Source: Arenimonas daejeonensis
Lineage (GTDB): Bacteria; Pseudomonadota; Gammaproteobacteria; Xanthomonadales; Xanthomonadaceae
Direction of reading: 5' to 3'
DNA: 64,000 nt
Assembly: GCF_007993735.1 (NCBI RefSeq)
Contig: NZ_CP042453.1
Coordinates: forward strand, 2,480,001 to 2,544,000
Shown: piece after piece, positions 1-64,000 of the stretch
Layout: the number at the start of each line of letters is the position of its first letter
How positions within the stretch are numbered: position 1 is the stretch's first letter
Made by a program: the position numbers and the translations under genes
The notes under the pieces: generated by a model
Seen by the model: the letters and a program-made list of their open reading frames with translations, nothing else
Told to the model about the DNA's origin: nothing
Databases searched by the model: none

Positions 1-426
1 GTCGCGGCGCAGCGAAGGCGTGTACGGATCGCCGAAGTCCACATGCAGTACTTCCCCGCCTTCGCCGTGCCAGAAGCTGGACGTGCGGCCCCAGGTGTAG
101 TCGATCAGCTGGTCCGGAAGCGCGAGCACACGCGGGCCAAAACGCTCGGTGATGCCGCCGACCGTATTGATCGCCAGCACACGCTGCGCACCGAGTTCCT
201 TCAGCCGCCACAGGTTGGCGCGATAGTTCACGCGGTGCGGCGGCAGCGAATGGCCCTCGCCGTGCCGGGCCAGGAAGGCGACACGCTTGCCGGCGATGCG
301 GCCGACCCGGATCGGGCCCGAGGGTGCGCCGTAGGGCGTGTCGCCCGACACCGCTTCGGCGTCCTGCAGCGAAGCCAGCCGGTACAGGCCGGTGCCGCCG
401 ATCACGGCCAGGTCGATCGCCGCCAT
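1..426 (-). CDS. S-methyl-5'-thioinosine phosphorylase, N-terminal part (runs off window)
   Basis: Phosphorolytic cleavage of methylthioinosine to hypoxanthine and methylthioribose-1-phosphate, in salvage of polyamine-derived methylthioadenosine. Reading from the ATG at 426 gives 142 residues before the window ends. VIGGTG (8-13) is the N-terminal phosphate loop of family 2 purine phosphorylases; RHGEGH (54-59) followed by PPHRVNYRAN is the family signature, and NTVGGI follows. The start lies one base after the hpt stop (TGA G ATG), so it is the last visible gene of a four-gene operon. Its product hypoxanthine is the substrate of the upstream hpt, which favours thioinosine over thioadenosine as substrate; that specificity is inferred from context and family. 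The C-terminal specificity residues are outside the window. Confidence 0.85.
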   Translation of the reverse strand, partial: MAAIDLAVIGGTGLYRLASLQDAEAVSGDTPYGAPSGPIRVGRIAGKRVAFLARHGEGHSLPPHRVNYRANLWRLKELGAQRVLAINTVGGITERFGPRVLALPDQLIDYTWGRTSSFWHGEGGEVLHVDFGDPYTPSLRRD

Positions 427-427
427 C

Positions 428-973
428 TCAGGCTCCGAGCGCGTACAGGGCCGGCAGGTTGCGGCCCTGTTCGTGGAAGTCCATGCCGTAGCCGTAAACG
501 TAGCGGTCGGGCACTTCTAGCGCGATGTAGTCGGCCTCGATGCCCTCGACCCGGCGGTCGTGGTCCTTCACCGCCAGCACGGCGATGCGCACGTCGGCCG
601 CGCCTTCGTCCTCGCACCAGTGCTTGACCGCCTTCAGCGTGTGGCCTTCGTCCAGGATGTCGTCGGCCAGCAGCACGCGGCGGCCGCGCAGCGGCGTCGC
701 CGGGCGGTGCAGCCAGGCCAGGCCCGAACCGGTGGTGGCGCCGCGGTAACGCGTGGCGTGCAGGTAGTCGAACTCCAGGTCCACCTGCATTTCCATCGCC
801 AGCTGCGCCGCGAAGGGCATGCCGCCATGCATGATCGTCAGGTACACGGGGCGCGGTCCCTCGGCGTAGTCGGCGTCGATCAGGGCGGCGATGCGCCGGA
901 TCCCGGCCTCGATATGCGCACGGTCGAACAGCACCTCGGACTTCTTCAGCGCATCGGCGAGATGGTTCTGCAT
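428..973 (-). CDS. hpt: Hypoxanthine-guanine phosphoribosyltransferase
   Basis: Converts hypoxanthine or guanine plus PRPP to IMP or GMP (purine salvage, cytosolic). 181 residues, normal for the family. The PRPP-binding signature VLLADDILDEGHT is at about 100-112, and TIMHGGMPFA near 46-55 fits the dipeptide loop region. I chose the ATG at 973, one base after the nagZ stop, rather than an upstream in-frame start inside nagZ, because the family begins at MQNHL-like sequence and because of translational coupling. The neighbour downstream (thioinosine phosphorylase) would deliver hypoxanthine to this enzyme. Confidence 0.93.
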   Translation of the reverse strand: MQNHLADALKKSEVLFDRAHIEAGIRRIAALIDADYAEGPRPVYLTIMHGGMPFAAQLAMEMQVDLEFDYLHATRYRGATTGSGLAWLHRPATPLRGRRVLLADDILDEGHTLKAVKHWCEDEGAADVRIAVLAVKDHDRRVEGIEADYIALEVPDRYVYGYGMDFHEQGRNLPALYALGA

Positions 974-974
974 G

Positions 975-1982
975 TCAGGCCACTCCCAGGTCTTTGCCGG
1001 ACAGGTCGGCCCGGGCGCCATCGTAACGTGCGTCGGCCAGCAGGCCGTCCCAGCCGGTGTCGCCGCGCCCCATCAGCGTCGCCAACGCGGCGCCGTCCAC
1101 GGCGCGACCGTCCATGGCCTTGAGCGAATCGGCCACCAGGGCCGGTGCGCAGACCAGCACCACGTCGCAGCCGGCGTCCAGGTGCGCGTCGATGCGGGCC
1201 TTGATGCCTCCGGCCGACTCCGCCGCCGCCATGCCGATGTCGTCGGAGAACACCACGCCGCGGAAACCCATTTCCCTGCGCAGGATTTCCCTGATCCATC
1301 GCGGCGAATATCCCGCCGGCTCAGGTGCCACCGCCGGGTATTTCACATGCGCCATCATCACCGCCTCGGCGCCGGCTTCGATGCCCGCGACGAAGGGAAC
1401 GAGGTCTTCGGCATGCAGCACTTCGAGCGGACGCGTGTCGACCGCGTCGTCGAAATGCGTGTCTTCAAGCACCGACCCGTGGCCCGGGAAATGTTTGAGC
1501 GTGGCGGCCATGCCGGCCTCGTGCATGCCGGCCACGTAGGCACGGGTGAATTCGGCCACGACGGACGGTTCGGCGTGGAAGGCGCGGTCGCCGATGGCGC
1601 GGTTGCCGCGGCCCAGGTCCACGACCGGCGCGAAGCTCAGGTCCACGCCGGTGGCGCGGATCTCGCTGGCCATCAGCCAGGCGTGTTCGCGGGCCAGGCG
1701 CAGGGCGGCGTCGCGGTCGCGTTCGAACAGGTGGCCGAAGCCTTCGAGCCGGGGCAGGTCGGAATAACCTTCGCGGAAACGCTGCACCCGGCCACCTTCC
1801 TGGTCCACGCACAGCAGCTGCGGTCGTGGCGCGGCTTCACGGATCGACCGCGACAGCTCCGCCACCTGCGCCCGCGAGGCGAAGTTGCGCTTGAACAGGA
1901 TCACGCCGCCGACCGACGGGTGTTGCAGCCACTCGCGTTCGGCGGCGTCGAGTTCGTGTCCCGTGATTCCAATCACCAGCAT
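975..1982 (-). CDS. nagZ: Beta-N-acetylhexosaminidase NagZ
   Basis: Glycoside hydrolase family 3 enzyme that removes N-acetylglucosamine from anhydro-muropeptides in the cytosol (cell-wall recycling; in many gammaproteobacteria it shapes the AmpR inducer pool). 335 residues. The hallmark KHFPGHGS is at 163-170, the general acid/base dyad EDTH at 173-176, and the nucleophile aspartate probably lies in VFSDDIGM. VDQEGGRVQR near 59-68 is also typical. The ATG at 1982 overlaps the stop of the CYTH gene (ATGA). A 32-residue upstream extension in the same frame lies inside the CYTH gene and was rejected. Confidence 0.95.
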   Translation of the reverse strand: MLVIGITGHELDAAEREWLQHPSVGGVILFKRNFASRAQVAELSRSIREAAPRPQLLCVDQEGGRVQRFREGYSDLPRLEGFGHLFERDRDAALRLAREHAWLMASEIRATGVDLSFAPVVDLGRGNRAIGDRAFHAEPSVVAEFTRAYVAGMHEAGMAATLKHFPGHGSVLEDTHFDDAVDTRPLEVLHAEDLVPFVAGIEAGAEAVMMAHVKYPAVAPEPAGYSPRWIREILRREMGFRGVVFSDDIGMAAAESAGGIKARIDAHLDAGCDVVLVCAPALVADSLKAMDGRAVDGAALATLMGRGDTGWDGLLADARYDGARADLSGKDLGVA

Positions 1983-2485
1983 CAGGCTTGCTCCGCCGCG
2001 CTCCAGCGCGAGTACGGGCGCTCGGCGAGCGCCAGGTTGTAGAAACGTTGTTCTTCGGTCACTTCGCGGCCCAGCCACGCCGGGCGGGTGTAGGCGGCGT
2101 CGGCCGATTCCAGTTCCAGTTCGGCCACGACCAGTCCGGCATTGTCACCGGCGAACTCGTCCACTTCGAAGGTCCGGCCATCGTGTTCGACGTAGTGGCG
2201 GACCTTGTCGATCAGGCCGCCGACGCAGAGTTTGAGCAGGGCCTCGGCATCGGCCACGGGGATTTCGTAGTCGAATTCCTGGCGGGTGGTGCCGAGTTCG
2301 CGCGACTTGAGGTTGAGGAAGGCCTGGTCGCCGGCGATGCGCACGCGCACGGAGGCGTTCTGGCGTCCGTCGCGCATCGCCGCCATGTCGTTGATGTAGG
2401 CCTGGGCCATGCGAACGGACTTCACGGCCTGTCCGCGCCAGTCCTCGCCCACCACCCGGAATTTCCGTTCGATCTCGATGCCCAT
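1982..2485 (-). CDS. CYTH domain protein (short YgiF-like)
   Basis: CYTH-fold protein of 167 residues; family members hydrolyse inorganic triphosphate or bind triphosphorylated ligands inside a beta-barrel. EIERKF at 4-9 is the defining N-terminal motif. Further charged barrel residues are visible (SVRVRI, FLNLKSR, EFDYEIP, EVDEF, VVAELELES). It lacks the C-terminal CHAD domain of E. coli YgiF, so it is the short form. It is the first gene of the operon CYTH-nagZ-hpt-thioinosine phosphorylase, overlapping nagZ by 4 bp. Substrate is not predictable from sequence; triphosphatase activity is inference. Confidence 0.88.
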   Translation of the reverse strand: MGIEIERKFRVVGEDWRGQAVKSVRMAQAYINDMAAMRDGRQNASVRVRIAGDQAFLNLKSRELGTTRQEFDYEIPVADAEALLKLCVGGLIDKVRHYVEHDGRTFEVDEFAGDNAGLVVAELELESADAAYTRPAWLGREVTEEQRFYNLALAERPYSRWSAAEQA

Positions 2486-2512
2486 CGTTTCCCCGCCCGC
2501 GTCCAGGCGCCC

Positions 2513-2518
2513 ATTCTA
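2513..2518 (-). promoter_or_regulatory. Candidate -10 box for the CYTH-nagZ-hpt operon
   Basis: TAGAAT on the minus strand, 28 bp upstream of the CYTH start. The same TAGAAT hexamer precedes the HerA-like, greB and fdxA genes in this window, which supports it as a local sigma-70 -10 element. No convincing -35 was identified. Confidence 0.4.
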
Positions 2519-2595
2519 ATCGCCCTTCCCCGCCTTGCGCTTTGCGCAAGTAGGGCGGTAGAACTCGTAGGCGGTAGATCTGGCGTGCGCCGCCC

Positions 2596-2699
2596 CGCAT
2601 CGGTAGTGACCCCTGCCCGCCATTCGCAGCGGCGTCCTGCCCAGCGGATGGCGGCCGTTACGGCATCCTGCCTCCACTTCAGGGGTCACTACCGATGCG
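2596..2699. repeat. Nested palindromic intergenic element 1
   Basis: A perfect 20-bp inverted repeat (arms 2596-2615 and 2680-2699) encloses 64 bp. Within that spacer a second stem forms between 2617-2627 and 2644-2654 (11 pairs, one G-T). It lies in the 498-bp gene-free stretch between the CYTH gene and rlmD, and no credible ORF spans it. It could be a REPIN-like element or a structured RNA; the stretch 2519-2595 between it and the CYTH promoter shows nothing else recognisable. Confidence 0.75.
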
Positions 2700-2837
2700 T
2701 GCCGTCGCCACGACTCATCTCCGCGGGCCGTTGAAACCCCACTCGTGCCCTCCGGTCACGAAAAGCACCGGGACCTCGCAGGCTGCGCGCTTCCATGAGT
2801 TCGATAGCCCGGCCCGGAGGGTCCGCAGGTCGTCGTG

Positions 2838-2929
2838 CGTGAGGTCGCTTTCCGGGGCTTCGAAAACATGGACGTTTTCGAAGAGCCTCCATGGATGGAT
2901 TCACGGCGTCCCCGGAAAGCGACCTCACG
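2838..2929. repeat. Nested palindromic intergenic element 2
   Basis: A perfect 20-bp inverted repeat (arms 2838-2857 and 2910-2929), extended outward by a wobble pair and three more pairs, encloses a second perfect 10-bp hairpin (2858-2867 with 2874-2883, 6-nt loop). This leaves a 26-nt unpaired segment 2884-2909 on the 3' side. The outer and inner stems abut without a gap, so the whole could fold as one long stem with a 26-nt bulge. It sits 54 bp beyond the rlmD stop. The flanks 2700-2837 and 2930-2983 hold no gene I can support. Confidence 0.75.
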
Positions 2930-2983
2930 TACGGCGGCCTATCGCCCAAGACGATCACGGCACCAGCACCAGCACCAGCAGCT

Positions 2984-4302
2984 TTACTTCTCGAACAGCG
3001 CGATCGACTCGACATGCGCCGTCTGCGGGAACATGTCCATCGCCCCGACGGCCTTGAGCGTATAACCGCGCTCGCGCACCGGGAACCCGGCATCGCGCGC
3101 CAGCGACCCCGGATGGCAGGACACGTAGACGATCCGGCGGATGCCCCTGAGCGGCAACTGCGCCAGCACCTCGGCGGCGCCGGCACGCGGCGGATCCAGC
3201 AGCAGCTTGTCGAAACCGGCCTTCATCCACGGCTCGGCCGACAGGTCCTTGGCCAGGTCGGCGGCGTGGAATTCGACATTCGCCAGACCGTTCTTCGCGG
3301 CATTGGCGCGCGCCCGGGCCACCAGCCCCGCCTCGCCTTCCACGCCGACCACGCGACCGGCGCGACGTGCCAGCGGCAGGGTGAAATTGCCTAGGCCGCA
3401 GAACAGGTCCAGCACGCGGTCCTCCGGCTGCGGGTCGAGCAGGTCGAGCGCGCTTTCGATCATCTTGCCGTTGAGTCCGGCATTGACCTGGATGAAGTCC
3501 AGCGGTCGGAAATCGAGGCTGAGGTCGTGGCCGGAAATGGCGAAAGACAGCGGCACCTGCTCCGGCCACAACGCATGCACGGATTCGACCCCGCCCGGCT
3601 GCAGGAATACCGCGAAACCCGTGCCGCGGGCGAAAGCGCGCAGGCGCTCGACATCTTCGGCACTCAAGGGCTCGAGATGGCGGAACACCAGCGCCACCGC
3701 CTCGTCGCCGGCGATGAATTCGATCTGCGGCAGGGTGCGCCTGGCGTCGAGCGATTCGACCAGGGCGGCGATTTCCGGAATGCGCAGGCCGATGGAAGGC
3801 ACCACGGTGTGGCAGACGGAGAGGTCGGCGACGAAGCGCGGATTGGTCTCGCGGAAGCCGACCACGGTCTTGCCCTTCTTCTCGACGTAGCGCACCGAGA
3901 AGCGGCCCTTGCGGCGATAGCCCCAGGCCGCGTCCACCAGCGGCGGCAGCACGCGGCCGGGTTCGACATGGCCGATGCGCTGCAGGTTGTCGGTCAGCAC
4001 GCGCTGCTTGGCGGCGATCTGGCGCGACTCCTCTAGGTGCTGCAGCACGCAGCCGGCGCAGGTGCCGAAGTGCGGGCAGCGCGGCTCGACCCGTTCGGGC
4101 GAGGCGACCAGCACCTCCAGGGTCCTGCCCTCGTCGAAGTGGCGATTGCGGCCGGTCTGTTCGACCCGCACGGTTTCCCCGGCAGCGCCCCCGCCACGAA
4201 CACCGCCTTGCCGTCGCGCCGGCCGACGCCACGGCCGTCGTGGCTCAGGTCGTCGATCTGGAGTTCGAATTGCTGGTGCAGCTTGGTGCGGGATCGGGCC
4301 AC
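2984..4302 (-). CDS. rlmD: 23S rRNA (uracil-1939-C5)-methyltransferase RlmD (one apparent frameshift)
   Basis: SAM-dependent RNA m5U methyltransferase of the RlmD/TrmA class. In order: an N-terminal TRAM domain (LQIDDLSHDGRGVGRRDGK), the iron-sulphur cysteines (CPHFGTCAGC), the Rossmann motif VLDLFCGLGNFTLPLA, the DPPRAG motif and the catalytic cysteine in YVSCHPGSLARD. The TRAM part is in a different frame from the rest; a single missing base in the run of G/C near 4176-4180 accounts for it, and the repaired protein is about 440 residues, normal for RlmD. The start is a GTG at 4302 or 4311. Function of the methyltransferase part is secure; the frameshift is probably a sequence error. Confidence 0.9.
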
Positions 4303-4312
4303 GGGGAACACC

Positions 4313-4351
4313 AAAAGAAACGGGGCGCGGATTGTCGCAAATCCGCGCCCC
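4313..4351 (-). terminator. Candidate rho-independent terminator after ydbL
   Basis: On the minus strand a 12-bp perfect stem (4340-4351 with 4322-4333, 6-nt loop) is followed by a T-rich run (GTTTCTTTT). It lies between the ydbL stop and the rlmD start, so it could end the ydbH-ydbL transcript. Since the T-run reaches the rlmD start region, it may also act as an attenuator for read-through into rlmD. Confidence 0.55.
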
Positions 4352-4365
4352 AACTGCTTCGGAAT

Positions 4366-4462
4366 GGCCCCTCCCCCTGCTTGCAGGGGGAGGCCGGGAG
4401 GGGGTGGAACTTCGAGCCAGGACTCACCCCACCCCAACCCTCCCCTGCCAGCAGGGGGAGGG
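4366..4462. repeat. REP-like G/C-box hairpin doublet
   Basis: Two CCTCCCCCTGC-type hairpins: the first pairs 4370-4380 with 4383-4393; the second pairs about 4438-4448 with 4451-4462 and has one bulge. They are linked by a GGGAGGGGGTGG / CCACCCCAACCC segment that can itself pair, giving a REPIN-like doublet. Three relatives occur at 33757-33858. No transposase is in the window. Location is between ydbL and rlmD, a typical non-coding slot. Confidence 0.8.
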
Positions 4463-4471
4463 AGTCGAGCG

Positions 4472-5083
4472 TTACTTCTGCTTCCAGCTGCCGTCGGCGG
4501 CCTGGTACCACCAGCCGGCCCGCGCGCTGGCGACCCACTGTTTGGCGAAGGTCTCGCGGATCTGGGCTTCCCACTCGGGGTGGTTGTTGGCGACGGCGAT
4601 CTCGCGGTACACGGCGTCGCGGTCGCGGTTTTCCTCGGCCACCAGCTGGGTCACCGCCACGCGGTCCTTCAGGCCGACCTTGGTGGCGTCACGCAGCACC
4701 ACGCGGCCGTCCTTGCCGAAACCCAGGGCGCCACTGGTGAAATGTTTTTCCAGGCTGGACTTGAAGCGGGCCGCCATGCGGTCCTGGATCGCCTGGATCG
4801 CCGGCGTGCGGATGGTGATGTCGGCGGTCTGGGCGTGCGCCGAGCTGATGAACAGCGACATCAGGTCGAAGCCCGGCTCACGCGCGGGCGCCAGCCGGGC
4901 CTGCGGGTTGCCGTCGGCCGGCGGGGCCTGGGCTTCGTCGCCCAGCACCTTCTCGACGAACTCTTCGGCCGCTTCCTGGGCTTCGGCCGCCGGGAAATAG
5001 ACGTTGATGGTGACGCAGGCGCCCAGCGCCAGCACGCCGGCCACCAGCAGGGATGAAAACAGGTAGGGCTTGCGTGCGGCCAT
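4472..5083 (-). CDS. ydbL: YdbL family protein with lipoprotein signal (DUF1318)
   Basis: 203-residue DUF1318 protein. The N-terminus is a lipoprotein-type signal (LALGAC near 18-23) followed by VTINVYFPAAEAQ. The C-terminal half matches the YdbL pattern: a conserved helical domain ending in the Trp-containing tail GWWYQAADGSWKQK. E. coli YdbL is about half this length, without a lipobox, and works with the AsmA-like YdbH and the lipoprotein YnbE in lipid transport to the outer membrane. Here ydbH lies 20 bp upstream and no separate ynbE is seen. A good Shine-Dalgarno (AAGGAGAG) sits before the ATG at 5083. Role in lipid transport is inferred from the neighbour. Confidence 0.75.
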   Translation of the reverse strand: MAARKPYLFSSLLVAGVLALGACVTINVYFPAAEAQEAAEEFVEKVLGDEAQAPPADGNPQARLAPAREPGFDLMSLFISSAHAQTADITIRTPAIQAIQDRMAARFKSSLEKHFTSGALGFGKDGRVVLRDATKVGLKDRVAVTQLVAEENRDRDAVYREIAVANNHPEWEAQIRETFAKQWVASARAGWWYQAADGSWKQK

Positions 5084-5103
5084 GTAACTCTCCTTCTCGG
5101 AAC

Positions 5104-7134
5104 CTATTGGATGATCGGGGCCTGTCCTTCGGTCGCCGCCTTCAGGCGGTCGAGCAGGGTTGGCCAGTCGACTTGCCGGCGGAACCCGACCACCTGGATC
5201 CTGGGCAGGCCCGCACCTTCGACGATGGTATAGCCATCGCCGGCTGAACCGACACCCTCCATCGCGCAGACGTTGTCACGCAGGCGGCAGCCCAGGCCGA
5301 TGCGGGCATAGCCGAAATCATCGAAGAACTTCAGCACCTGGGTCTGCAGACCCGCCACCAGTCCGGCGCCGCCGACCTTGGAAATGTCCTCGACCGCGCG
5401 CTGGCTGATGCGCTTCTTGCCCTTCCAGGCGGGGTCGGTCATCAGCCGCGCATCGAAGGCCACCGGCGACCAGTCCACCATGCGCAGGCCTGCGATGCGT
5501 CCATCCAGCCGTCCGGTGATGGCGCCGAAACCGAAGGCGGCGGTCATCGGCTCCATGTCGATGTCCTCGATCGCGACGTCGGCCGACAGGGTCGGCGCGA
5601 TGCCGAAGGGCCGCTCCATCACCAGTTCCGACAGCGAGACGCTGCCGCCGAAGACCTGCATCGCCAGCCCACCGTCCAGTTGCAGTACGCCGCTTTCATA
5701 ACGCGCGGCGGGAATGCGTCCACCCAGGCTGCCGGTGAACGGCGGCCAGCCGAGGCGCTGTGACAAGCTGCCCAGATCGAGATTGTCGAGCGTGGCGCCG
5801 ACCTGGAAGCGGGTGCCACGATTGCCGGCCGGCGCCTGCCAGCGCAGTTCGTCCAGGCGCAGGCTGCCTTCGAGCACGGCCAGGCTGGCCGGTTCGCGCA
5901 GCCGGAGTTCGCCGCCGGCGCTCTCGAACCCGAATCGCGCGGCCCCCAGGCCGATGCCGTAGAGCGCACCGCTGCCCCAACGCAGTTCGCTCGCCACCGG
6001 ATGCGAATCGGCCGTCCAGCCGAGGCTGCCCTCGAGGCCGGCGAAGATGAAACGCTGGCGGGGGTCGACGGCATTGATGCCGGTCAGTTCCATCGCCAGC
6101 GACTGCAGTTCGCCCTGCTGCAGCTGCATCCGCGCCGACAGTGCGCCGGAGAGCACCAGATCGGAAAATCCTGCCGGCGCGAGGAAACCGCTGAGGTAGC
6201 GGTCGCGGGCCACGGCCAGGTCGCCCAGGCGCAGGTCGAGATCGAGCTCCTGGACCGATGCCGCGGCATCCAGCATGGCCCGCCCCTGGGCCTGCAGCAC
6301 GCCACTGTCCGACCAGGCGATCTTCGGCAGCGCCCAGGGGCCGCCACCGGTCTGCTCCGCCTCCACCTGGATCGACACCGGCGTCGCCGGCAACTGCGCG
6401 TACAGGCCCTGGGCCAGGAATTCGCCGCCGCGGGTTTCGATGTCCGCGGTCACCCGGGTGCGGGCGCCCTGCTCCCGATAGTCCAGGTCCAGGTGGCCGG
6501 CCAGTCCGGCCGCGGCCAGCCAGCCGTCCGGTGTTTCCAGCCCGATGCCGTCGAAATCCAGGCCGGCGGCGATCCGGAACGGGCCCTCGGCCGGCGCGGT
6601 GATGTCCAGCCGGCCGCCCAGCTCACCCTGGGTCCACTGCCCTTCGGCCCAGAGCCCGGAGAAGAAGGCCTGCAGCCAGGCCACCGGGATGCGTTCGACC
6701 TGGATGCGCGACAGGTCGGGACTGGAGGCATTCGAAAGGTAGGAAAACTTCTGCTTGCCGACGGAGAGATCGGCGGTCGTGGCCGCGGGAGAAATCGACA
6801 GCGCGAGACGCGACGGCGCCTTGGCGCCTGTCAGCTGCAACGGCCCGTCGCAGCTCCACTGATCGCCCTCGGCGCGCCGCAGCGGGCAACGCCAGACCAG
6901 GTCGCGGGCACTGTAGGACAGCAGCGGAAACTCGAGGGCGGTGGCGCGCAGCTCCAGTTCGCCCTCCCCGGCGCCTTCGGGCCAGGAAAGCCGCATCGAG
7001 ACCTGGTCCAGATGGCCCACGCCGCTGCGCACCTTCGCCACCTCGGCGCGCAGCACGGCCGCCTGCAGCGGCAGGGCCGCGATCAGCAGACCTGCCAGCA
7101 GGAACGCCTTGCCCAGGTTTTCCGGTCGCCGCAT
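5104..7134 (-). CDS. ydbH: YdbH-like AsmA/TamB-type inner-membrane-anchored protein
   Basis: About 676 residues. A signal/anchor (KAFLLAGLLIAALPLQA) is followed by a long beta-rich periplasmic body, typical of bridge-like lipid transport proteins. The C-terminus (RISQRAVEDISKVGG, then FFDDFGYARIGLGCRLRDN and the terminal GF-R-VDW segment) resembles the YdbH C-terminal domain. Two cysteine pairs are visible, near the N-terminus (WRCPL, WSCDG) and near the C-terminus (GLGCRL, NVCAM). Start is uncertain: ATG at 7134 or 7146, or GTG at 7176. It is followed 20 bp later by ydbL, supporting the YdbH assignment. Family recognition rests on the C-terminal pattern and the neighbour, so moderate confidence. 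Confidence 0.65.
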   Translation of the reverse strand: MRRPENLGKAFLLAGLLIAALPLQAAVLRAEVAKVRSGVGHLDQVSMRLSWPEGAGEGELELRATALEFPLLSYSARDLVWRCPLRRAEGDQWSCDGPLQLTGAKAPSRLALSISPAATTADLSVGKQKFSYLSNASSPDLSRIQVERIPVAWLQAFFSGLWAEGQWTQGELGGRLDITAPAEGPFRIAAGLDFDGIGLETPDGWLAAAGLAGHLDLDYREQGARTRVTADIETRGGEFLAQGLYAQLPATPVSIQVEAEQTGGGPWALPKIAWSDSGVLQAQGRAMLDAAASVQELDLDLRLGDLAVARDRYLSGFLAPAGFSDLVLSGALSARMQLQQGELQSLAMELTGINAVDPRQRFIFAGLEGSLGWTADSHPVASELRWGSGALYGIGLGAARFGFESAGGELRLREPASLAVLEGSLRLDELRWQAPAGNRGTRFQVGATLDNLDLGSLSQRLGWPPFTGSLGGRIPAARYESGVLQLDGGLAMQVFGGSVSLSELVMERPFGIAPTLSADVAIEDIDMEPMTAAFGFGAITGRLDGRIAGLRMVDWSPVAFDARLMTDPAWKGKKRISQRAVEDISKVGGAGLVAGLQTQVLKFFDDFGYARIGLGCRLRDNVCAMEGVGSAGDGYTIVEGAGLPRIQVVGFRRQVDWPTLLDRLKAATEGQAPIIQ

Positions 7135-7180
7135 GCTGCCCAGCATAGTGGTTTGACCCGCCCATTGAACGGACACCGCG

Positions 7181-7849
7181 ATGAACCTGCGCCTGCTGCT
7201 GCTCGAGGACGATGCCGTCAGCGCCGCCTTCCTGCGCGAGGCGCTGGCCGCCCTGCCCGCCCGGGTCGATCACGCGCCGGACGTGGCCAGTGCCCGCCGC
7301 CTCGCCGGCTCGGGTCATGATCTGTGGATCTTCGATGCCCGCCTGCCGGACGGCCATGGCGCCGACCTGCTGGCCGAACTGCGCGCATGCGGACTGCAGG
7401 TGCCGGCCGTCGCGCTGACCGCCGAGGACGAACCCCTGGCGCTGCAACGGCTCGAAACCGCCGGTTTCCTGCGTGTCCTGCGCAAGCCGGTGCGTGTGCC
7501 GGACCTGCATGCCAACGTGCGCGCGCTGCTTCCCCGGACCCGTGTCGATGCACCCTGGGACGATGCCGTCGCGCACGCCGCGCTGGGCCAGGATGCCGCC
7601 GCCGTGCAGGCGCTGCGACGGTTGTTCCTGCAGGAGCTGCCGATGCAGGCGCGGGCTGTGGCCGACGCCTGCCGCGCGGGCGACCCGGTGGCTGCACGCG
7701 AACACCTGCATCGCCTGAAGGCAGGCTGCGGCTTCGTCGGCGCGATGCGCCTGCTGGCGGCGGTGCGGGTACTGGCATCGGCCCCCGGGGACGAAGCGGC
7801 GCTGGGGCAATTCGTGCGTCGTGCCGGGGAACTGTCAGCCGGCGCCTGA
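7181..7849 (+). CDS. Response-regulator receiver plus HPt domain protein
   Basis: 222 residues. REC domain at about 1-115: acidic pair in LLLEDDA, phosphoacceptor Asp in WIFDARLPDGHG, conserved Thr in ALTAEDE and Lys in LRKPVRV. An HPt domain follows at about 125-215 with the phosphoacceptor His in EHLHRLKAGCGFVGAM. There is no DNA-binding or enzymatic output domain, so it would be a phosphorelay intermediate combining the middle two steps of a hybrid-kinase relay. No kinase gene lies nearby. It starts about 46 bp from the divergent ydbH gene and its 3' end overlaps the convergent recO by 15 bp. Confidence 0.85.
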   Translation: MNLRLLLLEDDAVSAAFLREALAALPARVDHAPDVASARRLAGSGHDLWIFDARLPDGHGADLLAELRACGLQVPAVALTAEDEPLALQRLETAGFLRVLRKPVRVPDLHANVRALLPRTRVDAPWDDAVAHAALGQDAAAVQALRRLFLQELPMQARAVADACRAGDPVAAREHLHRLKAGCGFVGAMRLLAAVRVLASAPGDEAALGQFVRRAGELSAGA

Positions 7850-8568
7850 ATCCGGTTCGTCGCGACGGATGCGCGCCAGTTCCGACAGCAGGCCCCAGGA
7901 CTTGAGCCGCTGCGGACCGAGGTGGCTGGACAGCACGCCGCGCAGCGCGTTGCGCAGTTCGGCCAGTTGTCCGGGCGGCGGCAGGCGATCTTCCGCCAGG
8001 GCCAGCAGGGCCGCGCCGCTGGTCGAACCGGCATCGTGGCTGCGGTCGCGCACCGGACCGAGTTCGGGGTCGATGCGGTAGCGCGCCGCCGGATCCAGGC
8101 GTTCGCCATCGTCGGTCTGGTCCAGCGGCAGGCCGTAGCCCAGGCCTTCCAGCAGGTCGCGCTCGAAGCGGCGCAAGGTCCAGGCCAGCGGCCCGGGACC
8201 GGCCAGTTCGGCCCTCACTTCACCGTAGCGCTCGTAGAGCAGCGGCGCCGGATCCTGGCGCGGCAACAGGCGCATCATCAGCTCGTTGAGGTAGAACGCC
8301 GCCATCAGGTTTTCCCCTGCAACAGCGGCGCGGCATCCAGCGCTTCGGCCTGGACCAGCCGGCCCAGTTCACCCCGCGGCAGGAAATCCAGCCGCAGGTG
8401 CTGCAGGGGCTGCAAGGCGGCACGCAACGGATGTCGTTTCGCACCCTGCACGCCGCGGGCGACCACGGCGATGCGGCCGTGGTCGCGGCTGAGCAGTTCG
8501 ACGATCAGGCTGGTTTCGCGCCAGGGACGCGCGTGCAGCACGTAGGCCGGCTGGGCCTCGACGCGCAT
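7835..8568 (-). CDS. recO: DNA repair protein RecO (one apparent frameshift)
   Basis: RecF-pathway protein that helps load RecA on SSB-coated gaps. The N-terminal OB-fold part (AYVLHARPWRETSLIVELL, then DHGRIAVVARGV) is in one frame. The C-terminal part starting AAFYLNELMMRLLPRQDP is in another, and the two join in the expected place (LLQG to NLMAAFYLNE) if one G is restored in the run near 8313-8316. Repaired length is about 244 residues, normal. It is the last gene of the lepA-lepB-DUF4845-rnc-era-recO series and starts 3 bp after the era stop. Confidence 0.9.
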
Positions 8569-8571
8569 GGT

Positions 8572-9484
8572 TCAGTCCGAGTATCCGAAACGGCGCAGCG
8601 CGGCCTCGTCGTCAGACCAGCCTTCGCGCACCTTGCACCAGGTTTCCAGGAACACCTTGCGGTCGAACAGTTTCTCCATGCCGATCCGGGCGCCGGTGCT
8701 GATCGACTTCAGGCGCTCGCCGCCCTTGCCGATCACGATCGGTTTCTGGCCTTCGCGTTCGACCCAGACCACGGCACCGATGCGCAGCATCTCGCCGTCC
8801 AACTCGAACTTCTCGATCTCGACCGTGGTCGAGTACGGCAGTTCCTCGCCCAGGCGCAGCATCAGCTGCTCGCGCACCAGTTCGCCGGCCAGGAAACGTT
8901 CGCTGCGGTCGGTGATCTCGTCATCGGCGTACTGCGCCTCGGCCACCGGCATGCGCTCGACAAGGGTCTTGACCAGGCCTTCGAGGCCCTTCTTCTTCAG
9001 GGCCGACAAGGGATACACGGCGCTGAAATCGCGCCCGGCCGTGACTTCGGCGATGAAGGGCAACAGCTTGCCCTTGTCGGGCACCTTGTCGACCTTGTTG
9101 ATCACCAGCACGCAGGGCACGCCGGAATCCTGCAGCGCCTTGTAGGCCAGCGCGTCGTCTTCGGTCCAGCGGCCGGCCTCGATCACCAGCATCGCCGCGT
9201 CAACACCCTCGATCGCGCCGCGGGCGGCGCGGTTCATCATGCGGTTCATCGCCCGCTTCTGCTGGCCGTGGATGCCAGGCGTGTCCACCAGCAGCAACTG
9301 CCCTTCAGGGAATGTCGCTATGCCGAGCAGGCGGTGGCGCGTGGTCTGCGGCCGCGGCGAGACGATGCTGATCTTGGCGCCCACGAGCGCGTTGACCAGG
9401 GGTGGACTTGCCGACGTTCGGGCGACCGAGCACGGCGATGGTGCCGGCGCGGAATTCCGGGCCGGTCTCGGATTCGGTGTTCAC
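8572..9484 (-). CDS. era: GTPase Era (one apparent frameshift)
   Basis: Essential GTPase for 16S rRNA maturation and 30S assembly. G1 (GRPNVGKST) is in the N-terminal 30 residues; then VDTPGIH (G3), NKVDKV (G4) and SALKKKG (G5), followed by a C-terminal KH domain with [12 protein letters not shown]. An extra C near 9401, inside a CCTGG context, shifts frame just after G1. Removing it gives [20 protein letters not shown], the normal continuation, and a protein of about 303 residues. The GTG start at 9484 overlaps the rnc stop (GTGA). Confidence 0.93.
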
Positions 9485-10136
9485 TTCTTCTCCAGTATCG
9501 CCAGCAGGCGTTCGGCCGCCAGCTGTTCGGCGGCGCGCAATGAGGCCGCTTCGGCCTGTTCGGAATGGACGGGATCAGTTGTTTCGCAGCGGACCAGGAA
9601 GATCCTGGCGTGGTCGTTGCCGCGGGTTTCCAACAGATGGTAGGTCGGCCGGGGCAGCTGGCGACCCTGCAGCCATTCCTGCAGGCGGGTCTTGGGGTCC
9701 TTGTCGGCCTTGCCGGCCGGCAGGTCGGCGATCAGCGGTTCGAACCAGGGCAGGACCACTGCCCGGCAGGCCTCGAAACCGGCATCCAGGTGGATGGCGG
9801 CGACGATCGCTTCGACGGCGTCGGCGAGGATGGAATCGCGGCGGTGCCCGCCGCTCTTGAGTTCGCCGGGCCCCAGTTCGAGGCGTTCGCCCAGTTCAAG
9901 CCGGCGGGCCAGGTCGGCCAGGGCGGACTCGCGCACAAGGCTGGCACGGGCCCGGGTGAGCGTGCCTTCGTCGGCCTTGGGCCAGCGGGCATGCAGGGCT
10001 TCGGCGACGACCAGGTTGACCAGGGCGTCGCCGAGGAATTCAAGGCGCTCGTTGTGAGGCACCCCGGCGCTGCGGTGCCGGAGGGCCTGCTGCAGCAGTT
10101 CGGGGATCGGAAGCGGTGTCCGATCCGGTCATTCAC
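9481..10136 (-). CDS. rnc: Ribonuclease III (one apparent frameshift)
   Basis: Double-strand-specific endoribonuclease for rRNA and mRNA processing. The signature [14 protein letters not shown] is intact, as are [15 protein letters not shown] and the C-terminal dsRNA-binding domain ([12 protein letters not shown] to the end). The first ~25 residues (NDRIGHRF, then [14 protein letters not shown]) are in another frame; one missing base near 10108 joins them. I chose the GTG at 10136 because it restores the conserved RIGHRF helix. An ATG at 10132 in another frame overlaps the upstream stop and would need an insertion instead. Repaired length is about 218 residues. Confidence 0.92.
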
Positions 10137-10509
10137 TCGACGGCGTGCCGTTCAAGTTGACGGTATTGTCGAACTTGGCAACGACATCAAGATTCCCGAA
10201 AAACGGCCTGCGGACTTCATAGGCGATGTTCAGCTGGATGATGGTGCCCTCCCGCTGGACCTTGATGTGTTCCTTCTTGACCGACTCGACGTAGGCGATG
10301 TTGAAACGCCTGTTCAGTTCAGTATGGATCTGCGCCGGCGTCAGGCTTGCTGCATTCGGCTGGGCGGAAAAGTCCTTCATCACGCCCCGGAGGTTGTTGT
10401 ACTCGCTGTAGATCGGGAACAGCTTCATCGCCACAAGCGCGAAGAAACCGACGACCACGAGCACGATGACAAAACTCATCAGCGTGATGCCCTTCTGATT
10501 GCGTGCCAT
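10129..10509 (-). CDS. DUF4845 domain membrane protein
   Basis: 126 residues with a single N-terminal membrane helix (MSFVIVLVVVGFFALVAMKLFPIY), preceded by a positively charged MARNQKG, as in type IV pilin-like N-termini. The rest is a small soluble domain. DUF4845 genes characteristically sit between lepB and rnc in gamma- and betaproteobacteria, as here. Function unknown. Its stop overlaps the rnc start region. Confidence 0.88.
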   Translation of the reverse strand: MARNQKGITLMSFVIVLVVVGFFALVAMKLFPIYSEYNNLRGVMKDFSAQPNAASLTPAQIHTELNRRFNIAYVESVKKEHIKVQREGTIIQLNIAYEVRRPFFGNLDVVAKFDNTVNLNGTPSSE

Positions 10510-10532
10510 GTCCCTTCCCCTTGGGTAAACGT

Positions 10533-11349
10533 TCAGCGGATGGTATCGCCAATCCGGGTGTAGTCAAACGCCCCGCTGCAGAACCAGCCTTCGCAGTTGA
10601 GCCAGACCAGGAAGGCCTTGCCCACCAGGCTCTCCTCGGGCACGAACCCCCATACGCGGCTGTCGGCGCTGAAGTCGCGGTTGTCGCCCATGACGAAATA
10701 GTGGCCGGCCGGCACTTCCCAGCTGCCTTCGGTCCGGGGTCGCCGAACGGGCTGTTTTCCAGGCTCCGATGCCGGACCCCGGTCAGGTCCACGTCCAGCA
10801 GGGTCGCCCCGGTCATTTCCCGGCCACGGCCGCTGCCCACGTACACCCCGACCGGCTGTTTGGCCACAGGTTCGTCGTTTATGTAGAGCACCTGATCCCT
10901 GAACGTGATCCTGTCGCCGGGCAGGCCAACCACCCGCTTGATGTAGTCCGCGCCCTTCTGGGCGTCGTCCGACCCATGCCCGGGTAGCGGAACACCACCA
11001 CGTCGCCCCGGGCAGGCTCGCCCAGAGCAATGACCTTGTTGTTGAGCACAGGAAGCCGCAGGCCGTACGCGAACTTGTTGACCAGGATGAAATCGCCGAC
11101 CAGCAGGGTCGGCATCATCGAACTGGACGGGATGCGGAAGGGTTCGGCCAGGAAGCTGCGCAGCACCAGCACCAGGAAGATGATCGGGAACAGCGAGCGG
11201 GCGTAATCCACCAGCACCGGCTCGGCGATCTCCTCGCCCTCGGCCTGCATCAGCCGGCGCTTGCGTGCGAACAACAGGCGGTCCACCAGCCAGATCAGGC
11301 CGGTGAGCGCGGCAAGCGAGGTCAGGATCAGGGCAAGGTCGATTTTCAC
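10533..11349 (-). CDS. lepB: Signal peptidase I (two apparent frameshifts)
   Basis: Membrane serine protease that removes Sec and Tat signal peptides. Two N-terminal membrane segments ([34 protein letters not shown]), the catalytic Ser in [11 protein letters not shown], the catalytic Lys in [12 protein letters not shown], and the C-terminal box [17 protein letters not shown] are all present but spread over three frames. Breaks lie near 10980 (after VVVFRYPG) and near 10738 (after NSPFGDPG). Each needs about one added base, giving roughly 272 residues. lepB follows lepA after 27 bp. Two errors in an essential gene strongly suggest sequence quality rather than decay. Confidence 0.92.
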
Positions 11350-11376
11350 GCAGGGGGTCCTCGCGGCGAACGCCGC

Positions 11377-13170
11377 TTATTTGTTGTCCGACTGGAGAAC
11401 GGCGAGGAAGGCCTCTTGCGGGATCTCGACCCGGCCCACCTGCTTCATGCGCTTCTTGCCTTCCTTCTGCTTCTCCAACAGCTTCTTCTTGCGGGTCGCG
11501 TCGCCGCCGTAGCACTTGGCCAGCACGTTCTTGCGCATCGCCTTCACCGTGGAGCGCGAGATGATCTGCGAACCGATGGCGGCCTGGATGGCGACGTCGA
11601 ACATCTGCCGCGGAATCAGCTCGCGCATCTTCTCGCAGACCTCGCGACCACGCCGGTCGGCGTGGCTGCGGTGCACGATGGACGACAGCGCATCCACCTT
11701 GTCGCCGTTGATCAGGGTGTCGATCAGCACGAACGGGCCGGCCTCGAAGCGCTCGAAGTGGTAGTCGAGCGAGGCGTAGCCGCGCGACACCGACTTGAGC
11801 TTGTCGAAGAAGTCCAACACCACCTCGGCCATCGGCAGCTCGTAGCTGATCTGCACCTGCGAGGCCATGTAGTTGATGCCGATCTGGCGGCCACGTTTTT
11901 CCTCGCACAGCTTGATGACGCTGCCGACGTAGTCGGGCGGCGTCAGGATGTTGGCGCGGATGATCGGCTCGCGGATCTCCGCGATCTTGGTCACCGGCGG
12001 CAGCTTGGACGGGTTGTCCAGCGGCATCGTGCTGCCATCGTTCATCAGCACTTCGTACACCACGGTGGGCGCGGTGGTGATGAGGTTGAGGTCGTATTCG
12101 CGCTCCAGGCGCTCCTGCACGATCTCCATGTGCAGCATGCCGAGGAAGCCGCAGCGGAAGCCGAAACCCATGGCCTCGGAGCTCTCGGGCTCGAAGCGCA
12201 GCGCGGCGTCGTTCAGGCGCAGCTTCTCCAGCGCCTCGCGCAGCGACGGGTAGTCGTCGGCGTCCACCGGGAACAGGCCGGCGAACACGCGCGGCTGCAT
12301 TTCCTGGAAACCGGGCAGCGGACCGGGCGCGGGATCGTTGGCCAGCGTCAGCGTGTCGCCGACCGGCGCGCCGTGCACGTCCTTGATCGAAGCGTTGATC
12401 CAGCCCACCTCGCCGGCGCCCAGCTTGGGCAGGTCCTTGCGCTTGGGGGTGAACACGCCGACCTTGTCCACCAGGTGGGTGCGGCCGGTGGACATCACCA
12501 GCATCTTGTCGCCGGGCTTGATCTCGCCCTGCATCACGCGCACCAGCGACACCACGCCCAGGTAGTTGTCGAACCAGGAGTCGATGATCAGCGCCTGCAG
12601 CTTGTCGGTGTCGCGCGGCTTGGGCGGCGGGATGCGCGCCACGATCGCCTCGAGCACCGCCTCGACGTTGTGGCCGGTCTTGGCGCTGATCGCGACGGCG
12701 TCCTCGGCATCGATGCCGATCACCGCCTCGATCTCCTTCTTCACCTTCTCGACGTCGGCCGTGGGCAGGTCGATCTTGTTGAGCACCGGCACCACTTCCA
12801 GGCCCTGCTCGACCGCGGTGTAGCAGTTGGCGACCGACTGCGCCTCGACGCCCTGCGCCGCATCCACCACCAACAGCGCGCCCTCGCAGGCGGCCAGCGA
12901 GCGGCTGACCTCGTAGCTGAAGTCGACGTGGCCCGGGGTGTCGATGAAATTGAGCTGGTAGGTGACGCCATCCTTGGCCGTGTACGGCAGCGACACCGAC
13001 TGCGCCTTGATGGTGATGCCACGCTCGCGCTCGATCGGGTTGGAGTCCAGCACCTGGGCTTCCATCTCGCGCGCCTGCAGGCCGCCACAGATCTGGATGA
13101 TGCGGTCGGCAAGCGTGGACTTGCCGTGGTCCACGTGCGCGATGATTGAGAAATTGCGGATGTGCTGCAT
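11377..13170 (-). CDS. lepA: Elongation factor 4 (LepA)
   Basis: Ribosome-associated GTPase, 597 residues, uninterrupted. G1 AHVDHGKST follows the start [10 protein letters not shown] directly; DTPGHVDF (G3), NKIDLP (G4) and the C-terminal signature ([20 protein letters not shown]) are present. The ATG at 13170 is the family start; an upstream in-frame extension of 54 residues is not conserved-looking and is rejected. It lies between degP and lepB in the stress/export cluster. Confidence 0.97.
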
Positions 13171-13291
13171 GCGGGTGGCGGGGCTCGGGCCGTATCCTGG
13201 GCGAAAACGCGGCATTATCGCACAGCACCCCGGTCCGGCCCGCCCATGATCGGACCGGCCCGGGGTCACCGCTGGGCTCCGTCGGCGCCGT

Positions 13292-14755
13292 TCAGCGCAC
13301 CTGGAAGACCACGAAACCGGTACTGCGGGCATTGCGGACCAGCAGCCGGACCTCGTCGCCGGACTTCAGCGCCTTCACGGCCGCCTCGAAAGCGGCGACC
13401 GAGCCGGTTTCGGCCTTGTTGACCTGCAGGATCACATCCCCGGCGCCAGGCCCGCGCGGCGGGCGGCCAGGCCGGCGACCCGGCCCACCAGCACGCCTTC
13501 GCCCGCCTTCAGGCCCGGGGCCGCACGGGCGGCGGCATCGAGCTCCTCCACCACCAGGCCGGGGATTGCCGCCCGCGGACTCGGCCGGCGCCGGCGCGGC
13601 CGGACCGGCCGTGGGCGCCGAAGCCGTATCGAGAGCCGACAGCGTGACCACCACGTCCAGCGGCTTGCCGTCGCGCAGCAGGCCCAGGCTGGCCCGGGTG
13701 CCGGGCGGCATGGCGCCCACCATCGGCGGCAGTTCGGCCGAACGGGCGATCTCGCGGCCATTGAAACGGGTGATGACGTCGCCGGGGCGGATGCCGGCGC
13801 GCGCAGCGGCGCTGCCATTCTCGACCGAATCCACGAAGGCGCCACCCGGGCGGTCCAGGCCCAGCTCGGCGGCGTTGTCGCGGGTGACGTCCTGGATGCG
13901 CACGCCCAACTGTCCACGCACCACCTTGCCGGTGTCGCGCAGCTGGCGCACGGCGTTCATCGCCACCTCGATCGGGATGGCGAAGCTGACGCCCATGTAG
14001 CCACCCGAGTTGGAGAAGATCTGCGAATTGATGCCGATCACCTCGCCGCGCACGTTCAACAGTGGGCCGCCCGAGTTGCCGCGGTTGATCGCCACGTCCG
14101 TCTGGATGAAGGGCACGTACTGCTGACTGGGATCGAGCGAGCGCCGGCCGACGCCGCTGACGATGCCGGCGGTGACGGAATGCTCGAAACCGAAGGGCGA
14201 ACCGATCGCCAGCACCCACTGGCCCGGCTTGAGGCTGCGCGAATCGCCGATCTTCAGCACCGGCAGGCCCTGGCCCTTGACCTTGAGCAGGGCGACGTCG
14301 GACAGCGGGTCGCTGCCCACCAGCTCGGCCTCGAGTTCATGACGGTCGGTCAACCGCACCACGATCTCGTCGGCGCCGTCCACCACGTGGTGGTTGGTCA
14401 GCACGTAGCCGTCGGCCGAGATGATGAAACCTGTGCCCTGCGACACGCCACCGCGCGGCACCGGCTGCGGCATGCCCGGCTGCTGCTCGAAGAAGCGCCT
14501 GAAGAACTCCGGCATGTCTTCCGGCAGCTCTTCCCGGCCACGTGGCGACGGGCCCTGCGCGAGCTCGTCCCGGCCATTGCCGATGCTGGCCTCGATGTTG
14601 ACCACGGCCGGACCGGCGCGCTCGACCAGCCGCGTGAAGTCGGGGAGATTGACGATGGGTTCGGCCTCGGTCGCGGCGGCAGGCACCTGGGCCTGCGTCA
14701 CCGGCACCAGCAGGGCCAGGACGATGGCGAGAAAACGGCGGGGCATCCAGCTCAT
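13292..14755 (-). CDS. degP: Periplasmic serine protease DegP/MucD (two compensating frameshifts)
   Basis: HtrA-family protease-chaperone. Signal peptide at 1-22, His of the triad in [10 protein letters not shown], Asp in [11 protein letters not shown], Ser in [10 protein letters not shown], then two PDZ domains. The ORF is open throughout, but about 40 residues between 13440 and 13556 ([10 protein letters not shown] to GPGAG) are out of frame. The shifted frame reads [20 protein letters not shown] and on to AGLAPG, exactly the missing start of PDZ2. So an extra C at about 13557 (CCTGG context) is undone by a lost G near 13438. Last member of the rpoE-rseA-mucB-rseC-degP series, consistent with sigma-E control. 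Confidence 0.93.
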
Positions 14756-14765
14756 GTCGGGTCAC

Positions 14766-15203
14766 TCATGCTCGATGGGGGAGAACGTCGGGAACCGCGG
14801 CGGTGAGCCGCGGCTCCGGCAAGTGGCGTTTGGAAAAGCGGACGGCGGCGAAAGTTCCCGCCAGCAGCCCGGCCAGGGTCAGCAGGTCTGCCTGCGCTGG
14901 CCACAAGAGACCAGCGGCTGCGCCGAGACCGGCGCCGAGCAGCAAGCCCATCCACGCCACACCGTAACCGCGCCAGGCGGCGCGACGCAGCCCGGCATCG
15001 TCAAGGTGGAGTCGTGCATGTTGCCCGGGGACGAAGCGCGTGGCCTCCGGTGCAGGCATCCGGTATTCGCCACCATCGTCGGTGGCGAACAGGCTGCAGC
15101 GGCCACCGCAGCCGCCGGCGCAGCCGTCGCAGGCGCTGCCGAGCAGGCGCAGGCGCAATTCGCCGGCATGCACCGCAACCACTTCGACCTGGCGCTCAGC
15201 CAT
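14766..15203 (-). CDS. rseC: SoxR-reducing system / sigma-E modulator RseC family protein
   Basis: 145-residue inner-membrane protein. The N-terminal cytoplasmic part has the RseC cysteine cluster (CDGCAGGCGGRC at about 25-36), followed by two membrane helices (GLLLGAGLGAAAGLL; LLTLAGLLAGTFAAV). In E. coli RseC is a positive modulator of sigma-E and takes part in SoxR reduction with the Rsx complex; rsxA-rsxB lie 22 kb away in this window. The ATG at 15203 overlaps the mucB 3' end by 8 bp. Longer upstream reading in this frame is a shadow. Confidence 0.88.
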   Translation of the reverse strand: MAERQVEVVAVHAGELRLRLLGSACDGCAGGCGGRCSLFATDDGGEYRMPAPEATRFVPGQHARLHLDDAGLRRAAWRGYGVAWMGLLLGAGLGAAAGLLWPAQADLLTLAGLLAGTFAAVRFSKRHLPEPRLTAAVPDVLPHRA

Positions 15204-16119
15204 CGCCGTCCACGGCACGCACCGTGCGCGCGAAACGGTCCACGGTGGCGGCCGGTACCTTTCCGATCGCCAGCACGTGCCAGCCGTCGAACCAGAACGA
15301 GCGCGCGTGCACCGCACCGCGCTGACGGGTGCTTGCACCGCGCAGGCCACTGCCGGCCCTTTCGACGTAGACCGACACGCTGGCCAGGCCGTCGCTGTAG
15401 AGCAGTTGCACGCCATCGGTGCCGTATCGCGCGGCGCGCAGTTCGTATCCGGCCGGCGGCGTGGGCACGGTCCAGCGCGGCGGCTCGTGGCCAAGGGGTG
15501 CCAGCACCTCGATGCGCTTCAGCGCCACGGCACCGCTGGCTTCCAGGTCGGCATCGTCCGGCCGGTGGCCGAGCTCGAGTTCAGTGAAGGCGATCTGTTC
15601 GACGGCCTGCCCGTCCTCGCCCAGCAGGTCCACACGCAGCGGCAACCCGGTCTTGCGCTCGATCCACAGCCGGTAACCGTAACGCCACCGGTCGGCGGCC
15701 TTGACCTCGACCAGCTGCGCGGCATGCCCGGCCACACGACCCTCGCCCGCCAGCGTGGCGCGATAACCCGTGGACTGCGCCGCTTCGGAAATCGCCAGCG
15801 CCTGGCTCCAGCGCCCCGCCTGACGCAGGTCGTAGGCCACCGGCGCCAGGCCGGTGCCGATGCACATCACCTGGCTGCCGTCGCGTACCACCTCGCGCGG
15901 CGGGCCGCTTATGGCGACCAGCCGTTCGCGTTCGCGGCCGTCGTCGTTGCGGTGGAACACGCGCAGGGTTTCGACCTTGCCGCCGGCGACGTAGACCAGG
16001 GTGCCCTGGTAGTCGAGCTCGCGCAGCGCGGGTGCGATGCGCGCCAGCCAGGCGTCGGCGCCCGCCGCCTGCAGCGGGCCGGCCAGCGTCAGCAGCAGGG
16101 CCAGCAGCAGGCGCCTCAC
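15196..16119 (-). CDS. mucB: Periplasmic sigma-E regulator MucB/RseB
   Basis: 307 residues with signal peptide (LLLALLLTLAGPLQAAGA). The N-terminal lipoprotein-like domain starts WLARIAPALRELDYQGTLVYVAGG and carries EVVRDG; the C-terminal domain runs through VSVYVERAG to HVLAIGKVPAATVDRFA. RseB binds the periplasmic part of RseA, protects it from DegS, and senses lipopolysaccharide intermediates. It overlaps rseA by 4 bp and rseC by 8 bp, so the four genes are probably one transcript. Confidence 0.92.
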   Translation of the reverse strand: MRRLLLALLLTLAGPLQAAGADAWLARIAPALRELDYQGTLVYVAGGKVETLRVFHRNDDGRERERLVAISGPPREVVRDGSQVMCIGTGLAPVAYDLRQAGRWSQALAISEAAQSTGYRATLAGEGRVAGHAAQLVEVKAADRWRYGYRLWIERKTGLPLRVDLLGEDGQAVEQIAFTELELGHRPDDADLEASGAVALKRIEVLAPLGHEPPRWTVPTPPAGYELRAARYGTDGVQLLYSDGLASVSVYVERAGSGLRGASTRQRGAVHARSFWFDGWHVLAIGKVPAATVDRFARTVRAVDGDG

Positions 16120-16757
16120 CGTGGCGGCTCTCCATCCTCGACCGGCTGTTCGTGCGCGACCACGTCCACGTACGGCATGAAGCCGCCGAGACCGTCTTCG
16201 GCCATCAGGGCGTTGTGGCGGACCAGGTAGTCCTCCATCGCGCGGTCGTCCGGCGCCAGCGGCGAACGCGGCCAGGGTTTGCGGGTGCCGTTGTCGGCCA
16301 ACGGGAAATCACGGATGGACGGCGGCGCCTGCACCGGAGACACCGGCGCGGCATCCGGCGGCGGCACGATCGGGGCGTCCGCGGAACCCGGCACCGCCGC
16401 ATCGGCGAGCACGGCTTCGGGAACGAGGCGGCCCGACGACGGGTCCTGGGCCAGCATGCGCGGCAACATCACCGCCACCAGCACGGCGGCGGCCAGCCCC
16501 GCCACCCGGGGCCAGCGGCCATGTCGCGCCGGCTCCGCGGCGACCGCCGAGGCGATGCGGTCGCCGAGGCCGGCCGGCATGGCCCGCACGGGCTGGCCGC
16601 GCAGGCAGGCGGAGGCCAGTTGCCAGCGTTCCCACTGCGCGCGCAGCGCCGGGTCGTTCTGCAGGCGGCGCTGCAGGAAGCGGGCCTCGTCGGCCGGCAG
16701 TTCGCCGTCCATCCAGGCACAGAGCTGTTCCAGCAGGGACTTGTCGATATCGGTCAT
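16116..16757 (-). CDS. rseA: Anti-sigma-E factor RseA/MucA
   Basis: 213 residues: N-terminal anti-sigma domain at about 1-75 (EQLCAWMDGELPADEARF), one membrane helix at about 85-101 (VAGLAAAVLVAVMLPRM), and a proline-rich periplasmic tail where RseB and proteases act. The start overlaps the rpoE stop (ATGA), the usual arrangement that ties anti-sigma to sigma synthesis. Confidence 0.92.
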   Translation of the reverse strand: MTDIDKSLLEQLCAWMDGELPADEARFLQRRLQNDPALRAQWERWQLASACLRGQPVRAMPAGLGDRIASAVAAEPARHGRWPRVAGLAAAVLVAVMLPRMLAQDPSSGRLVPEAVLADAAVPGSADAPIVPPPDAAPVSPVQAPPSIRDFPLADNGTRKPWPRSPLAPDDRAMEDYLVRHNALMAEDGLGGFMPYVDVVAHEQPVEDGEPPR

Positions 16758-17347
16758 GGGCGGACTCTTTCGTCGTGCATCAACGGGCGCAGTTGCTGGT
16801 CGATCGCCTCGCGGGCGCGGAAGATGCGTGAACGCACGGTGCCGATCGGGCATTGCATCAGTTGCGCGATCTCTTCGTAGCTCAGGCCGTCCACCTCGCG
16901 CAGGGTGATGGCCTGGCGCAGTTCCTCGGGCAGGCCGGCGACGGTGTCGGTGACGGTCTGCTCGATCTCCTGTCGCAACAGCTGGTGCTCTGGCGTGTCG
17001 TGGTCGTGCAGGCGTCCGGCGCCGGTGAAATGTTCGGCGTCCTCCGCTGCGATGTCGGCGGTAGGCGGTCGGCGTTTCATGGCCACGAGGTGGTTCTTGG
17101 CGGTGTTCACGGCGATCCGGTACAGCCACGTGTAGAACTGGGCATCGCCACGGAAGTTCGCCAGCGCCCGGTAGGCGCGGATGAAGGCTTCCTGGACGAT
17201 GTCCTGGGCCTCGGCATGGTCGGGCACGAAGCGGTACACCACGGCGCCGATCCGGTGCTGGTACTTGCGCACCAGCAGGTCGAAAGCCGAGTTGTCGCCT
17301 GCCTGAACACGCTTGACGAGGGCCAGGTCCAGTTCGTTCTCGCCCAT
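16754..17347 (-). CDS. rpoE: RNA polymerase sigma factor RpoE (AlgU-like)
   Basis: ECF sigma factor, 197 residues from the ATG at 17347. Region 2 (FDLLVRKYQHRIGAVVYRFV, DIVQEAFIRAYRAL, FYTWLYRIAVNTAKN) and region 4 (LPEELRQAITLREVDGLSY, then GTVRSRIFRARE) are complete. Start is ambiguous: a 16-bp direct repeat places the same sequence before ATGs at 17347 and 17371, and an ATG-initiated extension to 17422 is also open. MGENELDLAL fits the family best. Heads the envelope-stress operon with rseA, mucB and rseC. Confidence 0.93.
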   Translation of the reverse strand: MGENELDLALVKRVQAGDNSAFDLLVRKYQHRIGAVVYRFVPDHAEAQDIVQEAFIRAYRALANFRGDAQFYTWLYRIAVNTAKNHLVAMKRRPPTADIAAEDAEHFTGAGRLHDHDTPEHQLLRQEIEQTVTDTVAGLPEELRQAITLREVDGLSYEEIAQLMQCPIGTVRSRIFRAREAIDQQLRPLMHDERVRP

Positions 17348-17508
17348 CCGGGCCGCTGCTCCTGCGGCCATCCGGGCCGCTGCATGGACATCCATGGCCC
17401 GGGAAAGTTCCGCAACGCGCATTCATCGGGCGTCACCGGCGTTGACCCCCCGGGGTCTGGCCCGGATGATACGTCCTCCCTTCCCTACCCCAACGTATGG
17501 AGCCCGCC

Positions 17509-19538
17509 ATGTTCGACGGACTTCGCCTGGCCCATTGGCAGGCCACCCGCCGCCCCGACGGCATCCCTGGTGCTCACCCTGGACCGCTCCGACCAGGGCG
17601 TGAACGCGCTCGCGGGCCGTGCTGGACGAACTCGAGTCGATGATCGAGCGCATCCAGCTGGAACTGCCCAAGGGCATCGTGATCATTTCCGGCAAGGACG
17701 CCGGCTTCATTCCCGGCGCCGACATCAAGGGTTTCGAGGCCATCGCCGCCAAGGGCCTGGTCGAAGACTGGATCCGCCGCGGCCAGCTGATCTTCCAGAA
17801 GCTCGCCGAACTGCGCTGCCCCACCGTCGCCGCCATCCATGGCCACTGCATGGGCGGCGGCACCGAGATCGCGCTGGCCTGTCGTTACCGCATCGCCAGC
17901 AACGACGAAAAAACCCGCATCGGCCTGCCCGAGATCAAGCTGGGCATCTATCCAGGCTGGGGCGGCAGCGTGCGCGCGCCGCGCCTGGTGGGTGCACCGG
18001 CGGCGATGGACCTGATGCTTACCGGCCGCAGCCTGTCGGCGTCGGCGGCGCGGGCGATGGGCCTGGTGGACAAGGTCGTGGCGCGCGAGCAGCTGCTCGA
18101 CGAAGCCGTGAAGCTCGCCCAGCGCGGCACGAAGCGGCCGTTCAAACAGCGTTTCCTGGCCTGGGCCACCAACACCGGCATCGGCCGTGCGTTGCTGGCG
18201 CCGCAGATGGCCAGGCAGGTCGCCCGCAAGGCGCGCAAGGAGCACTACCCCGCTCCGTTCGCGCTGATCGAGACCTGGCGCCGCAGCGGCGGCCTGCCCG
18301 TGCATCCGGCACTGAAAGCCGAAGCGAAATCGGTGGTGAAACTCGCCGGCACGCCGACCGCTCACAATCTGGTGCGCGTGTTTTTCCTGATGGACCGCCT
18401 CAAGGGCCTGGGCGGTAAAGACCATGGCATCCAGAAGGTGCACGTGGTCGGCGCCGGCGTGATGGGCGGCGACATCGCCGCCTGGTGCGCGCTGCGTGGT
18501 TTCGAAGTGACGCTGCAGGATCGGGAGATGCAGTACGTGCAGCCCGCGCTGGATCGCGCGAAGGCGTTGTACGAGAAGAAGGTGAAGGATCCCGCCAAAC
18601 GTGAGGCGACTTCGGCGCGCCTGAAGGCCGACGTCGAAGGTGCGGGCGTCGCGGATGCCGACCTGGTGATCGAAGCCATCTTCGAGAACCTCGAGGCCAA
18701 GCAGGCGCTGTTCGCCAAGGTCGAGGAAACCCTGAAGCCGGGCGCAATCCTGGTCTCGAACACCTCGTCCATTCCGCTCACCGACCTGCGCGCAGGCCGC
18801 AAGGACCCGGCGCGGTTCGCCGGCCTGCACTACTTCAACCCGGTGGCACTGATGCCGCTGGTGGAGATCGTGCGCCACGACGGCCTCGACCCCGAAACCG
18901 AACGCCGGCTCGCCGCGTTCTGCAAGGCGATCGACAAGCTGCCGGTGCCGGTCGCCGGCACGCCCGGCTTCCTGGTCAACCGCATCCTGGCGCCCTACAT
19001 GCAGGAAGCGATCATCGCCTTCGCCGAAGGCATCCCCGGCCCGGTGATCGACAAGGTGGCGCTGAAGTTCGGCATGCCGATGGGCCCGATCGAACTGGTG
19101 GACACCGTCGGCCTCGATGTCGCCGCCAGCGTCGGAAAGATCATGGCGGACTTCCACGGCCAGTCGCTGCCGGAGGCCTTCAAGGTCGAAGCCGGCAAAC
19201 GCGGCAAGAAGGATGGCCAGGGCCTGTACAGATGGGAGAACGGCAAGCCGGTCAAACCCGAAGTGCCCAAGGACTTCCAGGCCCCCGAGGATCTCGAGGA
19301 CCGCCTGGTCCTGCCCCTGCTCAACGAAGCGGTGTCCTGCCTGCACGACGGCGTGGTGGCCGACGCCGACCTGCTCGACGCCGGCGTGATCTTCGGCACC
19401 GGTTTCGCGCCGTTCCGAGGCGGCCCGATCCAGCACATCAAGGCGGTCGGCGCCGACAAGCTCAAGGCGCGGCTGGAGACCTTGAGCACGCGTTACGGCG
19501 GCCGCTTCAAGCCGCGGGCCGGGTGGGATTCGCTTTGA
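17509..19538 (+). CDS. FadB/FadJ-like bifunctional enoyl-CoA hydratase / 3-hydroxyacyl-CoA dehydrogenase (two apparent frameshifts)
   Basis: Beta-oxidation alpha-subunit-like protein. N-terminal crotonase domain (GKDAGFIPGADIKGF, GHCMGGGTEIALACRYRI) and C-terminal dehydrogenase domain with the NAD motif VVGAGVMGGDIAAW, HYFNPVALMPLVEI and GFLVNRILAPYMQEA. The first ~40 residues need two corrections: an extra C at about 17565 (CCTGG) and a lost base near 17611, after which MFDGLRLAHWQ joins VLTLDRSDQGVNAL and AVLDELESMIERI. Repaired length is about 676 residues, slightly short of E. coli FadJ. No thiolase beta-subunit gene is adjacent, so it is probably a stand-alone FadJ-like protein. Confidence 0.85.
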
Positions 19539-19562
19539 GCTGACGGCTGTTTTTGCATCGGA

Positions 19563-19589
19563 AGGGGCGGCCATTGGTCGCCCTTTTTT
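19563..19589 (+). terminator. Rho-independent terminator of the FadB-like gene
   Basis: GGGCGGCC (19565-19572), loop ATT, GGTCGCCC (19576-19583), then six T. One stem position is G-U in RNA. It begins 25 bp after the stop codon at 19538. Confidence 0.85.
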
Positions 19590-19622
19590 CTCATGCCTGC
19601 TGCACCTGGGCCGGCAACACCG

Positions 19623-19688
19623 GGGAAGTGCATACCTCTTTCTGCTCAGTGAAACCTTTTATTTCGCAGAAAGAGGTATGCACTTCCC
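19623..19688. repeat. Left terminal hairpin of the composite element
   Basis: 23-bp perfect stem (19623-19645 with 19666-19688) and a 20-nt loop (19646-19665). The stem half nearest the loop (TCTTTCTGC) and the loop are shared with the right hairpin in inverted orientation; the distal half of the stem differs. Confidence 0.85.
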
Positions 19689-20190
19689 GGCGCCGCCGGT
19701 CGTGTCAGTGCGGTTTCGTGACGGAGTTCTTGCGGGCATCGGCGTCTTGCATACGCGTGTGGCTTCGCGGGCTTCCGCGTGCGAGATCTTTCCTGCGGAC
19801 CGGGCGGTTAAACGGGCCGAGGCCCCTTTTCACCACGCGTCACGTCGCGGCGCGTTCCCCTGAACGCGTCTGGTGCCTTCGGAGCGAGGCCGGAAGGAGT
19901 ACCCGCCGCGCAGCGGCGAAGAGCGGGCGGCGCGATGCGCCTGCCCGGTTTTCGCAAGAAACGCCGCACTCGCCTACAACCCAACCTCGTACGGAAGGCA
20001 CCAGACGCGCGTTCAGGGGAACGCGCCCGCGATAGGCGAGTTGCCGGCTTTCCGTGTTACCCGACTTAGCCAAACGTGATGCGCAGGAAAGATCTCACAC
20101 GCGGAAGCCCGCGAAGCCGCACGCGCATGCAAAGCGCCGATGCCACACCTGCCCTCCCATCAGCGATCCGGATGAACCGCACCGGCAGCG

Positions 20191-20262
20191 CCGGGGAGAC
20201 GAGGGTCTCTTTCTGCGAAATAAAAGGCTTCACTGAGCAGAAAGAGACCCTCGTCTCCCCGG
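20191..20262. repeat. Right terminal hairpin of the composite element
   Basis: 26-bp perfect stem (20191-20216 with 20237-20262) and a 20-nt loop (20217-20236). The loop is the reverse complement of the left hairpin's loop with one change, while the distal stem sequence is unrelated but still perfectly self-complementary. Confidence 0.85.
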
Positions 20263-20296
20263 TGATGACGGCGCCAGATGCTGGCGCCAGTCCCCG

Positions 20297-21717
20297 TCAG
20301 CCGCAGCCCTTGAGCTGCAGGCGCTGCCCCGCACGGATCACATAGGGCGCCCGCAACCCGTTGGCACGCGCCAGCTGGGTGGGACCATCGCAGCCGTGCC
20401 GGCGCGAGATGCTGCTCAAGGTGTCGCCAGATTTAACCCGGTAGGTGCGCGCCGGCGACGCGGCGACCGTTGGCTTGCTGGCGGCCATCAGGTTCACCGC
20501 CAGCTCGGCACGCGGGCCGCTGACGCAATTCTTGTCGTATTCCGGCGGCACCATCACCGGCACGCGCAGTTCAGTGCCGGCAGCGATCGGGTTGTGCGGC
20601 TCGTAGCGCGGGTTGAGGTTGCGCAGCGCGCGGAAATAACCGTCGCGCGGGCCGCCCAGGCAGATCGACAGCTGGTAGATCGAAGCGGGTGCCTTCAGCT
20701 TGAGCACGGTCGCCGCACCATTGACCTTCGGGAACTCCAGGCCGTATTCCTCGGGATGCAGGAACAGCCACGCCGCCGCCAGCACGTAAGGAACGTAATC
20801 GCGCGTCTCCGGCGGCAACTGGCCGTACACCGACGGATCCCAGAAGTCCTTGCCACCCGCCGCGTTCTTCAGCCGAAGCGCGCGGCCCTCGCCGCCGTTG
20901 TAGGCGGCGATGGCGAACTCGAGGTCGTTGTTGAGCTCGGCGAAACGTTCGTTGAAATACAGCACGCTGGCGCGCGCCGCCAACTGCGGGTCGTAGCGCG
21001 TGTCGAAACCGTCGCGCCATCCCAGGCCGAAACGTGCACCGGTGGCAGGCATGAACTGCATCGGCCCGGCGGCACCCGCGCGCGAGACCGCGTGCACGCG
21101 GCCATTGATTCCTTCGCCAGGATGCCGAACAGCAGGGCCTCGGGCAGCCCTGCCTGCTCGTATTCGGGCCACATCAGGAAACGCATCTGCTGGTAGTTCT
21201 CCCAGCTGGTGATCAGGCTGGGGCGCATCCAGGTCAGCCATTCGGCCAGCGCGGCCTTCACCGGCTCGTTCATCTCGATCAGCTGGCGCAGGTCCTGGCC
21301 CTTGAGCAGGGTCACCGAGCGGCCCGCCGCCGGCATGGAGGCCAGCACACCCTCGCCCGCCACCGAACCTTCACCCGCTTCGGCACCGTAGCCCTCGCCG
21401 CCGCCGGCGGCCAGGTCGGTGCCGTGCTGCAGCAGGGCGTCGTAGGCCGCCACGAAACGCGCGACTTCGCAGCCTCGGGTGTCTTCGCAGCGCCTTGCCG
21501 CGGTCGACAGCCGGGCGGTGGCGCTGCGCACGGCTTCCCGGCCGGCGGCGGTCTCGCCCTTGCGCACCTGGGCCAGGCCGGCCCGGTAGTCGGTGCTGGC
21601 CTGCTCGAGTTCGTCGTAGAGCTTCTGGGTGTTGGCTGAAACACGCCGGGCATCGGCAAACCCGGGCGACAGGGCCGAGGCGGCCAGGATCAGGATCAGG
21701 AGGGGCGAGGCGCGCAT
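20297..21717 (-). CDS. MltD-like lytic transglycosylase with LysM domain (one apparent frameshift)
   Basis: Secreted peptidoglycan lytic transglycosylase. Signal peptide at 1-23 (SPLLILILAASALSPGFADA), a helical N-terminal region, a Slt-type catalytic domain with catalytic Glu in FGILAKES followed by GAAGPMQFMPATGARFGLG and AIAAYNGGEGRA, and a C-terminal LysM (YRVKSGDTLSSISRRHGC). The frame changes near 21112, between LAKES and NGRVHAVS; one missing base repairs it and gives about 473 residues. Start is ATG 21717; an upstream in-frame extension lacks a signal-like beginning. Confidence 0.85.
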
Positions 21718-21803
21718 TCGGGGAATCCAGACTACAGGCCGGCAGACTAGCGGCCGCGCCCGCAACTGGGCAAGCCGGCGCTTTCGGTGCCGTGATCAGC
21801 CGC

Positions 21804-21809
21804 TAGAAT
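21804..21809 (+). promoter_or_regulatory. Candidate -10 box for the HerA-like gene
   Basis: TAGAAT 34 bp upstream of the ATG at 21844, in the same CGCTAGAATC setting as the box before greB. A weak -35 (TTTCGG at 21782) sits 16 bp upstream. Confidence 0.4.
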
Positions 21810-21843
21810 CCGGAGATCCCCACACGCCCCGGAGCGGCCCCTG

Positions 21844-23340
21844 ATGAGCGACATCCTGATCGGCAAGGGCGACCAGCCCGCGCGCCTTCTGGGCAAGTAC
21901 GGCAACCGCCACGGTCTGGTCGCCGGTGCCACCGGCACCGGCAAGTCGGTGACCCTGATGGTGATGGCCGAAGGATTCTCGCGGCTGGGCGTGCCGGTGT
22001 TCATGGCCGACGTGAAGGGCGACATTGCCGGACTGGCCGTCGCCGGCGTGTCGAACGAGAAGATCGCCGCACGCGTGCAGCAGATCGGCGTCGAGGGCTA
22101 CACCAACGAGGCCAGCCCGGTCGTGTTCTGGGACCTCTACGGCAAGCTGGGCCATCCCGTGCGCACCACCGTTTCCGAAGTAGGTCCGGCGCTGATGTCG
22201 CGCATGCTCGAACTCAACGACACCCAGTCGGGCGTGATGGACATCGCCTTCAAGCTGGCCGACGACAAGGGCCTGCTGCTGCTCGACCTCGACGACCTGC
22301 GGGCGCTGCTGGGTTTCGTCGCCGAACACCGCAAGGACGTCTCGCAGGAGTACGGCCTGGTCAGCGCGCAGACCGTGGCCGCGATCCAGCGTTCGCTGCT
22401 GCGCCTGGAACAGGACGGCGGCGAGCAGTTCTTCGGCGAACCGGCCCTGCAGCTGGCCGACCTGATGCGCCAGGACATGTCCGGCCGCGGCGTCATCAAC
22501 CTGCTGGCGGCCGACCAGCTGATCCTGCGCCCGCGCCTGTATTCGAGCTTCCTGCTGTGGCTGCTGTCGGAACTGTTCGAAACCCTGCCGGAAGTCGGCG
22601 ACCTCGAGGTGCCAAAGCTGGTGTTCTTCTTCGACGAGGCGCACCTGCTGTTCGACGACTGCCCGCCGGCGCTGCAGCAGCGGGTCGAACAGGTCGTGCG
22701 CCTGATCCGCTCCAAGGGCGTGGGCGTGTACTTCTGCTCGCAGAATCCCGACGACATTCCCGATACCGTGCTCGGCCAGCTCGGCAACCGCGTGCAGCAC
22801 GCGCTGCGCGCCTACACGCCGCGCGACCAGAAGGCGGTGCGCACCGCCGCCGAGACCTTCGTGCAGAACCCGAAGCTCGATGTCGCCAAGGTGATCGGCG
22901 AACTCGGCGTCGGCGAGGCGCTGGTGTCGATGCTGCTGGACAAGGGCATCCCGATGCCGGTCGAACGCGCCCTGATCGCGCCGCCGCGCTGCCGCATGGG
23001 CGCGATCACGCCCGAGGAACGTGCCGCCGTGCGCGGCCGCAGCCCGGTCGGCGGCAAGTACGACACTGCGGTGAACCGCGAGTCGGCCTTCGAGATGCTG
23101 GCGCAGCGGGCCGAACAGTCGGCCGCGCCGGAAGCCCCGGCAAAAACGCCGAGTCCCGGAACACCGAAGGCCGAGCCCGAGAAGCCCTCGAAACTCGACG
23201 AATTCCTGTGGGGTACCAAACGCCGCCAGGGTGCGGTGGAGACCGCCGCCAAGTCCGCCACCCGCACCGTCGCCAACGGCATCGGCCGGCAGATCCTGCG
23301 CGGCATCCTGGGCAGCCTGCTCGGCGGCAAGAAACGCTGA
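21844..23340 (+). CDS. HerA-like ATPase / DUF853 family (YjgR-like)
   Basis: 498 residues, uninterrupted. Walker A GATGTGKS at 28-35, Walker B VFFFDEAHLLF, and the downstream motif IRSKGVGVYFCSQNP typical of HerA/FtsK-type ATPases. The C-terminus becomes Ala/Pro/Lys-rich then ends in a basic Gly-rich tail (GILGSLLGGKKR), as in DUF853 proteins. Cellular role of the family is not established; no nuclease partner (NurA-like) is adjacent. Ends directly against the convergent DUF2207 gene with no intervening base. Confidence 0.85.
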   Translation: MSDILIGKGDQPARLLGKYGNRHGLVAGATGTGKSVTLMVMAEGFSRLGVPVFMADVKGDIAGLAVAGVSNEKIAARVQQIGVEGYTNEASPVVFWDLYGKLGHPVRTTVSEVGPALMSRMLELNDTQSGVMDIAFKLADDKGLLLLDLDDLRALLGFVAEHRKDVSQEYGLVSAQTVAAIQRSLLRLEQDGGEQFFGEPALQLADLMRQDMSGRGVINLLAADQLILRPRLYSSFLLWLLSELFETLPEVGDLEVPKLVFFFDEAHLLFDDCPPALQQRVEQVVRLIRSKGVGVYFCSQNPDDIPDTVLGQLGNRVQHALRAYTPRDQKAVRTAAETFVQNPKLDVAKVIGELGVGEALVSMLLDKGIPMPVERALIAPPRCRMGAITPEERAAVRGRSPVGGKYDTAVNRESAFEMLAQRAEQSAAPEAPAKTPSPGTPKAEPEKPSKLDEFLWGTKRRQGAVETAAKSATRTVANGIGRQILRGILGSLLGGKKR

Positions 23341-25066
23341 CTAGCGACCGCCGCCGCCGCCTCCGCCACCACCACCGCCGGAGGACCCGCCGCCACCGCT
23401 GCCCGAAGAACTGCCGGGCGGCGAGGACGAAGACGAGATGTGCTGGGTCAGCGCGCTGCCCAGCGAACTGCCCATGCTGGCCAGCCCCATCGGCGTCGAG
23501 CCGGTGCCGCCGTGATACCACCGGGGCCTCGCGGCCTCGGCGGCCTGCACTCCCACCGCGCGCGTGAACCGGTCGCTCCACTTGGCTTCGACATCCAGCG
23601 CCATCGCGTAGGGCAGCAAGCGCTCGTAGCGGGCCGCATCCAGCGACGGGGGTGCGTCCGAAGTCGAGGAAGGCGCGGCCATCGCGCCGATCTCGTCGCG
23701 TTCGGCCACGGAAAGGTATTGCCGCAGGCCCTCGACCTCGTCCATGCGCTTGCGGCCTTCAGGCGTGGGCGCCTTGAGCAGCCAGCCGAACAGGATATGG
23801 GCCGCCAGCATCGCCGCACCCAGCAACAGCATCGCCAGGATGCCGCTGCCCCCAGAAACGGCGAACGCGACGACCATTGCAATGACCGACAGCACGACCC
23901 CCAGCACCAGGGGTGCCGGAATTGGTGACGAAACAGGCCGGCTGCAGCTTCCGGGTCAGCGCCACCGCATGCGCCGTGCGTGCGCCGCCAACACGGGCGG
24001 CCTCGGTGTTCTTCAGCACGACCTCGTCGGACCCCGCGAACAGCTTGGCGGCGATCGCCTGCTGGCCGGGTGTCAGGGCCTGGGTGTCCGCGCCAGGATG
24101 CCGAACCAGCCGCCACTCACTGCCCTCGGCATGGATGTCGAGCGCACCCTGTACAGCCATCTGCACCACGTCGGCGGCGAAAGCTCGGTTGTCGTAGCCC
24201 ATCCGCCTCAACATGCGCACTTCGCCTGCCGAAAAGTCCGCCGGCGGTTCGTAACGCGGAAACACCGGGCCCGACTGCGGGTCGCGCCCGTGCCGGTTCC
24301 AGGTCCGGTAGTAGTAGGTGAGCAGGAGGCCCAGGCCCGCCAGCGCCACCAGCACGCCACGGTTGTCGCGGAAGAACCAGCCCCAGCGCTGCGCCCGCGT
24401 AGGTTCCGGCACCAGGCCCTTGGGGAAACCCAGCGCGATCGTCAGGCCCTCGTAGGACCCGAAGGGCCGCGTGCTGCGGAACAGGACTTCATCCGGCCCG
24501 ACCACTTCTGATTCGAAGTCTTTCCCTTGCGCGCCACTGGGACCGGTGTAGGCGTCGCGCCGCAGCTGCGCTTCGGGCACGGCCGCCGGCAGGATCACCC
24601 GCGCCGACACCGATTCGATGGCGAAATCCCAGCCCAGGCCGTTGACGTTCCAGTACAGTTCGTCGAACCCGTCGAAGTACCCGAGCTGGCGCGTGGTGCG
24701 GTAGCGCAGGGTGTACGTGTATTCGGCGGGAACGGTCAGGAAGTCGTCGTTGCCGGTATTGATGCGCACGCCATTGGGCATGGCCTCGGTGAAATGCGGC
24801 TCGGGCCGGCCGTCGCGTTCCACGCCCAGCAGTTCGAACTCGACCACCACGCGATTGCCGTAGCGGTCTTCGTAGCGGGTCGGGAAGTCGCGGTAGATGC
24901 CGCGGCGGATGCGCTGGCCCTCGGCGCGCACGCGTATGGTCTCGGTGACTTCCAGGCTGCCGTCAGGCTGGATGTGCAGCACGCTGGCGTAGTCGAGGAT
25001 GCGCTCCTGCGCCGCGGCGGGCAGTGCGCACAGCAGCGCCAGCAGGACCCCCCAGGCGCGGCTCAC
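23341..25066 (-). CDS. DUF2207 membrane protein (one apparent frameshift)
   Basis: Signal peptide (VLLALLCALPAAAQ), a large extracytoplasmic DUF2207 domain (RILDYASVLHIQPDGSLEVT, then IRRGIYRDFPTRY), a membrane helix near 245 (GVLVALAGLGLLLTYYY), a cytoplasmic segment, two further helices, and a Ser/Gly tail ending in a run of glycines. The frame changes after LQPACFVTNSGT at about 23911 (extra C in a CCCCTGG context); removal joins VLGVVLSVIAMVVAFAVSGG. About 575 residues. Overlaps lemA by 4 bp; LemA-DUF2207 pairs are common. Function unknown, probably envelope-related. Confidence 0.85.
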
Positions 25067-25614
25067 CGGCCCGGCTCCAGCGACGGCGCGGCGGCCGCCG
25101 CGGCATCGGCCTCGAAGAACTCGGCGTCGCGGAACCCGAAGACGCGCGCCACCAGAAGGTCCGGGAATCGCTGGACGCCGTCGTTGTTCTCGCGCACGGC
25201 ACCGTTGTAGAAGCGGCGCGCGTACTGCAGGTGGTCCTCGACTTCCACCAGGTCACGCTGCAGCTTCAGGAAGTTCTCGCTGGCCTTGAGGTCGGGGTAG
25301 GCCTCCTGGATCACCATCAGGCGGCCGATGCCCTGCTCCAGCGCCCGCTCGACTTCGGCCAGCTTCGCCGGCGACTGCGTCGCCAGGGCCTGCGCGCGCA
25401 GGGCGGTGACGTTCTCCAGCAGCGCCTTCTCATGCCCGGCGTAGGCACGCACCGCCTCGACCAGGTTCGGCACCAGGTCGTGCCGGCGCATCAACTGCAC
25501 GTCGATGTCGCTCCAGCCGGCCCTGACCTGGTTGCGCAGGCGCACCAGCCGGTTGAAGCCCAGCACGGCCCAGAGCACGAACGCGAAGGCGATGGCTCCC
25601 ACGATCCAGGTCAT
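25063..25614 (-). CDS. lemA: LemA family protein
   Basis: 183 residues: N-terminal membrane helix (WIVGAIAFAFVLWAVLGF), then the conserved helical bundle (NRLVRLRNQVRAGWSDIDVQ, RRHDLVPNLVEAVRAYAGHE, YPDLKASENFLKLQRDL, ARRFYNGAVRENN). Start ATG 25614 precedes the membrane helix; an upstream extension in frame is rejected. Stop overlaps the DUF2207 start, so the two are co-translated. Molecular role of LemA proteins is unclear. Confidence 0.92.
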   Translation of the reverse strand: MTWIVGAIAFAFVLWAVLGFNRLVRLRNQVRAGWSDIDVQLMRRHDLVPNLVEAVRAYAGHEKALLENVTALRAQALATQSPAKLAEVERALEQGIGRLMVIQEAYPDLKASENFLKLQRDLVEVEDHLQYARRFYNGAVRENNDGVQRFPDLLVARVFGFRDAEFFEADAAAAAAPSLEPGR

Positions 25615-25700
25615 TTCCCGCACCTCACCGGCGATGGTTGCCGGATTATCGGCACAGGCGGACCCACACGACCAGCCTTGGTACGCCGGCCGCCGCGGGA

Positions 25701-26378
25701 TCAGCCGCCGAGGGCGATTGCGACGGCCACCAGCAGCCCGCCGAATCCGAACATGGTCAACCCGGCGCGCCAACGGCTGATCGTCGTGTAACCGGCCCAG
25801 CGCCAGCCGATCAGGAACAGCATCGCCAGCAGTACACCATTGGAGACGCGCAGCGCGATCCAGGGTTCGTCGATGAACACGAACGGCAAGGCCGCAGGCA
25901 GACTGCTGATGACCACCATGACGAACATGACCATCGCCCCGATCCAGTCATCGGCACGCATGCCGCTGCGCTCCGGGGCCTTGTTGCGCACGTGGTTGGC
26001 GATTTCCCGGTAGAAAGTCTCGCGTCGTTCGGCCGGGATGAGCGGATCGACCATGTCGCCGAGCTCGGCGGCCACCAGCGATGTCGCCTGTTCCGGCCGG
26101 TCGCTGCTGCGCAGGGTTTCGCCCAGAAGCGCGAGCTGGCCGCGCCGGAAGGCATTGCCGATGATCATGAGTCCGCCATCGATGATGCCCCAGGCGATGT
26201 TGCAGCCGATGGTGGCGATCAGCAGCTCGCGCACCGCGTCCTGGTCGTCGCCGACGACGAATCCGGCCGTCAGGGTGAAGGTCAGGGTCATGATCAGGCC
26301 GAACAGCAGTTCGCCGAGGCGCTCGCCGTCCGACAGGTTCCTCGCGAAGATGCCGATCTCCCGTACCTTGCTTTCCAT
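25701..26378 (-). CDS. VIT1/CCC1-like multi-pass membrane protein
   Basis: 225 residues with about five predicted membrane segments ([98 protein letters not shown]). A charged cytoplasmic middle (about 75-140) separates helices 2 and 3. Architecture and the [18 protein letters not shown] start resemble VIT/CCC1-type iron/manganese transporters, but the metal ligands of characterised members are not obvious to me, so transport function is tentative. Stands alone between lemA and greB. Confidence 0.6.
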
Positions 26379-26482
26379 GGCCTCCGATTCCTGTCGACGG
26401 CTGCGCGCAGGGGCGCGGCATGCCGGCCCAGCCTATCCCCCGCGGCCAGCTTGTCCATTGGGCCTGGGACCCACGTCGCCGC

Positions 26483-26488
26483 TAGAAT
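26483..26488 (+). promoter_or_regulatory. Candidate -10 box for greB
   Basis: TAGAAT 29 bp upstream of the greB ATG; a possible -35 TTGGGC at 26458 lies 19 bp upstream. Confidence 0.4.
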
Positions 26489-26517
26489 CGCCCCCTGCCC
26501 CGACCCCCTGGAATTCG

Positions 26518-27018
26518 ATGTCCCGCTGGCGGCCACCCTCCGAACATTCGACCGCGATCATCACCCGTGCCGGCTTCGAACGCCTTCGCGCCGAGCTTGA
26601 CGAGCTCTGGCGCCTGCGCCGTCCGGAAGTGGTGAAGGCGCTGGCCGCCGCCGCGGCCGAAGGCGACCGCAGCGAAAACGCCGAATACACCTACCGCAAG
26701 AAGCAGCTCGGCGAGATCGACCGGCGTGTGCGTTACCTCAGCAAGCGGCTGGAGGTCCTCAAGGTCGCCGAGGGCCGCCCTTCCGACCCGGGCGCCGTGT
26801 TCTTCGGCGCGCGTTTCGAAATCGAAGACACGGACAGCGGCGAGACGGCGCGTTACCGCATCGTCGGCCCCGATGAAACCGACGCCAAGGCCGGCGACAT
26901 CAGCGTGGATTCGCCGCTGGCGCGGGCGGCGCTGAAAAAACGCGTGGACGACGAGTTCGAAGTCGCCCTGCCCGCCGGGCCGCGGCGCTACGCCATCCTC
27001 GCCATCGGCTACGACTGA
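26518..27018 (+). CDS. greB: Transcript cleavage factor GreB
   Basis: 166 residues. N-terminal coiled coil with the acidic catalytic tip ([21 protein letters not shown]), then the FKBP-like C-terminal domain ([31 protein letters not shown]). Start at ATG 26518 ([11 protein letters not shown]). It stimulates cleavage of backtracked transcripts by RNA polymerase. The [11 protein letters not shown] region and length suit GreB rather than GreA. Abuts the convergent ABC transporter gene. Confidence 0.92.
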
Positions 27019-28894
27019 TCAGCGGTAACCCGCGGCCTGCAGTTCGAACAGCTCGGCATACCGCCCCCGCTGCGCCAGCAGCTCCTCGTGCGTGCCCACC
27101 GCCTCGACCTGGCCCTGCTCCAGCACCAGGATGCGGTCGGCCATGCGCACGCTGGAGAACCGGTGCGAGATCAGCACCGCGGTCTTGCCGGCGCTGAGTT
27201 CCTTGAAGCGCTGGAACACCTCGAATTCCGAACGCGCATCCAGCGCCGCCGTCGGCTCGTCCAGGATCAGCAGCTGCGAATCGCGCATGTAGGCGCGCGC
27301 GATCGCCACTTTCTGCCACTCGCCGCCGGACAGGTCCATGCCGCTCTTGAAACGCTTGCCGATCACCTGGTCGTAACCGTTCGGCAACCTGTCGATGACC
27401 TCGTCGGCCAGGCTGCGCCGCGCGGCTTCGACGATGCGCTCGCGGTCGTTGCGCGCCTCGATGCGGCCAACCGCGATGTTCTCGGCGGCGGTCAGGTGGT
27501 AACGCACGAAGTCCTGGAAGATCACGCCGATGTTGGAGCGCAGCACGTCCAGGTCGTACTCGCGCAGGTCGTGGCCATCCAGCAGGATGCGGCCTTCGTC
27601 CGGGTCGTATAGCCTCGCCAGCAGTTTGACCAGGGTGGTCTTGCCCGCGCCGTTCTCGCCCACCAGGGCCAGCACCTCGCCCGCCTGGAGCGTGAAAGTG
27701 AGATGCCGTACCGCCCAGCGTTCCGCACCGGGATAGCGGAAGCCGACATTCTCGAACACGAAGCCTTCGCGGATCGCTGCCGGAAACGGCCGCGGCGCGG
27801 ACGGCGAGGTGATTTCCGGCTCGATCTCGAAAAAGGAGAACAGGTCGTCCAGGTACAGCGCCTGCCCAGCCACCTGCGAGAACCCGACCAGCATGCCTTC
27901 CAGCAACTGGCGCAGGCGCCGGAAGCTGCCGGCAAGGAAAGTCAGGTCGCCGATGCTGAACTCGCCGCGCACCGTGCGCCAGGCGATGTAGGCGTAGGCG
28001 ACGTAATACCCCAGCGTGCCGAAGGCCGTGAGCAGGCTGCCCCAACCGGCGCGCCGGATCGCCAGCGATCGGTTGGCCCGGTAGAACTGTTCCGACAGCT
28101 CCCGGAACCGCCCGATCAGGAAGCCGTGCAGGCCGAAGATCTTCACTTCCTTGGCGGTCTCGACGCTGGCGCCGGTCTGGCGGATGTATTCCAGCTCGCG
28201 TCGTTCGGGCGTCTTGGTGTAGTTGAGCGTGTAGTTGAGCGCGTTGAAGTGGGCTTCGCTCAGGAAGGCCGGCACCAGCGCCACCACCAGCAGCACGATC
28301 AGCCAGGGCGCGTAGACGATCAAGCCGGCGGCGAAGCTGACGATGGTCACCAGGGTCCTGGGCCTGGCCGAACAGCTGGCTCATCAGGGTCATGCGGCCC
28401 ATGGTCTGGCGTCGGGCGCGGTCCAGGCGGTCCTGCAGTTCGCTGTCCTCGAAATCCTCCAGGTCGAGCGTGGCAGCGTGCTCCATCAGGCGCACGCTGG
28501 TGGCGTTGGTGAACAGTTCCGACAGCAGTGAGTCGAACAGCGACACCAGGCGCCCCAGCACGTCCGACAACACCGCCAGGCCGAACTCGAGCGCCAGCAG
28601 CCAGAACAGCGGCGCCAGCAGGCCGCTGTCCACCCACTCGCCCAGCGTGGCCAGCCCCGCGTCCAGCGACACCAGGCGCAGCGCCTCGTCGATGATGAGC
28701 TTGCCGACGTACAGCATCACCACCGGCAGCAGCGCGCGCACCAGGCGCAGGCCGAGCGTGGCCAGCGTCAGCGTTGGGCTGGTGTCCCAGATCTGGCGCA
28801 GGAAGGGGCGCAGGTTGCGCATCGCGTCCCAACGTTCACGCACGCTGGGGCGGGCGGCGCGATTGGGTTTGCCGATGGTTTCAGGCGCGGGCAT
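27019..28894 (-). CDS. ABC exporter, fused permease and ATPase (one apparent frameshift)
   Basis: N-terminal transmembrane half (six helices, about 1-330) and C-terminal nucleotide-binding domain: Walker A GENGAGKTT, signature LSGGEWQKVAIARA, Walker B LLILDEPTAALD and H-loop ISHRFS. Extra base at about 28354 inside a CCTGG site splits the ORF within the second helix pair (LFGQAQD to LVTIVSFAAGLIV). Repaired length is about 625 residues. One such protein would act as a homodimer. The substrate cannot be told from sequence; no partner export genes adjoin. Confidence 0.88.
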
Positions 28895-28946
28895 CGACGA
28901 CTCCCTGTGGCCTCGGGCCGATGCTCCGGGTCGGCAGCCGGTCCAC

Positions 28947-29606
28947 CTACTCGCCGCCCAGGCCCAGCGTCGCCTCCGGCGAAGGCGCGTCTTCCATCCA
29001 CACCGGCGTGGTCGGCACCGTTTCGCGGGTTTCCGGCTGCATGACGTAGGCCTCGTCGCCAGCGCCTTCGTTCACGACCCCGACCTGGCGCAGGCGCAGG
29101 CCGGTCAGGCGGTTGCTGCTGATCTTCAGCTGGTCGTGGTTGTTGGTGCGGCTGTAATAGGTCACGTCGTCACCGATCAGGCGCATGCGGTGTTCGGCCT
29201 TGTCGAAGCGGAAGCGGTAGGTGCTCGAGACCGCGCTGGTGCCGCCGGTGAGGTCCTCGACGACCAGCACACCCTTTTTCACCGACAGCGAGGCGTTGCC
29301 CAGCGGATAGGGGTCCATCGCCATCTCGCCGACCGGCTCGTGGCCGAAGTCGACCTCGGTGCGGTAGCCGAGCGCGACGACCAGGCGGCGGGTTTCCGCT
29401 TCGTCGTCGCGCATCACCGCGGCGGTGTCCAGGTCGCCGTCGCCATTGAGGTCGCCGTCGATGCGCGCCTCGACCCGTCCGGTGAACTGGTTGACCAGCA
29501 TCTCGTCGGTCATGGGCTCCAGCACCGGCCGGGGGTCCGGCGGCGACTGGGCCGTGGCGGCCAGGGACAACGTCAACAGCAGCAGGACTGTCGGAAGGCG
29601 GCGCAT
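28947..29606 (-). CDS. Secreted protein of unknown function with Asp/Asn-rich calcium-loop-like motif
   Basis: 219 residues with signal peptide (LPTVLLLLTLSLAATAQ). A DGDLNGDGDLDTAAVM motif at about 50-65 resembles FG-GAP/EF-hand-like calcium loops. The rest is predicted beta-rich with no family I recognise. Start ATG 29606 rather than 29633 because the signal peptide begins there. It lies 52 bp upstream of the ABC transporter in the same direction, so co-transcription is possible. Confidence 0.7.
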   Translation of the reverse strand: MRRLPTVLLLLTLSLAATAQSPPDPRPVLEPMTDEMLVNQFTGRVEARIDGDLNGDGDLDTAAVMRDDEAETRRLVVALGYRTEVDFGHEPVGEMAMDPYPLGNASLSVKKGVLVVEDLTGGTSAVSSTYRFRFDKAEHRMRLIGDDVTYYSRTNNHDQLKISSNRLTGLRLRQVGVVNEGAGDEAYVMQPETRETVPTTPVWMEDAPSPEATLGLGGE

Positions 29607-29665
29607 GGCGGACTCCGGGGCGTGTGCCGGCACTCTAGCGCCGGAGCGGGCGCGCGGGAATCCGG

Positions 29666-31000
29666 TCAGTCTTCCTCGTCGCCCACCAGTCCGAACAGGT
29701 CGTGTTCGTCGCTGCCCATGATCCGGACCTCGCAGAAATCACCCGGTTTCAGGCCCGCGGCGGCACCGTCCTGGATCTGCACCAGGCCGTCGATGCCAGG
29801 GGCATCGGCTTTCGAACGACCGATCGCCAGCTCGCCGTCGATCTCGTCCACCAGCACGGTCTGCACGCTGCCGACCTTGCGCTCGAGCTTCTCGGCGCTG
29901 ATCTGGGCCTGCAGTTCCATGAAGCGGGCCAGGCGCTCCTGCTTCACTTCCTCGGGCACGGCATCGGGCAGGTCGTTGGCCTTGGCACCGTCCACCGGCG
30001 AATAGGCGAAGGCGCCGACGCGGTCGAGCTCGGCCATGTCCAGGAACGACAGCAGCTGCTCGAATTCCTCGTCGGTCTCGCCCGGGAAACCGACGATGAA
30101 GGTGCTGCGGATGGTGATTTCCGGGCAGATCGCCCGCCAGCGCTGGATGCGCTCGAGCGTCTTGTCCACCGCGCCCGGCCGCTTCATCAGCTTGAGGATG
30201 CGCGGGCTGGCGTGCTGGAACGGGATGTCCAGGTAGGGAAGGATCTTGCCTTCCGCCATCAGCGGGATGATGTCGTCCACGTGCGGGTACGGATAGACGT
30301 AGTGCAGGCGGGTCCACAGGCCCAGCTCGGACAGGCCCTCGCACAGGCCCTTCATGCGGGTCTGGAAAGCCTTGCCGCGCCATTCGCGCTCGGCGTATTT
30401 CATGTCCACGCCGTAGGCGCTGGTGTCCTGCGACACCACCAGCAGTTCGCGCACGCCGCCACGCGCCAGCTTCTCGGCCTCGCGCAGCACCTCGTCCACC
30501 GGGCGCGACACAAGGTCGCCGCGCATGGACGGGATGATGCAGAAGCTGCAGCGGTGGTTGCAGCCCTCGGAAATCTTCAGGTAGGCGTAGTGCTTCGGGG
30601 TCAGCTTCAGGCCGTAGTCCGGCAGCAGGTCCACGAACGGGTCGTGCCGCGGCGGCAGCGCCGCATGCACCGCGTTCATCACGCTGCCGTAGTCCTGCGG
30701 GCCGCTGATGGACAGCACGTCCGGGTGGGCGGCGCGGATCTGCTCGGGCTTCTTGCCCAGGCAGCCGGTGACGATGACCTTGCCGTTCTCGGCCAGGGCC
30801 TCGCCGATCGCGTCCAGGCTCTCGGCCACGGCCGAGTCGATGAAGCCGCAGGTATTGACCACCACCACGTCGGCCGCATCGTAGCTGGGCACGATCTCGT
30901 AGCCCTCGACCCGAAGCTGGGTCAAAATGCGTTCGGAGTCTACGAGGGCTTTCGGGCAGCCGAGGCTGACGAAGCCCACCTTGGGGTGGCTGGCGGACAT
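29666..31000 (-). CDS. rimO: Ribosomal protein S12 methylthiotransferase RimO
   Basis: 444 residues, uninterrupted. N-terminal UPF0004 domain with three cluster cysteines (SLGCPKA, VNTCGF, TGCLGK), radical-SAM motif CNHRCSFC in the middle, and a C-terminal TRAM domain ([17 protein letters not shown] at the end). It methylthiolates an Asp of ribosomal protein S12. The ATG at 31000 begins [17 protein letters not shown]; the longer open frame upstream is antisense to the hydrolase gene and rejected. Confidence 0.96.
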
Positions 31001-31094
31001 GGGCTGGGCCGTGGGGTCGGGGGCGCGGATTATAGCCCTCCCCGGCTCGCGCAGCCGGTGTAGGCTAGGCCCCGGACTGCTTGGGGGAGCGACC

Positions 31095-31757
31095 ATGGGC
31101 CAGACGATCTCGATCAACACCCGCCACGGGCGCATCTCGGCCTGGCACGCCAAGCCACATGTCGCGCCCAAGGGCGCGCTGATCGTGGTGCAGGAGATCT
31201 TCGGGCTGAACTCGCACATCCGCCAGGTCGCGGACCGCTTCGCCAACTACGGCTACGTCACCATCGCCCCCGCCCTGTTCGATCTGGTGCACCCCGGAAC
31301 CGAGCTCGGCTACGACGAGGCCGGGGTCGCCCGCGGCCGCGAGATCGTCGAGGAACTGGGCTTCAACGGCGCCCTGGACGGCGTGCGCGGCGCCTTCGAC
31401 TTCCTCGAGGCGGAATTCAAGGTGGGCATCGTCGGCTATTGCTGGGGTGGCAGCGTCGCCTTCTACACCAATACCCGGCTCGGCCTGCCCGCGGTCAGTT
31501 ATTACGGCGGCCGTACCGTGCCACTGCTGAAGGACCGGCCCAAGGCGCCGCTCATGCTGCATTTCGGCGAACACGACCCGATCATCCCGCCCGAAGACGT
31601 CGAAAAGCACCGCGAAGCCCTGACCTCGGCCGAAATCCATGTCTGGCCCGGCGCCGGCCACGGCTTCAACTGCGACCAGCGCGCCGACTACAACGCCGAC
31701 GTGGCCGCGCAGGCCATGACCCGCACCCTGGGTTTCTTCCAGAAGACCCTGCGCTGA
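31095..31757 (+). CDS. Dienelactone hydrolase family protein
   Basis: 220-residue alpha/beta hydrolase. Nucleophile Cys in GYCWGGS (about 116-122), acid Asp in [13 protein letters not shown] and His in [10 protein letters not shown] complete the Cys-Asp-His triad of dienelactone hydrolases; [17 protein letters not shown] is the N-terminal signature. No aromatic-degradation genes are nearby, so the physiological substrate is unknown. Followed 1 bp later by the HIT gene. Confidence 0.9.
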
Positions 31758-31758
31758 G

Positions 31759-32184
31759 ATGAGCGAAGGTTTCGCGCTCGACCCGCGGCTGGCCGCCGAC
31801 TCCGTGCTGGTCGCCGACGGCCCGCTGTCGCAACTGCGCCTGATGGACGACGCCCGTTTCCCCTGGCTGGTGCTGGTGCCGCGCCTGGCGGGCGCGGTCG
31901 AATGGCTGGACCTGGATGGCGGCGCACAGCGCCTGTTGCTGGCCGAGGTCAATCTGGCCGGGAAACTGCTGCGATCCCTCGGCCCGGTGCACAAGCTGAA
32001 TATCGGTGCACTCGGCAACATCGTGCGCCAGCTGCACGTGCATGTGCTGGCGCGGCAGGAAGGTGATGCCGCGTGGCCCGGGCCGGCCTGGGGTTCCGGG
32101 GCTGCGTTGCGCTACGACGAAACGACGAGGCTGGCCCTGGTGGCGCGCTTGCGCCAGCATATGGATTCGCTGATCGAATCCTGA
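31759..32184 (+). CDS. HIT-like domain protein with incomplete histidine triad
   Basis: 141 residues with HIT-fold features: FPWLVLVPRL, VHKLNIGALGN and QLHVHVLAR near residue 95. The canonical H-x-H-x-H triad has only the first two His, the third position being Leu, so the usual nucleotide hydrolase active site is incomplete; this belongs to a divergent proteobacterial HIT subgroup. Translationally coupled to the dienelactone hydrolase gene. Confidence 0.82.
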   Translation: MSEGFALDPRLAADSVLVADGPLSQLRLMDDARFPWLVLVPRLAGAVEWLDLDGGAQRLLLAEVNLAGKLLRSLGPVHKLNIGALGNIVRQLHVHVLARQEGDAAWPGPAWGSGAALRYDETTRLALVARLRQHMDSLIES

Positions 32185-32192
32185 GGTAGCCC

Positions 32193-32480
32193 ATGCGTTA
32201 TCCCCGCACACTTGTCCTGGGTCTGGTCCTGGCCTCGTCCCCGGCGTTTTCCGCCAACTACGACAAACATGCCGCCGAGGCCTACACCAGCGGCTCGGCC
32301 GGTTACACGGTCTACGTGGACGTGACCTTCGGGATGCGCAAGCGCGTGGCCGCCAGCGAGCTCAACGATGCGCACAAGGCCTTCTCGGACCGGGGCTTCG
32401 AACCGGTGTCCGTGACCGACCACATCGAAAACGGCGACCTGCTGGGCTTTTTCGTCACCTACCGCCGCAAGGCAGGCTGA
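32193..32480 (+). CDS. Small secreted protein of unknown function
   Basis: 95 residues with a clear signal peptide ([16 protein letters not shown]) and a compact mature domain ([20 protein letters not shown], then [15 protein letters not shown]). A good ribosome-binding sequence (GAGGT) precedes the ATG at 32193, eight bases after the HIT stop. No family recognised. Confidence 0.7.
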
Positions 32481-32513
32481 TGCGGATCGCCGGGAGGACC
32501 TGACGCGAATGCG

Positions 32514-33081
32514 TCAAGTCCTCGGAAGCGTGACCCCGGTCTGCCCCTGGTACTTTCCGCCGCGGTCCTTGTACGAGGTCTCGCAGACTTCGTCGGACTG
32601 GAAGAACAGCATCTGGGCCACGCCCTCGCCCGCGTAGATCTTGGCCGGCAGCGGCGTCGTGTTGCTGAACCAGGGTCACGTGGCCTTCCCACTCGGGCTC
32701 CAGCGGCGTGACGTTGACGATGATGCCGCAGCGCGCGTAGGTGCTCTTGCCCAGGCAGACCATAAGGGTGTCGCGCGGGATCCGGAAGAATTCGACCGTG
32801 CGCGCCAGCGCGAACGAGTTCGGCGGGATGATGCAGACATCCGACACCACGTCCACGAAGCTGGTCGGGTCGAAATTCTTCGGATCAACAATCGTCGAGT
32901 TGATGTTGGTGAAGATCTTGAACTCGCGTGCGCAGCGCACGTCGTAGCCGTAGCTGGAGGTGCCGTAGCTGACGATGCGGTGGCCGTCGGCGGCGTGCTT
33001 GACCTGGCCGGGCTCGAAGGGTTCGATCATGCCCTGGCCTTCGGCCATGCGGCGGATCCACTTGTCGGACTTGATGCTCAT
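32514..33081 (-). CDS. dcd: dCTP deaminase (one apparent 2-base deletion)
   Basis: Deaminates dCTP to dUTP for thymidylate synthesis; homotrimer. 189 residues when repaired. [42 protein letters not shown] and [13 protein letters not shown] are in the first frame; [13 protein letters not shown] and the Gly-rich tail [15 protein letters not shown] in another. Restoring two bases at about 32669, directly before a CCAGG site, joins VTLEFSNTT. The uncorrected frame runs on to 32455. Confidence 0.93.
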
Positions 33082-33115
33082 GCGGGGCGGAGGCTCCGGG
33101 GCGAAAGCGGCGATT

Positions 33116-33739
33116 CTACTGGCTGGCCCGGCCTGGCGGCGATGCCGCCGGCTCCGGGTCGCGGAAGATCCGGAAGTGGCCGACCGGCGGCCAGGCGAAC
33201 AGCACGTCCTCGACCCGGGCCCCGGCGCCGATGTTGTGCACGATCAGGGGCCGGTTCGAGCCGTCGAAGGTCCGGCGGTCCGAAACCACCCCGATGTGCG
33301 GCAAGCCGTTGGGCAGGCGCCAGCTGACCAGGTCGCCCGGCCGGTAAGCGGCGGGATCGGTCGTGACTGGCAGGGCGTGGCCGGCCCGGCGGGCCCAGGT
33401 CTCCAGGTTCGGCACCCGCCGGTGGTCGATGTTGCGGTCGGGCCGGGACAGGCCCCACAGCTGCGGATAGGCCGCGAAGTTCCGGCGCATGTCCTCGTTC
33501 ACCGCCAGCTGCAGGTCCAGGCCGGCGGCACGGTAGGCCCGGATCACGACGTCGGTGCAGACGCCCCGGTCGGCCGGCACGTCCCCGCCCGGGTAGTCCA
33601 GGCGCACGTAGCTGCCGTCGTAGTGACGGGTCACACCGACCTGGGCATGGGCGGCCTTGAGGACCTGGGTGATTTCGGGGGGCTGGGCCTGGGCCAGGGT
33701 GGGCAGGAGCAGCAGGGCCGCCATGAACCAGCGACGCAA
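33116..33739 (-). CDS. DUF1287 secreted protein (NlpC/P60-like)
   Basis: 207 residues with signal peptide ([15 protein letters not shown]). [21 protein letters not shown] contains the conserved Cys; [12 protein letters not shown] supplies a His and VHNIGAG follows, the pattern of DUF1287 (E. coli YijF-like), a papain-like fold. Catalytic activity is unproven. Downstream of the mrp gene and the REP-like cluster. Confidence 0.88.
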
Positions 33740-33745
33740 GGCCTC

Positions 33746-33876
33746 ACCCCTCCCAGCCTCCCCCTGTCAGCAGGGGGAGGAGCAAGAGCACCCCTCCCCA
33801 GCCCTCCCTGCAAACAGGGGAGGGAGCATTGGCCCCTCCCCCTGCTGACAGGGGGAGGCCGGGAGGGGGCGTGCAC
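33746..33876. repeat. Cluster of three REP-like G/C-box hairpins
   Basis: Three hairpins with 9-10-bp stems of the CCTCCCCCTG / CAGGGGGAGG type: 33757-33780 (loop TCAG), 33802-33824 (loop CAAA) and 33835-33858 (loop CTGA). GGCCGGGAGGGGG follows the third exactly as it does in the doublet at 4366-4462. Fills the mrp/DUF1287 intergenic gap. Confidence 0.85.
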
Positions 33877-33889
33877 TCGCCGCGGCCCA

Positions 33890-34981
33890 TCAGGTGTTCT
33901 GGATCACGATGTTCGGGAACGAGATCGCCTTGTTGCGCGCCTGCAGCGAAAGTCGCGCCGCCGTGCGCCGGGCGATGTCGCGATAGGCCAGCGACAGCGG
34001 CGATTCCTGGTCGGCGGCCACGGTCGGCGCGCCCGAATCGGCCTGTTCGCGGATGCGGATGTCCAGCGGCAGCGCACCCAGCAGTGGCACATCGTACTGC
34101 GCGGCCATCTTCTCGCCACCACCGGCGCCGAACACGTGCTCGCTGTGGCCGCAGTTCGTGCATACGTGCACCGCCATGTTCTCGACGATGCCGAGCACCG
34201 GCACCTCGACCTTGCCGAACATCTGCAGGGCCTTGCGCGCATCGAGCGTGGCGATGTCCTGCGGCGTGGTGACGATCACCGCACCCGAAACCGGCACCCT
34301 CTGGGCCAGTGTGAGCTGGATGTCGCCGGTGCCCGGCGGCAGGTCGATGACCAGGTAATCCAGGCCCTGCCAACGGGTGTCGTTGAGCAGCTGCTGCAGC
34401 GCCTGGGTGACCATCGGGCCGCGCCAGATCATCGGCGTGTCCTCGCCGATCAGCAGGCCGATCGACATCGCCTGCAGGCCGTGATTGCGCTTGGGTTCGA
34501 TCGACTTGCCGTCCGGGCTGTCGGGCCGGCCCTCCAGGCCCAGCATCTTGGGGATGGACGGGCCGTAGATGTCGGCGTCGAGCACGCCGACCGTGGCGCC
34601 TTCGGCCTGCAGCGCCAGGGCCAGGTTCACCGCCGTCGTGGACTTGCCGACGCCGCCCTTGCCAGAGGCGACGGCGATGATGTTCTTTACTTCCGGCAGC
34701 GGGGTCAGGTCCTTCTGCACGCGGTGCGCGAAGACACGGGAGGTCACCGACACCGTGGCTTTGGCCACGCCCGGCAGGGCTTCGACGGCGAGGCGCACCC
34801 GGTCGGCCAGGGCGGCATGCCAGCCGGCCGCGGGGTAACCCAACTGGATCTCGATGGCGACACGGTCGCCATCCACGCCGATGCCCCGCACGGCCTGGCT
34901 GCTGACCAGATCGGTGTCGGTGTGGGGGTCGTGGATGCCGGAGAGACAGGCGCGGACGCTGTCCTGGCTGGGGTTGCTCAT
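33890..34981 (-). CDS. mrp: Iron-sulphur cluster carrier ATPase Mrp/ApbC
   Basis: 363 residues: N-terminal MIP18-like domain (GIHDPHTDTDLVS), then a ParA-type P-loop (VASGKGGVGKSTTAVN), LDADIYGPSIPKMLG, DYLVIDLPPGTGD, and the cluster-binding CTNCGH pair. Start ATG 34981. Divergent from metG with 89 bp between, an arrangement seen in many gammaproteobacteria. Confidence 0.95.
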   Translation of the reverse strand: MSNPSQDSVRACLSGIHDPHTDTDLVSSQAVRGIGVDGDRVAIEIQLGYPAAGWHAALADRVRLAVEALPGVAKATVSVTSRVFAHRVQKDLTPLPEVKNIIAVASGKGGVGKSTTAVNLALALQAEGATVGVLDADIYGPSIPKMLGLEGRPDSPDGKSIEPKRNHGLQAMSIGLLIGEDTPMIWRGPMVTQALQQLLNDTRWQGLDYLVIDLPPGTGDIQLTLAQRVPVSGAVIVTTPQDIATLDARKALQMFGKVEVPVLGIVENMAVHVCTNCGHSEHVFGAGGGEKMAAQYDVPLLGALPLDIRIREQADSGAPTVAADQESPLSLAYRDIARRTAARLSLQARNKAISFPNIVIQNT

Positions 34982-35011
34982 GCGCTGGAAACCTCGGAAG
35001 AAAGCCGGCCA

Positions 35012-35017
35012 ATTGTA
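35012..35017 (-). promoter_or_regulatory. Candidate -10 box for mrp
   Basis: TACAAT on the minus strand, 30 bp upstream of the mrp ATG at 34981. No clear -35. Confidence 0.35.
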
Positions 35018-35058
35018 TCCGCATCGGCCTCGGCCCGCCCGCGGCCGGTCGGCTCTGC

Positions 35059-35064
35059 GATAAT
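35059..35064 (+). promoter_or_regulatory. Candidate -10 box for a leaderless metG transcript
   Basis: GATAAT ends six bases before the metG ATG at 35071, so initiation would fall at or next to the start codon; no Shine-Dalgarno precedes the ATG. queG shows the same layout. Confidence 0.4.
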
Positions 35065-35070
35065 CGCGCC

Positions 35071-37193
35071 ATGACTTCGACCGCACAGACCCCGACGCCG
35101 GCCCCCGCCCTCGTCACCACCGCCCTGCCCTACGCCAACGGCCCGCTGCACCTGGGTCACCTGGTGGGCTACGTCCAGGCCGACATCTGGGTGCGCGCGC
35201 GCCGCCTCGCCGGTGGAACCGTGCATTTCGTCTGCGCCGACGACGCCCACGGCACGCCGATCATGCTGGCCGCGGAAAAGGCCGGCCTGTCGCCCGAGGA
35301 CTTCATCCGCGGCATGCAGGCCAGCCACGAGGCCGACTTCGCGGCCTTCGGCGTGGCCTTCGACCACTACCACTCGACCCATTCGGACGAGAACCGCGAG
35401 CTGGCCTCGCTGATCTACACCCGGCTGCGCGACGGCACGCATGGCGTGAATGCGATCGCGCGCCGTTCGATCCAGCAGCTGTTCGATCCCGAGCGGCAGA
35501 TGTTCCTGCCCGACCGCTACATCAAGGGCGACTGCCCGAACTGCGGCAGCCCGGACCAGTACGGCGACAACTGCGAGGTCTGCGGCAAGGCGTATTCGCC
35601 GACCGACCTGAAGAACCCGCGCTCGGTGGTCTCGGGTGCGGTGCCGGAGCTGCGCGACTCGGAGCACTACTTCTTCGAACTGGGCAAGTTCGAGTCGTTC
35701 CTGCGCGACTGGCTGGCCGGCGACGTCGCCCACCCGGCGGTGAAGGCCAAGCTGGCCGAGTGGCTGGAAGGCGGCCTGCGCGACTGGGACATCAGCCGCG
35801 ACGCGCCCTATTTCGGCTTCCCGATCCCGGACGCGCCGGGCAAGTTCTTCTACGTCTGGCTGGATGCGCCGATCGGTTACCTGGCCTCGTTCAAGGCCCT
35901 GTGCGACAGCGGCCGCGCCGATTTCGCCACCTTCACCGACGGTGCGCGCAACCGTACCGGCGAGACCGAGATGCACCACTTCCTCGGCAAGGACATCATC
36001 AACTTCCACGGCCTGTTCTGGCCGGCGATGCTGCACGGCGCCGGCTTCCGCGAGCCGACCGCGCTGCACGTCAACGGCTACCTGACGGTGAACGGCGCGA
36101 AGATGAGCAAGTCGCGCGGCACCTTCGTGATGGCGCGCACCTACCTCGACGCCGGGCTCAACCCCGAGTACCTGCGCTACTACTTCGCGGTGAAGACCGG
36201 TGCGGGCGTGGTGGATCTGGACCTGAACCTCGACGATTTCGTCGCGCGCGTAAACTCCGACCTGGTCGGCAAGTTCGTCAACATCGCCAGCCGTTGCGCG
36301 GGTTTCATCTCGAAGCGCTTCGACGGGCAACTGGCAGCAGCGTTGCCGGACCCGGCGATGTACACGCGTTTCGTCACCGGCGTGAATGAGATCGCCACCA
36401 GCTACTCCCGCGACGAGTTCGGCCAGGCCATGCGCCAGGTGATGGCGCTGGCCGATGAGGCCAACCGCTACATCGACGAGCGCAAGCCCTGGGTGATCGC
36501 CAAGCAGGAAGGCGCCGACGCCGAGTTGCAGGCCGTATGCACGCAGGGCCTGAACCTGTTCCGCCTGTTGGCCGCCGCGCTCAAGCCCGTACTGCCCGAC
36601 ACCGTCGCGCGCGCCGAATCCTTCCTGCGCGCACCCGTGCAGCACTGGGACGACATCGCCCAGCCGCTGACCGCCCACACCATCGCCCCTTCGAAGCGCT
36701 GATGACGCGCATCGACCCCAAGCAGATCGAAACCATGACCGATGCCAGCAAGGAAGACCTCAAGCCCGCCGAACCCCTGACCCAACCGACGAAGCCTGTG
36801 GGAGGGACTTCAGTCCCGAACAAGGCCGCCGGAACGGTCGGGACTGAAGTCCCTCCCACAGCTTTCATCGGCATCGAGGATTTCGCGAAGCTCGACCTGC
36901 GCATCGGCACCGTGCTCGAGTGCGGCTTCGTCGACGGTTCCGACAAGCTGCTGCGTTTCCTGCTCGACGCCGGCGAACTCGGCCAGCGCCAGATCTTCTC
37001 GGGCATCCGCGGCAGTTACGGCGAGCCGGAGAAGCTGGTCGGCCGCAAGGTCGTCTTCATCGCCAACCTGGCGCCGCGCAAGATGCGCTTCGGCCTGAGC
37101 GAGGGCATGATCCTGTCCGCCGGTTTCGACGGTGGCGAGCTCGCCCTGCTCGATGCCGACGCCGGCGCGCTGCCCGGCATGCCGGTGCGGTAA
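35071..37193 (+). CDS. metG: Methionyl-tRNA synthetase (one apparent frameshift before the C-terminal tRNA-binding domain)
   Basis: Class I synthetase. HLGH at 27-30 (HIGH motif), zinc knuckle CPNCGS/CEVCG, KMSKS at 344-348, anticodon-binding helices to about 540. As read, the first frame stops at 36702 (HTIAPSKR). One missing base near 36689 joins HTIAP to FEALMTRIDPKQIETMTDAS and on to a normal C-terminal OB-fold (FAKLDLRIGTVLECGFVDGSD, LAPRKMRFGLSEGM), giving about 707 residues, the usual length. The stop and a possible restart ATG overlap (TGATG), so a natural split cannot be wholly excluded. A REP-like palindrome is embedded in frame in the linker at 36796-36861. Confidence 0.93.
36796..36861. 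repeat. Palindromic repeat inside the metG linker
   Basis: 24-bp perfect inverted repeat (36796-36819 with 36838-36861) around an 18-bp spacer. It has the GTGGGAGGGACTTCAGTCCC type of sequence typical of intergenic repeats in this bacterial group. It is 66 bp, a multiple of three, open in the metG frame, and adds about 22 residues (PVGGTSVPNKAAGTVGTEVP plus neighbours) between the catalytic part and the tRNA-binding domain. Confidence 0.88.
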
Positions 37194-37199
37194 GCGCGC

Positions 37200-37782
37200 A
37201 TGGACGAAATCGCCCTGCTGCTGGTCGGCGCGGTCTTCGTCAACAACTTCGTGCTGGTGAAGTTCCTCGGGCTGTGCCCGTTCATGGGCGTGTCGCGCAA
37301 GCTCGACGCCGCCTACGGCATGGCCCTGGCCACCGGCTTCGTGCTCACGCTTTCCTCGGCGCTGGCCTGGATGGTGCACCACTGGCTGCTGCTGCCGCTG
37401 GGGCTGGAGTACCTGCGCACGCTGGGTTTCATCCTGGTGATCGCCGCCGTGGTGCAGTTCACCGAGATCGTGATGAACCGGCAGAGCCCGCGCCTGTACC
37501 GCGTACTGGGCCTGTACCTGCCGCTGATCACCACGAACTGCGCGGTGCTGGGCGTGGCCCTGCTGAACGTGCAGGCGCGGCATACGCTGTTCGAGTCGGT
37601 GCTGTACGGCTTCGGCGCGGCACTGGGTTTCGGTCTGGTGCTGGTGCTGTTCTCGGCCATGCGCGAGCGGCTGGAAACCGCCGACGTGCCGGCCGCCTGG
37701 CGTGGCGCACCGATCGCCCCGGGTGACCGCGGGCCTGATGTCGCTGGCCTTCCTCGGCTTCTCCGGCCTGGTGCCGGCCTGA
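37200..37782 (+). CDS. rsxA: Electron transport complex subunit RsxA/RnfA (one apparent frameshift)
   Basis: 193-residue integral membrane subunit of the Rnf/Rsx complex. [20 protein letters not shown] and [12 protein letters not shown] are the two conserved Cys-containing half-membrane motifs; about six helices. Near 37728 an extra base (CCCC GGG) shifts the end; removed, the tail reads [19 protein letters not shown] and stops at 37782, one base before rsxB. In E. coli the complex keeps SoxR reduced. Confidence 0.92.
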
Positions 37783-37783
37783 C

Positions 37784-38332
37784 ATGACCACCGCGGTGCT
37801 GGTGGTGGTGGCGCTGGCGGCCCTGCTGGGCGCCCTGCTGGGCTGGGCTGCGCGCCGGTTCCGGGTCGCGTCCGACCCGATGGTGGAACGCATAGACCGC
37901 CTGCTGCCGCAGACCCAGTGCGGACAATGCGGTTTCCCGGGCTGCAAACCCTATGCGAAGGCGATCGCCGCCGGCGAAGCCGACATCGACCAGTGCCCGC
38001 CCGGCGGCGAAGCCGGCGTCAGGGCACTCGCGGAGCTGCTGGGCCGCGAACCGAAGCCGGTGAACCCGCAGAACGGCACCGAAAAACCGCCGGTGGTGGC
38101 GCTGATCGTCGAGGACGACTGCATCGGCTGCACCAAGTGCATCCAGGCCTGCCCGGTGGACGCCATCGTCGGCGGACCCAAGCTGATGCACACGGTGATC
38201 GCCGAACTGTGCACCGGCTGCGAACTCTGCCTGCCGCCCTGCCCGGTGGACTGCATCGTGCTGGTGCCGCCGGTGCCCAGGCCGGGCGAGATCCGCTGGC
38301 CCCGCCCGGCAAGGGGCGGGACCGCGGGCTGA
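37784..38332 (+). CDS. rsxB: Electron transport complex subunit RsxB/RnfB
   Basis: 182 residues: N-terminal membrane helix, a [4Fe-4S] motif [20 protein letters not shown], and two ferredoxin-type clusters ([12 protein letters not shown] and [12 protein letters not shown]). Starts one base after rsxA. The C-terminus is short and ends in a Pro/Arg/Gly-rich tail. No rsxC, D, G or E follows: the next gene is a convergent TraB/GumN gene. Confidence 0.93.
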
Positions 38333-38333
38333 T

Positions 38334-39212
38334 TCAGAGGCGCTCGACCTTGTAGCCCTTGTCGCGCAGCAGCTCCACCACGCCATCCTCGCCGAGCAGG
38401 TGCAGGGCACCGACCACGACCAGGGTTTCGTCCTCGGCCTCGTCATCGAGCATGGCCTGCAGGCGCGGCAACCAGGCCAGGTTGCGGTCGTGGTTCAGGC
38501 GCTTGTACAGCGCCGGGTATTCGGCCTTGAGCTCCGCGCCGGTTTCCTCGAACAGGGCCTCGTCGTCGCCCGCACGCCACAGCGCGTGCATGCGTTCGAT
38601 CTCGCCCTGCATCTCGGCCACCTCTTCCAGCGTGTCTTCCAGCGCCTGGCGCTGTTCCTCGGCGCTCATGCCGTCGAACAGCGCGATCTGCTGGTCGAAG
38701 GTCTCGAGGCCGCGGGTGGGTTTGCCGGCCTCGCCGGCGCGGTCGGCGAAATGTTTGTCCAGGCCAAGTTCCGGGTTCAGCCCCAGCATCTGCATCTCCG
38801 TGATGCTGACCACCAGGCTGACGAACCAGGCTTCCATCGGCTGGAAGTTTTCCAGAGGAATACTGCGGCGGGCCGCGTAGGCCTCCAGCTTGCTCCAGAC
38901 GTCGGGCGGCAGGGACTGCTGCAGCGTGCTGCCGTCGGTGCGCATCGCCGCCTGGGCCATGCGGGCAGGCCCGGCCGGATCTGCCATCTCGGCGGGCGAC
39001 AACTCGAACACCACCTGTTCGGCATCATCGAAGGCGGCGTCGGTGCTGGACGCCAACGGGTAGTCGGCGGGCTTGAGCAGGTGGAAGGAACCGAGCAGGT
39101 AGATCGAGTTGTCGCCGTCGCTGACTTTCCACAGCAGCGGACGCGGCGGCTCGGCCCATGCCGTGCCGGCGAGGGAGAGGGACAACAGTGCGGCGATCCA
39201 GCGTTTGGACAT
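38334..39212 (-). CDS. TraB/GumN family protein
   Basis: 292 residues with signal peptide (WIAALLSLSLAGTAWA). GSFHLL near the N-terminus and VVVGALHLLGEDGVVELL plus KGYKVERL at the end are the paired GxxH motifs of the TraB/GumN (EreA/ChaN-like) fold, a putative metal-dependent hydrolase. Start ATG 39212, 23 bp after the DUF1684 stop. Last gene of the nnrD-tsaE-amiC-mutL operon. Function unknown in bacteria. Confidence 0.88.
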   Translation of the reverse strand: MSKRWIAALLSLSLAGTAWAEPPRPLLWKVSDGDNSIYLLGSFHLLKPADYPLASSTDAAFDDAEQVVFELSPAEMADPAGPARMAQAAMRTDGSTLQQSLPPDVWSKLEAYAARRSIPLENFQPMEAWFVSLVVSITEMQMLGLNPELGLDKHFADRAGEAGKPTRGLETFDQQIALFDGMSAEEQRQALEDTLEEVAEMQGEIERMHALWRAGDDEALFEETGAELKAEYPALYKRLNHDRNLAWLPRLQAMLDDEAEDETLVVVGALHLLGEDGVVELLRDKGYKVERL

Positions 39213-39235
39213 GCTCGGTTCCTTGGGTGGAGGAA

Positions 39236-40201
39236 TCATTCCGGGAAAGGACGCGGTTTCTTCTCGCCGGCCTCGACCCGCAGGTCCAGCCGGTTCTCCG
39301 GCAGCGGCATCGGGCAGGTCGAGAACGGCGTGAAGGCGCAGGGCGGGTTGTAGGCCTTGTTGAAGTCGAGCACGGTGGTGCCGTCGGACCCGGCCGGGTC
39401 GGCATAGACCATGCGCGAGGCGGCATAGGTCTCGTGGCCGCTGGTGCGGTCGGCGAAGGTGAAGAACAGCCGGCCATCGCCTTCGTCCACCGCCTCCATG
39501 CGGAACGACTTGCCGTCCTTCTCGAAGCTCAGCGTGCCGGGGTTGGCGAATTTCTCGATCATGCCCAGCACGTTGACGATCTCGACCGTCTGGCCGGGCG
39601 GATGCGCCTCGAACCGGGCGACGATGCGCATGTCCGGATTGATGTCGAAATAGTCCAGCCCCGGGAAGGCCGTGCGGGTGCGTGCGAACGCGTTGCGCAC
39701 CCTCAGCCCGTAGCGGCCGGCGCGTTCGATCAGGATGAAGCTGGCGTCGCCCTTGTTGAAGGCGACCACCGTCGCCGTGCCGCGGGTATCGGGCACCAGC
39801 GTGACCAGCGCCTCGGCCTCCGGCACCTGGCCGTCGATGGTGACTTCAGTCTCGACGCCGGGGTGCAGCTTCAGCGTCGCCAAGCCGTCCTTGCCCAGGC
39901 TGAGCATGCCCAGCTGCGCGGGGCCGACCGCCAGCCGCGTGCCGTTGTCCTGCGCGCTGCCGACGTAGGTGGCGCCTGGCGCCAGCCAGTGCATGCCCAC
40001 CAGGGACAGCCAGCCGTCGGGGCGCTGCAGGCGCGCAAGGCGCTCGTCGCGCCAGGCCAGGATCTCGCCTTCGTATTGCAGGCGTGCGGCTTTGGCCGCG
40101 CGGGCTTCGGCTTCGGCCTGGGCAGCTTCCTGTCCACCGCCGCCGCAGGCGGCCAGCACCAGGCTCGTGGTCATCGTCATCATCAGCACTCGCAGCTTCA
40201 T
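39236..40201 (-). CDS. DUF1684 lipoprotein
   Basis: 321 residues. Lipoprotein signal (TSLVLAACGGG) followed by an Ala/Glu-rich linker and the DUF1684 domain: EILAWRDERLARL, DGWLSLVGMHWLAPG, RFEAHPPGQTVEI, and the C-terminal LDFNKAYNPPCAFTPFSTCP motif typical of the family. The ATG at 40201 overlaps the mutL stop (ATGA). Enzymatic role unknown. Confidence 0.9.
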   Translation of the reverse strand: MKLRVLMMTMTTSLVLAACGGGGQEAAQAEAEARAAKAARLQYEGEILAWRDERLARLQRPDGWLSLVGMHWLAPGATYVGSAQDNGTRLAVGPAQLGMLSLGKDGLATLKLHPGVETEVTIDGQVPEAEALVTLVPDTRGTATVVAFNKGDASFILIERAGRYGLRVRNAFARTRTAFPGLDYFDINPDMRIVARFEAHPPGQTVEIVNVLGMIEKFANPGTLSFEKDGKSFRMEAVDEGDGRLFFTFADRTSGHETYAASRMVYADPAGSDGTTVLDFNKAYNPPCAFTPFSTCPMPLPENRLDLRVEAGEKKPRPFPE

Positions 40202-41972
40202 CAACGTCCCCTCAGGAACAGGCGGTCCAGTTCGGCCTTGGTCAACTGCACCCAGGTCGGCCGGCCATGATTGCATTGGCCGCTGCGCTCGGTGGATTCC
40301 ATGTCGCGCAACAGTGCGTTCATCTCCGGCAGGCTCAGCCGGCGGTTGGCGCGCACCGAGGTGTGACAGGCCAGGGTGGACAGGAGTTCATTGCGGGCCT
40401 CCTCGAGCTTGCGGCTGCTGCCGTGCTCGCGCAGGTCGGAAAGCACGTCCAGCACCAGCGCCTTCGGGTCGAGGTCGGCCAGCAGGGTCGGTACGCTGCG
40501 CACGCTCAGGGCCTGCGGGCCGGCGCGACGCAGCTCGAAGCCGTAGCCGGCGAGAGTGTCGGCATGCTGTTCGGCCAGGTCGGCCTCGCGCTCGGACACC
40601 GCCAGCGACAGCGGCACCAGCAGCGGCTGCGAGCGGATGCCCTCGCCGTCGCGGGCGGCCTTGAGGCGTTCGTAGGTGATGCGTTCGTGCGCGGCGTGCA
40701 TGTCCACCAGGATGAGGCCCTGGGCGTTCTCGGCGAGTACGAAAATGCCGTGAAGTTGTGCCAGCGCATAGCCCAGCGGCGGCGCTTCGGCCTCATTGGC
40801 CGCCGGTATCGGCGCCGACGCCGGCCCGGAGGACGGACCGCCATAGAGCGCGGCATAGCCGGCCAGGGTGTCGCGCACCGGCAGGCCCAGGCCACCTGGG
40901 CCGGAGCGCCCCAGCCCGGCGGCGAAGAAGCCCCGGTCACCGGCAGACCGACATCGTGTCCAGCCGCCAGCCCGGCCCGGGTCGACGCCAGCGCCTCGTG
41001 CAGCGTGCGGTAGATGAACTCGTGCACCAGCCGCTGTTCGCGGAAACGCACCTCGTGTTTGGCCGGGTGCACGTTCACGTCCACCTGCCGCGGGTCGCAT
41101 TCCAGGAACAGTACGAACGCCGGATGCCGGCCATGGAACAGCACGTCCGCATACGCCTGCCGCACCGCATGCGCGACAGTGCGATCGCGCACCGCGCGGC
41201 CGTTGACGTAGAAATACTGCTGGTCGGCACTGGAGCGCGCCGCGGTCGGCAGCCCGACCCAGCCGTGCAGCCGCAGCCCGGCACCGGCATGTTCGATCTG
41301 CAGGCACTGCGCCGTGAACTCCTCGCCAAGCGCCTCGGCCACGCGCCGCGCGCGTTCGGCACCGTCGCGCACCGGCTTGTAGTGACGCGACAGGCGGCCG
41401 TTGTGGCTGATGCGCAGTTCGACGTGCGGACGCGCCAGTGCCAGCGAGCGCAGCCACTCTTCGATGTGGCCCAGCTCGGTGCGTTCGGCGCGCAGGAACT
41501 TGCGCCGCGCGGGTACGTTGTAGAACAGGTCGCGCACTTCCACCGTGGTGCCGACCGGATGCGGGAACGGCTGCGGTGGCGCGACCTTGCCGCCCTCCAC
41601 TTCCAGCCGCACGCCATGTTCCTGCGCCGACGTGCGCGAGTTCAGCGCGAAACGGCTGACCGAGGCGATCGAAGGCAGTGCCTCGCCGCGGAAGCCCAGC
41701 GTCGCGACTTCCTCGAGATCGTCGAGTGAGCCGATCTTGCTGGTGGCGTGGCGCGAGATCGCCAGCGGCAGTTCGTCGGCCGGAATGCCGCCACCGTCAT
41801 CGCGGATCCGGATCAGGCGGATGCCGCCTTCCTCCAGGTCGATGTCCACGCGGGTGGCGCCGGCGTCGAGCGCGTTCTCCACCAGTTCCTTGACCACCGA
41901 GGCCGGGCGTTCGACCACCTCGCCCGCGGCGATCTGGTTGACGAGGGTGTCGGGAAGCTGCTGGATCGGCAC
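40201..41972 (-). CDS. mutL: DNA mismatch repair protein MutL (one apparent frameshift)
   Basis: N-terminal GHKL ATPase: [40 protein letters not shown]-type lid and GFRGEAL. C-terminal dimerisation domain with [30 protein letters not shown] and [10 protein letters not shown]. The two halves are in different frames; the break lies in the linker at about 40890-40900, between a CCAGG and a CCTGG. Repaired length is about 590 residues. The C-terminal motif lacks the metal-binding endonuclease signature, so this is the MutH-type or non-endonuclease form. Confidence 0.93.
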
Positions 41973-42024
41973 GGCCTGGCGGGTCTCGGGGCAACGAGAC
42001 CGGATGATAGCAGCGGCGGCCGGT

Positions 42025-43376
42025 TTACTCGGGAAGCGAGGCGACGGTCGTGGCGGCCATCGGGATGGTCAGGCGCTCGCCGATGCGCACGGTGTCGCCC
42101 TTGAGCTTGTTGGCGGTCCGGATGGTGTTCATCGGCACGCCGTGGCGGGCCGCGATCAGACTCAGGGTCTCGCCGCGGCTGACCACGTGCTGGCGGCTGC
42201 CGCCGAACTGGCCCTGGTGGGCGGCATACCAGGTGCCCGGAGGCGCCTGGTTGGCGAAATAGCCGCGCACGCCGCTGACGATGGCCGCGGCCATGCGGCT
42301 GCGGTACGCCGGGTCGCTGAGCTTGGCCTCTTCGCCCGGGTTGGAGATGAAACCGGCCTCGACCAGCATCGAGGGCACGTCGGGCGAACGCAGCACCACG
42401 AAGTTGGCGCGTTCGATCTGCGGCTTGTGCGCCTTGCCGACCTGCTTGAGTGCGGCCAGCACTTCGCTGGCGACGTCGTCGGATACGCGCATCGTGGCGT
42501 TCTGTGAAAGATCCAGCAGCACAGCGGCGAGGTTCTTGTCGCGGGCATCGAGTTCGACGCCGCCGACCAGGTCGGCCGCGTTTTCCTGGTCGGCCAGCCA
42601 GCGCGCCGCTTCCGAGGAAGCACCGCGCAGCGACAGCACGTACACCGACGCGCCGCTGGCGGCGCGGTTGTGGGCGGCATCGGCGTGCAGGGAAATGAAC
42701 AGGTCGGCCTGCGCTTCGCGGGCGATCATGTAGCGCTGGTCCAGCGGGATGAACACGTCGCGGTCGCGCACCAGGAAGGCCTGCATGCCCGGGTCGGCGT
42801 TGATCTGCGCGGCGAGTTCGCGCGCCGCGGCCAGCGTGATGTTCTTTTCGTACTTGCCGGTCGGGCCGATCGCGCCCGGGTCCTGCCGCCGTGGCCGGCG
42901 TCGATGGCGATGATCAGCTTGCGCTGGCCGGTGCCGATGACGTCCTGCACGGTGCGCGCCGGCGCCGGCTTGCCGGCGACCGTGTCGGTGTCGGTGAACA
43001 GTTCAAGCACCAGGCGCGCGCTGTTGCCATGGCGCTCGATGCGGCTGCGCGGCTTCACCTCTCGGCCCAGGTCGAGCACGACGCGCAACTGGTTGTCGGC
43101 CGGCTTGCCGGTGCGCACGCCGGCGACCACGCCGTTCGGCGCCGGCGCCTTGTAACCGCCCGCCAGCGAGCTGCCGGAAAGATCCAGCACCAGGCGATCG
43201 GGATTGGATAGGGTGAAAAGCTTGTAGTCGGCGGTATCGGTGAGCTCGAGCACCGCCCGGGTGCCGGTCTCGCCTTCGACCAGGGTCACGCCCTTGAGCT
43301 GGGCCGCCTGGGCGCCGGACGCGGCCAGACCCAGCAGGGTCGAAACGATCAGCAGCAGGGCAAGATTCCGGCGCAT
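42025..43376 (-). CDS. amiC: N-acetylmuramoyl-L-alanine amidase AmiC/AmiB type with LysM (one apparent frameshift)
   Basis: Signal peptide ([19 protein letters not shown]), AMIN domain ([20 protein letters not shown]), zinc amidase_3 domain (DAGHGG, then [19 protein letters not shown]) and a C-terminal LysM ([18 protein letters not shown]). It cleaves septal peptidoglycan in cell separation. One base is missing at about 42886 (CCTGCC where CCTGGCC is expected), just after DAGHGG; the repaired linker reads [19 protein letters not shown]. About 450 residues. Gene position between tsaE and mutL is classical. Confidence 0.93.
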
Positions 43377-43484
43377 GGGCGGGATTGAACCACCGGGCCA
43401 CGGCAAAAGCAAGAAATTTCCTTTGGAATCCGGGACCTGCCAAACCTTCCTCGGATTCGGTTCAGAAGACGCCCGGAGAAGCTG

Positions 43485-43948
43485 TCATTCCGGGCCCCGG
43501 CCGAGCCTGTCCAGCCAGGCCCGGCCGGCCCCGGTCCCCGCCTGGAGGCGGGCACGGCGCCCTGCCCCCTCGGTCGCCAGCTGCAGCCGCAGGTCCGGGG
43601 CCGGCAGGCTGCCGGCCCCACGCTCAGGCCATTCCACCAGCCACAGGGTGGCGTCGGCCGCCAGGTCGTCCAGGCCCAGGAAGTCCAGTTCGGCGGCGCC
43701 CGCCAGGCGGTACAGGTCCAGGTGCGCGGCTTCCCCGCCGGGGACCGGATAACGCTCGATCAGGGTGTAGGTCGGGCTCTTGATCGCCCCCGTTACGCCC
43801 AGCGCGCGCAACCAGGCGCGGGCCAGGGTGGATTTCCCGGCGCCGAGCTCGCCTTCCAGACCACGGCGCGCTCCGGCTGCGTCCGCGCCAGGGCGGTGGC
43901 CAGGGCTTCGGTGGCGTCCGGGTCGGGCAGCAGGCGGTCGGGGTTCAT
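43485..43948 (-). CDS. tsaE: tRNA threonylcarbamoyladenosine biosynthesis ATPase TsaE (one apparent frameshift)
   Basis: P-loop ATPase that with TsaB-TsaD installs t6A on ANN-decoding tRNAs. LEGELGAGKSTLARAWLRAL, SPTYTLIERYPV, HLDLYRL and WLVEWPER are present. The first ~34 residues (MNPDRLLPDPDATEALA) are in another frame; a lost base at about 43859, turning CCAGG into CCAGA, explains it. About 154 residues. ATG 43948 overlaps the nnrD stop. Confidence 0.92.
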
Positions 43949-45422
43949 TCGGGATTGGCCATGCGGCGCAGGTGGGGAAACAGATCGGAAGGCAGCAGGC
44001 CGCGTTCGCCGCCGATGCGGGCGGCGGCATCCCCGGCCGCCGCATGCAGCAGCGCACCGGCCACCGCGGCCTGGAACACCGGCAAGTGCTGCGCCTGCAG
44101 CGCCGCGATCACGCCCGACAGCACGTCGCCCATGCCGCCCGTGGCCATGCCGGGATTTCCGGCGGCGATCACCGCCGGGATTTCACCGGGCGCGGCGACG
44201 ATCGTGCCGGCGCCCTTGAGCACCACCACGCAACGGAACTTCTGCGCCAACGCCTCGGCAGCACCGAAACGGTCGGCCTGCACCTCACGCTTGTCCTTGC
44301 CCAGCAGGCGCCCGGCCTCGCCCGGATGCGGCGTGATCACCGCACCAGGCACGGCGTGCGGTTCCTCGGCGAGCAGATTGAGTGCATCGGCGTCCAGCAC
44401 CAGCGGCTTGTCCGCCGCCAGCGCGGCGCGATAGAGACTGCGGCCCCACGCCCCCTGCCCCAGCCCGGGCCCGACCGCCAGCACCGTGGCGCGCTCCAGC
44501 AGTGGCAGTAACGCCTCCACGCTTTCGACCGCGTGCGTCATCGCTTCCGGGCGCGCCGCGACCAGGGCCGCGACACCGGCGCTGCGCGTGGCCACGCTGG
44601 CCAGGCCGACCCCCGTGCGCAACGCACCCTCCGCGCACAGGCGCACCGCCCCGCCCATGCCCACTTCACCGCCGATGCACAGGACATGGCCGTGTTCGCC
44701 CTTGTGTGCGTTCGCATGCCTGGGCGTCAGCCAGCGGGCCAGGCCGTCCGGGCGGCACAACCAGGCCGCCGGCACGAACTCGTCGAAGACGCCGAACTTC
44801 AGGTCGAGGCGATCCAGCAGGACCTCACCGTCGAAGTCGCGGGCCATGCCGGTGTAGAGGCCGCGTTTGGCCGCAATGAAGCTGAGCGTGACGTCGGCGC
44901 GCACGGCAACGCCCGCGGCGTGGCCGGTGTCGGCATCCAGGCCCGAGGGCACGTCCAGCGACAGCACCGGCACGCGGCTGGCATTGATGCGTTCGATCAT
45001 CGCCCGCGACGCCTCCGACGGCGCCCGCGCCAGGCCCGTGCCGTAGAGCGCGTCCACCCAGAGCCCGGCTTCGGGCAGCAGGCCGTCGAAGCTGGCCACG
45101 GCACCCCGGCCGCGCGCCAATCGGCCAGGGCCTGTCGCGCTTCGGGACTGCGGGGCGTGGCGCCCGGCGGCGTCACCACGTGCACGCTGCAGCCGGCCGC
45201 ATGCGCCAGCCGCGCCAGCACGTATCCGTCGCCGCCATTGTTGCCCGGACCGCAGGCGATGCCGATGCGGCGCACCGCCGGCCAGCGCTGCTGCACCAGG
45301 CGCCAGGCGGCGGAGGCGGCCCGCGTCATCAGCTCGTAGCCGGACAGCTCCAGCACCTCGATGGCGTGGTCGTCCATGGCCCGCACCTGGGCCGGGCGGT
45401 ACAGCGGCAGCAGTTCGCTCAT
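43945..45422 (-). CDS. nnrD: Bifunctional NAD(P)H-hydrate epimerase / ADP-dependent dehydratase (one apparent frameshift)
   Basis: Repairs hydrated NADH/NADPH. N-terminal YjeF epimerase domain (ELMTRAASAAWRLV, GPGNNGGDGYVLARL, DVPSGLDADTG) and C-terminal ribokinase-like dehydratase domain (GPGLGQGAWG, VITPHPGEAGRLLG, NPGMATGGMGDVLSGVIAAL). The epimerase domain is split near 45105 by one missing base in a CCCC run (ADWRAAG to AVASFDGLLPEAG). About 492 residues. Divergent from queG with only 23 bp between starts. Confidence 0.92.
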
Positions 45423-45432
45423 GGCGGGATTC

Positions 45433-45438
45433 TATACT
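45433..45438 (+). promoter_or_regulatory. Candidate -10 box for a leaderless queG transcript
   Basis: TATACT ends seven bases before the queG GTG at 45446. The 23-bp gap to nnrD leaves no room for a leader or Shine-Dalgarno on this strand. Confidence 0.45.
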
Positions 45439-45445
45439 TGCCCCC

Positions 45446-46493
45446 GTGCACGACCTCGCCGCCCTGACCGAACGCATCAAACGCTGGAGCCGGGAACTGG
45501 GCTTCCAGCAGACCGGCGTGGCCGGCATAGCCTGGGCGAGGACGAGGCGCACCTGCGCGACTGGCTGGCCAGGGGCCAGCACGGCGACATGGACTACATG
45601 GCCCGCCACGGCGACAAACGCACGCGGCCCGATCAGCTGGTGCCGGGCACCCTGCGCGTGATTTCGGTGCGCATGGACTACGGCACCGGCGACGATGCCG
45701 CGGCCTGGGCGACGCTGGAAGACGGCGAACGCGCCTACGTCGCCCGCTACGCGTTGGGACGCGACTACCACAAGGTGATGCGCAACCGGCTGCAGAAACT
45801 CGCCGACCGGATCGCCGCCGACATCGGTCCGTTCGGCTATCGCGCTTTCGTGGATTCGGCGCCGGTGCTGGAGCGTGCACTGGCGCGCGACGCCGGCTTG
45901 GGCTGGATCGGCAAGCACAGCTGCCTGATCAACAAGGACGCCGGCAGCTGGTTTTTCCTGGGCGAGATCTACACCGACCTGCCGCTGCCGGTGGATACGC
46001 CGGCCAGCGCGCACTGCGGCACCTGCACGCGCTGCATCCAGGTGTGCCCGACCGGCGCCATCGTCGCGCCCTACCGCGTGGATGCGCGCCGCTGCATCAG
46101 CTACCTGACGATCGAACTCAGGGAATCGATTCCCGAGGAACTGCGGCCGCTGGTCGGCAACCGCGTGTTCGGCTGCGACGACTGCCAGTTGGCCTGCCCC
46201 TGGAACAAGTTCGCCGTGCGCAGCGACGAGTCCGATTTCCGGGTCCGGCACGGGCTGGACCAGGCCAGCCTGGTCGAGCTGTTCGCATGGAGCGAAGAGG
46301 AATTCCTGCGCAACACGGAAGGCTCGGCGATCCGCCGCACCGGCTACGAAGGCTGGCTGCGCAATATCGCCGTGGCCTGGGCAATGCCGCCGGCACGCCG
46401 CAGGTGCTGCAAGCGCTGGCTTCGCGCCGTGACCATCCCAGCGCGCTGGTGCGCGAGCACGTGGCCTGGGCGCTGGCCCGCCACGCGCATTGA
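45446..46493 (+). CDS. queG: Epoxyqueuosine reductase QueG (two apparent frameshifts)
   Basis: Cobalamin- and Fe-S-dependent last step of queuosine synthesis. GLGWIGKHSCLINKDAGSW, the first cluster CGTCTRCIQVCPTGAI, then CISYLTIELR and the second cluster GCDDCQLACPWN are in one frame. Residues 1-28 (HDLAALTERIKRWSRELGF) and the last ~35 (NAAGTPQVLQALASRRDHPS to ALARHAH) are in others. Both breaks are one lost C at CCTGG sites (45531 and 46376). Repaired length is about 349 residues. GTG start at 45446. Confidence 0.92.
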
Positions 46494-46502
46494 TCCCGGC
46501 GT

Positions 46503-48016
46503 TCAACGCCGGGCGCGGATCTCCGCGAGCAGGGCACGGGTGACCGGATCGGCCGGCTCGGTCTCGCCGGCGACCGCCGGCAACAGTTCGTTGGCGATGC
46601 GCTTGCCCAGCTCCACGCCCCACTGGTCGAAGGCGTTGATGCCCCAGAGCACCGACTGCACGTAGACGCTGTGCTCGTACAGCGACAGCAGCGCGCCGAG
46701 CGAACGCGGACTCAGTTCATCGAGCAGGAACAGCGTGGAAGGCCGCCCACCGGGATAGCGCTTGTTGCCGTCGCTCGAGCCGGCGCCGTTCGCCAGCGCC
46801 TCCGCCTGCGCCAGCAGGTTGGACAGCAGCACGGCGTGGTTCTCGGCGTAACCGTGGTTGGGGCGCACCACGCCGATGAAATCGGACGGCACCGGATCGC
46901 AGCCCTGGTGCAGCGCCTGGAAAAACTGTGCTGGACCGTGGTGCCCGCCCCACCCCACAGCACCGGCACGGTCGCCGTCGCCACCGGGCTGCCGTCGGCG
47001 TGCACGGACTTGCCCAGGCTTTCCATCACCAGTTGCTGCAGATAGGCCGGCAACAGCGCCAGGCGTTCGTCGTAGGGAAGCACGGCCTGGCTGACGTAAT
47101 CGAGCCCGTTGTGGTTCCAGATGGCCGCCAGCGCATGCCAGACCGCCAGGTTGGCCTCGGGCGGCGACTGCAGCACGTGCGCGTCCATCTCCGCCGCACC
47201 GTCCAGCAGCCGGGCGAAACCCTCGCGACCGATCGCCAGCTGCAGGGCGAAACCCACCGCCGACCAGAGCGAGAACCGGCCGCCGACCCAATCCCACATC
47301 GGCAGCACGCGTCGCGCCGCGACGCCGAACGCGCCGGCCCGGTCGACATTGGCGCTGATCGCGTACAAGCGCTCGCCGCCGCCCATCCACTCGCGCAGCA
47401 AGGCGCCGTTGAGCAGCGTTTCCTGCGTGCTGAAGCTCTTGGACACCAGGATCGCCGCCGTGCGCGCCGGATCCAGGCCGCGCACCAGGTGCTGCACGGC
47501 ACTGCCGTCCACGTTGCTGAGGAAATGGATGCGGAAACGGCCGTCGTGGTAGTCCTTCAGCGCATCCACCGCCAACCTCGGCCCGAGGTCGGACCCACCG
47601 ATGCCGACATTGACGATGTCGGTGACACCGCTCGCCGCGAGTTCGTCATGCAGGGCGTCCATGCGCACCCGCACCGCCAGTGCGTCCCGGTGCGCCGATT
47701 CGGCCAGGGCGCCGATGCCCAGGTTGCCGCGCAACGCGGTGTGCAGGGCCGGCCGCGCTTCCGACACGTTGACGTCCGCGCCGTCGAACAGCGCCCGGAT
47801 CGCCGCCGGCACCTCCGCCTGGCGCGCGAGGTCGAGCAACATTCCGAACGCTTCCCTGTCGAAGTGCTGGCGCGCGAAGTTCGCATGGATCGGGCCGACC
47901 CGCAGCGACAAATCGGCGCTGCGGCCGGGCGTATCCAGGTTCAGTTGCCGCAGCGTCGTCGCCGAGCTGCGCTGCGCTTCGCGCCTGAGCATCTGCCAGT
48001 GGCTGGGGGTCAGCAT
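46503..48016 (-). CDS. pgi: Glucose-6-phosphate isomerase (one apparent frameshift)
   Basis: Interconverts glucose-6-P and fructose-6-[45 protein letters not shown], and in the second frame the family signatures [18 protein letters not shown] and [20 protein letters not shown] with [11 protein letters not shown] lost base at about 46921, just after a CCTGG, splits them. About 504 residues. Convergent with queG (9 bp apart) and follows panC. Confidence 0.93.
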
Positions 48017-48056
48017 TCGGAATCCTTGCCGTTGGGGGCGAAATCCGGCGCCCGCG

Positions 48057-48906
48057 TCAGGGGCCGTCGAACTCGAGGTTGTCGATCAGGCGGGTGCGGC
48101 CCAGGCGCGCGGCGATCAACGCCAGCAGGCCGGTCTCGTCGGGCGACTTTGGCCGCGACAGGTCGGCGCGCCGCACTTCGGTGTAGTCCACGCTGAAGCC
48201 CGCCGCCTCCAGCCGTGCGGTGGCCTCGTCCTCGATGCCGGCGATCGGCAGGCCCTGGGCGTGCGGCGTCGCGCATGAACAGCAGCGTCTGGTGGATGCG
48301 CGTCGCGGTCTGGCGCTCGTCACCCTGCAGGTACTGGTTGCGCGAACTCATGGCCAGGCCATCGGATTCGCGCAGGGTCGGTGCCGGGATGATCTCGACC
48401 GGGAAGCTCATCTCGCGGGCCATGTAGCGGATCACCTGCAGCTGCTGGTAGTCCTTGCGGCCGAACACCGCCAGGTCGGGCTGCACCATGTTGAACAGGC
48501 GCGCCACCACCTGCGCCACGCCATTGAAATGGCCGGGCCGGAACGCGCCGTCGAGGATGTCGGTGATGCCCGGCACGTGCATCTGCACGCAGGCCATGGT
48601 GCCGTAGGGATACATCTGCTCGACCGGTGGCAGGAACAACGCGTCGCAGCCACGTTCGGCCAAGCCGTTGATGTCGCTGTCGGGCGTGCGCGGGTAACGC
48701 GCGTAGTCCTCGTTCGGCCCGAACTGGGTCGGATTGACGAAGATGCTGGCGACCACGCGATCGGCATGCCGGCGCGCCAGGTCGATCAGCGCATGGTGGC
48801 CGGCGTGCAGGTTGCCCATGGTCGGTACGAAACCGACGCTGGCGCCTTCGCGCCGCCATTGCCTGATCTGTGCGCGCAACGCGGCCAGCGTGGTGTGGGT
48901 CTGCAT
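48057..48906 (-). CDS. panC: Pantothenate synthetase PanC (one apparent frameshift)
   Basis: Condenses pantoate with beta-alanine. [16 protein letters not shown] (HIGH-like ATP site), [33 protein letters not shown] and [10 protein letters not shown] are intact. The C-terminus ([18 protein letters not shown] through [13 protein letters not shown]) is in another frame, reached after one extra base near 48266. About 282 residues. It follows panB after 6 bp. Confidence 0.92.
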
Positions 48907-48912
48907 GTGTCT

Positions 48913-49736
48913 TCAGTATCCGTGTTCGGGACCGGGGAATTCGCCGCTGCGCACGGCGGCCGCATAGGCCTGGAAAGCGCCCAGGACGGAGCCGCCCGTG
49001 GCCAGGAAATCCTTGACGAAACGCGGCCGGCGATGGCCGCTGTTCATGCCCAGCAGGTCGTGCATCACATAGGATCTGGCCATCGCAGGCCGGCCCGGCG
49101 CCGATGCCGATGGTGGGGATGGCGATGGCCGCGGTGATTTCCGCCGCCAGCGCCGAGGGTACGCATTCGAGCACCAGCAGGTCGGCGCCGGCATCGGCGA
49201 CCGCCCTGGCGTCGGCCAGCAGTTTTTCGCCGCGGCGGCTTCCTTGCCCTGCACCTTGTAACCGCCCAGGCGCAGCACCGACTGCGGCGTCAGGCCCAGA
49301 TGGGCGCAGACGGGAATCTCGCGCTCGGACAGGAAGCGGATCACGGCGAGCTTGTGGTCGGCACCTTCCAGCTTGACCATCGCCGCGCCCGCCTGCAGGC
49401 AGCGCGTGGAGGCTTCGAGTGCACGCTCCGGCGTGGCATCGGCCTGGAACGGCAGGTCCGACATAAGGAAGGCGGAGGTCAGGCCCGCCGCGACGCAGCG
49501 CGTGTGGTAGACGATGTCGTCCACCGTCACCGGCAGCGTGCTGTCGTGGCCCTGGCAGACCATGCCCAGGAGTCGCCGACCAGCACCAGGTCGATGCCGG
49601 CCTCGTCGACGCTGCGGGCGAAGCCGGCGTCATAGGCGGTCAGCGAGACGATGCGCCGGCCTTCGGCCTTCATCTGGCGCAGGGCCGGTACCGTCAGGCG
49701 CGTGCGCGCCGTGGTCTTGGGGTCGTTCGCGTACAT
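48913..49736 (-). CDS. panB: Ketopantoate hydroxymethyltransferase PanB (three apparent frameshifts)
   Basis: First committed step of pantothenate synthesis. [96 protein letters not shown] and [11 protein letters not shown] give the whole enzyme but over several frames. Breaks: a lost C at 49566 (CCAGG), a lost base near 49235, and an altered CCTGG near 49075 that gains a base. About 274 residues. Three errors in one biosynthetic gene argue for sequence error. Confidence 0.9.
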
Positions 49737-49760
49737 GGCGGTGGCCCGGGGTGGGGACGC

Positions 49761-50261
49761 CTAAGGTATCGCTTCGATGCCTGCGGTATCCACCGCCGCG
49801 AGCAGGTCCCTGACCACGCCGCGACCGGGTACGGTCAGCCCGGGTGCGATTTCCGCCAGCGGTACCAGCACGAAGGCGCGTTCGTGCAGGCGCGGGTGCG
49901 GCAGGCTCAGGCCGGCCTCGTCGATCACCTCGTCGCCGTACAGCAGCAGGTCGAGGTCGAGCACGCGCGGGCCCCAGCGGTCTTCCGGGCGACGCACGCG
50001 TCCGAAACGCTGTTCGATCTCCAGCAGCGAATCCAGCAGCACGCGCGCGACCATGCGGGTCTGCAGTTCAACCACGGCGTTGAGGAAGTCCGGCTGGTCG
50101 GTGCGGCCCCAGGCCGGCGTGCGATAGAGCGCCGACTGGCGGCGGATGGTGGTCTGCGGCAACGCGTCCACCGCCCACAGCGCCTCGGTGAGCGTGGTCT
50201 CGACATCGCCCTCGTTGCCGCCGAGGCCGACGAAGGCGCGGATCGGCGCGTCCGGCCTCAT
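49761..50261 (-). CDS. folK: 2-amino-4-hydroxy-6-hydroxymethyldihydropteridine pyrophosphokinase
   Basis: Folate pathway pyrophosphoryl transfer. 166 residues, uninterrupted. FVGLGGNEGDVETTL, YRTPAWGRTDQPDFLNAVVE and the signature RWGPRVLDLDLLLYGDEVI with HPRLHERAFVLVPLAEIAP. The ATG at 50261 overlaps the pcnB stop (ATGA). Confidence 0.95.
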   Translation of the reverse strand: MRPDAPIRAFVGLGGNEGDVETTLTEALWAVDALPQTTIRRQSALYRTPAWGRTDQPDFLNAVVELQTRMVARVLLDSLLEIEQRFGRVRRPEDRWGPRVLDLDLLLYGDEVIDEAGLSLPHPRLHERAFVLVPLAEIAPGLTVPGRGVVRDLLAAVDTAGIEAIP

Positions 50262-51628
50262 TCCGCGGCGCCCTCGCCTCCGCCGGGTTTGCGGCGGCGG
50301 CGACGTTTGCGCGGGGCATCGGCGGACGTGTTGTCGTTGCCGGCGGGTTCGCCTTCGGCGCGGGCGCGACGCGGCGCTTTCGACTCAGGCGTTCGGCCAG
50401 CTGCTCCGGTGCCTGGGCCTGGGCCTCGCGCCAGAAGGCCAGGTCATCGGCGACATCGGGCGCAGCGCTGGCGCGCAGTTCGAGGAAATCGTAGGCGGCG
50501 CGGAAACGCGGATGCGACAACAGGCGGAACACGCGTTTCTTCACCCGCTGGTTGAAACGCGGCTGCAGCAGCCAGATCTCCTGCATCGGCATCGAGAAGC
50601 GCCGCGGCAGCGCGATGCGCTGGGCCTGGTGCAGGGTGACGCGGTCGGCGGCGCGCTGCTGCGCCACCAGCGGGTCGGTGCCGCCCTTCTGCAGCACCGC
50701 CAGCTCGCGGCAGTACGCCGGCCACAGCAGGGCCGCGAACAGGAAGGCCGGCGTCACCGGCTTGTCCTCGGCGATGCGCTTGTCGGTATTGCGCAGGGCC
50801 TGCAGCAGCATGGCGCGCAGGGCGCCGCTGCGGTTGGTCTCCAGCGCGACGGCGGTCTCGGGGAACAGCGCCGGCAGCAGGCCGTGGTCTTCCAGCGTCG
50901 TGAAGCTGGCTTCGGCGTGGCCGGCCAGGAACATCTTCAGGCATTCGTCGAACAGGCGCGCGGGCGGCGCCGCCGACAGCAGGGGCGCCAGTTCGGGTAT
51001 CGGTGCGGCCGCATCCGGCGCGATGCTGAAACCGAGCTTCGCGGCCAGGCGCGCCGCGCGCAGCATGCGCACCGGATCCTCGCGGTAGCGTTCGACCGGG
51101 TCGCCGATCAGGCGCAGCACGCGGTCCTGGCAGTCCTGGTAACCGCCGACATAATCACGCACCGAGAAATCCTCGATGGCGTAATACAGGGCATTGGCGG
51201 TGAAGTCGCGACGGACCGCATCGTCCTCGATCGTGCCGTAGACGTTGTCGCGCAGCAGGCGGCCGCCGTCCTCGGTCTCGCGGTCGCCGCTGCCGTCGTC
51301 GATGTTGGCGCGGAAGGTGGCCACCTCGATGATCTCGCGGCCATAGACCACGTGCGCCAGCCGGAACCGGCGGCCGATCAGCCGGCAATTGCGGAACAGC
51401 GCCTTCACCTGTTCGGGCGTGGCGTCGGTGGCGACGTCGAAGTCCTTGGGATGCCCGCCGACCAGCAGGTCGCGCACGGCGCCGCCCACCAGGTAACTGG
51501 AAACCACCCTCTCGCAGGCGGTAGAGCACGCGCAACGCGTTCGGACTGATGTCCTTGCGGGAAATGCCGTGCTCGGCGCGCGGCACGATCAGGGGTTGGG
51601 TCGGAATGGCGATACGGGTGTCCGTCAT
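50258..51628 (-). CDS. pcnB: Poly(A) polymerase I (two apparent frameshifts)
   Basis: Adds poly(A) tails that promote RNA decay. N-terminus HGISRKDISPNALRVLYRL, then nucleotidyltransferase motif LVGGAVRDLLVGGHPKDFDV and RRDFTANALYY, neck and body, and a basic tail rich in Arg/Lys (PRKRRRRRKPGGGEG). Breaks near 51490 (next to CCAGG, before the nucleotidyltransferase motif) and near 50390 (entering the basic tail). The repaired frame ends at the TGA overlapping folK; about 456 residues. pcnB-folK order is as in E. coli. Confidence 0.92.
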
Positions 51629-51705
51629 GGGGGCGAGGCGGCGCGGGGTCCTTGCGCGGCGGCGGGCGGCGGGCCGGATTGCTTCCCGGCGGCGGTCAAG
51701 CCGGC

Positions 51706-51711
51706 TATACT
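51706..51711 (+). promoter_or_regulatory. Candidate -10 box for tRNA-Glu
   Basis: TATACT 29 bp before the tRNA; TTCCCG at 51683 is 17 bp upstream as a poor -35. Confidence 0.4.
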
Positions 51712-51740
51712 AGCGCCCGTCCTGCAGCTTCGCCATCCGC

Positions 51741-51816
51741 GCTCCCTTCGTCTAGTGGCCTAGGACACGGCCCTCTCAAGGCTGGAACAGGGGTTCGAGT
51801 CCCCTAGGGAGCGCCA
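51741..51816 (+). tRNA. tRNA-Glu (anticodon CTC)
   Basis: 76 nt including encoded CCA. Acceptor stem GCTCCCT (51741-51747) pairs with AGGGAGC (51806-51812). Anticodon stem CGGCC/GGCTG holds the loop CTCTCAA, so the anticodon is CTC (codon GAG). T-arm AGGGG TTCGAGT CCCCT is canonical. Confidence 0.97.
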
Positions 51817-51824
51817 TCATTCCG

Positions 51825-51855
51825 AAGGCCCGGCCATTGCCGGGCCTTCTTCTTT
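51825..51855 (+). terminator. Terminator downstream of tRNA-Glu
   Basis: Perfect 10-bp stem AAGGCCCGGC / GCCGGGCCTT (51825-51834 with 51839-51848), 4-nt loop, then CTTCTTT. Confidence 0.85.
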
Positions 51856-51892
51856 CCGGACACCGGCGCTGGGCGCAGCATCGCGCTGCGGC

Positions 51893-51898
51893 TAGAAT
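51893..51898 (+). promoter_or_regulatory. Candidate -10 box for fdxA
   Basis: TAGAAT 32 bp upstream of the ferredoxin ATG, in the GGCTAGAATCC setting shared with other genes here. Confidence 0.4.
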
Positions 51899-51930
51899 CC
51901 ACGCCATCCGAACGCCCGCGAGTCCCGGCC

Positions 51931-52255
51931 ATGCCCTTTGTCGTCATCGAGAACTGCATCCGCTGCAAATACACCGACTGCGTCGAGGTCTGCCCGGTGG
52001 ACTGCTTCCACGAGGGCCCGAACTTCCTTGGTGATCGACCCGGAAGAATGCATCGACTGCACCCTGTGCGAGCCCGAATGCCCGGCCAAGGCGATCTACC
52101 CGGAAGATGACGTGCCCGCGGGCCAGGAAGGTTTCATCGCCCTCAATGCCGAACTGTCGAAGGCCTGGCCGGTGATCACCACCCGCAAGGACCCGCTGCC
52201 CGACGCCGCCGAGTGGGACGGCAAGACCGGCAAGCTCGACGAACTCCAGCGCTGA
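51931..52255 (+). CDS. fdxA: Seven-iron ferredoxin FdxA (one apparent frameshift)
   Basis: 107-residue ferredoxin with a [3Fe-4S] and a [4Fe-4S] site: [17 protein letters not shown] and [18 protein letters not shown]. The C-terminus ([17 protein letters not shown]) is typical. One extra T at about 52028 (CCTTGG where CCTGG is expected) separates GPNFL from [13 protein letters not shown] 51931. Confidence 0.93.
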
Positions 52256-52272
52256 AGCCCGGCGCAACCATG

Positions 52273-52300
52273 AAAAAAAGGCGCCTCGCGGCGCCTTTTT
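52273..52300. terminator. Bidirectional terminator between fdxA and bamC
   Basis: A-run, GGCGCC, loop TCGC, GGCGCC, then five T. Symmetric A/T flanks suit both convergent genes. Confidence 0.85.
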
Positions 52301-52319
52301 GTTTCGCGGTTCCCGCGGC

Positions 52320-52865
52320 TCAGCCCAGGCGCGCCTTGAGCAGGGCCAGCAGCTGCGGGCCCGGGCCGGTGGTCAGCGGCTGGCCGTTGGCGCCCAGGGC
52401 CACCACCCGGGTCTGCTCGCCCACCGCTTCGGCGCGGATCAGCATGGCCGTGCCCTGGTAGGTCACCTCATAGCTGTTGAGCAACTGGGCGCGGTCGCCC
52501 AGGGTCACGCCGTCGATCTTGGCCAGGGCCAGGCCGAGCCGGCGCCAGGCGCTGTCCACGGTGTCGTCGATGGTGAACGAATCGATGCCGGCGACGGCCA
52601 CGCCCGACGCCGTCGACGAGGGCACGCCGGCCACGGGCGCGGCGACGTTCGGGTTCGCGGTCACTTCGGGCACGGTGACGGCGCCGGCGGTGGACGGCAG
52701 GTCCAGGCCCGGCGGCACTTCCAGCGGGCGGTTCTGCACGCTGTTTTCGTAATCGGCGTCCATGCCCAGCTTGGACCGGGTCCAGGCACAGCCGCCCTGG
52801 GAAAGCAGGGCGACGGCGATGGCGCCGATCAGCAGCGGGCGGAAGGAAAACGGGGACGCGGTCAT
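52320..52865 (-). CDS. bamC: BamC-like outer-membrane assembly lipoprotein
   Basis: 181 residues. Lipoprotein-type N-terminus (IAVALLSQGGCAWTRSK; the -3 residue is unusual), a flexible Pro/Val-rich linker with the BamC-like NRPLEVPPGLDLP box that contacts BamD in E. coli, and one helix-grip domain (SAWRRLGLALAKI). E. coli BamC has two such domains and 344 residues, so this is a short form. Directly downstream of dapA, the conserved position. Confidence 0.78.
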   Translation of the reverse strand: MTASPFSFRPLLIGAIAVALLSQGGCAWTRSKLGMDADYENSVQNRPLEVPPGLDLPSTAGAVTVPEVTANPNVAAPVAGVPSSTASGVAVAGIDSFTIDDTVDSAWRRLGLALAKIDGVTLGDRAQLLNSYEVTYQGTAMLIRAEAVGEQTRVVALGANGQPLTTGPGPQLLALLKARLG

Positions 52866-52939
52866 GGTGATCTCGGGTGGCACCGCGGCAGCGCCGCGGG
52901 CTCGGTGCGATAGGGTGAATGGCCGATAGGGTAAACGGC

Positions 52940-53830
52940 TTAAGGGGTTTCGTGTTCAAGGCGGTCGCAGAGCCCGGCCATGGCGTCGGCCCGGCCATGG
53001 TGTGCTTGCGACAGCGCCAGCAGCGGCAGGCGCAGGCCGTGGCCGATGCCCTGGCGGGCCAGAACGGCCTTGACCGGGATCGGGTTGGATTCGACGCCGA
53101 GGAAGTCGTACAACTCGGCCAGCCGGGCATCCAGCGCCGCAGCCGCGTCGCCCTGCCCCGCAGCGACCCGTTCGCAGAGCCGGCGGAAAGTGGCCGGCAC
53201 GATGTTCGAGGCCACGGAGATGACACCTGCGGCACCACCGCGCATTGCCCGCACGAACGTCGGGTCGTCGCCACTCAACAGGGCGAAATCAGCACCGGCA
53301 AGCGGATAAAGCGCACTCCAGCGCGCTTCGTCGCCACGGGCTTCCTTCAGGCCGACGATGCCCGGGTGCCGGCACAGCCGGGCGACGGTCTCGGGCAGCA
53401 GGTCGCAGCCGGTGCGGCCCGGCACGTTGTAGAGCACCACCGGCAGGCCGCCCTGCTCGGCTACCGCGGTGTAATGAGCCACCAGGCCGTCCTGGGTCGG
53501 ACGCACATAGGGTGGCGTCACGACCAGGGCCGCGTCGGCACCGCCGTCGCGGGCCAACCGGGTCTGGGCGATCGTCTTGGCGGTGTTGGACTGGCCGGTG
53601 CCGGCCAGCACGACCAGCCTGCCGCCGGCCTGGGCCACCGCCGCGCGCAGCAGTGTCGTGTATTCGTCGTCCGACAGCGCCGCCGCTTCGCCGGTGGAAC
53701 CGGCGACGACGATGCCGCGGCTGCCGCCACGCAGCTGCAGGTCGATCAGGCGCTGCCAGGCGTCGAGGTCGAGGTCGCCGGCCGGCGTGAACGGGGTGGC
53801 CAGGGCGGTGATGCTGCCGGAAAGGTGCAA
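52940..53830 (-). CDS. dapA: 4-hydroxy-tetrahydrodipicolinate synthase
   Basis: Lysine/DAP pathway aldolase. About 296 residues from a TTG at 53830 (LHLSGSITALATPF). VAGSTGEAAALSDDEY, VLYNVPGRTGCDL (Tyr), GIVGLKEARGD (Schiff-base Lys) and GDDPTFVRAMRGGAAGVISV. No ATG or GTG fits the family N-terminus, so TTG is the likely start. Diverges from gcvR, which also begins with TTG. Confidence 0.93.
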   Translation of the reverse strand: MHLSGSITALATPFTPAGDLDLDAWQRLIDLQLRGGSRGIVVAGSTGEAAALSDDEYTTLLRAAVAQAGGRLVVLAGTGQSNTAKTIAQTRLARDGGADAALVVTPPYVRPTQDGLVAHYTAVAEQGGLPVVLYNVPGRTGCDLLPETVARLCRHPGIVGLKEARGDEARWSALYPLAGADFALLSGDDPTFVRAMRGGAAGVISVASNIVPATFRRLCERVAAGQGDAAAALDARLAELYDFLGVESNPIPVKAVLARQGIGHGLRLPLLALSQAHHGRADAMAGLCDRLEHETP

Positions 53831-53858
53831 AGGAAGGGCCTTGCAGGGACTGGGGCCG

Positions 53859-53895
53859 ATGTTACTTGCGGGCTCAAAGCGGCGGCAAGTATGCT
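53859..53895. promoter_or_regulatory. Overlapping divergent promoters of dapA and gcvR
   Basis: Plus strand: TTGCGG (53866-53871), 18 bp, TATGCT (53890-53895), pointing to gcvR. Minus strand: TTGCCG (53888-53883), 18 bp, TAACAT (53864-53859), pointing to dapA. The two promoters are almost superimposed, so polymerase could occupy only one at a time. Confidence 0.4.
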
Positions 53896-53945
53896 GGCTG
53901 CGAACATTCCGCGCAGCTTCAGTCGCGCCGCCACGGAACACCGAA

Positions 53946-54506
53946 TTGACCGACCCTGCCGCACGCCCGACCGCCAACGAGAACCACCTGCTGATCAGCG
54001 CCTACACCACGCATCCGCAGTCGCCGCTCTTGGCCGTCACCCGCCGCATTTCCGACAGTGGTTGCAACATGGTGGACGCCCGCCTGTCCACGGTCGGCCG
54101 CGACGTGTCCGTGACCGCGCTGGCAGTGGGTTCCTGGGATGCCGTGGCCAAGCTCGAGGCCATGCTGACCCGGCTCGAGCGCGAGGAAGGTTACAAGCTG
54201 GTCTGGTACCGCACCGGCCCCAAGGCCCTGCAGTCGAACCTGCTGCCCTACATCGTCGAAGTGGTCGCCGCCGACAAGCCCGGCATCCTGTTCCAGCTGG
54301 CCGACTTCTTCGACCGCCAGGGCATCACCATCGAAAGCCTGCACAGCTCGCGCTATCGCGCCATGCAGACCGGCGCCGACATGTTCTCGGCCCAGGTCAC
54401 CATCGGCATCCCGGCCAACATGCACATCGCGGCCCTGCGCGACGATTTCCTCGAGTTCTGCGACCACCTGAACCTCGACGCCATCATGGACCCGATGAAG
54501 TTCTGA
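53946..54506 (+). CDS. gcvR: GcvR-like ACT-domain regulator
   Basis: 186 residues from TTG 53946. Two ACT domains: NHLLISAYTTHPQSPLLAVT (about 12-85) and LLPYIVEVVAADKPGILFQL (about 95-175), with GITIESLHSSRYRAMQTGAD. In E. coli GcvR represses the glycine cleavage operon by binding GcvA. Here the order bamC-dapA / gcvR-bcp is as in E. coli; no gcvA is in the window, so the target is not shown. Confidence 0.85.
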   Translation: MTDPAARPTANENHLLISAYTTHPQSPLLAVTRRISDSGCNMVDARLSTVGRDVSVTALAVGSWDAVAKLEAMLTRLEREEGYKLVWYRTGPKALQSNLLPYIVEVVAADKPGILFQLADFFDRQGITIESLHSSRYRAMQTGADMFSAQVTIGIPANMHIAALRDDFLEFCDHLNLDAIMDPMKF

Positions 54507-54513
54507 GCACGGA

Positions 54514-54987
54514 ATGATCGACACCGGCGACCGCATCTTCGACCTCCCCCTGGCACTGGGCAGTGGCCGCACCGCCAACCTGTCCGACTACCGGGGCCGC
54601 TGGCTGGTGCTGTACTTCTACCCCAAGGACAACACGCCGGGCTGCACCACCGAAGGCATGGAGTTCAATGCCGTCTACCCGAAGATCCGCAAGGCCGGCG
54701 GCGACCTGCTCGGCGTGTCGCGCGACTCGGTGCGCTCGCACGCCAACTTCTGCACCAGACATGGTTTCGTGTTCGACCTGGTTTCGGACGCCGATGAAGC
54801 ACTATGCCGCGCCTTCGGCGTGATCAAGCCCAAGAAGCTCTATGGCCGCGAATACGTCGGCATCGAACGCAGCACCTTCCTGATCGACCCCAAGGGCCGC
54901 GTCGCCGAAAGCTGGCGCGGGGTGAAAGTGGCCGGCCACGCCGAGGAAGTCCTCGCGGCCCTGCAGAAGGCCGCCAAGGCAAAGTGA
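54514..54987 (+). CDS. bcp: Thioredoxin-dependent peroxiredoxin Bcp (PrxQ)
   Basis: 157 residues. LVLYFYPKDNTPGCTTEG holds the peroxidatic Cys (44). The resolving Cys that E. coli Bcp has five residues later is absent (Met instead), so recycling must use another Cys (NFCTRHG or EALCRAFG) or a thiol. Seven bases after gcvR. Confidence 0.93.
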   Translation: MIDTGDRIFDLPLALGSGRTANLSDYRGRWLVLYFYPKDNTPGCTTEGMEFNAVYPKIRKAGGDLLGVSRDSVRSHANFCTRHGFVFDLVSDADEALCRAFGVIKPKKLYGREYVGIERSTFLIDPKGRVAESWRGVKVAGHAEEVLAALQKAAKAK

Positions 54988-55149
54988 CCCACCCCCGCGA
55001 AATTCCGCACCGCCGTCTCGCCCCGCGAGCCACGGCGGTCCGCTGCCGTGCGTTCCAAGGAAGACCGAAAGCCGCGGGCGCGGGACGCGCCTTTGCGGTC
55101 ACACAGGGATGTGAGTCTGTTGTCCGTGTCCAACCTAGCCGAGAACCCC

Positions 55150-56547
55150 ATGACTAGAAGCAAGCGGATCTACGTACTGGACACCAACGTGCTGATGCAC
55201 GACCCGACCTCGCTGTTCAAGTTCGAGGAGCACGATGTCTTCATCCCGATGATGGTCCTGGAGGAGCTGGACAACGGCAAGAAGGGCCACAGCGAAGCCA
55301 GCCGCAACGCCCGCCAGGTCAGCCGCTTCCTCAACGAGATCATCGAGGCGCACGGCGGCCAGAACCTCGAACAGGGCGTGAAGCTGGAACAGCCCAAGGG
55401 CCTGCAGCTGCGTGCGCAGGAAAGCGTCGGCCGCCTGCTGTTCCAGCTCAAACCGGTCGAAGGCGGCAAGAAGTTCGGCAAGGTCATGCCGGACAACCTG
55501 ATCCTGTCGTCGATCCTGCAGCTGATCGAGGACAACCCCGGCGTGCCGGTGGTGCTGGTGTCCAAGGACATCAACCTGCGCATCAAGGCTTCCATCGCCG
55601 GCGTCAAGGCCGAGGACTACGAAAACGACAAGGCGATCGACGACTTCAACCTGCTGTTCACCGGCGCCAACGAGCTGCCGGCGGATTTCTGGGAGCGCCA
55701 CGAAGGCAGCCTGCGCAGCTGGACCGAAAAGGGCCGCACCTTCTACGAAGTGCGCCGCACCGAGGACGACGGCTGGTACCCGAACCAGTTCCTGTACATG
55801 CCCGGCGACGACGAAGTGGAGATGAAGGTCGCCAGGCTCGACGACCAGCGCGCCGTGCTGCAGATCGTCGACGACTTCCGCAACCCGCAGCACCAGGTCT
55901 GGGGCATCAACGCCCGCAACCGCGAGCAGAACTTCGCCTTCAACGCCCTGATGGACCCGGACATCGACTTCGTCACCCTGCTCGGCACCGCCGGCACCGG
56001 CAAGACGTTGCTGGCGCTGGCGGCGGGCCTGACGCAGACCATGGACATCCAGCGCTACCGGGAGATCATCATGACCCGCGCGACGGTGAGCGTGGGTGAG
56101 GACATCGGCTTCCTGCCCGGCACCGAAGAGGAAAAGATGACCCCCTGGATGGGCGCGTTGACCGACAACCTCGAAGTGCTGACCCACACCGAGGACCACG
56201 GCAGCTGGGGCCGTGGCGCCACCAACGAACTGCTGGCGTCGCGCATCAAGATCCGCTCGATGAACTTCATGCGCGGCCGCACCTTCCTCAACCGCTGGGT
56301 GATCGTGGACGAGGCGCAGAACCTGACGCCCAAGCAGATGAAGACCCTGATCACGCGCGCCGGCCCGGGCACCAAGATCATCTGCATGGGCAACGTCGAG
56401 CAGATCGACACGCCCTACCTGACCGAAACCACGTCGGGCCTGACCTACGCGGTGGACCGCTTCAAGAACTGGGCGCATTCGGCCCACATCACCCTGCGTC
56501 GCGGCGAGCGTTCGAGACTGGCCGACTACGCTTCGGAAGTGCTCTGA
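55150..56547 (+). CDS. PhoH2-type protein: PIN domain plus PhoH ATPase
   Basis: 465 residues. N-terminal PIN ribonuclease domain (YVLDTNVLMHDPTSLFKFEE, VVLVSKDINLRIKA) and C-terminal PhoH ATPase (GTAGTGKTLLALAAGLTQ near 278-295, then FMRGRTFLNRWVIVDEAQN and GERSRLADYASEVL). PhoH2 proteins are RNA helicase-ribonucleases. The start follows an unremarkable 162-bp leader; ATG 55150 begins TRSKRIYVLDTN, and an upstream in-frame extension is not supported. Confidence 0.92.
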   Translation: MTRSKRIYVLDTNVLMHDPTSLFKFEEHDVFIPMMVLEELDNGKKGHSEASRNARQVSRFLNEIIEAHGGQNLEQGVKLEQPKGLQLRAQESVGRLLFQLKPVEGGKKFGKVMPDNLILSSILQLIEDNPGVPVVLVSKDINLRIKASIAGVKAEDYENDKAIDDFNLLFTGANELPADFWERHEGSLRSWTEKGRTFYEVRRTEDDGWYPNQFLYMPGDDEVEMKVARLDDQRAVLQIVDDFRNPQHQVWGINARNREQNFAFNALMDPDIDFVTLLGTAGTGKTLLALAAGLTQTMDIQRYREIIMTRATVSVGEDIGFLPGTEEEKMTPWMGALTDNLEVLTHTEDHGSWGRGATNELLASRIKIRSMNFMRGRTFLNRWVIVDEAQNLTPKQMKTLITRAGPGTKIICMGNVEQIDTPYLTETTSGLTYAVDRFKNWAHSAHITLRRGERSRLADYASEVL

Positions 56548-56605
56548 GGCCAGTAGTCTTAATGATGTACTGAACATCACGATAGATGTACGGTACTTGC
56601 AGCAC

Positions 56606-56641
56606 AGGGGCTCCAGGCGTCAAATGACGCCTGGAGCCCCT
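56606..56641. terminator. Strong hairpin between phoH and the XRE-sulP pair
   Basis: 16-bp perfect stem (56606-56621 with 56626-56641) and AAAT loop, ending 14 bp before the XRE ATG. There is no T-run, so it may be a rho-assisted terminator, an mRNA stabiliser or a translational control element. Confidence 0.6.
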
Positions 56642-56655
56642 CAGGTGCCGCCACC

Positions 56656-56913
56656 ATGATCACCGCCGCCCAACTGCGTGCCGCGCGCGCCCTGCTCGGC
56701 ATCGACCAGCGAACCCTGGCCGCCCTCGCCGGCCTGTCCCTTCCCACGATCCAGCGCATGGAAGCCAGCACCGCCGGCACCGTCGGCGGCAAGGTGGATT
56801 CGCTGACCCGGATCGTCGCGGCGCTGGATGCTGCCGGCGTCGAACTGATCGGCAATGCACAACCCAGCCAGGGCCAGGGCCGCGGCGTGCGCCTGAAGGA
56901 CCTCGGCCCATGA
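56656..56913 (+). CDS. Small XRE-family regulator
   Basis: 85 residues: a single helix-turn-helix (AAQLRAARALLGIDQRTLAA, then LAGLSLPTIQRMEAS) and a short C-terminal segment (LDAAGVELIGNAQ). Its stop overlaps the sulP start (ATGA), so synthesis is coupled. No toxin partner is seen; the cognate operator may be the dyad just upstream. Regulatory role over sulP is inferred from coupling. Confidence 0.8.
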   Translation: MITAAQLRAARALLGIDQRTLAALAGLSLPTIQRMEASTAGTVGGKVDSLTRIVAALDAAGVELIGNAQPSQGQGRGVRLKDLGP

Positions 56914-58636
56914 GCCTCTGGCGCGAACGGGTGGCACAACATTTCCACCCGAAACTGGCCACCGTGCTGCGCGAGGGCTACCGGCTCGGCGACCTTCGCG
57001 CCGACAGCATCGCCGGCCTCACCGTGGCCATCGTCGCGCTGCCCCTGGCGATGGCCCTGGCCGTGGCCAGCGGCGCGGATCCCGGCACGGGCCTGGTCAC
57101 CGCCATCATCGCCGGCTTCCTGATCTCGGCACTGGGCGGTTCGAGGTTCCAGATCGGTGGGCCTACCGGCGCCTTCATCCCGATCGTGTACGCGATCATC
57201 GTCAGCCACGGCTTCGACGGCCTGGTGCTCGCGACGCTGATGGCTGGCGTCATCCTGGTGGCGGCGGGCCTGCTGCGTATCGGCACGCTGATGAAATACC
57301 TGCCGCAACCGCTGGTCACCGGTTTCACCGCCGGCATCGCGGTCATCATCTTCGCCAGCCAGATCAAGGATCTGCTCGGGCTGCAGACGCCCCAACTGCC
57401 CGCCGAGTTCCTGCCCAAGCTGGCGGCGATCGGCCAGCACCTGGACAGCTTCAACCCGTGGGCGCTGGCCATGGCCCTGGGCTGCGTGGTCATCATTGTC
57501 GGCACACGCCGGCTGGCGCCCACCGCACCGGGTTTCCTGTTCGCCGTGGTCATCAGCGCGATCGCCACCGTGGCGTTCGGGCTGCCGGTGGACACCATCG
57601 GCTCGCGCTTCGGTGGCATCCCCAGCGCCCTGCCCACGTTCGCCGTGCCCGACATCGGCTTCGCGCGTTTGTTCGAACTGCTGCCCGCCGCGCTCACCAT
57701 CGCCTTCCTTGCCGGCATCGAATCACTGCTGTCGGCGGTGGTGGCGGACGGCATGACCGGTCGCCGCCACCGTTCCAACACCGAACTGATCGCCCAGGGC
57801 CTGGCCAACACAGGTTCGCCCTGTTCGGCGGCCTGCCCGCCACCGGCGCGATTGCCCGCACCGCGACCAACATCCGCGCCGGCGGCCGCACGCCGGTGGC
57901 CGGAATGCTGCATGCGCTCTTCCTGCTCGCCTTCGTGCTGTGGGCGGCAGGCCTGGCGAGCTACGTGCCGATGCCGGCGCTGGCCGGCGTGCTGGTGGTG
58001 GTGGCCTGGAACATGAGCGAACACGGCCACTTCCGCCACACGCTGCGGGCGGCGCCGCGCGGCGATCGCCTGGTGCTGGTGCTCACGTTCCTGCTCACCG
58101 TATTCGTCGACCTCACGGTCGCGATCGAGGTCGGAATGGTGGTGGCGGCGTTCGCCTTCATGCACCGGATGGCGCAGATGGTCGAGGTCAGCTCGGGCGT
58201 GAAACTGATCAACGACGAGGCGGATGACGATGCCGGTGTTGCGGTTCCCGAAGAGGACCAGCGAGCCGAGCTGCCACCCGGCGTCGAAGTCTTCAGGATC
58301 AGCGGACCCCTGTTCTTCGGCGCCGCCAACCGGCTCGACAACCTGCTGGACCAGATGTATTCCAAGCCGCGCGTATTCATCCTGCGCATGCGCCAGGTCC
58401 CGCTGGTCGACGCCAGCGGCGTGCACTCACTGCAATCGCTGGCCGAACGTTGCCGGCGCATGGGAATCATATTGATCGTTTCCGGCCTGCAGCCGCAGCC
58501 GTTGAAAGTGATCCGGCGCATGGGTGTTGTCGAACGCCCGGGCGAACTTCACTTCGTGGCCGACTTCGCACAGGCCCGCGCCCTGGCCGAGTCCCTGGGC
58601 GGGAGTTCCCTGATCCGGGACGTCGCCGGGGTCTGA
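56910..58636 (+). CDS. SulP family anion transporter with STAS domain (one apparent frameshift)
   Basis: About 575 residues: ten or more membrane helices ([73 protein letters not shown]) and a C-terminal STAS domain ([37 protein letters not shown]). One base is lost near 57823 (NTGS to [10 protein letters not shown]). Substrate among sulfate, bicarbonate and dicarboxylates cannot be decided; no carbonic anhydrase adjoins. Confidence 0.9.
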
Positions 58637-58685
58637 GCCCGGGCGGGAGTCGCCAGCCCGGCCTCCGGCGGGCAGAATGCGGCGG

Positions 58686-59504
<819 letters not shown>

Positions 59505-59566
59505 ACTGGCCGACCCGGGGCGGCCTGGGCTAGCATCGGTTCCAACATCCACGTGGAGCCACCCCG

Positions 59567-60323
59567 ATGCGCAGCGGCAACCCGGCCCTGAACCAGAACA
59601 CCTTCCTCGACGTCGGCAGCGGCCAGGTCGTCTCGCGCGCCGATGGCGAAGTGATGACGCTCAACGGCACGGTCAACAAGACCGGCTTCATGCTGCTCCT
59701 GCTGGTGGCCATGGCCGCCTACACCTGGAGCCTGTACACGCCGGAGAATCCGGGTGCCGTGATGCCCTGGCTGCTGGTCGGCGGCATCGGCGGTCTGATC
59801 GTCGCCATCGTCACGGTGTTCAAGAAGACCTGGTCGCCGGTCACCGCACCGCTTTACGCCGCGCTCGAGGGACTGTTCGTGGGCGGCGTCTCCGCGATGT
59901 TCGAAGCCAGCTTCCCGGGCATCGTCATGCAGGCCGTCATGCTGACCATGGGCGTGCTGGCCGCGCTGCTGATGGCGTACAAGAGCGGCCTGATCAAGGC
60001 CACCGAGAACTTCAAGCTGGGCGTGGTCGCCGCCACCGGCGGCATCGCCGTGCTCTACCTGATCAACTTCGGCATGCAGATGTTCGGGTTGGGGCATGGG
60101 CTTCATCCATGAATCCGGCACCTTCGGCATCCTGTTCAGTGTGTTCGTGGTGATCATCGCCGCGCTGAACCTGGTGATGGACTTCGACTTCATCGAGTCC
60201 GGCGTCGAAGCCGGCGCCCCCAAGTACATGGAGTGGTACGGCGGTTTCGGCCTGGTGGTGACGCTGGTGTGGCTGTACCTGGAAATCCTGCGCCTGCTGG
60301 CCAAGCTGCAGTCGCGGGACTGA
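59567..60323 (+). CDS. Bax inhibitor-1/YccA family membrane protein (one apparent frameshift)
   Basis: About 251 residues, seven membrane helices. NGTVNKTGFMLLLLVAMAAY, LYAALEGLFVGGVSAMFEAS, IVMQAVMLTMGVLAALLMAY and, in the second frame, FIHESGTFGILFSVFVVIIA with DFDFIESGVEAGAPKYMEWY, the BI-1 C-terminal signature. An extra G in the GGGG at about 60089 splits it. Role of bacterial BI-1 proteins is unsettled (calcium leak, FtsH link). Confidence 0.9.
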
Positions 60324-60344
60324 ACCCGAAGGTGCACCCGGCGG

Positions 60345-60364
60345 GGCCCGGCACATGCCGGGCC
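60345..60364. terminator. Hairpin after the BI-1 gene
   Basis: Perfect 8-bp stem GGCCCGGC / GCCGGGCC with ACAT loop, 21 bp after the stop; only TT follows, so termination is uncertain. Confidence 0.4.
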
Positions 60365-60398
60365 TTCGCTCCGATGCATGCACCGCTTTGAGTACGCA

Positions 60399-60982
60399 AT
60401 GAAAAAGTCCTGAACGTGGGCGGCAACACCAAGGCGATCGCGCTGCCGCCCCAGTACGCTGATTTCGAACACCTGCTGCTCGACATCGACCCTTCCGGAT
60501 CCCCGGACATCCTCTGCGACGCCCGGCTGCTGACGACGCTGGAGCCCCGGCAATTCGATGCCATCTACTGCTCGCACAACCTCGAGCACTACTACGCGCA
60601 CGACGTACCCCGGGTCCTGGCCGGATTCCAGCACGTGCTCAAGCCCGGCGGCTTCGCCCAGATCCGCGTGCCGGACATGCATGCCGTGATGAAGATGGCC
60701 CTCGAGAAGGGCCTGGACATCGAGGACACGCTCTACACCTCGCCCTCGGGACCGATCAGCGTGCTGGACGTGTTCTACGGCTATGGCGCCGAGATCGAGC
60801 GCAGCGGCAACGAGTACTACGCCCACAAGACCGGGTTCACCAACAAGTCGCTGCAGAAGGCCGTGCAGAAGGCGGGGTTCACCCGGACGTTCAGCGGGCT
60901 GGGGAATCTTGAGGTCAACATGCTGGCATTCAACGGGGAACCGGATGCGGAAACCCGTCGCCTGTTCGGGTTGCCAGCGTAG
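60399..60982 (+). CDS. Class I SAM-dependent methyltransferase-like protein (one apparent frameshift)
   Basis: About 194 residues. The repaired start reads MKKVLNVGGNTKAIALPPQY, reached if the A5 run at 60402-60406 is really A6; otherwise translation could begin at GTG 60416. HLLLDIDPSGSPDILCDARL, FDAIYCSHNLEHYYAHDVPR and GGFAQIRVPDMHAV follow methyltransferase_11-like order: acidic SAM loop, HNLEH, then a strand. Substrate unknown. Seventeen bases after the divergent-looking leader there is no clear Shine-Dalgarno. Confidence 0.75.
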
Positions 60983-60989
60983 AACGGGT

Positions 60990-61552
60990 ATGAGGAAGAC
61001 CGATCCTGCCATCGGATTCAAGGCAAGGCTCGTCAAGCCGGCGGCGCCGGCTGGCAGGGTGGCCTGGAGTTTATGGTCCTGCCCGCGGCCGCCAGCGCCA
61101 GGCTGCCCACGCGAGGCTCGACCACCGTCGAAGGACATCTCAACGGCCAGCCTTTCCGGGCCGTGCTCGAACCCGACGGCCAGAAAAGTCATTGGCTGAA
61201 GGTGGACCGGAAACTGCGCGAGGCGGCTGGCGCCGAAGTGGGCGACACCGTGGTGCTGGAGATCCGCCCGGCGGCAGAGGAAATGGAAGCGAAAGTTCCG
61301 GCCGACCTGCGCAAGGCACTGGCTGGCGCGCCGCCGGCCAAGGCGCTGTGGAAGGACATCACGCCGGTGGCGCGGCGGGACTGGATACTTTGGATCACCT
61401 CGGCCAGGAAGCCGGAAACGCGCGCGCGGCGGGTCGCCAACGCCTGCGACATGCTGGCCTCCGGCAAGAAGCGCGTGTGCTGCTTCGACCGGTCAGGGTT
61501 CTACAGCAAGGCCCTCGGTGCACCCGAGGCGGCGGAATCCAGCCCCAGATAA
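60990..61552 (+). CDS. DUF1905 / YdeI-type protein (one apparent frameshift)
   Basis: About 187 residues. N-terminal DUF1905 barrel (GFKARLVKPA, then GLEFMVLPAAASARLPTRGS and TVEGHLNGQPFRAVLEPDGQ) and C-terminal YdeI/OmpD-associated helix domain (ARRDWILWITSARKPETRAR, VANACDMLASGKKRVCCFD). One base is missing at about 61044, so the shorter ORF starting at 61073 lacks the first strand. Its end overlaps the convergent TetR gene by 52 bp. Confidence 0.78.
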
Positions 61553-62163
61553 CGCTGGAACAGCGTCGCCATTTCAGCGGTGAAACGCTCGACGCCCAGC
61601 CCGGGCGGGATGCGATCCATCAGGATCGCGGTCTGCAGGGTCTGCAGGGTGGTGAACAAGCCCAGCGACAAGGCCAGGGACGGCGCCGGATGGCGGATCT
61701 CGGACTGGCGCTCCGCCAGCCAGGCGTGAATCGCCCCCAGCAGTTCGGCGGCCTGCGCTTCATTCGCGCTGCGGTCCGACGACTGCCAGTGGCCGATGAC
61801 CAGGGCGCGGATCAGCTTCCGCTGCTGCACCTGCGCCTCGGCGAACACGCCGAGCAACCCGTGGATGCGGCCGGCCAGGTCGGTGCCTGGCCATTGCGGC
61901 TCGGCGAAGAATCCCTTCAAGCGCTGGAACTGCTGTGCCTGTACCCGCTCGAGCACCAGCGGCAGCAGCGACGTCTTGCCCTGGAAACGCTTGTAGATGG
62001 CTCCGATGGACACATGGGCGCGCTCGGCGATCTGCTCCATGGTGATCGCCTCCACGGGCCCCTCGGCGAGCAGCGCCTGGGTGGCGGCGAGGATGCGTTC
62101 CTGGGTCAGCAGGCTGCGTGGCTGCCTTGCCGGCAAGACAGCCTGGCTTTCGCGTCTGGCCAT
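61501..62163 (-). CDS. TetR family transcriptional regulator
   Basis: 220 residues. N-terminal helix-turn-helix at about 15-62 (SLLTQERILAATQALLAEGP, ITMEQIAERAHVSIGAIYKR) and an all-helical ligand domain. ATG 62163. Divergent from the CPBP protease gene with 103 bp between them, so that gene and itself are the likely targets. Confidence 0.9.
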   Translation of the reverse strand: MARRESQAVLPARQPRSLLTQERILAATQALLAEGPVEAITMEQIAERAHVSIGAIYKRFQGKTSLLPLVLERVQAQQFQRLKGFFAEPQWPGTDLAGRIHGLLGVFAEAQVQQRKLIRALVIGHWQSSDRSANEAQAAELLGAIHAWLAERQSEIRHPAPSLALSLGLFTTLQTLQTAILMDRIPPGLGVERFTAEMATLFQRYLGLDSAASGAPRALL

Positions 62164-62194
62164 GGTCGGGTCCGGAAGCGCCGCGGATGCGGTC

Positions 62195-62227
62195 GCGGAA
62201 AAGTATATGGCCGTTCTCTTTCTCCGC
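62195..62227. promoter_or_regulatory. Possible TetR operator/promoter in the divergent gap
   Basis: Imperfect dyad GCGGAAAAG ... CTTTCTCCGC around an AT-rich AGTATAT centre, the only AT-rich patch in the 62164-62266 gap. Suggestive only. Confidence 0.25.
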
Positions 62228-62266
62228 CGGCACGCTGCAGGCCACTCCCCGTCCCTGTAGCCCGCC

Positions 62267-62913
62267 ATGCCACGCCAGATCCTGATCGTCGCCGCCGTGT
62301 TCCTCGCCGCCCTGTTCGGCCTTCGCGCCATCGGAGTGCCGATGTCCGGGCCGATCGCGGTGGTGCTGGCCTGTATCGCGGCCGTGTTGTCGCTGCGTTC
62401 GACCGGCGAGGACTGGCCGTCGCTGGGGCTGGTGCGTTCGTCCCTGCCGCGCACACTGCTCACGGCGCTCGGCGGCGCCGTGCTGGGTTACCTCACCGCG
62501 GCGGTCGCGGTCGTGGTGACGACCCAGGTGCTGGGTTGGCCGCCGATGCAATCGGGCCGGCTCGGTGCCATCCAGGACAACCTGCCGCTGCTGCTGGGCA
62601 TGCTGGCGATCGCCTGGAGCACGGCGGCCCTCGGCGAGGAACTGCTGTTCCGCGGATTCCTGCAGGGCCGGCTCCAGGCGATGTGGGGCGGCGGGCAGCG
62701 GGCCGGCCTGCTGGCCGTCCTGGTGCAGTCCCTGGCCTTCGGGCTGGCGCACGCCTACCGGGAATGACCGGCATCGTGGTCACCGGCTGCATCGGCCTGG
62801 TGTTCGGGCTGTTGTACCTGCGCCTGCGTTCGTTGTGGCCATTGGTGATCGCGCACGGCCTGGTCGACACGATTGGCCTGGTGGCGCTGTATGCCGGGCT
62901 GATGCCGGCCTGA
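62267..62913 (+). CDS. CPBP family intramembrane metalloprotease (one apparent frameshift)
   Basis: About 215 residues, several membrane helices. Conserved motif 1 GEELLFRGFLQGRL (EExxxR), motif 2 FGLAHAY and motif 3 IAHGLVDTIGL. A lost G near 62760 (GGG for GGGG) separates AHAYR from GMTGIVVTGCIGL. CPBP proteases include prenyl endopeptidase-like and bacteriocin-related members; the substrate here is unknown. Confidence 0.87.
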
Positions 62914-62931
62914 GGACGCCGCCGTGGTCCG

Positions 62932-62958
62932 AAAAAGGGCGCCGGAAGGCGCCCTTTC
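62932..62958. terminator. Bidirectional terminator between the CPBP and isocitrate dehydrogenase genes
   Basis: GGGCGCC, loop GGAA, GGCGCCC with five A before and three T after; serves convergent genes. Confidence 0.8.
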
Positions 62959-62976
62959 ATGTCCCGGAAGAGGACT

Positions 62977-63988
62977 TCAGCCGGCGGCGCGCGCGGCGAT
63001 CGCCCTGGGCGAAGCTCTGCGTGGTGCCGGTGCCGCCGAGGTCCGGCGTGAGGTTGTCCTTGGCCGCCATCGTGTCGACGATGGCCTTGCGCAGGCGGCC
63101 GGCCTCTTCGACCTTGCCCAGGTGCTCGAGCATCTGGACCGCGCCCAGCAGCAGGGCCACCGGATTGGCGATGCCCTTGCCGGCGATGTCCGGCGCCGAG
63201 CCGTGCACGGCCTCGAAGATCGCCGCCTCGGTGCCGATGTTCGCGCCCGGGGCCAGGCCCAGGCCGCCGACCAGACCGGCGCAGAGGTCGGAGATGATGT
63301 CGCCGAACAGATTGGTGGTGACGATGACATCGAACTGCTCGGGCTTCATCACCAGCTGCATGCAGGTGTTGTCCACGATCATCTCGTTGCACTGGATGTC
63401 GGGGTACTCGGCGGCGACGCCGCGCGCCACCTTCAGGAACAGGCCCGAGGTCGACTTCAGGATGTTGGCCTTGTGCACCACGGTGACCTTCTTGCGGCCG
63501 ACGCGGCGCGCCAGGTCGAAGGCGTAGCGCACGATGCGCTCGGAACCGCGGCGGGTGACCTTCTGGGTGAGCGTGGCGGTCTCGCCGTCGGCGGTGAGGT
63601 TCTGGCCTTCGCCGATGTAGGCACCCTCGGTGTTCTCGCGCACCGTGATCAGGTCGATGTTCTCGTAGCGCGACTTGGTGTTCGGGAAGCTGATCGCCGG
63701 GCGCACGTTGGCGTACAGGTCGAAGCGCTTGCGCAGCTCGACGTTGATGGACGAGAAGCCCTCGCCGACCGGCGTGGTCAGCGGCGACTTCAGGGCCACG
63801 CGGTGGCGATGGATGGCATCGAGGGTGGCGGCGGGCAGCAGTTCGCCCTGCTTTTCGTAGGCGGCCAGGCCGGCTTCGACGAAGTCGTACTGCAGGCCGA
63901 GCTTGAGCGCGTCGAGCACCTGCAGGGTGGCATCCATGATTTCCGGGCCGATGCCGTCGCCACGGATCACCGCGATGGTCTGGGTCAT
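62977..63988 (-). CDS. NAD-type isocitrate dehydrogenase (one apparent frameshift at the C-terminus)
   Basis: Beta-decarboxylating dehydrogenase, about 336 residues. RGDGIGPEIM, substrate loop SSINVELRKRFDLYANVRP (Ser/Asn/Arg pattern of isocitrate rather than isopropylmalate enzymes), NLFGDIISDLCAGLVGGLG, and HGSAPDIAGKGIANP. The Asp-Ile after HGSAP, where NADP enzymes have Lys-Tyr, points to NAD. An extra base at about 63003 (CCCTGGG) shifts the last ten residues; corrected they read AIAARAAG and stop at 62977. The uncorrected frame would end at 62957. Confidence 0.88.
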
Positions 63989-64000
63989 AAGGTGTTGTTC

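Follow-up and report, generated by a model that had tools for sequence, protein, structure and literature searches.

Two hairpins with a common loop and compensated stems belong to a dispersed, near-palindromic element of Arenimonas with two outward-facing half-units

Within the window, i.e., the stretch of 64,000 nucleotides of Arenimonas daejeonensis contig NZ_CP042453.1 analyzed here, two hairpins share a loop and differ in their stems, which raises the question of what keeps the stems paired while their sequence changes. The original prediction attributed this pattern to selection for structure or to a copying process that rewrites both arms together, and proposed a structured RNA family, a protein-recognised DNA hairpin, or a mobile single-strand-folding element. 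Read directly, the right stem has 26 pairs with no imperfection, and the left one has 23 contiguous pairs adjoining the loop, followed by a bulged G and 2 further pairs; the predicted self-complementary lengths of 26 and 23 bp are thus exact for the right stem and describe the contiguous part of the left one. The two loops are each other's reverse complement except at one of 20 positions, and the stem section next to the loop, TCTTTCTGC, is common to both hairpins, just as predicted. As for the distal stems, they do differ and pair with themselves, but they are not wholly unrelated between copies as had been claimed: CCGGGGA opens both, and comparison within the family indicates that both have diverged from one stem. 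A search of the 3.03 Mb genome for the exact pattern TCTTTCTGC-N20-GCAGAAAGA gives 19 matches versus 0 for a reversed-pattern control, so the hairpin pattern is not due to chance.

When positions 19600-20290 are used as a query against the genome itself (G000, one contig, 3,032,442 bp), the whole stretch proves to be repeated, and it also matches itself on the opposite strand. The predicted pair of hairpins is therefore present, and in addition forms the ends of a single element of ~675 bp that is repeated as a whole (Table 1). A listing of hairpins around the G000 matches contains 20 of them (9 left and 11 right), and an additional left hairpin in L017, with an altered stem adjoining the loop, is visible in the alignment of copies. 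In total, G000 carries 10 full elements, the window copy included, and one solo hairpin (L018). The locus thus belongs to an Arenimonas family of dispersed, non-coding, near-palindromic elements composed of two outward half-units that end in a structurally constrained hairpin.

Table 1. Features of the window copy. Element boundaries are taken from the alignment of copies and are precise to about ±5 bp.
Feature	Position	Strand	Details
Whole element, near-palindrome of two inverted half-units	19606-20280	.	self-match on both strands; 9 other full copies in G000
Left outer terminal inverted repeat	19606-19619	+	CTGGGCCGGCAACA (commoner family form CTGGCGCCG...); copy alignment
Left terminal hairpin	19620-19690	- (outward, from mismatch bias)	5' arm 19620-19645, loop 19646-19665, 3' arm 19666-19690
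Left bipartite box	19786-19811	-	TTAACC - 13 nt - GAAAGAT read outward; conserved across half-units
Left inner small hairpin	19852-19867	-	6 bp, 4-nt loop, GCGTTC/GAACGC; half-unit alignment
Central spacer, limits approximate	19880-19990	.	most variable part; longer in several other copies (own-genome copy alignment)
Right inner small hairpin	20009-20024	+	GCGTTC-AGGG-GAACGC; half-unit alignment
Right bipartite box	20066-20093	+	TTAGCC - 15 nt - GAAAGAT read outward; conserved across half-units
Right terminal hairpin	20191-20262	+ (outward, from mismatch bias)	5' arm 20191-20216, loop 20217-20236, 3' arm 20237-20262
Right outer terminal inverted repeat	20263-20280	+	TGATGACGGCGCCAGATG; copy alignment

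Family elements are about 660-870 bp long, with terminal stems of 26-28 bp and conserved loops of 18-23 nt. Read outward, each half-unit consists of the small inner hairpin, the bipartite box, a further conserved block, and the terminal hairpin. Most of the 23 full copies show outer repeats at each end, GGCGCC stands in the outer flank of 50 of 60 hairpins, and the left and right outer repeats of the window copy pair with each other in the predicted whole-element fold. Every pair of the inner 6-bp hairpin forms in 46-48 of 48 half-units, and two of these pairs vary between standard pairs. The first box was defined as TTAGC (accepted variants TTAAC, TTAGA, TTCAC, and TTGAC) and the second as GAAAGAT or similar. 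In the 43 of the 48 examined half-units that have the second box, the spacing equals 15 nt in 34 cases, 14 nt in 2, and 13 nt in 6, and is promoter-like. A sigma-70 consensus scan of positions 19500-20400, itself of low sensitivity, found no promoter-like site, and a terminator scan of the same interval found no site; the latter also missed a terminator-like sequence visible by eye at ~19563-19589, just left of the element, so promoter/terminator scanning is not sensitive here. Rfam reports no match at gathering score in the region 19400-20500, where all ten matches with E<=1 (nine microRNA families and one MH_s10) are well under their gathering scores. The window element contains no convincing ORF, and open frames with gene-like composition are absent from 21 of the 23 full elements; in L048 and L059 one frame overlaps one edge and continues outside. 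Five partial copies have no gene-like frame between their ends, with a flank frame reaching ~60 bp into L066.

According to the DNA search, 12 of 61 genomes have a match, the own genome included (11 in Arenimonas and one, G032, weak). The hairpin covariance model, under which the right window hairpin has E=2.4e-28 while being part of the model-building set, matches 14 of 27 Arenimonas genomes at E<=0.001, two of them (G016 and G021) by a single weak match, and has no match in the other 13. In G011, a more distant Arenimonas, two hairpins with altered loops stand ~600 bp from each other (L112). A scan for the loop pattern across 84,980 species, each represented by one genome and with records near the own genome possibly left out, yields 14 stretches. 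Ten lie in records titled Arenimonas (A. terrae, A. metalli, A. malthae, and MAGs), 2 in a MAG titled Rhizobium that appears to correspond to G022, a genome placed in Arenimonas, one in a Burkholderiales MAG contig, and one in Sphingomonas. The contig filed as Burkholderiales (L080, JAABRA010000173.1) has a family element whose flanks reach 91% identity with Arenimonas genomes, and is probably mis-binned; the Sphingomonas match (L078), which has no hairpin by eye, was rejected as a member. The same loop-pattern search gives 0 matches in viral contigs, and no description of the element was found in the accessible portions of open-licence papers.

In a sample of 297 genomes of the bacterial family, the covariance model matched 28 at E<=1e-5, namely 10 Arenimonas and 18 others with weak scores. 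None of the 18 best non-Arenimonas loci was retained: 12 are by eye a different, CGTC/dRS3-like repeat (CGTCATCCCCGCGAAGGCGGGGATCCAG and variants), L105 is an unrelated hairpin, and L099, L102, L103, L106, and L107 have no hairpin by the criteria applied. The CGTC/dRS3-like hairpins, which occur in other genera of the bacterial family (L091-L098, L100, L101, L104, and L108), have similar stems and variable loops. A further observation concerns the assemblies of G002, G009, G010, G018, G022, and G026, where several contigs start or end inside a hairpin or a few hundred bases from one; since draft contigs often stop at hairpins, a parent copy with a gene could be missed.

Identical stems in all copies, or the lack of any other copy, would according to the original prediction have reduced the pair to a simple duplication. 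The copies found elsewhere have different and compensated stems, which rules this out, and covariation is very strong. Among 60 aligned terminal hairpins, read outward, 98.5% of 1976 cells pair (predicted structure plus one loop pair), and 28 of 33 pairs are altered on both sides. The covariation score of 0.505 compares with 0.174±0.007 in shuffles (0 of 500 as high) and with 0.070-0.100 when slid. One stem pair is G·U in 47 of the 60 hairpins. The loop ends are GA...GA, i.e., tandem G·A read outward, which is partly imposed by the hairpin finder, and the loop pair that follows is Watson-Crick in all 60 hairpins (A-U 45, C-G 13, and G-C 2). The finder used for this set missed 18-nt loops. A second one collected 72 distinct hairpins with a loop that starts with G and ends with GA and with 12 of 14 inner pairs, so that those features are partly built in; there, the same covarying loop pair is Watson-Crick in 70 of 72 (A-T 50, C-G 14, G-C 6, and T-T 2).

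The mismatches left in the stems are biased with respect to strand. Reading outward means taking the right hairpin on the + strand and the left one on the - strand, the orientation being set by the loop and not by the mismatches. In this direction the first set of 60 hairpins has 30 G·T versus 4 A·C; with five hairpins judged solo from their flanks removed, the numbers are 26 versus 1 (13 versus 1 as position/type classes). The 72 distinct hairpins contain 40 G·T, 5 A·C, 23 other, and 1786 Watson-Crick pairs (17 versus 2 classes), where 16 of the 40 G·T cells belong to a single position, 23, and the cells are therefore not independent. Because the second finder treats G·T and A·C alike, the bias is not built in. 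It appears that the fold of the outward strand is the one being kept, and a need for the outward single strand to fold, whether as RNA or as DNA, would lead to such a bias. G·T pairs in DNA too, so the bias does not demonstrate RNA. The outward strand is also opposite to the transcripts that convergent neighbor genes would send into the element. Beside the element, an SLT/LysM-like gene (window 20297-21765, - strand) consists of two overlapping ORFs in different frames and thus may be frameshifted or carry a sequencing indel; assembly indel errors could explain a few of the stem mismatches as well.

Comparison of flanks at 34 loci identifies several shared insertion sites (L014=L049=L057, L016=L048, L015=L061, and L054=L064). 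L014/L049, L016/L048, and L054/L064 provide five hairpin comparisons with 130 stem pairs in all, of which 20 are altered on both arms and 1 on a single arm, and the two hairpins of the more distant L014/L057 again give 20 both-arm versus 1 one-arm change. The stems have thus changed while staying at the same place. Selection followed by quick compensation would produce such in-place change, and a copying process acting on both arms would do so just as well, with the strand bias speaking for at least some selection. Taken to its limit, the copying process would make pairing a mere by-product with no selection at all, both arms being rewritten by hairpin-directed template switching (quasi-palindrome correction, which near-perfect hairpins invite) or by conversion between copies. 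Such a mechanism would account for both sets of both-arm counts and, via conversion, for a copy in G020 that sits at a shared site and groups with copies of its own genome. What it does not account for is that the leftover mismatches split 40:5 in a direction set by the element's own ends, that the loop and the half-unit blocks are conserved in sequence, and that the 6-bp inner hairpin and the single loop pair also vary between standard pairs. We regard an origin by mutation alone as improbable. The copying process of the original prediction agrees with the in-place both-arm changes and is weakened as the sole cause by the strand bias. At one of the shared sites, that of G000 L015, L061 contains at 1010-1083 a different 26-bp hairpin with loop TTCCGGCCTCCTGCCTCCACTT, ~360 bp from the family hairpin, in a stretch bounded by the inverted repeat GGTTCTTCTCCCAAGT/ACTTGGGAGAAGAACC.

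Given the near-palindromic layout, the function might also lie in the long arms pairing with each other, as a cruciform or as double-stranded RNA. Minimum-energy folds of six whole elements do contain 115-291 pairs spanning >200 nt. However, the arms of one element are no more alike than the arms of different copies: own versus swapped identity equals 0.623/0.619 in the main subfamily and 0.684/0.679, 0.725/0.737, and 0.797/0.777 in the other groups, with permutation fractions for the four groups of 0.18, 0.20, 0.92, and 0.33. An earlier comparison, with orientation unsorted, gave no clear excess either. Long-arm pairing was rejected as a selected structure, and we give it hardly any credence as the function of the element. 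A copy-specific base stem outside the element is seen by eye in a few copies only.

The dispersal of the copies can be followed at several loci. The orthologous site of L011 is empty in A. terrae: the flanks match to query base 1663 and from 2398, and the gap between them is 50 bp in A. terrae versus 734 bp in G000. The window copy, whose neighbors were named by eye, sits behind fadJ; A. terrae has no element there (none of its 16 model matches lies behind this gene), and G011 has by eye the same other-side neighbor without the element. No target-site duplication was recognised by eye, the sole empty site (L011) being too diverged at the junction, and GATC at both edges of some copies is self-complementary and so cannot be told from an inverted repeat. 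In the copy tree, five close copies of G000 group together, L013 lies near this group as a sixth, and the remaining four are interspersed with copies of A. terrae. Four copies of G020 cluster, one of them at a site shared with other species, and therefore conversion between copies or repeated insertion must act too. Decay is represented by hairpins whose two arms come from opposite ends of a former element and by copies minus one hairpin; solo hairpins and copies that have lost a hairpin indicate that the hairpin is dispensable. One decayed copy, L065, has a further short palindromic insertion, GTTATTATTCGTTTGAAACGAATAATTGC, at the element center.

Regarding gene context, the neighbor genes of the 11 G000 sites are convergent in 6 cases, tandem in 5, and divergent in 0, so every G000 site follows at least one gene 3' end. 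Among the 55 neighbor pairs from a crude gene call of the window, 11 are convergent, 33 tandem, and 11 divergent. Placement at 3' ends may reflect an insertion preference or survival. The site counts leave out other genomes, whose gene contexts were judged by a codon-composition heuristic, and cover G000 only, where 18 of 20 flanking ORFs have a Pfam match at E<=1e-5 (one, L010 right, under the Pfam cut-off); the right-hand ORFs of L015 and L016 have none, which makes those two gene orientations weak.

Dispersed copies, an empty site, and within-species clusters are what would be seen if the outward-strand hairpin near each 3' end were a single-stranded DNA site for a trans-acting enzyme (HUH/Y1-like, rolling-circle-like) that moves the element. 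The stems could then vary freely as long as folding is kept, with the loop as the recognised part, and this would also suit a conserved loop on a variable paired stem, the one-strand bias, and the placement of a hairpin close to each element end, on the strand that has its 3' end at that side. Against such a role stand the scarcity of gene-like frames in the full and partial copies described above and the absence of a recognisable target-site duplication. Genes for Y1 transposases (PF01797) are found in 21 of the 27 Arenimonas genomes, whether or not these have the element, in no pattern of co-occurrence, and none of the 20 Pfam-tested ORFs that flank G000 copies matches PF01797. REPs have a GTAG tag at the hairpin foot, which is absent as well, occurring in the 5' flank of 1 of 60 hairpins. 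Overall, single-stranded DNA ends used for movement seem less likely than not, yet they come close behind the RNA account.

The element works like a REP/BIME dimer, yet by the tested features it is none. REP dimers, BIMEs, and REPINs are likewise paired inverted hairpins that are non-coding, dispersed, and mostly downstream of genes. REP stems measure 5-13 bp in the GTAG type and 8-9 bp with 4-5 nt loops in the CGTC type (PMC3733652). TnpA-REP recognises one strand of GTAG REPs in single-stranded DNA form, and dimers commonly combine unlike units (PMC3733652, PMC8266576). REP dimers and BIMEs are tens of bp long, whereas the Arenimonas element reaches ~660-870 bp, has no constant tag, and is present in ~10 copies in G000; unlike REPs, its 26-28 bp stems turn over in sequence around a conserved loop of 18-23 nt. 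The suggestion that these are known GTAG or CGTC repeat dimers draws on the inverted hairpin pairs behind genes, on GACG (CGTC on the other strand) in the 3' (outer) flank of 25 of 60 hairpins, and on a weak inner palindrome that the stem arms retain (5.0 of 8 pairs on average, more symmetric than other centers). But the CGTC tag is not constant (6 of 60 have CGTC in the 5' flank), GTAG is practically missing, the stems and loops far exceed those of CGTC REPs, and the inner palindrome, with no covariation (302 observed versus 306±5.5 swapped), was rejected as a kept structure. Membership among known REP/BIME repeats is accordingly very improbable.

Other repeat classes share some of these features. 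The accessible part of the YPAL report gives a length of ~168 bp and target duplications of 3-26 bp, compares empty and filled sites, and makes no mention, for YPAL-type repeats, of conserved loops on compensated stems or of strand-biased wobble pairs (PMC2229807). YPAL/RU-2 of Yersinia, ERIC, RUP, and Correia/NEMIS are similar to the element in being non-autonomous, intergenic, bounded by inverted repeats, and foldable as RNA. The element fits the broad MITE kind in its inverted ends and in its filled and empty sites (L011 and the fadJ locus), and no gene of a parent transposon lies between the ends of the 23 full and five partial copies, bar the two edge-overlapping frames. CGTC-1/dRS3-type repeats (named after PMC3733652) are also long hairpins from inverted repeats. 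Their sequence is different, and their stem looks conserved and their loop variable, which is the reverse of the Arenimonas element. Integron attC sites are hairpins conserved in structure, variable in sequence, and used on one strand; the one-strand structured hairpin would be alike in both systems, and the paired inverted layout differs.

The family is best read as a non-autonomous repeat, dispersed and with two structured units facing outward, which are more likely to act as RNA than as single-stranded DNA; the preference for RNA rests on the wobble bias and the outward-reading conserved boxes. The outward strands of the repeat would act as RNA through two short putative transcripts that diverge; a very stable hairpin would end each of them, with its loop as the recognised part. 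We place slightly less than even confidence in this account. The carrier repeat would spread with the help of the host or of another element and would survive mainly where it follows gene 3' ends. The structured RNA family and the single-strand-folding mobile element offered by the original prediction both stand and may be combined. We tentatively propose that a palindromic mobile repeat here carries structured RNAs of a new family, paired and read divergently, with a conserved loop, a free stem, and many copies that each have their own stem, acting as RNA or as single-stranded DNA near both 3' ends of a moving element; we know of no described counterpart to a structured hairpin near both 3' ends of a moving element.

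The family provides a clear natural case in which stems turn over with pairing kept, with many copies per genome, sites shared between species, and a strand bias that indicates which strand folds. The same system could thereby be used to test two questions: whether selection or hairpin-directed copying is behind the compensated change of bacterial palindromic repeats, and by what means repeats of this kind move without a linked transposase.
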